Virus record (IMG/VR): IMGVR_UViG_3300043411_003042
Span: 1-35,091 of that record
Length of the DNA stretch: 35,091 nucleotides
Origin: a virus
Direction: 5' to 3' (one strand)
The notes below the pieces were generated by a model. The model was not told the origin of the DNA. It saw only the letters and a program-made list of their open reading frames with translations, and searched no databases. Shown piece by piece: positions 1 through 35,091 of this stretch. Numbering within the stretch: position 1 is the first letter of the stretch; each line of letters opens with the position of its first letter. The position numbers and the translations under genes are program-made.

Positions 1-534
1 TCAAGACAATGGATAGGTTATTTTATTTTCTGCCCAACAGAGTACAATTTCATTAAAATTAATTTTTATATCGGGCACTTTGACATTAGGTAAATCTGCA
101 TTAGCGTCCAAATAAGCCAATGTGATATGTGGTGTGAATCCATGCGTGTTATCTAATACCACACCCAGTGACTCCATTACATCTACTATTTCTTGTCTGA
201 AAGCAGGTAGGTCTGGACAGTCGTAAGATGCGTAAAATGGTTTTGTTACACCATCTCCAGAAAAATAGCCAGCTCCTTGTACCTTTCCTTTAATTTTGGA
301 ATATTTTTTAGCAATGTTTTCAAGCGCTAATTCAATTAGTTTTTTCTTGTCTTTCAATTCGTCAGCTTTGCCTAAATAAACCAATGTGATATGTAAATCA
401 TCTGAAGACTCGATTGTAGTAGAATCGGAAAAATCTTTTTTGTTTAGACACAGACTTTGAGCATCTTTTTTAGGCAGCCATAGAGCTATAATGGCGCTAG
501 TATGTTTTGCTGCAACAATGTTTTTATACCACAT
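1..534 (-). CDS. 2H phosphoesterase (LigT / 2'-5' RNA ligase-like)
   Basis: The 177-residue protein has the two H-x-T motifs that define the 2H phosphoesterase superfamily: H48-I-T50 in a hydrophobic strand and H136-I-T138 near the C-terminus, separated by about 86 residues as usual for the fold. Family members open or hydrolyse 2',5'- or cyclic phosphodiester bonds in RNA ends or cyclic oligonucleotides. Phage members include RNA-repair enzymes and the anti-CBASS nuclease Acb1; the sequence does not decide between these. The length is normal for a single-domain LigT protein. The protein starts with MWYK, a beginning shared with two other genes in the window (starts at 5179 and 18947), which may mean a common sorting or virion role; that is inference. 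No strong Shine-Dalgarno is visible upstream. It is the last gene of the leftmost minus-strand run, 35 nt after the ParB/Srx-like gene. Confidence 0.82.
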   Translation of the reverse strand: MWYKNIVAAKHTSAIIALWLPKKDAQSLCLNKKDFSDSTTIESSDDLHITLVYLGKADELKDKKKLIELALENIAKKYSKIKGKVQGAGYFSGDGVTKPFYASYDCPDLPAFRQEIVDVMESLGVVLDNTHGFTPHITLAYLDANADLPNVKVPDIKINFNEIVLCWAENKITYPLS

Positions 535-569
535 AATAATTTGTTCTATCTGACTTCAATCCCAACCTA

Positions 570-1091
570 TTAAATGTGTTTTAAGCGGTTGTATTCTATA
601 AAATCATTCGGTGTGTTTATATTGTCTCTAGATTCAAGATATAAATGTCGGTTTTGTTCAATCTTTTCTAAAACAATTTTAGTGCTTTCTTCTTTATCAA
701 TTAATTCTTTAATTAATGTTTTAAATTCAGTCATGTCAGACAATCTAACATCTGTTCTGGGGTCAAAAGGGGTCCACCAAGCCGTGATTAAATTTGGAAG
801 TAAATAATCTTCGTATTTAAATTTTCTAATTCTATATTCTGTGTTGTCGATAAAATCTCTTCCACCTAGTAAAATTGAAACAACACGATGATGACCATCG
901 TGAATGAAATTTTTTCCATCTTCAAATTGGGTTATTTCTATACATGGAGTTTTATCACCACGGTGTGGATGTTTTTGTAAGCAATTTTGAGTAAAAAATC
1001 CCCCGTCTTTTACAATTTTAACCATATCTCGCAATTGCTCAACATTGCGTATATTTTTTTGTGTTACTGTTAAATCATATATGTTTAGCAT
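570..1091 (-). CDS. ParB/sulfiredoxin-like domain protein, function unknown
   Basis: This 173-residue protein carries an F-I-H-D-G-H-H-R-V segment around residues 63-71, which resembles the D-G-x-H-R signature of the ParB/Srx superfamily (nucleotide-binding or nuclease domains, often small and free-standing in phages). Nothing else is diagnostic: no helix-turn-helix or partition partner is visible, so a DNA-segregation role is not supported. The remainder is charged and soluble, with no membrane segment. It lies between the peptide deformylase and the 2H phosphoesterase, with short gaps of about 35-40 nt, and is probably cotranscribed with them. The start is the ATG at 1091; the upstream sequence is A-rich without a clear ribosome-binding site. 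The family call rests on one motif and is tentative. Confidence 0.6.
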   Translation of the reverse strand: MLNIYDLTVTQKNIRNVEQLRDMVKIVKDGGFFTQNCLQKHPHRGDKTPCIEITQFEDGKNFIHDGHHRVVSILLGGRDFIDNTEYRIRKFKYEDYLLPNLITAWWTPFDPRTDVRLSDMTEFKTLIKELIDKEESTKIVLEKIEQNRHLYLESRDNINTPNDFIEYNRLKHI

Positions 1092-1129
1092 TTTTTTGCA
1101 TACAAATATTGTGTTACATTATGAGGGTT

Positions 1130-1660
1130 TTATTTAATTTCAACTGATTGAAATTTTGTTTCTTTTCCTGTGAACCAATGTAATGAATCTGCAAGAGCTT
1201 TGTCAAAAAACAAGACTCCATCAAGATGGTCTATTTCATGTTGTGCTACCGCAGCTGGAAACCCATCTAATGAAATAGAAATTTCATCGCCATTTGGTTT
1301 AAAACCAGATATAACAATGTTTTCATAGCGCGGCACTTTACCCCAAACTCCAGGCACACTTAAACAACCTTCATCTGATAAATAAAATCCTGAATGTTTC
1401 TTTATAACTGGGTTTATAACGTGATGATTCGTGTTTGATTTAATAGCAATGATTCTTAAATTTTCGCCAATTTGAGGGGCGGAAATTCCAACTCCGAGTG
1501 TTTCTTCAAGAGCAGTAATCATTTTAGATAATACGCTTTTTGCCAATTCGAAATCACTTACGGTTTCTGATTTAATTCTAAGTTTGTTGTTGGGATATTT
1601 AATTATTGTAGTTTCGTCATACAACGGCAAGTAAGATTTGGGTACAATTATATCTTTCAT
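1130..1660 (-). CDS. def: Peptide deformylase
   Basis: Peptide deformylase removes the N-formyl group from nascent proteins. From the ATG at 1660 the protein has 176 residues, typical for the family. All three metal-site motifs are present in order: G-V-G-I-S-A-P-Q (about residues 56-63), E-G-C-L-S with the metal-binding Cys at about 99, and Q-H-E-I-D-H at about 140-145 with two His ligands and the catalytic Glu. A GTG 15 nt further upstream is in frame, but the ATG overlaps the stop of the preceding gene as ATGA, a classic coupling arrangement, so I prefer it. Phage-encoded deformylases are known, often from cyanophages and other large phages; their presence is thought to help maturation of host or phage proteins during infection. 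The gene looks intact and active. Confidence 0.93.
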   Translation of the reverse strand: MKDIIVPKSYLPLYDETTIIKYPNNKLRIKSETVSDFELAKSVLSKMITALEETLGVGISAPQIGENLRIIAIKSNTNHHVINPVIKKHSGFYLSDEGCLSVPGVWGKVPRYENIVISGFKPNGDEISISLDGFPAAVAQHEIDHLDGVLFFDKALADSLHWFTGKETKFQSVEIK

Positions 1661-2001
1661 AATCTTTTTGTACACACTTGAATTGCTAGAGGTAAGATGT
1701 AGTTGTCTTTTTGAAGTTTATACCTTACAATTTTTTCTAAAAGTGCTTGTCTATACATAGGTGAACAATTAAATGAACTTTCGTTTAAATTGGGTGCGTT
1801 TGTTCCAAAAATTAAATGTCGTGCATAATTATTGCAAAAAATTGATTCAGCAACTGTAAGTTTTTCGCCAAAATATTTCATTATTTCTTCATTTTCGAAC
1901 AAATAATTATTACCTTCTGCGAAAGACAACCATTTCGCAAATTCAGGTGCAAATTGACTCAACGGAAGTAAATCATCGTTTTTAAGTAAGATTTCACTCA
2001 T
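1657..2001 (-). CDS. Hypothetical protein, 114 aa, upstream of peptide deformylase
   Basis: I do not recognise this protein. The ATG at 2001 gives a 114-residue soluble product starting MSEILLKND; a longer in-frame reading from 2094 would overlap the divergent deaminase gene and its promoter and begins with an unconvincing hydrophobic stretch, so the shorter form is preferred. It has a rich mix of aromatic and acidic residues, two Cys (one in the I-F-C-N-N segment) and no membrane helix or known motif. Its stop codon overlaps the start of the deformylase (ATGA), so the two are probably translationally coupled. The start lies only 26 nt from the -10 box of the divergent deaminase gene, so the short region between them probably serves both directions. 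Confidence 0.65.
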   Translation of the reverse strand: MSEILLKNDDLLPLSQFAPEFAKWLSFAEGNNYLFENEEIMKYFGEKLTVAESIFCNNYARHLIFGTNAPNLNESSFNCSPMYRQALLEKIVRYKLQKDNYILPLAIQVCTKRL

Positions 2002-2002
2002 T

Positions 2003-2032
2003 TTGTGATTGTCGTTTTTAAAGAGGTATAAT
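2003..2032 (+). promoter_or_regulatory. Candidate sigma70-type promoter for the dCMP deaminase
   Basis: A perfect TATAAT at 2027-2032 is preceded 18 nt upstream by TTGTGA (2003-2008, 4 of 6 matches to the -35 consensus). The in-frame ATG at 2045 is only 12 nt beyond the -10 box, so the transcript would have almost no leader. This is the only plus-strand gene in the window, so it needs its own promoter, which supports the call. Confidence 0.6.
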
Positions 2033-2044
2033 GGTTGCAACAAT

Positions 2045-2572
2045 ATGAAAAGAACGGACTGGAACGAAACTTTTATGACAATGGCTTGTCTCATCTCAAT
2101 GAGAAGCTCTGACGAGAGTACAAAAGTTGGAGCAGTTATAGTTAATTCATCAAATGTAGTGTTGGCAATGGGTTACAATGGATGGTGCAGGGGTGTTAAA
2201 CCATGGGATGAAAACGACCCTAGACACCAACGCCCACTGAAATATTTATATACAGAACATGCTGAAAGAAATGCTATTTATAACAGTTCAAATCAAGGGA
2301 CCAGTTTGAACGGATGTACAATTTATGTTTCTATAATGCCATGCATGGATTGCGCACGAGCAATTGTGCAAGTCGGAATTAAAAAAGTTGTTGTCCACAA
2401 AAATGGACAAGAAGAGTACAATAAGGCATACGATTATGACAAGCACAGGTGGACAACAGACTCCCAACACGCTGAAATATTATTCCAAGAAGCTGGAGTT
2501 GAATTTGAATGGTGGAGCGGCCCCTTAATTAAACCACTGGCTTATTTTAACAAAAAAGAAATACAACTCTAA
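2045..2572 (+). CDS. Deoxycytidylate (dCMP) deaminase
   Basis: The enzyme converts dCMP to dUMP, feeding thymidylate synthesis. The 175-residue protein from the ATG at 2045 has the zinc-dependent deaminase signature H-A-E at residues 72-74 and P-C-x-x-C with Cys100 and Cys103. The N-terminal W-N-E-T-F-M...S-x-D-E-S-T-K-V-G-A-V-I-V pattern is also typical of the dCMP/ComEB family. Length is normal for phage versions. A TTG 36 nt upstream is in frame, but it lies before the predicted promoter -10 box, so the ATG is chosen. It is the only plus-strand gene here and converges with the end of the 867-aa metallopeptidase-like gene, only 3 nt away. The gene looks complete. Confidence 0.92.
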   Translation: MKRTDWNETFMTMACLISMRSSDESTKVGAVIVNSSNVVLAMGYNGWCRGVKPWDENDPRHQRPLKYLYTEHAERNAIYNSSNQGTSLNGCTIYVSIMPCMDCARAIVQVGIKKVVVHKNGQEEYNKAYDYDKHRWTTDSQHAEILFQEAGVEFEWWSGPLIKPLAYFNKKEIQL

Positions 2573-2575
2573 TTT

Positions 2576-5179
2576 TTAATTGCTGGTATTCGTTTGTTGA
2601 GATTCTAAGTGAGGATAAAAACCGCTTCTTTCATTCTCTGGAAGAGGGGTTCTTAGCATAAAATCAAATTTCCTTCCGCCTGGAATTAATCCAGATTGTT
2701 CAATTATGCTGTCACTCAAATCTCTAATATCAGAGGCTGTAGGTGTCGCTGTGTAATCTTCAGTATTTTTGTTTTTAAGTTCATTTTGACGTTCTTTAAT
2801 TTCGTCTAAAGTTTCTTGAGACTGTATTCTGTCGGTGGTTATAGTTCCAGCACCTACCGCGTCCGTTAATCTCATCATATAATCTTTCAAATAACCTGAA
2901 AGTATTAAATCAGCCATTCCATCTACATTAAATACACGACGATAGCGAACAAGTTTGAGTTCTTGTTGAAGATTTTTCAATTGTTCTTCTAAATAATATG
3001 TACTTTGTCCAGAATTCACAGCATCTGTGATTTCAGCTTTCTTTTTGTTTATTTCTCTTAAAATATTTAGCGCGGCCTTTTTTTGTTCTTCCGCAATATC
3101 TTCTTGATATGCTGCTCGCAATTTTGTTTCTTGTCGAGATAAAATTTTGTTTATAACTTGTATCGGGTTGTCACTTTCGCTTATCCACCCCTGTCCTCTA
3201 GCTAAATCTTTTTGTAATCTAGCTGCGTTTGTGCCACCACTTGCCACTCCAGCTAGTGTACCTACTACATCATCTACCCATTGATTCTCAACAGCTTCGG
3301 CAACCAAAGGATTGTCTTTTAGAGATTCAATTTTTTGTTTAAACAATTCAACAAGATGGGGAATATCTCCGTGAACACGAGCATAAATTTCAGATGGGTC
3401 TGTTAAATATAACATTTCGTCTGATTCATATATTTTAGCTGGCTGTCTTTCTCTTTCTTCGTCTGACATTGATTTTAATTCTTGCTGTCGTTGCTTTTTT
3501 TCAAAGAATTGAGTTAAAACAGGACTTTCCATTGTTGCATCTCCGACCCCCAAATAATGCAAAGCGTGAGATGCTTCATGTTTTGCAACAGCATCAGTAA
3601 ATGAAGAAAGTGAAAGCTTGAGATTTTCCGCTAGACCTTTTAAGTATTCTGCCGATGAACTAATATCTGTTCTGACAAAAATGGCTGGTTTTTTAACATT
3701 GTCTATTGGGTCTATAAAAGAAGGAGCAAATTGGCCAGATGTACTACCTGAAAAATCAATACCATTTATTCCACGTTTAAATAAAATTTCATAATTGTAT
3801 TTAATAGTTGTTCCATTATATTTGTAAACAGTTAAATAATTAGCATAACCTTGAATGTCTTCTTTTGTTAATCCAGCATTTTTTACACCTTCTTCTAAAA
3901 GAAAATTCATTATAAAACTGTCTTGATTTGCTGTTGTTTTAGTTATAGCACCCGTGTTTATAGCGTCTTTAAACGCTGAAGCTATATCAGTAGAAATTGT
4001 TTTACTGTAATTTGTTTGTTTTTCAACATATTTATTTGTAATTTCTTGTGGAATAAAAGCCACCGTTTTCATTTTTTTGATATTTTCTGGAGATTTTTCT
4101 AGAAATTCGATAGTTTCTTCTAAACTTCCTAATCCGCTTGTTATTTTTTGTTGTGTTAAATAAGCTGAATCTTTTGTTACATTATTTATAACATCCATTA
4201 TTTCTGGCATGTTTTGCAGAGACTTGATATCATCTAATTCATCTATTTTATACATAAAAGAATTTAATAAATCTTCTAAATTGTTTTTTGGAATGTTTAA
4301 TTTGTTGTCATAAATACTTTTGATATATTTTAAAATATATTCGGCGGGATATGGAGTAGTTAAATAATTTGCTCCTTGTATGTTTGTTGTGTTTGGGTTT
4401 TCTATATAAGATTTTAAAAACGGAAATACTTCTTCTTTTGGCGCACCAGAGAAAGAAGAAGCATCTATAAAAACATCCTTAATAGAATCTTCATCTAAAT
4501 TAGATTTTTTTAATACGTCTACCAATTCATCGTTGTTTGATGAACTTAAAAGATTTATCAAATTTTTATGATTTGATGGTAGATAATATTTTGTGTAAGG
4601 ATGTGTTTGAGTGAAATATTCTACAAATTTATTTCTTCCATCTCCAGCCCGACTTGGATTGTCCTTTATGTCATTTCCACTAATAACATAATATAAAAAT
4701 TCATTTGAAAAATATATACCAGCTTGAGCTATTGCCTTTAAATAACCATAATCTAAATTTAAAACAGTTTGAGCATATGATGCGTCGTCAGCTCTATATG
4801 ATTTTTCAGTTAATATAAATGGTGGATAATTTTTATCAACTAATATTTTTGAAGCTAAACCCAATGTTTCAATTAATACATATGTAGCTCTTGGGATTTT
4901 TTCTTGTTTTAAATAATAATCAATAAAATATCTAGCGAAATCAGCATATGATAACAAATCATAATATTCTTCAGTTGAAAAGTTTTCATCTTTTGAATAA
5001 TTTGTTAAAATTGGAATTACATATTGTGTAACAAACTGAGGTATGGCATCAGGATTTGGTCTGTTACTATATGGTGAAATATTGGAAAAAGTCTGTTTTA
5101 AATTGCCAGCCCAAATCAATGGTACACTCGCAAGTGTATCATAAACACCAGCTAATATAGTTTTGTTTTGATACCACAT
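2576..5179 (-). CDS. Large HExxH zinc metallopeptidase-like protein, putative virion protein
   Basis: The 867-residue product is mostly unrecognised, but it contains a clear zincin motif H-E-A-S-H at residues 534-538, embedded in A-V-A-K-H-E-A-S-H-A-L-H-Y-L. A downstream D-P-S-E-I-Y-A-R segment, about 70 residues later, could supply the third zinc ligand (Glu), as in gluzincin-type peptidases. The first ~500 residues are rich in Asn, Tyr and Ser without a known fold; residues around 680-740 look coiled-coil. There is no signal peptide or obvious membrane segment. It begins MWYQN, like two other genes here that start MWYK. An intrinsic terminator lies upstream at 5240-5270, so this gene needs its own promoter in the 60-nt gap; none is obvious. 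Candidate roles include virion-associated lysis or processing peptidase; only the zinc site is actually supported. Confidence 0.7.
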   Translation of the reverse strand: MWYQNKTILAGVYDTLASVPLIWAGNLKQTFSNISPYSNRPNPDAIPQFVTQYVIPILTNYSKDENFSTEEYYDLLSYADFARYFIDYYLKQEKIPRATYVLIETLGLASKILVDKNYPPFILTEKSYRADDASYAQTVLNLDYGYLKAIAQAGIYFSNEFLYYVISGNDIKDNPSRAGDGRNKFVEYFTQTHPYTKYYLPSNHKNLINLLSSSNNDELVDVLKKSNLDEDSIKDVFIDASSFSGAPKEEVFPFLKSYIENPNTTNIQGANYLTTPYPAEYILKYIKSIYDNKLNIPKNNLEDLLNSFMYKIDELDDIKSLQNMPEIMDVINNVTKDSAYLTQQKITSGLGSLEETIEFLEKSPENIKKMKTVAFIPQEITNKYVEKQTNYSKTISTDIASAFKDAINTGAITKTTANQDSFIMNFLLEEGVKNAGLTKEDIQGYANYLTVYKYNGTTIKYNYEILFKRGINGIDFSGSTSGQFAPSFIDPIDNVKKPAIFVRTDISSSAEYLKGLAENLKLSLSSFTDAVAKHEASHALHYLGVGDATMESPVLTQFFEKKQRQQELKSMSDEERERQPAKIYESDEMLYLTDPSEIYARVHGDIPHLVELFKQKIESLKDNPLVAEAVENQWVDDVVGTLAGVASGGTNAARLQKDLARGQGWISESDNPIQVINKILSRQETKLRAAYQEDIAEEQKKAALNILREINKKKAEITDAVNSGQSTYYLEEQLKNLQQELKLVRYRRVFNVDGMADLILSGYLKDYMMRLTDAVGAGTITTDRIQSQETLDEIKERQNELKNKNTEDYTATPTASDIRDLSDSIIEQSGLIPGGRKFDFMLRTPLPENERSGFYPHLESQQTNTSN

Positions 5180-5239
5180 AATGCTTTTTTACGCTATATA
5201 TACTGCATTTCCTGTTTTGCGCCAACTTTTCACACAATA

Positions 5240-5270
5240 AAAAAGCCCTAGTTAAAAACTAGGGCTTTTT
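5240..5270 (-). terminator. Intrinsic terminator behind the capsid-tail remnant
   Basis: A perfect 14-bp inverted repeat (5240-5253 with 5257-5270) has a 3-nt loop, a GCCCTAG core and A/T tracts on both sides, so it could act in both directions. A second 9-bp hairpin (5271-5279 with 5282-5290) sits directly next to it and contains the stop codon of the capsid-tail remnant. It separates the endonuclease block from the metallopeptidase-like gene. Confidence 0.85.
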
Positions 5271-5286
5271 GTAGAATTTAAAAATT

Positions 5287-5388
5287 CTACAACACTATGA
5301 TTCTCGAACCCACGCAATCATTAATTACACCAAAACCAACTTTCTCTATAGTAAACCATCTATAGGTTGGTCTATAGATTTTAAACAT
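5287..5388 (-). pseudogene. Diverged remnant of the 3' end of a major capsid gene
   Basis: Read on the minus strand from 5388 to the TAG at 5287, this stretch encodes 33 residues whose last ~23 match the C-terminus of the capsid protein encoded at 7147-8007. The block V-G-F-G-V-I-N-D is identical, as is S-R-I-I-V near the end, and an aligned Trp lies just before; about 15 of 23 residues agree. The two DNA segments also align without gaps from the stop codon over about 54 nt with roughly 70% identity by eye. No further capsid similarity is visible upstream of about 5370. It overlaps the end of the 66-aa ORF in another frame. It appears to be the left-over original (or alternative) capsid 3' end, separated from the gene by the homing endonuclease insertion. 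Confidence 0.75.
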
Positions 5389-5546
5389 AATTTTATTTCT
5401 TCTTTTGTTTTATCATCTGTAGATTCATATATTGACCTGTAATACAACGCTATTTCTTTTAAATAGCGTTTGAATCCACTGCCCATGTTAGATATTTCCT
5501 CGTCAGTGAAAAACTTTTTTGAGTTAAGATTTGTTTCTTTATCCAT
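5346..5546 (-). CDS. Small hypothetical protein (66 aa) beside the homing endonuclease
   Basis: Unrecognised, charged, soluble 66-residue protein with alternating Lys/Glu and an aromatic central helix (residues about 25-45). There is no known motif. It has an extended -10 box (TGGTATAAT) ending 7 nt before its ATG, so it may be translated from a leaderless message. The start is 18 nt after the stop of the LAGLIDADG endonuclease. Its C-terminal codons overlap the capsid-tail remnant in a different frame, which suggests that the ORF ran into the remnant when the block was formed. It may belong to the mobile block, or be a phage gene that happened to be there; I cannot tell. Confidence 0.5.
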   Translation of the reverse strand: MDKETNLNSKKFFTDEEISNMGSGFKRYLKEIALYYRSIYESTDDKTKEEIKLCLKSIDQPIDGLL

Positions 5547-5553
5547 TGATGTG

Positions 5554-5562
5554 ATTATACCA
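5554..5562 (-). promoter_or_regulatory. Extended -10 promoter before the 66-aa ORF
   Basis: On the minus strand the sequence TGGTATAAT (TGn plus perfect TATAAT) lies 7 nt upstream of the ATG at 5546. The -35 region is poor, as is usual for extended -10 promoters. Predicted initiation falls at or next to the start codon. Confidence 0.5.
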
Positions 5563-5564
5563 CA

Positions 5565-7031
5565 TTAATCCTTCCACCAAATATTATCTTCTTTCCAAGT
5601 ACGGTTTAAAATTATATCCATATAGTGACTTTTCTTTAAATCATGTTTTTCATATGCCGCTATTCCCTTGACGCCATCCAAATAATCCTGACGTATTTCC
5701 TTAACTTTACCAGCTGTTAATCCAGTGCGACTAACTTCTGGTAAATTGTATTCCTTGGATTCCTTACGCCCATTCTTTGTCGCTTCAGACATACTCATCC
5801 CATCCTTTAATCTTCTATCAAGAGTAGGCTTAGAAACACCGCACAACGCTGAAATTTGAGTTAGCGTCATCTGCTCGCCATTATATTGGTAATGCTGTAC
5901 ACGCCCCTGAGAAGACTTGACAGGAACATAAGTGTCATCCTGCCAAGTTCTTCCCATAAGAACATCAGCAACAATATGAATGCTGACATCTAAGTCCTTA
6001 GCAATTTGAGCGTTACTTAAATTAGCAACTTTTTTAAGCTGTCTAATTTCCTTCACATTAGCCCACGAAAGCGTAGCCCGATTAGAAGGAACATCAGCCC
6101 TATGATTTACAGACTCCACATCCCCAGCAGGAATTAACATCGCATCCTTCGGATTCATCTGACACTTGATGATGCGGTGATAGAGAGTTTGCCGTGATAC
6201 CTGACAGCGCTCGTCAGAAGCCCAATCGCTAATGCTCTTTTCTTCATCAAAAATTTCAACGAGCCACTTTTCAACATCCTTCCAATGTGGAACTGTCAAA
6301 TCGTTCTGTCTTAAAGTAGCATCATCAATGTTGCGGTAGAAATCCTTGTAAATGCGGTACTTGCGAAGTAAGCGCATTTCGGGCGCACTATCTTCATACA
6401 TCCAGTCCATCAATTTTTTAATCGTAGCAGCGCCAGAATAAACAAGTTGGAAGTAAGTTCCACCTTTGACTTTAACAGGCCGCATATAGCCGTAAGGCTT
6501 GCCAATGATAGGTTCTAGCGTTGCCTTTAATCCAAGAAGATACTGTTCAGGGCCGCAGAAGTTGACACCGATGTATTTACTTTTTTGCGATGGATGCTTA
6601 ATCAAATGAATGCAGCCGTCCCCATCAAAGAAACCTCGAACATAGTGAGACATGAATTCAGACGGATAGTCAGTAGGCCACTCAGCCGTCCACGACTTGC
6701 GAGGGTGAATGTGAAGACGCATCAAATCTTGAGCGATTTTAAACGAGTTGATGCGCCAAACGCTTAGTTCAGCTTTGTTATATGTTTTTCCATTCTTAGC
6801 AAGGGATGTTGTGGCTGGAACAATACCTATAGGGCGATTACTTCCAATCATGTTGTTGAATGATTCAAGTATGTGGCGGTCTTTTGAATGAAGATTCATT
6901 GAAAGTCCGTAGCTATTGGCCCTGTCAACGTATTTGTGCAAACATCCGTCAGCAGCAATAAAGCCAAGCATATAAGCCATTTCTGGGGTCCAAGTAGAAA
7001 AAAATTCTTCGTTGAGTGTGTATATTCTCAT
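5565..7031 (-). CDS. LAGLIDADG homing endonuclease with C-terminal helix-turn-helix repeats
   Basis: The 488-residue protein carries two LAGLIDADG motifs: Y-M-L-G-F-I-A-A-D-G (residues about 20-29) and Y-V-R-G-F-F-D-G-D-G (about 130-139). Both keep the acidic residue that binds the catalytic metal, so this looks like an active monomeric double-motif nuclease. After the catalytic part (to about residue 235) come several helix-turn-helix or NUMOD-like segments, at about 260-290, 330-365, 385-415 and 430-485; such modules help recognise the target in intron- and free-standing homing endonucleases. A TATAAT box ends 9 nt before the ATG, so it has its own promoter. It sits between the capsid gene, with its terminator, and a diverged copy of the capsid 3' end. 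This suggests a free-standing homing endonuclease that invaded the capsid gene end. It is not inside an intron or intein here. Confidence 0.9.
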   Translation of the reverse strand: MRIYTLNEEFFSTWTPEMAYMLGFIAADGCLHKYVDRANSYGLSMNLHSKDRHILESFNNMIGSNRPIGIVPATTSLAKNGKTYNKAELSVWRINSFKIAQDLMRLHIHPRKSWTAEWPTDYPSEFMSHYVRGFFDGDGCIHLIKHPSQKSKYIGVNFCGPEQYLLGLKATLEPIIGKPYGYMRPVKVKGGTYFQLVYSGAATIKKLMDWMYEDSAPEMRLLRKYRIYKDFYRNIDDATLRQNDLTVPHWKDVEKWLVEIFDEEKSISDWASDERCQVSRQTLYHRIIKCQMNPKDAMLIPAGDVESVNHRADVPSNRATLSWANVKEIRQLKKVANLSNAQIAKDLDVSIHIVADVLMGRTWQDDTYVPVKSSQGRVQHYQYNGEQMTLTQISALCGVSKPTLDRRLKDGMSMSEATKNGRKESKEYNLPEVSRTGLTAGKVKEIRQDYLDGVKGIAAYEKHDLKKSHYMDIILNRTWKEDNIWWKD

Positions 7032-7040
7032 GATAATTCT

Positions 7041-7046
7041 ATTATA
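7041..7046 (-). promoter_or_regulatory. -10 box before the homing endonuclease
   Basis: A perfect TATAAT on the minus strand lies 9 nt before the endonuclease ATG at 7031 and 45 nt beyond the capsid terminator. No good -35 element is seen at the usual distance. Placement after a terminator supports independent expression. Confidence 0.45.
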
Positions 7047-7091
7047 CTGTATTTTTGATAATATACGCTACAAATATTTCAAATTAAAAAA

Positions 7092-7115
7092 GAATCCCCG
7101 GTTTTCCGGGGATTC
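7092..7115 (-). terminator. Intrinsic terminator of the capsid gene
   Basis: A 10-bp GC-rich stem (7092-7101 with 7106-7115, loop of 4) is followed on the minus strand by TTTTTTAATTT, a textbook rho-independent terminator 32 nt after the capsid stop codon. A weaker 6-bp hairpin (7123-7128 with 7133-7138) lies between it and the stop. Confidence 0.9.
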
Positions 7116-7146
7116 AGGTTCAAATCTCAAGAGAGATTATTGCTTG

Positions 7147-8007
7147 TTAGGCAACAATAATTCTCGAAACGCTGTAATCATTTATCACACCAAAGCCCAC
7201 TTCTTCGAAGACAACCCATCCCAACCGAAGTTTCTTGGGGTCGTCAGCAGGGAGAACAGTGATGTCTTGTCGAACAGGCATTGCGCCAACGAACTGAGCA
7301 GGTGCGAGAACATACACAGCGTTCTTTGGAACCATCGTAGAAACGTGGATGTCCGCAGAGTAGATGTGTCCGTAAAGACCTGTCATCAAGATGTCTCTTT
7401 GGGTTGCTTCGTCAAAGAAGTCCTTGCCCCAGTTTCGAACATCGTTGTAGCGTTGTGGGTGCATAATCACCTTTGCGCCGATAAGTTCGTGCTCTTCAAT
7501 CAGCGTAAGAGCAAGGTTGATGTTTTCTGGCTGAAGCGTTCCAGACACAGCGATGCTGTGGTCTGAAGGAACAGCTGCGTTGATAACTTTGAAAACTTCA
7601 ACATCTTCTTGTCGTTGCAGAGAGTCTTTAGCTCGAACTTGTGCTCGGTCCACAATGTAGTATCGTCGTTGATTAATTTCGTTAATCTTGATTTGTGGGT
7701 TGGTAGCCAACTCAATAACAGGGATTAACAACTCTTCAGCTTCAACTACGTGAGTTGGAACCATTCCGCGCTTTGGAATGACATATGACTTAACAGCCAC
7801 ATCTCTTTCGTAACGAGGAAGAGCGCCTTGTGGTAGTTCGTCTACCATAAGTAATTTTCGTCCAATTGCTTGATACATCAAGCTAGTTTTGATGGGCTCT
7901 ACCATTGCTTGCGCAAGAGCTACACGTCCATCGGCGGTGTCGAGCGCCATTGCAATAATAGCTTCTCGTTGCTCATTGGTGTTTCGATTGTTTCTTACCA
8001 TGCTCAT
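7147..8007 (-). CDS. Major capsid protein (HK97-fold type)
   Basis: The 286-residue protein has the properties of a short HK97-type major capsid protein. It has a helical N-arm (residues ~10-60), a segment rich in beta-strand with P-R-Y-E-R-D and V-K-S-Y-V-I-P-K-R-G, a central region with H-P-Q-R-Y-N-D-V-R, and a C-terminal V-G-F-G-V-I-N-D...S-R-I-I-V strand. Context supports this strongly: it is the last gene of a TerL-portal-protease/scaffold-decoration-capsid series and has a strong Shine-Dalgarno (GAAGGAGA) and a strong terminator, as expected for the most abundant virion protein. Codon use looks more GC-rich than that of the surrounding unknown genes. A diverged copy of its last ~23 codons is found at 5287-5388 beyond a homing endonuclease. 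Identification is by pattern and context, since no search was possible. Confidence 0.82.
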   Translation of the reverse strand: MSMVRNNRNTNEQREAIIAMALDTADGRVALAQAMVEPIKTSLMYQAIGRKLLMVDELPQGALPRYERDVAVKSYVIPKRGMVPTHVVEAEELLIPVIELATNPQIKINEINQRRYYIVDRAQVRAKDSLQRQEDVEVFKVINAAVPSDHSIAVSGTLQPENINLALTLIEEHELIGAKVIMHPQRYNDVRNWGKDFFDEATQRDILMTGLYGHIYSADIHVSTMVPKNAVYVLAPAQFVGAMPVRQDITVLPADDPKKLRLGWVVFEEVGFGVINDYSVSRIIVA

Positions 8008-8044
8008 TTTTTTATAAGTCTCCTTCTTTTTTAATCGTTATGGA

Positions 8045-8764
8045 TTAGCTTCTGTTAGTCCATGCCGCCTTGTTTGATGCTTGGAGTTGAGTAAAGTAGA
8101 GCAAGCCTGCGCTTGAGTCATATTTATCAACTTTTCCGATGATTACACCGTCAGCAGATTCTGCGCCTCTGTCTACCTGAATCAACTTTCCAACATTGGA
8201 TAATGTTGCACCAGAAGAAGAGCCGAAAGTTAGATAGTCGCCTGGCAAGAAGGTAACAGACGCATCTTGGTCAGCCGTGGATGTGCTTGTTTTCGCCGCA
8301 GCTGTAAATCTATCAGTTACGAATTGACCTGAAGGTGATGTGTAAACACCAATTCCACGTCGTGGTCCTTGATAGCCAGTTGCGCCACTTGTTGGGTCGG
8401 TAACGTTAGTTACAAGTTCGTCCATGAAATCACCCAATGCTCTTTTTGCAACAGCATAGAAGCCGTTATTAGAAGCGGTGAATGTTGAGCCATCGCTGCT
8501 TACAACAGTTGAACCAACAGGGTCAGGAAGAATGGTCGTAGCGCCAACTCTTGCGTGGTCGTCAGCAGCGAAGCCTACAAAGAAGCCCGCGTCATGTGGG
8601 AATGTGCTTGAGCCGTTGAAAGCGGTTTCTGAAAGGGCTCGGTCAGCAACTGCGCAAAGTCCAGTGTATGGATTTTTTACAAGTGCATCACCAGCCAAAC
8701 ATGTTACGCTAGCAGGCATTTCATAGTTTGATTGAATTAGTTCGAAAAGAGGTCGAATAGCCAT
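8045..8764 (-). CDS. Capsid-associated structural protein, possible decoration/head protein
   Basis: The 239-residue protein is rich in Gly, Ser, Thr, Ala and Asp with repeated short beta-prone segments and almost no charged helical stretches, a composition common in capsid decoration or head-stabilising proteins. It lies 37 nt upstream of the major capsid gene, shares its GC-richer codon use, and has a good Shine-Dalgarno (AGGAGT, about 11 nt before the ATG). The position between scaffold-like genes and the capsid gene is where decoration proteins are usually coded. No named family motif was recognised. A minor head or tail-sheath-like role cannot be excluded. Confidence 0.55.
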   Translation of the reverse strand: MAIRPLFELIQSNYEMPASVTCLAGDALVKNPYTGLCAVADRALSETAFNGSSTFPHDAGFFVGFAADDHARVGATTILPDPVGSTVVSSDGSTFTASNNGFYAVAKRALGDFMDELVTNVTDPTSGATGYQGPRRGIGVYTSPSGQFVTDRFTAAAKTSTSTADQDASVTFLPGDYLTFGSSSGATLSNVGKLIQVDRGAESADGVIIGKVDKYDSSAGLLYFTQLQASNKAAWTNRS

Positions 8765-8798
8765 TTTTTATTTACTCCTAGATTTTTTCTAAATTTGA

Positions 8799-10613
8799 TT
8801 AATCGAATTTAGTCATGAAAAGGCCCTGAAGAGCCTCTTTTAAGTCGTGGGGCGCAGAATTTTGCGTTGCCGCATTGTTAAACGCACCTGGGTTTAAAGA
8901 GATGTTCGAATGTCGAACGTTGCGATTTTCAGAATAGCTAGAAGCCACTCTTTCAGCTGCTGAAGAAGCAGACTTAAGCATCAATTTGCCTTGTGCAATC
9001 ATAGTTGCTGGGCTTAAATTGTCAGCCATCCACATGTCAGCGTTTGCGTCCACATCTTTTGGCTCAATAACATTTGCCAATGCAAGTTGGCAACTTACAG
9101 AATAAGCTGTCTTTAATCTTGCTTTGTATAATGTATTAGCTTTTCGTGAAGACTCATCATCTTCGTGTGGTTTGCGAGTAAAGCCATCACCATTTTCTTT
9201 TTCGTCTTTTGATTTTTCACAATCTTGGGCGGATTCAATGGTAATTTCAGTGTCTGCAACAACATTTTTCACTGTAGCAACGCTTGCGCATACTGGGCAA
9301 TAACCTTCTGTTTCACAATCTTCGCAGATAGCTATAACTGTTTTGCAATCTTGGCACTCGGCTTTGTTAACCATTTTTGTGCTTGGATTGTTGCAGCCAC
9401 TGCATTCCACAATTCGCTCAGCCACAGTTGTTTTACGTGGAGTAACCACATTGTCCATTTGTGTTGGAACGGAATAATTGTCAATACGGTCTGGACTTTC
9501 TGATGGAATGTTATCAAGTTGATTAAAATCAACTGAATATTCTAAACTTCCATCACTGTTGCCGTCTTTTTTAACAACTTCATATCCACTCTTAAGCTGA
9601 AGATTCTCAGGATTATTTGTAGGAATAGGTTGTTTACTAAATGTTGGGTTGTCTTCTTTGAGGCTGTTGCCTTCAGAATTTTGTTTTGTCGTAGTGGGTC
9701 GTTTATCTTCCCCAATATATTGAGCGTCACCCGCGTGTTGGAATGCTTTACCGCCTGCTGATGTATCTTTTCCAAGTCCAATGTCCCTGGGTTTAGTTTC
9801 ATCTTCGGCAATTACCGTGCGGGTGTTAACGCCTGCAAGAATTGCAGCGCGTTCTTGTTTGCGAGCTAATAGCTGTTTTGCATCCATAGGTTCCACCTTG
9901 TCTTGTATTTCTAGCGGGTTTGCCGGAGCTTCAACCGCAAGTTCTGCTTCATCCAGTGGAAGAGCTTCTTCCTTAACTGGTAATATTTCGTCGTCATTAT
10001 CTTCAGCACTAACACCGCCAAAATGTTCATCTAACAATCTTTGAACTGCATCAATTTCATCTGCTGGTATTTCGATTTGAATTAAGGCTGTGTTGCCTTC
10101 ATCTTCAGTTACTTCGCTTAAATCTGTGTTTAAATCTTCTTCAAGTTCTTCACTTTCGTTGATAGCTTGCTCAACTTCTGGTGAGTGCATTTCAGGTGTT
10201 TCACCTTCAAGTGCTTCTTCTTCTTCTGATGGAATATGACCATGTTCAGCAATTTCATCTTCAATAGATTCTTCGCTGGGCAAGATGCCATCTTTGTCGT
10301 CGTTTTCGTCGTCTGTGTTTTTGTCTTTTGCGAAGTCAGTAGTCTTTGTTGCTCCACCGTGAAGTCCTATCACTTTTTCAGCATCTTCATCACTTAATCC
10401 CATCTCAGATGCGATTCTTGGAAGTACTTTAGAGCGATAAGAGTTAGCCACTACTTTTGCTTCTGATAGGCTTAAACCTGCGTTTTTAACTAAGTCTGTT
10501 ACGCAACTTTCCATATCTTCGGCATCAGTAGTATTTAAAATATCTCGAAACTCAGCCAATCTCATTGACTTAAGTACCGATTCACGCTGGGCGCTGGTAT
10601 TTTGATTTTTCAT
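8799..10613 (-). CDS. Acidic zinc-cluster protein of the head module, possible scaffold or head-assembly protein
   Basis: This 604-residue protein has three parts. Residues 1-~75 form a helical domain. Residues ~90-330 are very acidic and low in complexity (long Glu/Asp runs). Residues ~400-445 form a dense Cys cluster with five C-x2-C pairs (starting C-S-G-C, then C-Q-D-C, C-E-D-C, C-P-V-C), which looks like two or three zinc ribbons or a B-box-like fold. The C-terminal ~90 residues are Ala/Ser-rich and helical. Acidic, disordered proteins coded just before decoration and capsid genes are often scaffolds, but a zinc cluster is unusual for one. It begins immediately after a 31-codon ORF whose TAA abuts its ATG. 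A Shine-Dalgarno-like AAAGGGAG lies about 12 nt upstream. Function unknown. Confidence 0.6.
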   Translation of the reverse strand: MKNQNTSAQRESVLKSMRLAEFRDILNTTDAEDMESCVTDLVKNAGLSLSEAKVVANSYRSKVLPRIASEMGLSDEDAEKVIGLHGGATKTTDFAKDKNTDDENDDKDGILPSEESIEDEIAEHGHIPSEEEEALEGETPEMHSPEVEQAINESEELEEDLNTDLSEVTEDEGNTALIQIEIPADEIDAVQRLLDEHFGGVSAEDNDDEILPVKEEALPLDEAELAVEAPANPLEIQDKVEPMDAKQLLARKQERAAILAGVNTRTVIAEDETKPRDIGLGKDTSAGGKAFQHAGDAQYIGEDKRPTTTKQNSEGNSLKEDNPTFSKQPIPTNNPENLQLKSGYEVVKKDGNSDGSLEYSVDFNQLDNIPSESPDRIDNYSVPTQMDNVVTPRKTTVAERIVECSGCNNPSTKMVNKAECQDCKTVIAICEDCETEGYCPVCASVATVKNVVADTEITIESAQDCEKSKDEKENGDGFTRKPHEDDESSRKANTLYKARLKTAYSVSCQLALANVIEPKDVDANADMWMADNLSPATMIAQGKLMLKSASSAAERVASSYSENRNVRHSNISLNPGAFNNAATQNSAPHDLKEALQGLFMTKFD

Positions 10614-10709
10614 TTACTGACTTGCTCCCTTTCGTTGTTTGTCAATATTAAATATTGCAACATTAGTCTCTTCTAATTTTTTTTTGTTTTCACCTTCTTT
10701 TGATGGCAT
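10614..10709 (-). CDS. Possible 31-aa leader ORF before the acidic zinc-cluster gene
   Basis: An ATG at 10709 opens a 31-residue, Lys/Glu-rich reading frame (starts MPSKEGENKK) whose TAA ends one base before the ATG of the 604-residue gene. The exact stop-start junction suggests translational coupling. There is no strong Shine-Dalgarno before it; the sequence just upstream is A/T-rich and may hold the promoter that follows the terminator at 10742-10768. Its size and low complexity make it uncertain. Confidence 0.35.
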   Translation of the reverse strand: MPSKEGENKKKLEETNVAIFNIDKQRKGASQ

Positions 10710-10741
10710 AATTATTTAAAAAAGACTAAATGAACTAAAAA

Positions 10742-10768
10742 GGCTCTTAGAACTGTGTTCTAAGAGCC
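10742..10768 (-). terminator. Intrinsic terminator after the protease-scaffold gene
   Basis: A perfect 12-bp stem (10742-10753 with 10757-10768, 3-nt loop) is followed on the minus strand by TTTTAGTT. It lies 21 nt after the stop of the 1416-aa gene and separates it from the next unit. Confidence 0.85.
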
Positions 10769-10789
10769 GGGTAAGTTAGGATTGTGGTT

Positions 10790-13333
10790 TTAAATAATCC
10801 ATGAAATAGAAGAATAGATATCTCCATTTACTTCTTTAATTTCGGAAACAGATATTGTTCCACAGTCATAACAATATGACCGTCCTGTGGAAGCTATTTT
10901 GTTAACTTCTCTATTTCCACATCCTGGACAAACGAATCCTACTGGAAGAATCTTTTCAGCTTTTCTGTCAAGCTTGTTTCCAAGTTGGGCTACTCTAATA
11001 AGAGTATCTGGGCTTGTCTTCCATGAAGCCATCATCATTGGCGCAGTTCCACCAGGACCAGGCGCAGCACCAACAGGGGCTGGGCTACCAGGTGCAGGAG
11101 CTGTAGCGGCTCCTAATCCCATGTCTCCACCAAGCTCTAATGAAGGGTCTTCCATCATAGGCTCTGAATCGTTTGCATCTTCTTTTCCTTCATTTGGTTT
11201 GACTTTTGCAGTGAATTCAAATGATAACTGTGCGTTACAAGAATTACAATTTCCTTCTCCGTTAGCAATATCAACATCTTCGCTACCGCATTGTGGACAA
11301 ACCGTACCCCAAGGCTTTTTGGTGCCGGGTTCTGGCATGTCGTCAATATTGCCTGGTTCTGCTTCAGGATTTTCAGCAGTAGGAGCAGTGAAAGAAGAAA
11401 CTCCAAAGCCATCGGCTCCACCAGTTAAATCTCCCATTGGTGCTGGTGCTCCAGCTGGTGGCGCACCCATAACTCCTGCTGGCGCTTGTGCGAATCTGTT
11501 TAAAATTTCTTGTCGTTTTGCAACTCTAAGATTTTTTATAGACTCACTCATAATAACGCTTGGGCCTTCTACAGCATCAACACCAATTTGTTCTGGAACA
11601 TCGGGTTGTATCTCTGATGGAGCATCAGCTGTAAAAGTTTTTCTTACGGTTGATGTAACAGAAGCACTAACGGTGTCTCCATTGATGTTTAAGTCTGTAA
11701 ATGAGAAAGTAGATGGGTCAACTGTGTAACCATTGGATGTCATTATGTCTATTGCTTTATCTCGGAAAGCTGATTCAAAATTTTCATCCTTGGGGTCAAG
11801 ACCAACGTCACTAACCGTGCATTCTAGTCTTTTGGTGCTGGTTCTTTCGTCAGTCACTTGAATTGCTGATGTTTTAGTTGTTGACGCAGAAACAATCTTG
11901 TTGATTAATTTTTCAGCAGCATTAGGATTAGACACTAGTCGCTTAGCAGCTGTAACAATACTTCTGCTGGAATAATTTCCTGCTTCTGAATAATCCGCCA
12001 GCCAACCTATTACATTTTCATACACACCTTCTTGTGATGCAAACCGATTTGCTCCCCAGAAATCTTTTCTAGCTCTAACTTGCAATCTTGACTCTCTCAC
12101 TGAAGCTGAGCGAGCAACTTCAATATCAGTCAACAAATCAGTTTCGTCTACATTACTTAAAGCGATGACCAATTCTTTTGGATGTGCTGACAATTCGTCG
12201 GCAGAGTTGGCAAGAGCAAACAATGCTGTTTTAATGTGGTCTCTTAAAGGTTGTTCAGTTTCAGTTTCAGCTATAGTTGCTAAAGCAGCTTTGTATCTGT
12301 CAGATTTAGAAACTGTTTTTCTAAGTAGAGATGGTTCAATGTTGTTGTTGTCGTCAATTTGTGCTCTAACCAATCGAGTAACTGATTGAATTGCTTTGCT
12401 TACTTCTGATGTAACAATATGCAAACACTCACTAATATCTGCCGCTGTTACGTTTTCATTCACAATAGAACCTAAAGCGTCTAAGATAGCAGCTTCGGTG
12501 GCTATTTCTGTTGAAGAAAGTTTCCAGAAATCGTTTCTTTTAGCTTCAACTCTTCGTGTTTTATCGCCAAGGTGAGCCAATTGAATTAATTCAACAAAGT
12601 CATTTCTTTCTGCAAGAGATTTTGTTGTTTCAACTACTTCTTCTGGAGTAACTCTAGCGGCAATAACTGCTTTGCTAAGAGCTTCTATGGAAGAACTTGT
12701 TACCAATCCCACATCTCCTGGTCCATAATTATTGCGAACTTGTTCAATTTGTTCTTCAATAACATCGGTTGGGTGGCCTCTTCTAGCATCATTGAGAAGA
12801 TTTTCTCTTACATCAATTTCATTGTTTTTTCTAGAATACAAACCAGCATGTTCTCCTAAAAGATTTTCTTTCACAATATTTTCACTTCCAGGTCTTAAAT
12901 TATTTTTACTTAATTCCCGTTCTTTGATATCTTGCTCTGAATTTGTTCTGTTATATCGACCAGCTTTGTCTTCAAGAAGTCGCTCTTTGACATCTTCGTC
13001 AGTGCCAGTTCGCACTGCTTCAAGTTGCTCTTCTCGGGTAGTGTCATACTCGTGTGATGGTTTCCAATTTGCTGTGCGAGTAAAATTCTGAAAATCGGCT
13101 AACAAAGATGCCGCAACACGTGGGCCGTCTTCTGACGCAATTAGAGATTTGTGCTCTTCAGTAAGTTGTGGGTCAAAATCACGAACAAGTTGTTCATGAT
13201 AAAACGCTTTAATAGTGCCATCGGCTGAAAGTCGAAGCTCGTGTCCTGATTTATCGGACACTTTCACTTCTTGCTCCATTACCGCCGCTTCTCGCTTATT
13301 GCGAGCTTGAAAGAACTGCTTGAAAAAGTCCAT
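10790..13333 (-). CDS. Nested in-frame start: candidate separate scaffold protein (847 aa)
   Basis: Within the 1416-aa gene, Met570 (ATG at 13333) is preceded by GAGGAAA at 13341-13347 with an ideal 7-nt spacer; this is one of the best Shine-Dalgarno sites in the window and better than that of the full-length start. The encoded piece starts MDFFKQFFQARNKREA and includes the helical repeats and both C-terminal zinc ribbons but not the protease. The break falls right after a Gln/Pro/Gly-rich linker, a natural domain boundary. This mirrors nested scaffold genes such as lambda Nu3 inside C. That the start is used in vivo is inference. Confidence 0.6.
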   Translation of the reverse strand: MDFFKQFFQARNKREAAVMEQEVKVSDKSGHELRLSADGTIKAFYHEQLVRDFDPQLTEEHKSLIASEDGPRVAASLLADFQNFTRTANWKPSHEYDTTREEQLEAVRTGTDEDVKERLLEDKAGRYNRTNSEQDIKERELSKNNLRPGSENIVKENLLGEHAGLYSRKNNEIDVRENLLNDARRGHPTDVIEEQIEQVRNNYGPGDVGLVTSSSIEALSKAVIAARVTPEEVVETTKSLAERNDFVELIQLAHLGDKTRRVEAKRNDFWKLSSTEIATEAAILDALGSIVNENVTAADISECLHIVTSEVSKAIQSVTRLVRAQIDDNNNIEPSLLRKTVSKSDRYKAALATIAETETEQPLRDHIKTALFALANSADELSAHPKELVIALSNVDETDLLTDIEVARSASVRESRLQVRARKDFWGANRFASQEGVYENVIGWLADYSEAGNYSSRSIVTAAKRLVSNPNAAEKLINKIVSASTTKTSAIQVTDERTSTKRLECTVSDVGLDPKDENFESAFRDKAIDIMTSNGYTVDPSTFSFTDLNINGDTVSASVTSTVRKTFTADAPSEIQPDVPEQIGVDAVEGPSVIMSESIKNLRVAKRQEILNRFAQAPAGVMGAPPAGAPAPMGDLTGGADGFGVSSFTAPTAENPEAEPGNIDDMPEPGTKKPWGTVCPQCGSEDVDIANGEGNCNSCNAQLSFEFTAKVKPNEGKEDANDSEPMMEDPSLELGGDMGLGAATAPAPGSPAPVGAAPGPGGTAPMMMASWKTSPDTLIRVAQLGNKLDRKAEKILPVGFVCPGCGNREVNKIASTGRSYCYDCGTISVSEIKEVNGDIYSSISWII

Positions 13334-15040
13334 ATTTTTATTTCCTCGGGTCTGGTTAATTGGTTTGATGCTAGATTGGGGTTTTGAAACCACCATTTGT
13401 GTTTGAGTGTCTTTTTGAACACCCAGTGTTTCGGCAAGATTCATTATTGATTCTGCCAATTTTGTTATCTGCTTATTGTTATAAGCAGATTGAGCCAACT
13501 CTGATGGTGCAGAATTGTTTTGCGAAACAGAAGCTGTTATCATCCTGTCTGCATTTACTTCTTCATTTTCATCATGAGCCCAAACTATTCTTGGGCCTTT
13601 GGTGTTGGCAAAAATACCACCACCAAATCCCATAGGCATTCCTGTAAATGCCTGATTTTGCGTTTGTGGTGCGCCTTGTGGTGCTCCAACTTGTTGCGAT
13701 GGTTGTGGGCCGAGAGCACGTCCAACGGCTCCAGCTTGAGAGTAGTCATCCTGTGCCACATTTGACCCAGGTTGAAGTTGCTGTTGTGGTTGCATAGAAC
13801 CTTGATTCATTGGCTGTTGACCAGAATCTCCAGTTTCAACTCCATCATCAATCATGTCTTGCATGGTGGATTGTAAATCCGCCATAGATTTGGTAATTTT
13901 ACCAACGTGTCCTAAATCAACATTGTCTTTTCTTGCAAAAAGATTCATTACAGCAACTTCTAAGAAATTAAGAGCAAGATTTAACATATCAAGTATGTTT
14001 AACCCTGCGTTTCCTTCAATTCCAAGGAATTTTAAAATATTTGCAACAGTTGTGTTGTTGCCTGCACCATCAGCTGCTAAAAGTTGTCCACCGACAAGAG
14101 TTCCAGCACTTTGTGCTACTCTAATAGCATCTTTTGTAGTGTCTTGTGCTTTTCTGAGACAATTTTCATATGCTCTGCGAATTACAAAATCTTCTGGAGT
14201 CGAAGTACTAGCTAATGCAATTGTGGTTCTGAGTGATTCTGCTTTTCTGTCTAGCGATGCTGCTTTTTCAATAATATCATCAACATCGTATAATTCTTCA
14301 ATCATGCAACTGTCAAACGCACCGTCGCCAACAACAGATAACTCAATGAATTTAATTCCGTGGTTTTTCTCGTAAACTTTTTTACCAGTTCTTGGATGTG
14401 TCTTTCCTTTGTATTTCTTAAGACAATCGCAATATTCTTTTTCTGTTGTGGCCTTGTTTCCACACTCAGAACAAGTTCCACTTTGTACTTGGCAACCCAT
14501 AGACACATCTTTCATGTACCCAACGCGAATACCACGAGCAATTTCAGGATATGCTTCTTCGTCTACTATAAATGTGCAATATACACATTTTTCCTTATCA
14601 TCCCATTCTGCATAAACAACCATTCCTTTGGCTTGTTCAATGTCATCGTTTTTGTGATTCGTATAAATTGGAACCCCTTCAAACGTTTTGTAAGCAGGCA
14701 TTTTGTTGTTTTTTTGGTCAACTACTTCGGATGTTAATTCTGATTCACTAAAATAATCACCATTGGCATTTGCTACATCAGCATCTATTGCTCTTGCTCG
14801 CACCCAAAGCAATTTTCCTTGGTGTTTTTTCATTGCATCAACAATGTCAAAATCTTTGTATTTTTTAAATACATCATCTGCATCTGCATAAAGGCTTAAC
14901 AAACCTTCTTTTGCAGCAACCCTAACAGCAGAATTCGTAGCCATAGCAAGTCTTGCATTTCCAGCACTTTTTCTGTCATTGCTATTGACCAAGGAACTTA
15001 TGGTAATAAATCCACCTGATTTTCCTCTTTTCTCCATCAT
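10790..15040 (-). CDS. Prohead protease-scaffold fusion polyprotein with zinc ribbons
   Basis: The N-terminal ~250 residues of this 1416-residue protein fit a phage prohead serine protease. A segment A-Y-K-T-F-E-G-V-P-I-Y-T-N-H leads to a candidate catalytic His129. G-Y-M-K-D-V-S-M-G-C follows with candidate Ser180, and then F-I-E-L-S-V-V-G-D-G-A, the usual motif after the active site. A Cys cluster (about residues 190-206) is inserted after the Ser. Then come a Gln/Pro/Gly-rich linker (~400-480), an internal Met570 with its own ribosome-binding site, a helical repeat region (~670-775), further helical domain(s), and two C-terminal zinc ribbons (C-P-Q-C...C-N-S-C and C-P-G-C...C-Y-D-C). By analogy with lambda C/Nu3, the downstream part is probably the internal scaffold, made both fused and separately. 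The mature head should lack most of it. Start at the first of two consecutive ATGs. Confidence 0.75.
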   Translation of the reverse strand: MMEKRGKSGGFITISSLVNSNDRKSAGNARLAMATNSAVRVAAKEGLLSLYADADDVFKKYKDFDIVDAMKKHQGKLLWVRARAIDADVANANGDYFSESELTSEVVDQKNNKMPAYKTFEGVPIYTNHKNDDIEQAKGMVVYAEWDDKEKCVYCTFIVDEEAYPEIARGIRVGYMKDVSMGCQVQSGTCSECGNKATTEKEYCDCLKKYKGKTHPRTGKKVYEKNHGIKFIELSVVGDGAFDSCMIEELYDVDDIIEKAASLDRKAESLRTTIALASTSTPEDFVIRRAYENCLRKAQDTTKDAIRVAQSAGTLVGGQLLAADGAGNNTTVANILKFLGIEGNAGLNILDMLNLALNFLEVAVMNLFARKDNVDLGHVGKITKSMADLQSTMQDMIDDGVETGDSGQQPMNQGSMQPQQQLQPGSNVAQDDYSQAGAVGRALGPQPSQQVGAPQGAPQTQNQAFTGMPMGFGGGIFANTKGPRIVWAHDENEEVNADRMITASVSQNNSAPSELAQSAYNNKQITKLAESIMNLAETLGVQKDTQTQMVVSKPQSSIKPINQTRGNKNMDFFKQFFQARNKREAAVMEQEVKVSDKSGHELRLSADGTIKAFYHEQLVRDFDPQLTEEHKSLIASEDGPRVAASLLADFQNFTRTANWKPSHEYDTTREEQLEAVRTGTDEDVKERLLEDKAGRYNRTNSEQDIKERELSKNNLRPGSENIVKENLLGEHAGLYSRKNNEIDVRENLLNDARRGHPTDVIEEQIEQVRNNYGPGDVGLVTSSSIEALSKAVIAARVTPEEVVETTKSLAERNDFVELIQLAHLGDKTRRVEAKRNDFWKLSSTEIATEAAILDALGSIVNENVTAADISECLHIVTSEVSKAIQSVTRLVRAQIDDNNNIEPSLLRKTVSKSDRYKAALATIAETETEQPLRDHIKTALFALANSADELSAHPKELVIALSNVDETDLLTDIEVARSASVRESRLQVRARKDFWGANRFASQEGVYENVIGWLADYSEAGNYSSRSIVTAAKRLVSNPNAAEKLINKIVSASTTKTSAIQVTDERTSTKRLECTVSDVGLDPKDENFESAFRDKAIDIMTSNGYTVDPSTFSFTDLNINGDTVSASVTSTVRKTFTADAPSEIQPDVPEQIGVDAVEGPSVIMSESIKNLRVAKRQEILNRFAQAPAGVMGAPPAGAPAPMGDLTGGADGFGVSSFTAPTAENPEAEPGNIDDMPEPGTKKPWGTVCPQCGSEDVDIANGEGNCNSCNAQLSFEFTAKVKPNEGKEDANDSEPMMEDPSLELGGDMGLGAATAPAPGSPAPVGAAPGPGGTAPMMMASWKTSPDTLIRVAQLGNKLDRKAEKILPVGFVCPGCGNREVNKIASTGRSYCYDCGTISVSEIKEVNGDIYSSISWII
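12717..13040 (-). repeat. Imperfect ~20-residue helical repeats in the scaffold region
   Basis: On the protein level the segment has about five imperfect units with the pattern [DI]-[VI]-[KR]-E-[RN]-x-L followed by a Gly/Asn/Arg-rich turn: D-V-K-E-R-L-L, D-I-K-E-R-E-L, I-V-K-E-N-L-L, D-V-R-E-N-L-L, then V-I-E-E-Q-I-E. It opens with R-E-E-Q-L-E-A-V-R, which also occurs in the protein encoded at 18456-18947. The repeats are diverged in DNA, so they are old. Confidence 0.6.
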
Positions 15041-15067
15041 AATGTTGGTTTCTCTCTACTTTGGTTC

Positions 15068-15105
15068 ATTTTTTTTGAAAATCGTACAATATATATGTAT
15101 TTGTC
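15068..15105 (-). promoter_or_regulatory. Candidate promoter before the protease-scaffold gene
   Basis: On the minus strand a perfect TTGACA is followed after 15 nt by TACGAT (4 of 6 matches to the -10 consensus), within the A/T-rich 171-nt gap between the methyltransferase terminator and the 1416-aa gene. The spacing is short, so the call is weak, but a promoter is needed here because a terminator lies upstream. The rest of the gap is A/T-rich and holds the 19-nt repeat at 15121-15139 and the terminator at 15176-15201. Confidence 0.35.
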
Positions 15106-15120
15106 AAAAAAATGTTATTA

Positions 15121-15139
15121 CCTTTGTTTTTCAAAAAAT
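15121..15139. repeat. 19-nt intergenic repeat, copy 1
   Basis: CCTTTGTTTTTCAAAAAAT occurs identically here and at 23535-23553, each time just upstream of a minus-strand gene start region (15040 and 23470). It contains TTGAAA on the minus strand, a near -35 hexamer, so a shared promoter element is possible. Confidence 0.4.
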
Positions 15140-15175
15140 CAAATAAATCATTTGTTCTTCAATTTATTTATTTGT

Positions 15176-15201
15176 TTAAAAGGTGAAAACCCACCTTTTA
15201 A
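15176..15201 (-). terminator. Terminator after the methyltransferase gene
   Basis: A 10-bp stem TTAAAAGGTG / CACCTTTTAA (15176-15185 with 15192-15201, loop of 6) lies 10 nt beyond the methyltransferase stop and is followed by A/T-rich sequence. Confidence 0.6.
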
Positions 15202-15211
15202 TAATTTGTTT

Positions 15212-15964
15212 TTAAATTAAATTGTCAAATTCTTCTATGCGTTTATGACCCAAATTAAAATATTCGTTTAATTTTTCAATACATATCCAATTTCTGTTTA
15301 GTTTTTTTGCAGCTATAGCGGTAGTGCAGCTTCCGGCAAACATATCTAGCACCGTGTCATTTTCTTGGGAGTAAACTTGAATAGCCCATTCTGGTAATTC
15401 AACAGGGAAGGCGGCACAATGTTTTGCTAAACCAGCTTTGGAAGTCCACGTTTCTCCAATGACACCCCTTTGTGTCATTTTCCTATCGTTTACAAATTCA
15501 ACGTTTGAGCCATTCTTTTTTCTAAAAGTCCACACATGTTCGTAATCAAAAACTGGTCTGGGATGTTTGTTGCAAACAAAAGGGATACCCATTTTTGCAA
15601 ATTGTTTTCTCCAAATACGAGTAGCCTGTAAATCCATTTTCGCCATTTCAACTCCCCATTTAAAATAATTTATAGATGCGGGATAACATGCGGGGACATC
15701 AGAATCATAAAATCTATTACCACTATTAAAATAATCACCAAAATTAAATACTGCATATCCTCCTCCTTTTAAAATACGATTTGTTTCCAGAAAAACGTTT
15801 TGCATCATTTCGATGTAATCATCATATGAAATAGTTTTTTCATATTCTTTATTTAAATAATATGGAGGAGATGTTACAATAAGGTCAATAGAATTTTCGT
15901 CTATTTGTTTCATTATATCTAAACAATCACCTTCGTAAAGAGTGTTAATATTCAACATTAACAT
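15212..15964 (-). CDS. DNA methyltransferase, beta-class N6-adenine/N4-cytosine type
   Basis: The 250-residue enzyme has the beta-class order: catalytic motif IV T-S-P-P-Y at residues 31-35 first, then the AdoMet-binding motif I D-M-F-A-G-S-C-T-T at about 207-215. S-P-P-Y fits N4-cytosine or N6-adenine transfer; the target cannot be read from sequence. Motif I is normally D-P-F-x-G-S-G-T-T; here Met and Cys replace Pro and the second Gly, which is unusual but keeps the loop. Length is near the minimum for solitary phage methyltransferases and no restriction partner is near, so protection against host restriction or a regulatory role is likely. The gene sits between portal and protease genes with terminators on both sides. 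A TATAAC box lies 7 nt before the second ATG (15958), so the real start may be Met3. Confidence 0.85.
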   Translation of the reverse strand: MLMLNINTLYEGDCLDIMKQIDENSIDLIVTSPPYYLNKEYEKTISYDDYIEMMQNVFLETNRILKGGGYAVFNFGDYFNSGNRFYDSDVPACYPASINYFKWGVEMAKMDLQATRIWRKQFAKMGIPFVCNKHPRPVFDYEHVWTFRKKNGSNVEFVNDRKMTQRGVIGETWTSKAGLAKHCAAFPVELPEWAIQVYSQENDTVLDMFAGSCTTAIAAKKLNRNWICIEKLNEYFNLGHKRIEEFDNLI

Positions 15965-15965
15965 T

Positions 15966-15971
15966 GTTATA
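15966..15971 (-). promoter_or_regulatory. -10-like box before the methyltransferase
   Basis: TATAAC (5 of 6 matches) on the minus strand lies 7 nt before the ATG at 15958 and directly after the portal terminator. This suggests a separate, nearly leaderless message starting at Met3 of the annotated protein. Confidence 0.4.
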
Positions 15972-16010
15972 CAAAAACAAGCCGCATGTTTAAATGCGGC
16001 TTGTTTTTGT
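15971..16010 (-). terminator. Strong intrinsic terminator after the portal gene
   Basis: A perfect 17-bp stem (15971-15987 with 15994-16010) has a 6-nt loop, a GCCGCAT core and A/T-rich arms that make it symmetrical. It lies 20 nt after the portal stop codon. Confidence 0.9.
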
Positions 16011-16030
16011 ATTTGTATATACTTTTGTTT

Positions 16031-18418
16031 TTAAATATAAACAGATGAGCCCATATGTTGTCCAGCACCCAGAAGTCTTCTAATTGTTTGCATGATAACT
16101 TTTAAAACTTCTTCAGAGTGTTCGTTTAATTCACTTTCTGTAAATCTTAAAACAGTCCACCCTTGTGTGGCTAATAAAGAATCACGTTTGCGGTCTTTTG
16201 CGATTTTCTCTGGATTGTTATGATATATTTCTCCATCTGCTTCTAAGCCCAATTTAATAGCTGGTATAGCGGCATCTAGTTGATATTCTAAAGAAGGTCC
16301 AGCTAAATATTGTGCATACCATGCTAATGGTAATCCAGCTTGCATCAATATTTTATATAATTTTTGCTCTAATGAAGTAAATCGGTATGTTTGCTTTGTG
16401 TCACCTTTTTTGGCAGCTATTCTTGTCATGGCATCACCACCAAGAGATTTGTCTAATTCTTGTAATTGATAAATAGCCAATCTGTTCATTGGAGTACAAA
16501 ACGGACCACCATCTGCTGGACCAATTGCCAATTGTTCTAATATTCCTTCTGATTCCATAGGGATAGGTCCAACCATCCCTCTTCCTGTAACCGGAGCAAT
16601 GCTTTCCAGATATGCTCTATGGGCGCTACTTATGATTTTTTTACTTGCGGTTCTTATGATTTTTTCGTTTTCACAAGATGCTAACTGCACATCATATATA
16701 TCTCCACTTACACAAGACGCGAATCTATAATTACCTTCCCAATCAGTGCTGGCCGCTGGTGCTAATCCTGGCATGCCTCCCATATCTGGTGAACCTAGCG
16801 GAGATGTTGGGCTTTCAGGGGTAGAAATATTTGGTCCACCGGGCATCCCAGGTAGAGCGCCTCTAAATCCTGTTCCCATACCACCGAATCCATTTGTAAT
16901 GTCAGTGTTCATCAAGTCTGGTGAAGAAATAAACGAAGAACCTTGTTCAAAACGAAGTCGTTCAACTTCTTGGTCATATGGAAGTCCAAGAGCTTCAACC
17001 ACAGACTGATTTGAAACAATGCCAGCTTGATTAGCCGCAAGTAGTGTTTGCAACTTTCCAGTATCATCACGCAACTGTAGGTCATCCCATTTTACAGTTG
17101 GATAAACATACTCTATTTGCCCTCGCTTTCCTTCTGTTGTAAATCCATTCCATATAGCAACAGGCTTGTAAAGATGCTCTTCCATCCAAAAAGCGACTTC
17201 TTCTCTAAACCTTTCTAATCTTTTTGCCATCGTAAGTAAGCCTACTTGAGCATTGCTGTATGATGGTCCTTCGCCATTGATAATAGCTTTGTTTAACATT
17301 AAGCCATCAATAATGTCTTGGTTTATGTTTTCATACTCTTGTGATAGCTGTAGTATTTTACCACTGGCTCCCACATAGTCGAATTCAAACGCATGGTGAG
17401 TTACAATAGTAAGTAGAGGGTCATTTGCTAAAGACGTTAATTCGTCTTGTGCTTGCATCAAATCTTCTTCTGTTGCAGGTCGGTCTTTATCTCCAACTTT
17501 AACAATTTTAACTGGTATGATATGTCTTTCAGCAACCAACCAGTTTGCTTGTCTAATTTTATCTTTATAGGCTAGTGTTTGAAACAGCCTTCTTAACAAA
17601 GAAGTTCCGAATGGTTGCCAAGGCATTCCACCTCGTTTAAAATGGTAGATACATTCTTGAGAAAAATGAATAGGTTGACCGCTTTGAATCAATTTACGCA
17701 TTTCTGGCATCATAGAATTATAAAGTTTTTCAGGTTTCTTTTCTTGAACCACTTTCTTCATCATGTCATCAGGAATGTAGAAATATTCTGGTTCTTGGTC
17801 TAGCATCGCTGGATGAACTTCTATATGGTCTGGATTTAAAACAGATAAGTTTTTCCAACTTGCGCCTTCGTGATTGCATTGTTCTCCAGTATCTGGATTA
17901 ATATTTAATCCACCGCACGTTTCACATTCAATAGATGCCAAAACAAAACAGTCGCCCCGAAGGTGATACTCTTGTGATATTTGAGGGGTTTTTTTAGTGA
18001 TTTTTAATTTTCTGTTTAATTTCTCAAAATAATCTTTCACATAAGCATTTGCGCATTCCAGAGTAAAACCACTTAATGGAAAGTCTGTGTAAAATTCTAT
18101 ACCAGCTGCAACTTTCGGTTCGTTGTCCACCCACCACTGAGCCCAAAGATAGACTTCTTTTCTGTTGTTGGGTATTTGCCATGATGACGCAGTGAGCCAT
18201 GGTGCATAAAACGATGGTGGTCCGATAGTTGAGTTTTGACCACCGCCAGAATATTGTCCTGTTCTTTTTGTAACTGTTCCGTCTGTTCTAGCTGTTCTTA
18301 TGCTCGCTAACGGTTGTTGGTTTAAGTCTTCTTGCGCTGTTTTAATACCCATTGCGCTGTTGGCAGCAGTTTTAATCGCTACATCTAAACCTTCAATCTT
18401 TTTATCTTTATTAGCCAT
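16031..18418 (-). CDS. Portal protein with C-terminal DUF559/Vsr-like nuclease domain
   Basis: Residues ~60-560 of this 795-residue protein look like a phage portal: W-A-Q-W-W-V-D-N-E-P-K-V-A-A-G-I-E-F near the N-terminus, H-L-R-G-D-C-F-V, F-K-R-G-G-M-P-W-Q-P-F-G-T-S-L-L-R-R, and a long helical part with I-N-G-E-G-P-S-Y. This would be the dodecameric DNA channel at the capsid vertex. A short Cys/His cluster (C-E-T-C-G-G...C-N-H) is inserted at about 165-185. Residues ~678-788 match a DUF559/Vsr-type PD-(D/E)xK nuclease: T-S-L-E-Q-K-L...Y-Q-L-D (Asp715), G-L-E-A-D-G-E (Glu726, Asp728), H733, D-R-K-R-D (742-746) and G-W-T-V-L-R-F-T (Arg758). All expected key residues are present. The N-terminal 45 residues hold three I-[KR]-T-A segments. 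Only a GGTGA lies before the ATG. Confidence 0.85.
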   Translation of the reverse strand: MANKDKKIEGLDVAIKTAANSAMGIKTAQEDLNQQPLASIRTARTDGTVTKRTGQYSGGGQNSTIGPPSFYAPWLTASSWQIPNNRKEVYLWAQWWVDNEPKVAAGIEFYTDFPLSGFTLECANAYVKDYFEKLNRKLKITKKTPQISQEYHLRGDCFVLASIECETCGGLNINPDTGEQCNHEGASWKNLSVLNPDHIEVHPAMLDQEPEYFYIPDDMMKKVVQEKKPEKLYNSMMPEMRKLIQSGQPIHFSQECIYHFKRGGMPWQPFGTSLLRRLFQTLAYKDKIRQANWLVAERHIIPVKIVKVGDKDRPATEEDLMQAQDELTSLANDPLLTIVTHHAFEFDYVGASGKILQLSQEYENINQDIIDGLMLNKAIINGEGPSYSNAQVGLLTMAKRLERFREEVAFWMEEHLYKPVAIWNGFTTEGKRGQIEYVYPTVKWDDLQLRDDTGKLQTLLAANQAGIVSNQSVVEALGLPYDQEVERLRFEQGSSFISSPDLMNTDITNGFGGMGTGFRGALPGMPGGPNISTPESPTSPLGSPDMGGMPGLAPAASTDWEGNYRFASCVSGDIYDVQLASCENEKIIRTASKKIISSAHRAYLESIAPVTGRGMVGPIPMESEGILEQLAIGPADGGPFCTPMNRLAIYQLQELDKSLGGDAMTRIAAKKGDTKQTYRFTSLEQKLYKILMQAGLPLAWYAQYLAGPSLEYQLDAAIPAIKLGLEADGEIYHNNPEKIAKDRKRDSLLATQGWTVLRFTESELNEHSEEVLKVIMQTIRRLLGAGQHMGSSVYI

Positions 18419-18455
18419 TGTTCACCAAAAAAAGTATTACAAACAAGTTATACAA

Positions 18456-18947
18456 CTAAGCCCAGCTTTTATCAGATGGTAAATCTTCGTAACCTGTCCA
18501 ACCTTTTCCTGATATGTATGGAAAATCACCACGAACTAACAATTCTCCCCTTGCACCTTCTGTAGAGGACATGGATTCTGGCAAGTCAGAGTTAACATTT
18601 TCTTGTCTTACTGCTTCCAATTGTTCTTCCATTGTGGTTTCTTCTGGATTTTTATGATAAGGTGATAATCTTCGAGCTTCTTCTGCTTCAACTGCTACAC
18701 CTTCGCGGTTTGAATCAGGGTTGTCAAAATAATTGTCACTTGTAATACTATCGGTTTTGTTTACAATAGTATCCCATAATCTTTGCTCATAAGCGCTTGT
18801 GGCTTCTTCAATAGGATTGTGATGTAAAATTTCGCTATCATCTTGCTTATCTTTATTATCTTTTTTAAGCATTTGTTGCTGAATAGCGAATTCTATGGGA
18901 TTGAAAATCCCACCTCCAAATCCTGTTTGAGATATTTTATACCACAT
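18456..18947 (-). CDS. Hypothetical protein starting MWYKISQ, with EEQLEAVR motif
   Basis: Unrecognised 163-residue, acidic, probably largely disordered protein. It starts MWYKISQTGFGGGIFN; the MWY start is shared with two other genes, and a G-F-G-G-G-I-F segment also occurs in the linker of the protease-scaffold protein. Residues ~100-108 contain E-E-Q-L-E-A-V-R, identical to a segment of the scaffold repeat region, and residues ~50-56 a related Y-E-Q-R-L. The start lies 3 nt after the stop of the upstream gene (coupled). It is placed just before the portal gene, so a role in head assembly as a small linker or packaged protein is plausible but unproved. Confidence 0.6.
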   Translation of the reverse strand: MWYKISQTGFGGGIFNPIEFAIQQQMLKKDNKDKQDDSEILHHNPIEEATSAYEQRLWDTIVNKTDSITSDNYFDNPDSNREGVAVEAEEARRLSPYHKNPEETTMEEQLEAVRQENVNSDLPESMSSTEGARGELLVRGDFPYISGKGWTGYEDLPSDKSWA

Positions 18948-18949
18948 GA

Positions 18950-20290
18950 TTAATTCTCGTTTTTTCTAGATTTTTCCAACCATTCTTCTAACAGCATATC
19001 TAATTCATCTTCTGTCAATCCAACTCTTTCGTCATCTAGCATTTCTTCTAAGGTTAAACCATCAGTAAAATTGTGTGCAGCAGACAATTGTTCCCCAAAT
19101 GTGTCTTCAGATTCCGAGTCAATTTTGTTATATTTAGCCGCTGTTTTTGAAAGTGTTGAAGCTATACTTTCATCATCCTTTGGTTCACCGTGATGACCTA
19201 GGTTTGATTTTTTAGCTTTATCCAACGCTTCTTCGCGTGTCTTGTCCCATTCTTTTTGATTGTATCTGTTTGTGGTATCTTCATCTAATCTTTGTTCGTA
19301 ATTGCGCTCGTTAGATGTTAATGGTTTAGAACGCTCATCCTTTGCTAAAGTTAACAAAGATTCATCATTGACAGGGTTTCGGTGAATTTCAAATCGACTT
19401 CGTGCTGACTGAGAATTATCTCTTCTTTTTTCGAAGTCTAAATATCCATTGGTAACATCACCCGTGTTTGGGTCAATTTTGGCATCTACACTATGGTCTC
19501 TAAATTTTGACAATTCTATAGTGGTGGGATGTCCGAGTTGATGCTTGCCTTGAGGAAGCATGATTAAATCACCCGTTTGAGTTTCTAAATTCGTGTATGC
19601 AGTTTTAACCATTGGCTCTGGAGCGTATTGTGAAAATACGGCCCGCACTCTAAACCCAGCAGCGTCCAAGTGCTGTGCTGTGCCCTCTAGCACGGCATCT
19701 CTAGCTTTTAACAATGCAAATCTTTCATTGGGTTTAGAATCTTGTGCTAATTTTTCTAATTTTTGAACAGCAATTAATTGATGACTTGCTCCCAAGCCTT
19801 TTGCTGCATCATTAATGTTAAGAAAAATCTTTCCAAGTTCTTGTGCTCTATGAGCGATTCTGATGCCGTGAAGTGTGTTGTAAATAGTTGATAATTTTTC
19901 TACGACAGTTGATGCAGGAGTTATTTTTAAAATCTTAATTAAACCTTTGCAACCACCAATGTCGTTTTTAAAATGCTCAACCACGGGGTCTTCTGATACA
20001 AAATCATCATCATTTAAAACATCGAAAGCTAAAGATGGTATGTTTGTAAAATTTTCAACAGGTAAATTACAATCACCAGATTCGTCTTTTACATCTTTAA
20101 CAAAATCCACTTTATCGTCTTGATTTTCTTGTTCTGAATCGTCATGAATTTTGTTTAAAATTTCTGTGATTTTTTCGATTGTGTCATGAACAGCATCAAG
20201 CAAACCGGAACCGCCAATTAAAGACCGATTGTCATCTTGTGTTTTGTCGTTTTGTTTAGACAATATAACCTTTGCGTTGTTGGTGTTCAT
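18950..20290 (-). CDS. Hypothetical structural-module protein, 446 aa
   Basis: Not recognised. From the ATG at 20290 (good Shine-Dalgarno AAAGGAAA) the protein has 446 residues; a longer in-frame start at 20335 lies inside the previous gene and is rejected. Residues ~110-250 are predominantly helical. The C-terminal ~150 residues are charged and low in complexity and hold motifs seen in neighbours: Y-E-Q-R-L, R-Y-N-Q-K-E-W-D-K-T-R-E-E-A-L, and F-G-E-Q-L. Two K-T-A segments (V-K-T-A-Y and S-K-T-A-A) match the recurring basic-x-Ala motif of this region. The stop lies 1 nt inside the tight junction with the MWYKISQ gene. Possibly a scaffold-interacting or internal head protein. Confidence 0.6.
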   Translation of the reverse strand: MNTNNAKVILSKQNDKTQDDNRSLIGGSGLLDAVHDTIEKITEILNKIHDDSEQENQDDKVDFVKDVKDESGDCNLPVENFTNIPSLAFDVLNDDDFVSEDPVVEHFKNDIGGCKGLIKILKITPASTVVEKLSTIYNTLHGIRIAHRAQELGKIFLNINDAAKGLGASHQLIAVQKLEKLAQDSKPNERFALLKARDAVLEGTAQHLDAAGFRVRAVFSQYAPEPMVKTAYTNLETQTGDLIMLPQGKHQLGHPTTIELSKFRDHSVDAKIDPNTGDVTNGYLDFEKRRDNSQSARSRFEIHRNPVNDESLLTLAKDERSKPLTSNERNYEQRLDEDTTNRYNQKEWDKTREEALDKAKKSNLGHHGEPKDDESIASTLSKTAAKYNKIDSESEDTFGEQLSAAHNFTDGLTLEEMLDDERVGLTEDELDMLLEEWLEKSRKNEN

Positions 20291-20291
20291 T

Positions 20292-21308
20292 TTAAAATTT
20301 CCTTTGTAGATTGTCAAATAATTCTTCGCCGTCAAAGCCTCTGTCAGCTAATGCTTTTTTAATATCTTTTAATTGTGCAGATACGCCTTTTTTGTTTGCT
20401 GCTTTTTTCCCATCACCTTGACGAGTGTTTTCGTCGTAATTCTGCAAAGAAATTAACCAACTTGCTCTCATGATTAATTCAGCTGTTGAGCGCTTAGACC
20501 ATTCTGGTTGTATTCCATAAACACCGTCAAGCTCTAAAGACGATTGCGCATATTTAGTTAAATTAAAGATGTTATTAGCCACAACAGTATCTTTCTGCGT
20601 TGTAGCTTCTTTTTCTTGCGTTTCTTTTAACTTCTTGTCATTTCTGTGTTTTTTCTTGTTGTAATCTCTAACTATGTTAACTGCTTTTTCTACAGTTTCT
20701 TCATTCCAGTGACCTTCTTTCATGATAAATCTAATGATATCTTTTTTAGAAATGCCATGGTCTAAAAGTTTACCAACTTTACCCATCAAAACTTTAAAAG
20801 GATTACCCCTGGAGTCTCGTTTTTTCTTTTTCTTTTTTTCTTGAGATTCACGAAGATTAAAAACATGAATTGAAGCCTGTTTTTCTGTAGTGTCCTTTTC
20901 TTGTTCCATTTGATTAATCTCCACAATTATTTGTTGTGCTATTTGTGATGCAGTGGGGTCTTTAAAGCCTGTTTGAGGGTCTTTGGTTTGGTGCCGTACA
21001 TCGTTGTTTTTTTCTAGAGCTTGTAGCAATTTGCCTACTTTTTCTTGAATGTTTTTATTTGTTAATTTGTTGTATAAATCTTCTACAACACCCTTGTATT
21101 TGGCAGCGTTAGCACCAGATTCAATAACATGATTTAAAATCTTTTTTGCTTCACTTGCTGGCATTCCAGTGGATGCTGGTAAAGCACTTCCGACAGCGCC
21201 TCCAGCATCCATTCCACCTTGCATCAATATATTATTTATACCATTTGCTGGATTAGATGCATCAATTGGTTCAATTGCAGATTGCGACACAACATGATTA
21301 TATGGCAT
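20292..21308 (-). CDS. Hypothetical basic protein, 338 aa
   Basis: Unknown. The 338-residue protein has a small-residue-rich N-terminus (Met/Gly/Ala), a helical section to about residue 150, then a run of six lysines followed by a compact helical segment (about residues 170-225; L-L-D-H-G-I-S-K-K-D-I-I-R-F-I). A Lys/Glu-rich stretch and a C-terminal helical domain with A-D-R-G-F-D-G-E-E-L-F-D-N-L follow. The helix pair could bind DNA or another protein, but no known fold was recognised. It begins with AAAGG 9 nt before the ATG and ends 1 nt from the next gene's start, so the set is one operon. Confidence 0.6.
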   Translation of the reverse strand: MPYNHVVSQSAIEPIDASNPANGINNILMQGGMDAGGAVGSALPASTGMPASEAKKILNHVIESGANAAKYKGVVEDLYNKLTNKNIQEKVGKLLQALEKNNDVRHQTKDPQTGFKDPTASQIAQQIIVEINQMEQEKDTTEKQASIHVFNLRESQEKKKKKKRDSRGNPFKVLMGKVGKLLDHGISKKDIIRFIMKEGHWNEETVEKAVNIVRDYNKKKHRNDKKLKETQEKEATTQKDTVVANNIFNLTKYAQSSLELDGVYGIQPEWSKRSTAELIMRASWLISLQNYDENTRQGDGKKAANKKGVSAQLKDIKKALADRGFDGEELFDNLQRKF

Positions 21309-21319
21309 TGTTTATACCT

Positions 21320-22189
21320 TTAGCTTATAACTTCGTTATCATTTTGATAATCTGAAACATATCTATCAACCCAATCAATGTGTTGGTCGGAAAATCTTGC
21401 AGCATGAACCGCTCTTCGAGCATGAGATTCCCAATTTTCTTGTTTTTCTCCAGGGCTATAACCCTTGCGTTTAAGTTCAAGTCGGGATTCTCTAGACTCT
21501 TTAATTCTTTGCATTCTTGCAGTTTCTTGCGCTAACACAGATTCGTAATTTGGTAATCCGAAAGAAGTTTCAGACACAAATTCGTTGTTGTAAGAGTTTC
21601 TTATAACAACACCTGCTCTGTCTGGAACGCTACCTCTGCCCATTAACTCTCTTCGTGATGCTTTCTTTTCCCACTTTTTGTGATTTTCCGACCTTATGCT
21701 TCTTCGTCGTTCTTGGTCTGCAAAAGTTTGATTATGTTCTTCCATCGTGTCTGCACAAAGTTGTTCAACATCAGCAAATTCTGGATTCCACATAGAAGCT
21801 CCACACTTGATTAAGTGAAGTGCATCAGCTTGTGTTACGAACAATTCGTTGCCAGCTGAACGAGTGTTGATACCTGAGTCATACTCTGTATCAAGACGAC
21901 GAACCGAATTTGGATTTAAATCAGCAGCGCTAAAACGAGTTAAATCTTCGTCAAGCCCTCTCATCATGCTGGGTTGAACAAATTCGGATTGTGATTCAAT
22001 TTTTTCCCAATCAAATACTTGCGGCTCAGCCGTGCGTTGAGCACCCATTTCTTGAGACGCGATTTTCATCTGCCTTTCTTTTTGGCCTTGTCTCAACGCT
22101 TTATATGGGTCGCTTTCGGTATTAGCAAAACGGTCCACGATATATTGTGGAGTGTTTTGCACATCTTCTACTCTTCTAAATTTGCTCAT
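21320..22189 (-). CDS. Hypothetical protein, 289 aa
   Basis: No family was recognised. The 289-residue product is rich in Arg, Glu, Gln and Asn with no membrane segment, mostly helical and probably elongated. A short hydrophobic segment with a Cys (about residues 125-155, A-D-A-L-H-L-I-K-C-G-A-S-M-W-N-P-E-F-A-D-V) may be the only globular core. R-T-A-E and K-I-A-S occur near residues 42-55, like the basic-x-Ala segments of neighbouring genes. The start has GGAAA upstream. It sits in the uninterrupted gene series between terminase and portal. Confidence 0.6.
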   Translation of the reverse strand: MSKFRRVEDVQNTPQYIVDRFANTESDPYKALRQGQKERQMKIASQEMGAQRTAEPQVFDWEKIESQSEFVQPSMMRGLDEDLTRFSAADLNPNSVRRLDTEYDSGINTRSAGNELFVTQADALHLIKCGASMWNPEFADVEQLCADTMEEHNQTFADQERRRSIRSENHKKWEKKASRRELMGRGSVPDRAGVVIRNSYNNEFVSETSFGLPNYESVLAQETARMQRIKESRESRLELKRKGYSPGEKQENWESHARRAVHAARFSDQHIDWVDRYVSDYQNDNEVIS

Positions 22190-22190
22190 G

Positions 22191-22403
22191 TTAATTTCCG
22201 CTATCTTTTTTAAATAATTGCGTGTCGATAATATTGCTGGTTGAGAAATTTGGTAGGTGACCAGTATTTGGTCCAGCTATATTGTTATTGGTGGAGTTGA
22301 CTATTTTTCTTTGTCGAGTTGGTTGTTTTGACAATAAATCTTCGAGTCTTGTTATATAAGACTCGATGTTTCTTGTTTCTTCTCTTCGAATTTCTTCTTT
22401 CAT
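22191..22403 (-). CDS. Small hypothetical protein, 70 aa
   Basis: A 70-residue reading frame has a helical, charged N-terminal half (M-K-E-E-I-R-R-E-E...Y-I-T-R-L-E-D-L-L) and an Asn/Ser-rich tail. It has no known motif. The stop is 1 nt from the next gene's start, which supports a real gene in the operon. A large hairpin (22414-22444) lies 10 nt before the ATG. Confidence 0.55.
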   Translation of the reverse strand: MKEEIRREETRNIESYITRLEDLLSKQPTRQRKIVNSTNNNIAGPNTGHLPNFSTSNIIDTQLFKKDSGN

Positions 22404-22413
22404 TTTAATTTTT

Positions 22414-22444
22414 ATTATGTCCTGGGTAAAACCCAGGACATAAT
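22414..22444 (-). promoter_or_regulatory. Stable hairpin in the leader of the 70-aa gene
   Basis: A perfect 14-bp inverted repeat (22414-22427 with 22431-22444, loop of 3) with a CCTGGGT core lies between the 336-aa gene and the 70-aa gene. On the minus strand no T-tract follows (ATAAAAATTAAAATG), so it is a poor intrinsic terminator. A processing, mRNA-stability or translation-control element is more likely. Confidence 0.45.
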
Positions 22445-22459
22445 ATACAACCCTTAAGA

Positions 22460-23470
22460 TTATTTGTCGTATTTAGTGGTAAACAAATCGTCAATCCACT
22501 CTTCGTCACCATAACCCAGTTCTTCTTTCCAATATTTCTTCAAACGATTAATATTTTCTTTGTCGAGACTGGCTGTTTTAACCAAACCGTCAATTGCAAA
22601 CTTTTTGGTCGCTTCATTCATGTTAGAAGCCATGATGTCGCGAATACTTAACTCTACAGAGTTGTCAGGGACATCATTGCTTACTGCGCCAAACATGCTT
22701 GCAATATATTCTTCTGGCATACCTTTGTTTGCAGCGATTTTTTTGAAATAATCTCGTTCGTCATCTGTCATAGACTTAACCGTTTTAAAAGGAGACTCAT
22801 TAACGTTTGATGTTTTGGGCTTTACAACATTTGCACTGGCAACAGATTTGCGAGTTTGCTCTTCGTTGCTAACAATTTTCATGCGATAAGCTTGTCTTTT
22901 GCTGTTTGCAATGGCGGTTGCTTCTCGCTTCAATGCTTCTTCGCTTAAATCAATAAGCTTTTGGGCTTCTCTTGCTCTAACATCACTTCGCGCAGAAAGA
23001 ATTGCTCTATAAAGCTCTTCATCGCCTTGCTCTTTGGCAGCCACAGCTGCTTCAGGCGTTAATTGAGATGCACTGGTAAATCTAATTCTTCTTTTTCTAG
23101 ATTCAGCTTTTTTAGTGCCTTTTACGATTTCTTCTTCTTCTTCTGATTCATCATCTTCAGTTTTTTCTTCATCAGATTCTTCTTCGGATTCATCATCTTC
23201 AGTTTTCTTTTTAAACATATGCTCTTTAAAAGCTTCTGGTATTTCTTTCTTAGCTTCACGTGACAAAGTGTCATCATCTTCGTCGTCGCTAGTAACCATA
23301 TCTAGTTTTATTTCAGCGATTTTTTCAAGAAGTTCAGGTGATAAAGAAGTTTTTTTGTCTTCTTGCGACTCGGCTAATCTGGCAACAACGGTATCAATAT
23401 TAATACCGTTAAATTCCAATTTACTGCCAAGTTCGTCTTGTAATTTTGTGGGGAAAATTCTTTGTGCCAT
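22460..23470 (-). CDS. Acidic hypothetical protein, 336 aa, scaffold-like composition
   Basis: This protein of 336 residues has a central acidic tract (about 85-115) that contains a tandem peptide repeat K-T-E-D-D-E-S-E-E-E, flanked by helical domains. The C-terminal part (230-336) is a compact helical domain ending in Y-W-K-E-E-L-G-Y-G-D-E-E-W-I. L-V-K-T-A-S resembles the recurring basic-x-Ala motif of this module. The acidic, helical composition recalls scaffolding or core proteins, but no family was recognised. It has one of the better ribosome-binding sites of the cluster (GAAGGAATAAAAATG). The 82-nt upstream gap holds a 19-nt repeat shared with 15121-15139, so a promoter may lie here. 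Confidence 0.55.
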   Translation of the reverse strand: MAQRIFPTKLQDELGSKLEFNGINIDTVVARLAESQEDKKTSLSPELLEKIAEIKLDMVTSDDEDDDTLSREAKKEIPEAFKEHMFKKKTEDDESEEESDEEKTEDDESEEEEEIVKGTKKAESRKRRIRFTSASQLTPEAAVAAKEQGDEELYRAILSARSDVRAREAQKLIDLSEEALKREATAIANSKRQAYRMKIVSNEEQTRKSVASANVVKPKTSNVNESPFKTVKSMTDDERDYFKKIAANKGMPEEYIASMFGAVSNDVPDNSVELSIRDIMASNMNEATKKFAIDGLVKTASLDKENINRLKKYWKEELGYGDEEWIDDLFTTKYDK

Positions 23471-23534
23471 TTTTATTCCTTCACTAGCATTAAACTTAGT
23501 GTTAATAATACTTTTTGAAAAAGGTTTTTACATT

Positions 23535-23553
23535 CCTTTGTTTTTCAAAAAAT
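23535..23553. repeat. 19-nt intergenic repeat, copy 2
   Basis: Identical to 15121-15139. Here it lies in the gap before the acidic 336-aa gene and reaches the stop codon of the DUF192 gene. Possible shared promoter element. Confidence 0.4.
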
Positions 23554-23924
23554 TATGATGTTTTAATTGATTTTAATTTATTTTGATTAGAATCGTAGAT
23601 TAAAAAATCACCTGTTTTGATTCCAATCTTGTCAAACACTCCACTTTTAGCTTCAACAACATATTTTGCACTATAGTCTGGCGTAACAAGCTTGGTGCAT
23701 TGTGGTTCTAAATCTTTTATGTCAACTATTTTTTGATTTTCATCTAAAAACGCTAAACTCAATCTAAAAGATACATTCTTGTTCCAAAAACCATGTCTGT
23801 CACTGTACGGAAATACAAAAAGTGCTGCTTCACCATCATCTAATGGTGAAGCAAACATTAATCCTTTTGCTCGCGAAGCGTTGTCATTCGCTACAAATCT
23901 AACAGTGAATTCGTGATTATCCAT
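23553..23924 (-). CDS. DUF192 family protein
   Basis: The 123-residue protein follows the DUF192 pattern from start to end: R-A-K-G-L-M-F-A-S-P-L near residue 20, A-L-F-V-F-P, F-W-N-K-N-V-S-F-R-L-S-L-A-F-L-D (normally F-W-M-K-N-T), Y-V-V-E-A-K-S-G near residue 90 and I-K-T-G-D-F near the end. DUF192 proteins form small beta-barrel domains; their biochemical role is unknown and they are common in bacteria and archaea, with some in phages. There is no signal peptide, unlike many cellular versions. It overlaps the end of the 740-aa gene by 8 nt, so it belongs to the virion-module operon. Confidence 0.8.
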   Translation of the reverse strand: MDNHEFTVRFVANDNASRAKGLMFASPLDDGEAALFVFPYSDRHGFWNKNVSFRLSLAFLDENQKIVDIKDLEPQCTKLVTPDYSAKYVVEAKSGVFDKIGIKTGDFLIYDSNQNKLKSIKTS

Positions 23925-26139
23925 ATCTTATTTTCTTAATTTGAGAAGTTATACTATCTGCTTTTTTGTGCATTCCAAGACTGTCATAAGCATTTGCAAT
24001 TTTTATTAGAGAATCTATAGTGTATGCCAAAGTGCTTTCTTCACCGTCGCCTCCAAAAGAAGAGTCGTCAGTTTCATATACTGGTGCAACAACTCCTTTG
24101 AATGTAGGGGTGTTGCTGTTTTTTTGTTTGATTTTGCTCTTGAACATTAATCGTTCTGGATTTTTTTCAGTAGCAAACCAGTTTTTATTGCCTTTATCAC
24201 TAGAAATACGCTCAACTTCTCCAGTCATTTGATTGATATAATATTCTCCTTCATGAGTTGATGGTATGGGGATTCTAGCTCCGTGTTGTAAGATTTTATC
24301 TGGGTTTGCCAAATAAAATCTTCTAACACCTGTTTCATATTGTTCTTTGTAAACATCTTCCGCAATAGATTTTCGCTCTTCTGGCGTTAAATCGCCCCAC
24401 TCTTTTCCAGGAAACAATTCTTCTTTTTTCTCGTTATATGCTGCGCCACGAGTCCAAGAATCAATTTTTAGATACATGCTTCTAAAACCATCAGCACTTG
24501 ACATAAAATCTACAAACGCGTTTTCGATACTTTTTTTGTAAGATGGATTTATAGAATTGAGTATTTCGTTACTATTGATTCTTTCTAAAACTGTTTTAAC
24601 AAACCAGTCTTTCGGATTTTTTCCTTCTGTCATTTCAATAGTGTCGTATTTTTTGTTAATTACTTGAATATCTCTGAGTTCTAAAAGAGCTTTCATAACA
24701 ATGGTAACATAAACAGAACTTGCTTTTTGCGAATCATCTAAGCCGTCGTAGTTTTGTGTTACCAAAGCGTTAAAAGCTTCGGGTGTTTTAATTATTTTGC
24801 TAACAAAAGAATTGTTAAACAAACTGTTTTCATTTCGAACGCCGTGTTGGTTGGAAAAATTAGTAGATTTTACAAGCCATGGATAAAGACGCTCTCTAAT
24901 TGGCTCTTGATTCTGTTTGATAATGTCTAAGTTTTGCTGTGTAACAAATTCTTTATTAGGATTTATTTTTTTTGTTTTTTGTTTTTCCAAATTTTCTACA
25001 GATGGCTCTACAATGACATTACCATCATTGTCTATTTGTATCATGTCTTGAAGCTCGAAACGAATTTGTGTAAACATGTCAACAGCTTGTGACTTTTTAG
25101 CTTTTAATTGTTGTATGTTAGCTTTTATTTTTGCAATATTAGCTTTAACATTTTCTACAGAATTGGAATCAAGGTCGTTGCCACCTTCCAACAAACTGTT
25201 AGTAAGTTCTCTTATTTTTTTGTTGTCATATGAAATGTCCATTTCATATTCATCAATATTATCTCCAAGTTTTCTGAGATTTACCAAATGAACCCTAACA
25301 AGATTGTCTTTCTTTGCATATGACAACAAAAGATTTTTGTTTAATTCTTTTTTTGCTGGACTTATATTTGGATTTGCGTTTTCAAGCACAAGTTCATTTA
25401 TTTGTTTTTTAAACGCAGCAATCAATTCATCAGATACTTCAGAATAGCTTTTAATATCATAATCATCGCTTTGAGACGGAGCAGCAATAAGGTCTCCCAT
25501 TTCTGTGCCGTCAGCGTCTCCAACGGTTTGATTCATGCTTTTTTCAGTTTTTTGAATCTTAAAATATTGTTCAAGAAAGGTACGAGTGCTGAAATTAAGT
25601 TTTTGTTTGATATAATCAAAAGCAAGTGTTCCATGAGATGGGTCATAGCTGCTTAAAGTGCTAATAATTGGGGAAAAGCCTGATTTATCTTCACCCGCCA
25701 TAACAAAGGTCATAGCTGCATGTACGGCTTCTTCTGCTGCATCAGCAGAAACATTATATTTGCTTTTCACATAATTTTTTAAAGTCTTGCCATATTCGTC
25801 TAGTTGCATCCACAGAGCATCTTTATAACCACTAGGTTTGTTAAACCAATTTTCTATTGCTTGTTTTCTTTCATTTATGTCGGGAAATTGTTTTCGAATT
25901 TCCAAAAGTTCGTCACCCATTCTATAAGAAAGTAACTTTTCTTTTTCAGCAACATCAGCGGATGATTGTGCAATCTTTATTTGTAATAAATTAATAGTAG
26001 ATGTTACAATTCTACCTGACTCACTTAACGCTATTTTAAGCTCAGTTTTTAAGTTTCTTAATTGTGTATAAAACGCTAAAGCTTCCACAACTTCTTTAGA
26101 GCGTTTTGGTGTGTAATCACTTAATCTTACAAATTTCAT
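23917..26139 (-). CDS. Large hypothetical protein, 740 aa, weak sigma-factor-like segment
   Basis: Start ATG at 26139 is chosen: it overlaps the previous stop as TAATG and has GAGGA just upstream; a GTG 15 nt earlier is less likely. The 740-residue protein is helical and Lys/Asp/Asn-rich. Residues ~125-220 are faintly like region 2 of sigma-70 factors (A-A-E-E-A-V-H-A-A-M...F...Y-D-P-S-H-G-T-L-A-F-D-Y-I, then a linker with G-D-A-D-G-T-E-M-G-D-L-I), but no -35-binding domain follows, so this is weak. A coiled-coil segment is likely at about 300-365. The C-terminus (last 32 residues) has L-I-K-I-A-N-A-Y-D-S-L-G-M-H-K-K-A-D-S-I, a motif shared with two neighbouring genes. Role unknown; a large virion or core protein fits its location. 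Confidence 0.6.
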   Translation of the reverse strand: MKFVRLSDYTPKRSKEVVEALAFYTQLRNLKTELKIALSESGRIVTSTINLLQIKIAQSSADVAEKEKLLSYRMGDELLEIRKQFPDINERKQAIENWFNKPSGYKDALWMQLDEYGKTLKNYVKSKYNVSADAAEEAVHAAMTFVMAGEDKSGFSPIISTLSSYDPSHGTLAFDYIKQKLNFSTRTFLEQYFKIQKTEKSMNQTVGDADGTEMGDLIAAPSQSDDYDIKSYSEVSDELIAAFKKQINELVLENANPNISPAKKELNKNLLLSYAKKDNLVRVHLVNLRKLGDNIDEYEMDISYDNKKIRELTNSLLEGGNDLDSNSVENVKANIAKIKANIQQLKAKKSQAVDMFTQIRFELQDMIQIDNDGNVIVEPSVENLEKQKTKKINPNKEFVTQQNLDIIKQNQEPIRERLYPWLVKSTNFSNQHGVRNENSLFNNSFVSKIIKTPEAFNALVTQNYDGLDDSQKASSVYVTIVMKALLELRDIQVINKKYDTIEMTEGKNPKDWFVKTVLERINSNEILNSINPSYKKSIENAFVDFMSSADGFRSMYLKIDSWTRGAAYNEKKEELFPGKEWGDLTPEERKSIAEDVYKEQYETGVRRFYLANPDKILQHGARIPIPSTHEGEYYINQMTGEVERISSDKGNKNWFATEKNPERLMFKSKIKQKNSNTPTFKGVVAPVYETDDSSFGGDGEESTLAYTIDSLIKIANAYDSLGMHKKADSITSQIKKIRYG

Positions 26140-26963
26140 TAGTTCCTCGTACAATTGTTTTTATTTTCTAATGTTGTTAAATCATTGTTCATTTTATTTA
26201 TTCTGCATGTAATCTCATCAGCCTGCTTAAATTGCCCTACGCTGTCGTGTTTTTCTGCTAATTTTAACAATATAGATATTTCTTGTTTTAATTGATTTTT
26301 AGTTTTTTTAATAGGTTGACCAGATAAACCATAAATTTTCCATTCTTGTGGTGTGGGTTGTGCCCCATATTTAGATAAGCGTTTCTGTTTTCTTTGTAAG
26401 CACTCTTGTTCAATCCATTTTATTTTTGCTTCATCATCAGCATATTTTAAGGGCTTGTATTCATTTTTATTTTCTGCGGAACAAGTTATAAAAGAACGCC
26501 TGTCATTATGTGCGTACAGTCTTCTAAAAACGCGTTCAGAGACACTAATAGATTCCCAATCTTTAAACAAAGGAGATTTTTCTTCTTGTTCTAAAATAGC
26601 AGCTCTTATACCAAAGCTAACTTGTTGCACCCAATTATGAATTTTTCTTAAATCTTTATCGCCTAAAGACGGTTGTCCACCGTTTTTGTTATAAATATAT
26701 GGTAAATCAATTAATTTTGGACACACACCATCTTCATTGCCTTCTTCATATTCAGCAATCGTTTTAATCATTGCAATTAAATTGTTTAATCCGTTTCCGT
26801 TTTTTTTACTTTCTAATAAAAAAACAGGAGGAAGTTTAATCAAATTTTTATTATATTTTTTAGAATTAGGATGAGATTGACTCCATTGAGCCAATTCGTG
26901 CATTGTGTTTGCTATTGACTCAGCGTGTAAATTTAAAGAAATACCTGACATAAGATTCATCAT
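26139..26963 (-). CDS. Hypothetical protein, 274 aa, with C-terminal shared motif
   Basis: The frame is open further upstream, but the two adjacent ATGs at 26963/26960 lie directly after the stop of the preceding gene (26965), so the protein is taken to start there (274 residues). No Shine-Dalgarno is visible, so translation is probably coupled. The product is rich in Lys, Asn and aromatic residues, with one conspicuous W-V-Q-Q-V-S-F-G-I-R-A-A-I segment and no known family. Near the end it has L-L-K-L-A-E-K-H-D-S-V-G-Q-F-K-Q-A-D-E-I, the same pattern as in the 740-aa neighbour. Function unknown. Confidence 0.55.
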   Translation of the reverse strand: MMNLMSGISLNLHAESIANTMHELAQWSQSHPNSKKYNKNLIKLPPVFLLESKKNGNGLNNLIAMIKTIAEYEEGNEDGVCPKLIDLPYIYNKNGGQPSLGDKDLRKIHNWVQQVSFGIRAAILEQEEKSPLFKDWESISVSERVFRRLYAHNDRRSFITCSAENKNEYKPLKYADDEAKIKWIEQECLQRKQKRLSKYGAQPTPQEWKIYGLSGQPIKKTKNQLKQEISILLKLAEKHDSVGQFKQADEITCRINKMNNDLTTLENKNNCTRN

Positions 26964-26964
26964 G

Positions 26965-27474
26965 TTATTCTGATACAATAATTTTTCTTTTTCTTTCGCT
27001 TGTACGAACAAATTTACTGTTTGTTTCAGATGCTTGGCGCATTGGGTGGTCAAAACCATCCTTAACTCTTTCTTGTTTAAATTTATTTTCTGACAAAAGC
27101 CATCTATCTCGTAGAGCAATTTTGGCCTTATCTGTGAAGGTAACCACTCTTCCGCTACCAACAACTAATCCCTGGGTTTTAAGACCAATTAATTCAGTGT
27201 CGTTAATGCTGGTTGGAACACGATAGTGGACTTGATTGTTTCGCCCTGATGACGCCAAAGAATTAGCAACTGTTATCAAGTCTTCTTCATGACTTGAAAT
27301 TGCTTCCAGATGGGATAATGCACTTTCGCTTGTTTTGGCAGTTTTTTGGACAGGTTCATCAAAAAATTGTTGTTGAATGGCACTAAATGAACCCGAAAAA
27401 TTTTCACTTGTATCTTTGTTGAAAATAGAGTCAAGATTGTTTAATTGACTAATTGGAATAATTGGTTGTGGCAT
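26965..27474 (-). CDS. Hypothetical protein, 169 aa
   Basis: Unrecognised protein of 169 residues. The first ~50 residues look flexible (Ser/Asn/Gln/Phe-rich) and contain K-T-A-K-T, one of the recurring K-T-A segments. Residues ~60-130 look like a small winged-helix or beta-rich domain (L-I-G-L-K-T-Q-G-L-V-V-G-S-G-R-V-V-T-F-T-D-K-A-K-I-A-L), with the order helix, helix, two strands. The C-terminus is basic. The winged-helix idea comes from the pattern alone. It lies in the same operon, 23 nt after the preceding gene. Confidence 0.55.
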   Translation of the reverse strand: MPQPIIPISQLNNLDSIFNKDTSENFSGSFSAIQQQFFDEPVQKTAKTSESALSHLEAISSHEEDLITVANSLASSGRNNQVHYRVPTSINDTELIGLKTQGLVVGSGRVVTFTDKAKIALRDRWLLSENKFKQERVKDGFDHPMRQASETNSKFVRTSERKRKIIVSE

Positions 27475-27497
27475 TGTTTTTCTCTTGTTTATTAATT

Positions 27498-27944
27498 TTA
27501 AGGTCTGGGCATTAATTTAGTATAAGGTGGTTGGCTGTTTTCTCCACGATATGCTTCCCATTCGTAATCTTTTGTGCTTCCGCTCATACTTGGTGAAGGG
27601 AATTGGTCAACATGGGCAAAGCCAGCTATGTTATCAGTTCCATCCATGTTAAATATGTTATTTCCTTTTTCTGAATCTGGATTATCTCCTCCTGGTAGCT
27701 CGGAGTATTCCGGTACTCTATGTCTTCCCATGTTTTTCAAGCGCAATTGTTCAGATTCTTCCGCTTCAGGAAAAACTTCATCTCCAGGTATCATGCGGTC
27801 ATCCATTGGGACCATACCTGGATTAGTATAATATTGAGCTACACACGTTTTAACAATACTAGACAAAGCATCTGCTTCTTTGTAGAAACCATTAATGTCA
27901 AGCTCGTCAGCAATTTTTGTTAATTTAATCCAATTGTTTTTCAT
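27498..27944 (-). CDS. Hypothetical protein, 148 aa, with N-terminal shared motif
   Basis: The N-terminus (residues ~5-32) reads W-I-K-L-T-K-I-A-D-E-L-D-I-N-G-F-Y-K-E-A-D, which is the same motif found at the C-terminal ends of the 740-aa and 274-aa proteins. The rest is Pro/Gly/Asp-rich and probably disordered. There is no known fold. The gene has AAGGTAAAAGCATG at its start and follows the zinc-ribbon gene after 9 nt. The motif location (N-terminal rather than C-terminal) suggests a portable docking peptide, which is inference. Confidence 0.55.
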   Translation of the reverse strand: MKNNWIKLTKIADELDINGFYKEADALSSIVKTCVAQYYTNPGMVPMDDRMIPGDEVFPEAEESEQLRLKNMGRHRVPEYSELPGGDNPDSEKGNNIFNMDGTDNIAGFAHVDQFPSPSMSGSTKDYEWEAYRGENSQPPYTKLMPRP

Positions 27945-27953
27945 GCTTTTACC

Positions 27954-29081
27954 TTATCTTGGTATAGGACTGGGGTTGAAAGAACCACCAGAATATGTGT
28001 CTGTTGCTCCCAGGGGTTCTCCCGGAGTTCCTGTTCCTTTAGCCATTTCGTATGCACTCCAATAACTGTAAGGGTCGTTGGGATTACGATTTGGAGATGG
28101 TTGTCTCTTGGTTTTTTCCAATTGTTGCTCGATAGTTGTGAATGCGTCTAATTCAGAATCAATATCTTTGTTTATTGATGAAGGGATTTTTTCTCCAAAG
28201 CCCCAGCTATAATCTCCGATATTATCAGCGTTAGGATAATCTATTAAATTCGTTTCATTTGGACCATCCGCGCCGCCCCAGTTTGAAGTGTATGCTTCGT
28301 TTAGATATTCATCTAAATCGGAACCCTTTTCTAACAATTTCGCATTACCTAATCCAACAGGAGTGTGCATTCTAATATTGTCAAAATTTGGATAAGCATT
28401 TTCTTCGTCAGTGTTTCTCCAGGTTTCATCCCAAAATGGGTTGGACCTTCCATGGCTTCTTGCTTGAGCCATGTGTATTCTTTCTGGACGAATTACTTCT
28501 GGCAATTCGTTTTCAAATTTTATTTTTGCTCCGTCTTTGTATTTATGCAAATTAGAAAGCTGAACTTCTTTTGGCGTTATGTGTTCACTTCTTGGAGGAA
28601 AATATTGTTTAATGTAAGGTACTGAATTGGTTTCTACCATTTTTTTGGCATCTTCGTTGTTTTTATGCCGTCTTCTAATTTCTTTTTTAATTCTTAACTT
28701 TTCTCTCTCGTCAGGAGTCAACCAATATGGAATCATGTCTTCTTCGTGATGTTTGTGAAAAACCTCTAAACGAGATTCAAAATTCCTGTTTTCATCAACA
28801 GCTGGTGGATTATGAGTTTGAGATAAGATGCTGTCAAAAGTTTTGTCAGCACTAAAATTGTTTATTCCGTAGTTTTTACTACCTGTTCCGCCAGCGCCAG
28901 GGGGTTTAGAACCAGGTGAAAAAGGATTGGGCTGACCGCCAGTAGCACCGCCAAATTGGGCTGTTCTAACATTTTCTTCCGTGTCTGCGTTAAAACATCT
29001 TGGGCAAATATAGGCTTGCTGATTATTATTAAACAACATAGCTATTTTCACTCCTTTGTTGTTGCACGAAAGACAAATCAT
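27954..29081 (-). CDS. Hypothetical protein with N-terminal zinc ribbon, 375 aa
   Basis: The first ~30 residues form a zinc-ribbon-like cluster, C-L-S-C-N-N-K-G...C-P-R-C. Then come V-R-T-A-Q-F-G-G, a Gly/Pro-rich linker (~45-70), and a long, charged, mostly disordered region with many short Trp/Tyr patches. Segments F-E-S-R-L-E-V-F-H and I-E-Q-Q-L-E-K-T-K match the E-x-[QR]-L motif of the scaffold and the 18.5-20.3 kb genes. No family was recognised. It is the first gene after the terminase, has GGGATAAGAAATATG at its start, and could be an internal virion or adaptor protein. Confidence 0.55.
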   Translation of the reverse strand: MICLSCNNKGVKIAMLFNNNQQAYICPRCFNADTEENVRTAQFGGATGGQPNPFSPGSKPPGAGGTGSKNYGINNFSADKTFDSILSQTHNPPAVDENRNFESRLEVFHKHHEEDMIPYWLTPDEREKLRIKKEIRRRHKNNEDAKKMVETNSVPYIKQYFPPRSEHITPKEVQLSNLHKYKDGAKIKFENELPEVIRPERIHMAQARSHGRSNPFWDETWRNTDEENAYPNFDNIRMHTPVGLGNAKLLEKGSDLDEYLNEAYTSNWGGADGPNETNLIDYPNADNIGDYSWGFGEKIPSSINKDIDSELDAFTTIEQQLEKTKRQPSPNRNPNDPYSYWSAYEMAKGTGTPGEPLGATDTYSGGSFNPSPIPR

Positions 29082-29139
29082 ATTTCTTATCCCAATTGTT
29101 AATATGCTTCTATATTAATTTAACACACACCTTGACAAA

Positions 29140-32100
29140 TTAACGTATTCGTCCAAGCCTAACAGTTCTAGACCTGGGTAAACTGTTCTGAGTTTTATCT
29201 TTTAACGCTTCATATGCTGCGGCTGCAACTGCATCTGGGAAATCATCGTGAAACCCTGTGCGTGCTTCAATCTTGAAAGATTTTCCGCTAAATTTTCTTT
29301 GAAGATTTTTAAATTGTATTTTGCATTCTGTTACTTCGCCTAATTCTTCAACAATTCCATTGTTTTCGTAAATGGTATCTTGATTATAAAAAACTATTCG
29401 ACCATCTCCAAACAGTTCGTATAAATCACCGTATATGCTTGATTTGTATTTAACATCAAAAACTTTATTTACTGCATTTAAGCCGTGACTCATTAATCTT
29501 TTTATAGATTCTTGGCTATTCCATTGGTCGTAACTAATTTGAACAAATTTAAACCTAGTTGCTAATTTCAAAATATACATATCTACTTCATCGGAATTAA
29601 TTGGTTGATTTTTGTTTTTAGGCTTCCAGACATGCATATGGTCTATTATTATTCGTTGCAATGCTTTCCCATCTGGACCTATAGCTGATTCCATGGGTTC
29701 TGCGTGACAAACAACAAGTGTGTAGTAATCAGATGATTTAGCGGGGTCTAAATGGGCATAATAACGAACCAATGGCGCTCCATGCTCTGCTCGGTATGTA
29801 TTACTGACGTGTTGAAAAGCTCGGTCAACATGTTCTTCGGCTATCCAAGTGTTAGAGTCAGATGAACCAAATTTAGCCCCATAATACACATGATATGTTT
29901 GTGGATTTTTCTTTTTTTGTTGGTCTAAGTATGACTTTTCAATATAAGGATTGGACAACCAAGTTGGCAACTGGGCCATTAATACCATATTGTCGTCAAA
30001 ACTATCTTGATACAATTTATAGAATTTACCATACGGACCTAGTGGGTTGGAAATACAAATCATTTTCCCATCCCTGCCAAACGTAGAAATAGCGGGTTTT
30101 AGCTTATCGTACAGTTCGTCATCTGTGCCACCTTCTGATGATGCAGGGGCCATTTCTGCCATCTCGTCAATGATAATGACAGCCATTGTTCCACCAACCA
30201 TTCCTGATGCGCTGGAGTGACCTGATTTTAGCTGAATCGTTCCAACCATGGGCTCTTGTCCGCGTTCAATTCTGCGTTTGTTTTCTAGCTTGTCATGGTC
30301 TGTCAGAAAAAACATTTCTAATTGGGTTGATTTACCAATACTTTGGACAAAATAAGGGCTTGATTCAGCTAACTGCCTTATCTTGTCAAAAATAGCCATT
30401 TTAGCCTGCCCTTCTGACACAGCAACATTTAGAATAGTTATTGTATCAAATTCCAAAATAGGATATCTGTCTTGAGGGTGTCCCATCATTAAGAATCTAT
30501 ACACTTCATACAGTGTGATAACAGCAGTCAAAAAGCTATTGTGAGTTGGAATCAAACTTCTGCCAGCTAAGTACATATGAGAAGGATGGTCAACTTCAAT
30601 GCATTGCATTCCTTCGTTTTTTATTTTATCACAACGAGTGATGTAATGCAATTTTTTATCCTGTGCGTCAAACTTTAGATGGTCAACACAATCTTGTTTT
30701 GGTTCAAAACCAAAAACCTTGCTGTTTTCATGTAAAAAACAAACAACTTTATAGACATCATTGTTGTGTTCAATTTTTGATTTAAATCCTAGGCTAGACA
30801 CCAATTCATGATAATCTTGAGCTAATTCATTGTTTTGTGTTAAAAATTCAACAGATTTGTCACGTTCGTTAACATAACCACTTATGTCGTTAAGACCCTT
30901 AAGCAGCTCCATTCTTTCATCTATTGACGATTCAAAATATTCTCTTGAAATAGAAATTAAATCATTATTGCTAGAATTTGTATTGTTATTTAAAGTATTA
31001 AGTCGATATTTATTAGCAAAAGACAAACCTAGTAAATAAGGATTCATGCTAAGTTCAACAACATTGGGGTAGGTTAGTGGTTGTGTTATTGGTATTGCAT
31101 GATTAAAACTTTCAACACCGTCATCTGACATATGGGTTAAACTGTTGTATATGTCTTCAGTTGTGATTATTTTGTCATCTGTATATTCCGTTAGATTTAA
31201 ATTGTTTATCTGATTGTAAGTTAATGTTTTCCATTCATGTGATGCGCCAGCTTTAATGATTTCACCATTTGAAAATTCTAATTCATAGGCTTGTTCATCA
31301 AAATTTATGTCAGATTTAGCAGTAATTTTTGTTGCTGAACCATCGGGTGAGAAAACACAATCGCCAACCTGAACATCACCCATGGTTTTCCAGCCGTTTG
31401 TTGTCAATAAAGGAGTTGATAAATCAAGCATTTTGCCACTTCTTCGTCCTAAAACCAGCAAAAGCTCTTGAAATTTTCTTCCAAATTTATCTAAAATTTG
31501 CTTTCTTACTTTATATTCTATTTCTGGGTCTTCCAAAAGACACATTTCTGTTTGAAACATATCAATCAATTCTCGTGATTTTAATGCTTCTATTTCGTCT
31601 TCTTGCTCTTGTCTAATAACTTCTTCAGTAAGTTTGTTATAACGCGCATCACGTATTTTTGGGTCAAGCCTAACACATGACAAACATGGCGAATTTTCTG
31701 GCGGCATCAAATTGTTTTTGCCGCTTTCTTCTCCTTTTAAAAGAGAGTTGTAATATCTTTTTTCAAACTTCCTATTGTAATCCCAAATACACCCTGAGCA
31801 ATCTTCTGTTTTTGTGTCTTCTATTTTTAAATGTGTGTTTCCAGGGCTTCCAGCATAAAAAACTTTTAAAATTAATTTTTGCCAAGGCGTAAGTCGAAGA
31901 TTTAAAAAGTAAGGATGTTCACAAAAAACAACAACATCTACCATGCCATCAACATTAAATTTGTTTTTTTCAGGATTTGGTGGCGGAGAAACTTCTGTTC
32001 TTTTTAAATTAATAACAGGCAAGTCATCTGACTCTAAAAGATTGTCATCCAAATTATCAGAAGATTCAGGTGTTAAATTTTTCTTTGAATCTTCTATAGC

Positions 32101-32187
32101 TGCCTGTTCGAATGCAGCCAAACCTCTTCGAAATGCCTCTACAGCATCTGCGTTTGCTGCCGCTTGACTATTTTTTACTTTCTTCAT
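29140..32187 (-). CDS. Terminase large subunit (TerL) containing an intein
   Basis: This is the DNA-packaging motor ATPase and nuclease. Removing the 298-residue intein leaves about 717 residues. The ATPase part has L-V-L-G-R-R-S-G-K|S (Walker A, split by the intein after Lys252) and I-I-I-D-E-M-A-E-M (Walker B, Asp674/Glu675). The RNase-H-type nuclease has three conserved acids: H-L-D-P-A (Asp814), Y-D-Q-W (Asp887) and D-D-F-P-D-A (Asp985). Upstream of the motor are an acidic, low-complexity N-terminus (~80 residues) and, at about residues 130-171, two Cys pairs (C-S-G-C and C-L-S-C) that look like a zinc site, unusual in TerL. Without splicing the P-loop is broken, so packaging should depend on intein removal. 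It starts 4 nt after the stop of the upstream TerS candidate. Confidence 0.93.
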   Translation of the reverse strand: MKKVKNSQAAANADAVEAFRRGLAAFEQAAIEDSKKNLTPESSDNLDDNLLESDDLPVINLKRTEVSPPPNPEKNKFNVDGMVDVVVFCEHPYFLNLRLTPWQKLILKVFYAGSPGNTHLKIEDTKTEDCSGCIWDYNRKFEKRYYNSLLKGEESGKNNLMPPENSPCLSCVRLDPKIRDARYNKLTEEVIRQEQEDEIEALKSRELIDMFQTEMCLLEDPEIEYKVRKQILDKFGRKFQELLLVLGRRSGKMLDLSTPLLTTNGWKTMGDVQVGDCVFSPDGSATKITAKSDINFDEQAYELEFSNGEIIKAGASHEWKTLTYNQINNLNLTEYTDDKIITTEDIYNSLTHMSDDGVESFNHAIPITQPLTYPNVVELSMNPYLLGLSFANKYRLNTLNNNTNSSNNDLISISREYFESSIDERMELLKGLNDISGYVNERDKSVEFLTQNNELAQDYHELVSSLGFKSKIEHNNDVYKVVCFLHENSKVFGFEPKQDCVDHLKFDAQDKKLHYITRCDKIKNEGMQCIEVDHPSHMYLAGRSLIPTHNSFLTAVITLYEVYRFLMMGHPQDRYPILEFDTITILNVAVSEGQAKMAIFDKIRQLAESSPYFVQSIGKSTQLEMFFLTDHDKLENKRRIERGQEPMVGTIQLKSGHSSASGMVGGTMAVIIIDEMAEMAPASSEGGTDDELYDKLKPAISTFGRDGKMICISNPLGPYGKFYKLYQDSFDDNMVLMAQLPTWLSNPYIEKSYLDQQKKKNPQTYHVYYGAKFGSSDSNTWIAEEHVDRAFQHVSNTYRAEHGAPLVRYYAHLDPAKSSDYYTLVVCHAEPMESAIGPDGKALQRIIIDHMHVWKPKNKNQPINSDEVDMYILKLATRFKFVQISYDQWNSQESIKRLMSHGLNAVNKVFDVKYKSSIYGDLYELFGDGRIVFYNQDTIYENNGIVEELGEVTECKIQFKNLQRKFSGKSFKIEARTGFHDDFPDAVAAAAYEALKDKTQNSLPRSRTVRLGRIR
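30538..31431 (-). mobile_element. Class 3 intein in the TerL Walker A loop
   Basis: The insert runs from Met253 to Asn550 of TerL (298 residues), with extein Ser551 at +1. It begins M-L-D-L-S-T-P-L-L rather than with Cys or Ser, so it is not a normal class 1 intein. Instead it has the three residues that define class 3 inteins: Trp319 in block B (S-H-E-W), Cys529 in block F (M-Q-C-I-E-V, at the place usually held by Asp) and Thr548 in block G (P-T-H-N). The terminal His-Asn and block A pattern are intact, so splicing should work. In class 3 inteins the block F Cys starts the reaction. The central part (about 382-440) resembles a LAGLIDADG endonuclease that has lost its catalytic acids. Confidence 0.85.
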
Positions 32188-32191
32188 GATA

Positions 32192-32941
32192 TTACGTGTA
32201 TTGTTCTCGTAGCTCTTGGACCGTTGCTAAAAGAATTTTTCTAGAATCATCATCGGGTAATTTTTGATAAACTTCCATCAAAACAGAAAATACGTCCACT
32301 TTAACGTTTACGCTTGCTTCGTCTCTCATTTTTTTGTAGTCAACCAACCTGGCATAAAGCTGGTTCAACAATCCTGCTCTACGCAACATCAAATCGGGTT
32401 TGTTTTTACAACTCATACCTCGTATGTCGCTTATTTCTGATAAAGTGCCCGTAATAGCTAAATCTAACTCTCGATATCTCCATCTAGCCATGTCAGCTTC
32501 TTGCGATTCTAAATCAACTAATCCGTTGCGGCCCAGACTGTCTAATGTGCAATGACTACTCATGTGAGTATCTACACATTCCCACGATATGTTGACGTTA
32601 AAATATTTCTTAAAGAAATTTACTACCGAATTTGGTCTGCGACCGTTTTCTAAATACCAGTGCTCAGCACGTTCTCGCCAAGGTGAACGACATAAAACAC
32701 ATCGCGTTTCCATCCTGGTTACATAAACAGTATCCAACATTGTGTCTGCTGGTATTGGAATTATTGGTTTGTCGGTGGCTAAAAGCTCAGACATTCTTCT
32801 TGGCTTACTCAAATAATTATCTGAAATAGACAAGTCGTGTAAACTGTCGTGATTGTCCTTCTTTTGTATTTTAGAAACTACCGATGGTGTAACATCCAAA
32901 TCAATAATGTCCAAATCTGATATATTTTCTGATTCGTTCAT
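32192..32941 (-). CDS. Candidate terminase small subunit with Cys/His cluster
   Basis: The 249-residue protein lies directly upstream of TerL (4-nt gap), where the small subunit is normally found. Its N-terminal 50 residues are acidic and flexible. Residues 81-131 contain C-V-L-C...H-W...and H-M-S-S-H-C, probably a zinc-stabilised helical DNA-binding domain. The rest is helical and suited to oligomer formation (R-W-R-Y-R-E-L-D-L-A-I-T-G-T-L, then a Lys/Val-rich section). Small terminases bind pac/cos DNA as a ring. No classical helix-turn-helix signature was recognised, so the name rests mostly on position, size and composition. No Shine-Dalgarno is visible. Confidence 0.6.
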   Translation of the reverse strand: MNESENISDLDIIDLDVTPSVVSKIQKKDNHDSLHDLSISDNYLSKPRRMSELLATDKPIIPIPADTMLDTVYVTRMETRCVLCRSPWRERAEHWYLENGRRPNSVVNFFKKYFNVNISWECVDTHMSSHCTLDSLGRNGLVDLESQEADMARWRYRELDLAITGTLSEISDIRGMSCKNKPDLMLRRAGLLNQLYARLVDYKKMRDEASVNVKVDVFSVLMEVYQKLPDDDSRKILLATVQELREQYT

Positions 32942-33016
32942 AATTTATTTTTACAACAAGTCGTTATTTTTTAAGACTTATTATTAATAAATTAACGAGT
33001 TTATATGTTTTAACCT

Positions 33017-34300
33017 TTATTGTAACAATCCTATCGTTTTTAAATCGTTTATAAGAGTTCCCAAAACATCAGCAATTTCATCTAGTGATGTAGCATCTGC
33101 GTCAAAACTTCTGTCTGTGGTACCGTTAGTAACGGTGTAAGCAGATGGCCTAGCAGCAGGTGTTTGTCCATAAAAACCTATTGTACTGGTGGAGCTTCCT
33201 ATGGTAATTGCTTTGGAGTTGGTAATTTTTATAAATGTAACTCCATCAATTTGCATATCTAGCAAATTGCCAGTAAAAGCTGACAGTGAATTTACGCCTA
33301 TAAACGTACCGTTTGAACTTCCTGAAAAATTAGTACCACCGCCACCAGAAAAGCCAGCTGTTCCAATTTGTATTAACGAACCGTCTGCTGTCGCTCTTGG
33401 TGTACCGTTTAGATTCAAACCATAATTAGAATTATAAACCGCATAAGCACCAGCATTCGATGGATTATATGTGATAGATATTGGAGCAATCCACGTAAGT
33501 GCGATTGATGCTATATTGCTCCATGTTGGCGCTGACGCTCCAGCAGTAAGAACATAACCTTCAGTTCCTAAAGATAAAGCTGATAATTGGCCAAACGTAG
33601 AACTAGTGGAATAAAACAAAGCTCCTGTTGAACCCGGAAAAGTAGAATTGCCCACTGATAATAACCATGAGTTATCCGCGTGAGTTGCAATGTTGTAAAT
33701 TGTTGCTGTAGTGCTTGATGGTTTTAACGTTATATTACCAGTAGAAGATGATATACTTAATATATGAGAATTGAGATTAAGCTGACTGTCTGATGATAAT
33801 GTTAAGGAATAGCCTTGTCCGTTTAGTCCAACGGAAGACTGAACAGTTAGTGTTCTTTGGGGTGATATTCCACCCACAATTGTAAATGAAGTTCCCAAGC
33901 TGTTAATTGACACAGTGTGGGCAGTTGACGCTGATGCTGTAACGCGAAATGTTAAGTTCCCACCTCCGCCGTCAACACCACTACCACCAATAAAATTCAT
34001 TTGGTTAGCTGTGGCATTATTTAATGTAATGTTTGTGTCAGCAATAATGCTTTGCCAGCCAAGTATTGCGTCATATACTCGTATTTGATTTGCGACTGTG
34101 TTAAAGTACAGCTGTCCAGCTTCACCACCAGATGGGTTCGAACTAAGATTACCAACTCTGAGCAATTGGCTTCCCATATCCAATGAACCAGTCATAGGAC
34201 TGTTAGCGCCATCTAAACGCAAGTAATTGCTATCAAGAGTTGATAATTCAACAGCTCCTGTAGAAACTTTTCTTGGTGGCAAAATAAACGTTTTAGACAT
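33017..34300 (-). CDS. Tail-fibre-like or head-fibre structural protein
   Basis: The 427-residue protein opens with Y-L-R-L-D-G-A-N-S-P-M-T-G-S-L-D-M-G at about residues 25-42, a segment common near the N-terminus of phage fibre and other virion-surface proteins. It continues with long Gly/Ser/Thr/Asn-rich beta-prone repeats. The end, Y-T-V-T-N-G-T-T-D-R-S-F-D-A-D-A...L-I-N-D-L-K, is a helical tail module found on many phage structural proteins. There is no enzymatic motif. It has no strong ribosome-binding site, and lies after the terminator at 34350-34382, so it starts its own unit with the terminase genes. The exact structure (tail fibre, head fibre, whisker) cannot be told. Confidence 0.65.
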   Translation of the reverse strand: MSKTFILPPRKVSTGAVELSTLDSNYLRLDGANSPMTGSLDMGSQLLRVGNLSSNPSGGEAGQLYFNTVANQIRVYDAILGWQSIIADTNITLNNATANQMNFIGGSGVDGGGGNLTFRVTASASTAHTVSINSLGTSFTIVGGISPQRTLTVQSSVGLNGQGYSLTLSSDSQLNLNSHILSISSSTGNITLKPSSTTATIYNIATHADNSWLLSVGNSTFPGSTGALFYSTSSTFGQLSALSLGTEGYVLTAGASAPTWSNIASIALTWIAPISITYNPSNAGAYAVYNSNYGLNLNGTPRATADGSLIQIGTAGFSGGGGTNFSGSSNGTFIGVNSLSAFTGNLLDMQIDGVTFIKITNSKAITIGSSTSTIGFYGQTPAARPSAYTVTNGTTDRSFDADATSLDEIADVLGTLINDLKTIGLLQ

Positions 34301-34349
34301 TTAATTAATTTGTTCAACAATTGTTGCTTGTTGCACTGCTCATATAGAA

Positions 34350-34382
34350 AAAAATAGCCAGAGTAACACTCTGGCTATTTTT
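34350..34382 (-). terminator. Intrinsic terminator between the SWIM gene and the fibre gene
   Basis: A perfect 15-bp stem (34350-34364 with 34368-34382, loop of 3) with a TAGCCAGAGT core and A/T arms lies 17 nt after the SWIM gene's stop. The 50-nt stretch between it and the fibre gene contains a 12-bp palindrome, CAACAATTGTTG, at 34315-34326, possibly an operator. Confidence 0.85.
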
Positions 34383-34398
34383 GTATTCTAAAGATAAC

Positions 34399-35091
34399 TT
34401 ATTTATTTTTTAGAGCACGAGTAAGTCTTTCAAATGGTGATATCGTGTCAGCTACACGCACCATGTGTTCACACGCAAGACCAAAGGATGCAAAGTGACC
34501 ATTTTGAAAACGCTCACAACTACAAACACCATCTTGCAAATTAACTTTTACATTTCCACTGTTTGTTGACACTGCGTATTCTTTCAATTCACCATCCAAA
34601 GCAGCAACGCGATATTGTTGTTGCTCAGCAGCTAAAACTGAATTAAGCATGGTTTCTTCAATCCATGGCCTTAAGTCTTCGTGTAATATTTTTTTTGCAA
34701 CAGGGTCGTTTACCGCTTGTTGCGCTAGTCTTTTCCAACTTTCTTTGTCTTTTCTAGATGATATAATCAACTTATTGAATAAAGATTCTACGAATTGGTT
34801 GGGAGACAACTTAACCAAAGCATCTTCAATCAAAGGTACAACATCTTTGTATGATGTTGGAACCACCATTGCGAATCGTGTTGGCTCTGGAGCACTTGCG
34901 ATTTTTTCACTTTCAAAAACTTGAGAAAGTATTTCTTTTGTAACATCTATGTCAAAGTCGTCTGCGACCATGAGTTCAAAGGTTTCAGATGCGTTAAACC
35001 CATCTGCTTTATATGCTTGCGCAGTTTGCGCAGCAACATAGCGCAAACCATCGTTTGTTTTTCGGAGATTATTGCTCCAATTTAAAATCAT
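34399..35091 (-). CDS. SWIM-type zinc-finger protein (start at window edge)
   Basis: The visible 230 residues end in a SWIM zinc finger: Cys190-x-Cys192 and Cys207-x-His209, i.e. C-x-C-x(14)-C-x-H, preceded by the usual beta-strand pair (Y-A-V-S-T-N-S-G-N-V-K-V-N-L-Q-D-G). SWIM domains bind DNA or protein and occur in transposases, MuDR-like proteins and DNA-repair or recombination factors. The N-terminal ~170 residues are helical and unrecognised. An ATG coincides with the last base of the window, so the protein may be complete or may begin further upstream. It is closed by a terminator, so it is separate from the fibre/terminase unit. Confidence 0.65.
   Translation of the reverse strand: MILNWSNNLRKTNDGLRYVAAQTAQAYKADGFNASETFELMVADDFDIDVTKEILSQVFESEKIASAPEPTRFAMVVPTSYKDVVPLIEDALVKLSPNQFVESLFNKLIISSRKDKESWKRLAQQAVNDPVAKKILHEDLRPWIEETMLNSVLAAEQQQYRVAALDGELKEYAVSTNSGNVKVNLQDGVCSCERFQNGHFASFGLACEHMVRVADTISPFERLTRALKNK

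Follow-up and report, generated by a model that had tools for sequence, protein, structure and literature searches.

The fusion gene and its neighborhood

The analyzed DNA, called the window throughout, was a whole 35,091-base viral record with a G+C content of 37%. Nearly all of the window genes were carried by the minus strand, in the order of terminase (with an intein-like insert), portal, fusion gene, 604-aa ORF, 239-aa ORF and major capsid protein. The coordinates of the fusion gene, its parts and its neighbors are given in Table 1.

Table 1. Features of the fusion gene and the adjacent genes in the window
Feature	Coordinates	Strand	Evidence and remarks
Full-length fusion ORF, protease and C-terminal partner, 1416 aa	10790..15040	-	PHROG head maturation protease, 2.5e-21; fused in every relative of its own clade
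Full-length start codon	15038..15040	-	Weak SD GAGAG at 15052-15056, -3.5 kcal/mol
Prohead protease domain, about residues 50-250	14291..14893	-	AF2 pLDDT mostly 80-94; structural matches; invariant residues
Linker, residues 404-569, Gln/Pro/Gly-rich, mostly low-confidence, one short helix at 523-538	13334..13831	-	
Nested Shine-Dalgarno GAGGAAA	13341..13347	-	
Nested start codon ATG, Met570	13331..13333	-	ATG in 71/71 sequences
Predicted nested product, 847 aa	10790..13333	-	Short helix and beta region, a repeat region, one helical and one beta domain, and two zinc ribbons
First zinc ribbon, C1248-C1268	11237..11299	-	Invariant cysteines
Second zinc ribbon, C1371-C1393	10862..10930	-	Invariant cysteines; Pfam Zn_ribbon_IS1595 below cut-off, 22.3 vs 25.4
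604-aa acidic ORF, alternative scaffold candidate	8799..10613	-	Between fusion gene and capsid gene; clade-conserved
239-aa ORF, possibly decoration protein	8045..8764	-	Position only; no match in PHROG search
Major capsid protein	7147..8007	-	phrog_2522, 8.1e-67
Portal protein with C-terminal nuclease-like domain	16031..18418	-	phrog_16240, 6.7e-37; DUF559 and MTES_1575 (REase) above cut-off

The intein-like insert of the terminase large subunit (29140-32187) was located in the Walker A region (LVLGRRSGK...LIPTHNSFLTAV), and its LAGLIDADG-like match was just under the cut-off. The 488-aa ORF directly after the capsid gene (5565-7031) had the look of a homing endonuclease, as judged by eye only. 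The 8-mer EEQLEAVR was common to a 163-aa ORF (18456-18947) and the nested product; motifs resembling it were also present in other late proteins, and these may represent a common peptide for binding or targeting. A search of genome contigs found no relative.

The AF2 model of the first 569 residues of the fusion showed a confident domain at about residues 50-250, helices up to about residue 400 and mostly low confidence at 404-569. In the VIA-align comparison, T4 gp21 came first (Z 9.1, rmsd 2.9, 128 residues, 22% identity), and herpesvirus proteases came next at Z 5.9-6.8, the herpesvirus rows alone being within the range of unrelated rows. The top two Foldseek matches were 5jbl chains with probabilities of 0.94-0.95 and an E value of 0.03. 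Residues H129 and S180 (DVSMG) were invariant in 28 aligned sequences and likely form the catalytic pair, and no Pfam match to an S49 protease was obtained for the window gene. As modeled, the protease domain has the T4 gp21/herpesvirus fold and is set apart from the S49 type of lambda. An earlier note on this DNA had predicted an N-terminal protease, which was supported by both the PHROG profile and the gp21-like fold.

In four relatives (L023, L106, L114 and L119), in-frame inserts of roughly 350-400 aa were observed just after the DVSMG motif. The inserts of L106, L114 and L119 began with Cys and were followed by a Cys placed after Asn. All four are probable inteins, located three residues past the likely catalytic Ser.

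The AF2 model of the 847-aa nested product had a mean pLDDT of 67.5 and contained a helical domain, a beta domain and two zinc-ribbon regions. A structure search with this model of moderate confidence gave nothing significant in PDB and BFVD, and a sequence search of PDB returned weak zinc-ribbon and unrelated matches only. The zinc ribbons that the earlier note had placed at the protein end were found there as C1248/C1251/C1265/C1268 and C1371/C1374/C1390/C1393, all invariant in 12 aligned sequences. The same note had put the nested start right after a Gln/Pro/Gly-rich linker; the linker was present, but "right after" was a loose description, as the low-confidence chain of residues 404-524 was followed by a helix at 523-538 and again by low confidence up to residue 569.

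Constraint on the nested start

The sequence GAGGAAATAAAAATATG was located at 13331-13347 on the minus strand, and its ATG was the in-frame codon 570 of the 1416-aa ORF, hence the length of 847 aa for the nested product. The pairing of GAGGAAA with an in-frame ATG at Met570, from which the analysis had started, was therefore real. The ATG followed GAGG by 10 nt, a spacing resembling the 10-12 nt after GGAG at the 8045 ORF, the 604-aa ORF and the capsid gene. The Shine-Dalgarno (SD) energy was -5.9 at the nested start versus -3.5 at the full-length start, and -6.8 to -8.4 at phage structural genes. The SD of Met570 was the strongest of 31 in-frame Mets in the window gene, and about 4.6% of coding-strand ATGs had an equal or stronger one. 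The pattern GAGGAAAN{5,9}ATG occurred 2 times in the window versus 0.71 expected, with at least 2 occurrences in 19 of 100 shuffles, and GGAGN{5,10}ATG occurred 14 times versus 15.3 expected. When the window gene was recoded synonymously, an equal or stronger SD was obtained in 74% of trials, because the residues R-G-N largely fix the DNA. Within the window alone, the nested site was not beyond chance, and the case was therefore moved to relatives.

Two IMG/VR scans yielded about 70 relatives with overall identities from 77% to about 30%, most of them at 40-50%. The boundary codon was ATG behind a GGAG-type SD in 71 of 71 sequences, the window included; in the most distant relatives (L117, L119 and L120-L122) the boundary Met was picked by eye from the listed context. 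The invariant ATG extended to relatives whose nested product was just 26-32% identical. Loss of the site and the Met in related phages, which the earlier note had named as grounds against its proposal, was seen in none of these sequences. A bias from the search peptide NKNMDFFK was checked for, and no relative shown carries this peptide.

The SD was assayed further in 31 representatives of under 85% identity. The nested Met had the best SD among all in-frame Mets in 26 of them. At least one other in-frame Met had a stronger SD in L103, L105, L114 and L120-L122. The summed SD energy of the representatives was -265.7, whereas synonymous recodings averaged -156.2 and reached -190.2 at the lowest, none of 2000 being as low, and these numbers are not independent trials, since the sequences share descent. 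Of the alignment columns with Met in 80% or more of the representatives, column 570 alone had a conserved SD (mean -8.7, weakest -5.9), the other columns averaging -1.4 to +0.6. Conservation of the protein around Met570 was comparatively low (local conservation 0.47), and the SD was kept while the overlying residues varied between RGN, EGR, GSR, EVI, RST and GEY. Synonymous conservation in a 26-sequence clade peaked over the SD and ATG, reaching 0.94 against a gene mean of 0.58 (standard deviation 0.09). As read from these alignments, the synonymous conservation at this single place is not explained by the protein. Complementarity, the usual spacing, a start codon and constraint beyond coding need were all found at Met570.

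Nested and separate starts in other families

The full-length members of the L120-L140 family were about 1810-1890 aa long, and their C-terminal part was homologous to that of the window gene (hhalign 99.85%). Three SD and Met sites were found per gene, near residues 426-459, 541-573 and 1468-1565, and they were the top three SDs in 7 of the 8 loci reaching all three. L138, through either a frame break or a real shortening, was open for only 846 codons and reached the first two sites, at which it was closely like L136.

The actinophage-type fusions included Delilah gp97, Pupper gp94, Rhodococcus E3 gp77 and IMG/VR relatives. The Bxz1-type (cluster C) mycobacteriophage fusion, exemplified by Delilah gp97 (1369 aa, hypothetical protein), had a homologous protease and a long C-terminal part, and it was followed directly by a short ORF and the capsid gene. 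As in the window gene, a nested SD and ATG were present, here AAAGGA and ATG before a MARSNLASRG motif (AAAGGAACCGCCAAC-ATG, M972). In contrast to the window gene, the nested SD was weaker, and the C-terminal part had no detectable sequence relation to the nested product, a result that held for the actinophage C-terminal part in general. In nearly all loci that had the (N/D)QG motif, a Met preceded by AAAGGA or by a stronger SD lay upstream of this motif, while some such relatives, for example L157, were without a clear site at the boundary. For 18 fusions, in which the sites were partly chosen by eye, the summed SD beat 2000 of 2000 synonymous recodings. The codons Lys AAA and Gly GGA were rare in these fusions (11% and 14%, respectively).

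A further in-frame Met, M1190, was observed nearer the C-terminus of Delilah gp97 (L057, 7935-12044) behind AAGGGAGCCAAC-ATG, with an SD of -7.6. An additional Met of this kind, in frame, behind an SD and closer to the C-terminus, was also present in L056, L124 and L131; in all four loci it may be another nested start.

A third group, found by its protease with the actinophage profile, carried the protease as a separate gene of about 230 aa. In nine contigs (L189, L194, L195, L197-L199 and L201-L203, some of them near-identical), a protein beginning with the exact pattern MSRFD(D/N)EL was encoded by a separate gene; AAGGAG or GAGGAG preceded its start, and an in-frame stop was located 4-7 codons ahead of it. 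The protease gene was also split in L192 and L193, where this exact pattern was unmatched. In L204 and L205 the MSRFDDEL start was internal, with 192 open codons before it and AGGAGCTAGA upstream. Judging by these gene arrangements, the nested and separate-gene states of the same start interchange in this one more distant group. The conserved-looking site of the L190-type clade was no stronger than synonymous recoding gives; it was dropped as added support, since recoding accounts for it.

In Bacillus phage G, the protease domain had a clear homologue in gp19 (hhalign 99.93%), which was situated upstream of the capsid gene but, unlike in the window, was a separate 300-aa gene. Phage G gp21 was tried as a homologue of the nested product and gp20 as a homologue of the protease half, and no homology was detected for either.

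Proposed expression model and probable role of the nested product

We proposed, with a probability of about 0.8, that one frame encodes two proteins, namely the full-length protease fusion and its C-terminal part alone, the latter made from the internal start. Ribosomes starting at 15040 would produce the 1416-aa protein, in which a long flexible linker joins an N-terminal prohead protease to the large C-terminal part. Initiation in vivo at the second SD and ATG (13347-13331) would yield the 847-aa C-terminal part alone. The short protease-less form would probably be made in excess, because the nested SD (-5.9) is stronger than the full-length one (-3.5). During co-assembly the C-terminal part would self-associate, and a minority of chains would bring the protease inside. 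The kept site and Met strongly supported the claim of the earlier note that a protease-less product arises by nested in-frame initiation, while its label as a scaffold follows from the protease fusion and the gene position only. The nested product is most likely a scaffold or inner core protein of the prohead. Control of head size or protease dose by the ratio of the two products, as suggested in the earlier note, is a guess.

It is possible, though we consider it rather unlikely, that the 847-aa product of internal initiation is instead an inner-core or ejected head protein and that the role of scaffold belongs to the 604-aa neighbor (8799-10613). This neighbor is acidic, clade-conserved, nearer the capsid gene and preceded by a strong SD (-7.6), and the nested product has two zinc ribbons and matched no solved fold. 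Against this, a single ORF of roughly 180 aa separates the fusion gene from the capsid gene in the actinophage-type genomes, and therefore their scaffold would be in the fusion or elsewhere. Furthermore, scaffolds fused to the protease in one gene are known in phages such as P2 and lambda (PMC8508860). A fusion of the 604-aa ORF into L120-type or actinophage genes was also considered but is not claimed, since weak alignments only were obtained; the best sub-alignment, out of several that were tried, had P 0.0003.

A pathway in which cleavage of the full-length fusion within the linker is the sole source of the separate C-terminal part, and the SD-like site is left unused, was judged improbable. 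The linker was predicted to be mostly disordered, and scaffold-fused prohead proteases such as P2 gpO cut themselves, both of which count in favor of cleavage. However, three observations are not predicted by cleavage: the invariant ATG whose SD persists through residue changes, the synonymous conservation, and the fact that this codon begins a real gene in the split relatives of another group. An even smaller likelihood was assigned to a role of the internal SD-like site in pausing ribosomes, by which the protease would fold before the C-terminal part is made; the site does lie at a domain boundary after the mostly disordered linker, yet pausing needs no Met, whereas every one of the 71 sequences has the ATG, and in the split relatives genes begin at a comparable site. 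Coincidence, by which R-G-N-K-N-M is encoded by SD-like DNA by chance, deserves hardly any weight, for although it survives both the pattern count and synonymous recoding in the window alone, it is contradicted by the conservation across relatives and in other families.

Two starts in one frame could be compared with known systems. Herpesvirus UL26/UL26.5 resembles the window gene in its N-terminal protease of the same predicted fold (HSV-2 protease, Z 6.8), its linker and its C-terminal part, as well as in an in-frame co-terminal product without the protease; an assembly role of the C-terminal part would extend the likeness. UL26.5 has its own promoter and transcript, whereas the nested start of the window gene has a ribosome-binding site. 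The C-terminal part of the window gene is also larger and ends in zinc ribbons, and no sequence link was found between it and the UL26/UL26.5 C-terminal parts. The gpC protein of lambda is an S49-type protease of 439 aa; the window fusion is about three times longer, has zinc ribbons and carries a protease of the gp21/herpesvirus type. Lambda C/Nu3 is nevertheless similar in that protease and putative scaffold share one gene, an in-frame internal start yielding the C-terminal part; that the lambda scaffold starts in frame inside the protease gene is given by Shaw and Murialdo 1980, as cited in PMC8508860. The analogy to C/Nu3 drawn in the earlier note hence held for the logic but not for the protease fold. 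T4 gp21 was the best structural match to the protease domain. The T4 scaffold is encoded by a separate gene, whereas the window gene fuses the protease and its partner and has a nested start. By analogy, UL26/UL26.5 is a closer working parallel than C/Nu3.

A literature search, with most subscription journals outside its coverage, found no report of a nested start in this gene. Lambda and herpesviruses already exemplify the principle; here it recurs in several phage families and is combined with a protease of the gp21/herpesvirus type in a very large fusion, some of the relatives being located on contigs of 300-476 kb. The proposal is directly testable, because related fusions occur in Mycobacterium smegmatis phages. 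Standard annotation would record one long "hypothetical protein" or "protease" and miss a second, probably more abundant protein. It is slightly more likely than not that large phages in general use stacked in-frame starts to express the capsid-assembly module, with two to four co-terminal proteins made per frame.

Follow-up and report, generated by a model that had tools for sequence, protein, structure and literature searches.

The window analysed here, a stretch of 35,091 nucleotides that forms IMG/VR virus record IMGVR_UViG_3300043411_003042, codes for a phage portal protein that seems to end in a nuclease, and it raises the question whether such a domain truly belongs to the portal and what it would do there. 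An earlier note, made from the letters alone, had described a portal fused to a DUF559/Vsr-like PD-(D/E)xK nuclease, and profiles, structure prediction, fold search and relatives all bear this out. The nuclease region that it had placed at 16055-16387 on the minus strand corresponds to residues 678-788 of the 795-aa ORF (Table 1), in which no frameshift or internal stop occurs. The same single frame recurs in relatives, 79 contigs in all, so that a frameshift or a separate nuclease gene is ruled out.

Table 1. Features of the portal-nuclease locus and of related genes in the window
Feature	Coordinates	Strand	Remarks
1416-aa protein with head-maturation-protease domain	10790..15040	(-)	conserved downstream neighbour of the fusion, 71 loci
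N6/N4 DNA methyltransferase gene	15212-15964	(-)	between portal and protease, behind the probable terminator
Inverted repeat then T-run, probable intrinsic terminator	15971..16000	(-)	directly 3' of the fusion gene; read from sequence
Portal-nuclease fusion gene	16031..18418	(-)	795 aa, single uninterrupted frame
DUF559 / REase_MTES_1575 PD-(D/E)xK-like nuclease domain (predicted), residues 678-783	16070..16387	(-)	profiles, models, relatives
D742-x-x-R745-D746 block	16181..16195	(-)	alignment of relatives
E726-x-D728-G-x-x-x-H733, active-site block	16220..16243	(-)	alignment of relatives
Asp715, predicted metal ligand	16274..16276	(-)	94/94 aligned rows
Helical middle segment, residues 559-677	16388..16744	(-)	weakly conserved, pN/pS 0.34
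Gly/Pro-rich linker, residues 499-558	16745..16924	(-)	pLDDT 24-50
Portal core, residues 66-498	16925..18223	(-)	phrog_16240 and AlphaFold model against solved portals
Terminase large subunit (TerL), 1015 aa	29140..32187	(-)	Walker A intein; RNase H-type nuclease motifs intact

As judged by profiles and a predicted structure, residues 39-492 of the protein are a phage portal. The profile phrog_16240 matches residues 39-435 in the PHROG search (6.7e-37), and Portal_Mu of Pfam matches residues 244-476 with 28.2 bits against a cut-off of 23.9 (E 1.5e-6). An AlphaFold model of the fusion protein, built on a 34-sequence alignment, shows pLDDT values of 75-90 over much of the portal core and 81-87 over most of the nuclease domain. 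When the whole model was compared with the PDB by Foldseek, 140 matches had E<=1e-3, and the best 50 of the 140 are portals or portal-complex entries. The core follows the order wing, stem, clip, wing, crown; in the model, a stem helix, the clip alpha/beta element and another stem helix are followed by a long wing helix, the crown helices and the linker, the register of crown and stem being judged by this order of elements and by low TM-scores in a model with a pTM of 0.45. The full protein gave no match to a MuF domain in the Pfam and PHROG scans, as a MuF-type portal fusion or polymorphic toxin would be expected to. The nearest portal from a known phage is gp14 of Bacillus phage G, of the phrog_16240 group, with 28.5% identity over residues 48-496. 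Both proteins have a Gly/Pro-rich tail after the core, but the phage G portal, of 648 aa, has no DUF559 domain.

The C-terminal end matches DUF559 (PF04480) over residues 681-779 with 39.3 bits (cut-off, 20.6) and passes REase_MTES_1575 narrowly, with 38.5 bits against 38.2. The domain E-value in the window's own record is 5e-13, and the DUF559 gathering cut-off is also passed by 21 of 21 relatives. With the last 240 residues of the model as query, the top Foldseek PDB matches are I-Bth0305I, Vsr and 3hrl (E 1.3e-3 to 6e-3), values that are modest because only about 100 of these residues are ordered. The best structural match is I-Bth0305I (3r3p), at E 1.3e-3 and a TM-score of 0.74 by target length; the family profile also finds 3hrl (6.9e-10) and 3r3p (9e-6) by sequence. 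The model is thus consistent with the PD-(D/E)xK-type fold of DUF559 and, 3r3p being the top match, with the EDxHD catalytic-domain fold. The label "Vsr-like" stands for the fold and falls for the subfamily, since the Vsr mismatch endonuclease profile TIGR00632 scores only 17.4 bits against a cut-off of 97.85. The whole-domain profile match, the fold and the EADG...H...D...R...RF motifs are shared with DUF559/COG2852-type proteins such as Neisseria NGO0050 (3hrl) and Caulobacter VsrA, the latter of which induces SOS in vivo when the strain has lost its cytosine methylase (PMC12907096). NGO0050 and VsrA are free-standing proteins, whereas here DUF559 is appended to a structural protein of the virion as its tail. 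I-Bth0305I has the fold in common with the fusion, but the fusion has no DNA-recognition module that Pfam could find and is immobile, being fixed in its clade.

The residues named in the earlier note (D715, E726-x-D728-G, H733, D742-R-K-R-D746 and V-L-R-F-T at 756-760) all lie at the numbers given, and the alignment contains every conserved residue of DUF559, namely D, E-x-D-G, H, D..R and R-F. Among 94-95 aligned rows, 62 of them distinct, D715, E726, H733, D742, D746, G753, W754, R758 and F759 are invariant except in one row split by an intein; at position 728, 92 rows have D and 2 have E. The split row, L076, is the sole exception at E726: its intein follows that residue directly (GVE/CLHPEQ...VVTHN/CDGDVWH, slashes marking its ends), so the active site would be complete only after splicing. 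Inteins favour conserved active-site codons. Profiles, models and about 80 relatives thus show a portal whose C-terminus bears, on a long flexible tether, a nuclease of the DUF559 type (PD-(D/E)xK, EDxHD-like). With its pattern of conserved residues, it is most likely an active enzyme that depends on metal.

To assess the distribution of the fusion, IMG/VR was scanned three times, with alignments, and bacterial and archaeal genomes once; narrow-pattern scans recovered the nearest relative only. Portal and DUF559 stand in one frame in 78 contigs besides the window, of up to 479 kb and including one bacterial MAG. These contigs are uncultured and mostly fragments, for which absence from the record does not equal absence from the genome. 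The fusion is present in all clade members that have the portal C-terminus on the contig, and the seven clade portals without the domain are cut off at a contig end. In one member, L051, a single in-frame TGA (7684-7686) found in this contig only separates portal and nuclease, and is either a real natural split or a sequencing error. Neither the portals of the phage-G sister group (L081, L083-L086, L129-L138) nor those of Tunturi_5 and Rctr197k carry the DUF559 domain; searches of the phage G record and of five sister-group records found no DUF559 anywhere. This distribution makes the fusion a shared derived character of a clade of uncultured giant phages. In INPHARED, no portal relative covered 80% of the query, and none of the DUF559 matches listed is named a portal; these matches fall in free-standing nucleases, in genes beside methylases, in helicases and in homing endonucleases. 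Among the BFVD matches listed, where many entries are unnamed, no portal is named.

Two giant contigs that carry the portal fusion, G017 and G018, also have a second, free-standing DUF559 ORF of 303 aa (G017:C1:222737-222967 and G018:C1:10384-10614). The bacterial MAG, of Armatimonadetes, holds the portal-nuclease gene within a phage-like stretch at about 1-530,500 of the 1,363,254 positions of JAFDWS010000002.1 (L087; G021:C5). This stretch spans at least 530 kb with a GC content of 0.52-0.56, and 22 tRNAs are predicted as an array in its 500-520 kb slice, among them one that has the anticodon CTA. Near 530.5 kb there is a sharp junction to bacterial DNA with a GC content of about 0.60, and no integrase is evident among the ORFs there; the contig represents either an integrated giant phage or a chimera.

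Selection on the parts of the fusion was compared between the window and L002, which are 79% identical at best. At 0.085, the pN/pS of the nuclease domain matches that of the portal core (0.086), against 0.235 in the linker and 0.338 in the middle segment; with synonymous sites close to saturation, these values serve for comparison between regions and not as absolute figures. Core and domain distances, taken pairwise, are strongly correlated (r = 0.948; 0 of 5000 permutations), and the two trees have 20 of 28 splits in common. The equal pN/pS of domain and core, together with the congruent distances, thus points to one ancient fusion, vertically kept and under constraint, and the low value of the domain compared with the linkers suggests that activity, and not mere tolerance, is probably selected. 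A dead domain is ruled out by the kept residues and the pN/pS values.

What the enzyme would do depends on where it sits. In T4, the stem, wing and crown of the portal lie inside the capsid (PMC9958956), and in the modelled fusion the nuclease hangs from the crown end by a low-confidence, Gly/Pro-rich stretch of about 180 residues; with the linker after the crown and the crown inside the capsid, canonical portal topology would place the nuclease most likely in the lumen. A nuclease "on the DNA channel itself", as the earlier note had it, is thus probably inexact, since this topology would put the domain in the capsid lumen around the portal. Assembly of the ring would bring about 12 nuclease domains together on this crown side, where the tether would limit their reach. 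Their substrates at the packaging vertex would be DNA ends, flaps, nicks, mismatches or residual branches, dealt with while DNA is packaged or when the filled head is completed. A portal-tethered nuclease with a DNA-processing role in packaging or head completion is the most likely reading, at about even odds, of which we infer catalysis, substrate and timing; with slightly less assurance, a ring of tethered, active nucleases in the capsid might edit the genome at these stages, the portal itself being an enzyme.

The precedents for this DNA-processing role come from T4. The resolvase gp49 (endonuclease VII), bound to the portal protein gp20, frees stalled branched DNA (PMC9958956; PMC10893049). 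Like the fusion, it is a DNA-processing nuclease at the portal, but it has an unrelated fold and is a separate, non-covalently bound protein that acts on motor-stalled DNA. T4 gp4, a REase-fold head-completion and virion nuclease required for packaging/morphogenesis (PMC7824862), is a second functional parallel, but it is a separate, TnsA-like protein. A search with the TnsA/gp4 family gave no informative match, and no control matched either. Up to half of the subunits of a portal can also bear GFP, a bulky domain, at their C-terminus (PMC9958956). Against a packaging role, debranching of incoming DNA would be topologically awkward from the lumen, and a lumenal nuclease beside the packed genome would need tight limiting; the lumenal position favours gp4-like processing of ends and structures over debranching at the entrance. 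Separate junction resolvases occur in some clade members, RusA in G011 and G019 and EndoVII in G013; RuvC and Hjc were looked for and not found. A role as sole junction resolvase is weakened accordingly, and resolvase duty would not be exclusive to the portal nuclease.

The lumenal position would also suit a virion payload, in which the adjoining prohead protease cuts the linker and about 12 free domains are ejected with the genome against host or competing DNA. The long flexible linker and the conserved protease-bearing neighbour beside the portal fit such a design, and weak profile matches point to DUF559-like nuclease tails in Hhe and ProA, two anti-phage proteins. We nevertheless consider it unlikely: no conserved cleavage site was found, the linker and the middle segment being the least conserved parts; a covalent tie to the portal over long evolution would be unnecessary; and there is no fixed methyltransferase to protect the phage DNA. 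Attack on host DNA at entry, as had been suggested, is disfavoured: a portal does not leave the capsid, and only a domain released from it by cleavage could do so. Slightly less probable still is a non-catalytic domain that does no more than hold DNA or scaffold within the head, for instance to sense a headful or to clamp the DNA end. Portals sense head fullness and the DUF559 fold binds DNA, both of which, with the lumenal position, would agree with this; yet every predicted catalytic residue is kept, beyond the DNA-facing surface, and the L076 intein lies exactly between E726 and residue 727.

The methyltransferase gene just downstream in the window, and the mycobacteriophage DUF559 genes that adjoin methylases, might suggest that host or rival-phage DNA without the phage modification falls to the portal nuclease and is thereby kept out of the heads. 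This we regard as improbable, since the methyltransferase occurs in none of the loci of relatives within the flanks examined and is a recent local insertion. N6/N4 methyltransferases were found in 6 and C5 methylases, the partner expected of Vsr, in 1 of 18 records, which may be fragments; several contigs of 296-476 kb, themselves possibly incomplete, showed neither type. This patchiness in the clade supports neither an obligatory restriction-modification partner, the pairing with the adjoining gene being rejected, nor Vsr-like repair of methylated cytosine.

That the domain takes over the headful cut from the terminase nuclease, as its inferred location on the packaging vertex might allow, is very improbable: all three acidic RNase H-type nuclease motifs (HLDPxKSSDYYT, ISYDQW and DDFxDAVAAA) are retained in TerL of the window and in the L002 homologue, and the portal domain therefore does not replace that nuclease. 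A Terminase_6C search gave no match. That the portal gene captured a selfish homing endonuclease is least probable of all, for although the nearest fold is that of the homing nuclease I-Bth0305I and inteins abound in clade portals and TerL, homing nucleases decay after fixation, and here a domain under constraint and co-inherited with the core is a fixed C-terminal part in all complete members, with no presence/absence polymorphism.

The neighbourhood of the fusion consists of head morphogenesis genes, which agrees with a role in packaging. The protease-bearing protein has its protease domain near the N-terminus, together with a long unassigned region and zinc-ribbon-like motifs. The gene immediately downstream of that for the major head protein, at 5565-7031 (-), codes for a 488-aa protein with endonuclease and HNH matches; it is missing from the flanks of the relatives examined and is a probable homing-type insertion. 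The TerL intein of the window interrupts the Walker A motif (GRRSGK/MLDL...THN/SFLTA), and the L002 homologue has none. Large intein-like insertions also occur in the portals of L066, L076, L077, L078, L080, L082, L123, L125, L127, L146, L149 and L150; most of those scanned show LAGLIDADG and Hint matches, and some portals have two or more insertions.

A portal joined to DUF559, or a nuclease domain in a portal, was not found in the literature, a search that most subscription papers lay outside. The parts are all known, and their combination seems undescribed in the literature and the annotated phages searched. Portals have so far been treated as passive conduits and pressure sensors; a conserved, intact nuclease in the portal would mean that the channel protein can have DNA processing built into it, as a covalent counterpart of the T4 association of resolvase and portal. 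The portal-DUF559 combination also provides a marker that defines the clade in metagenomes. If the proposed role is true, one portal enzyme would do what T4 needs separate proteins for.
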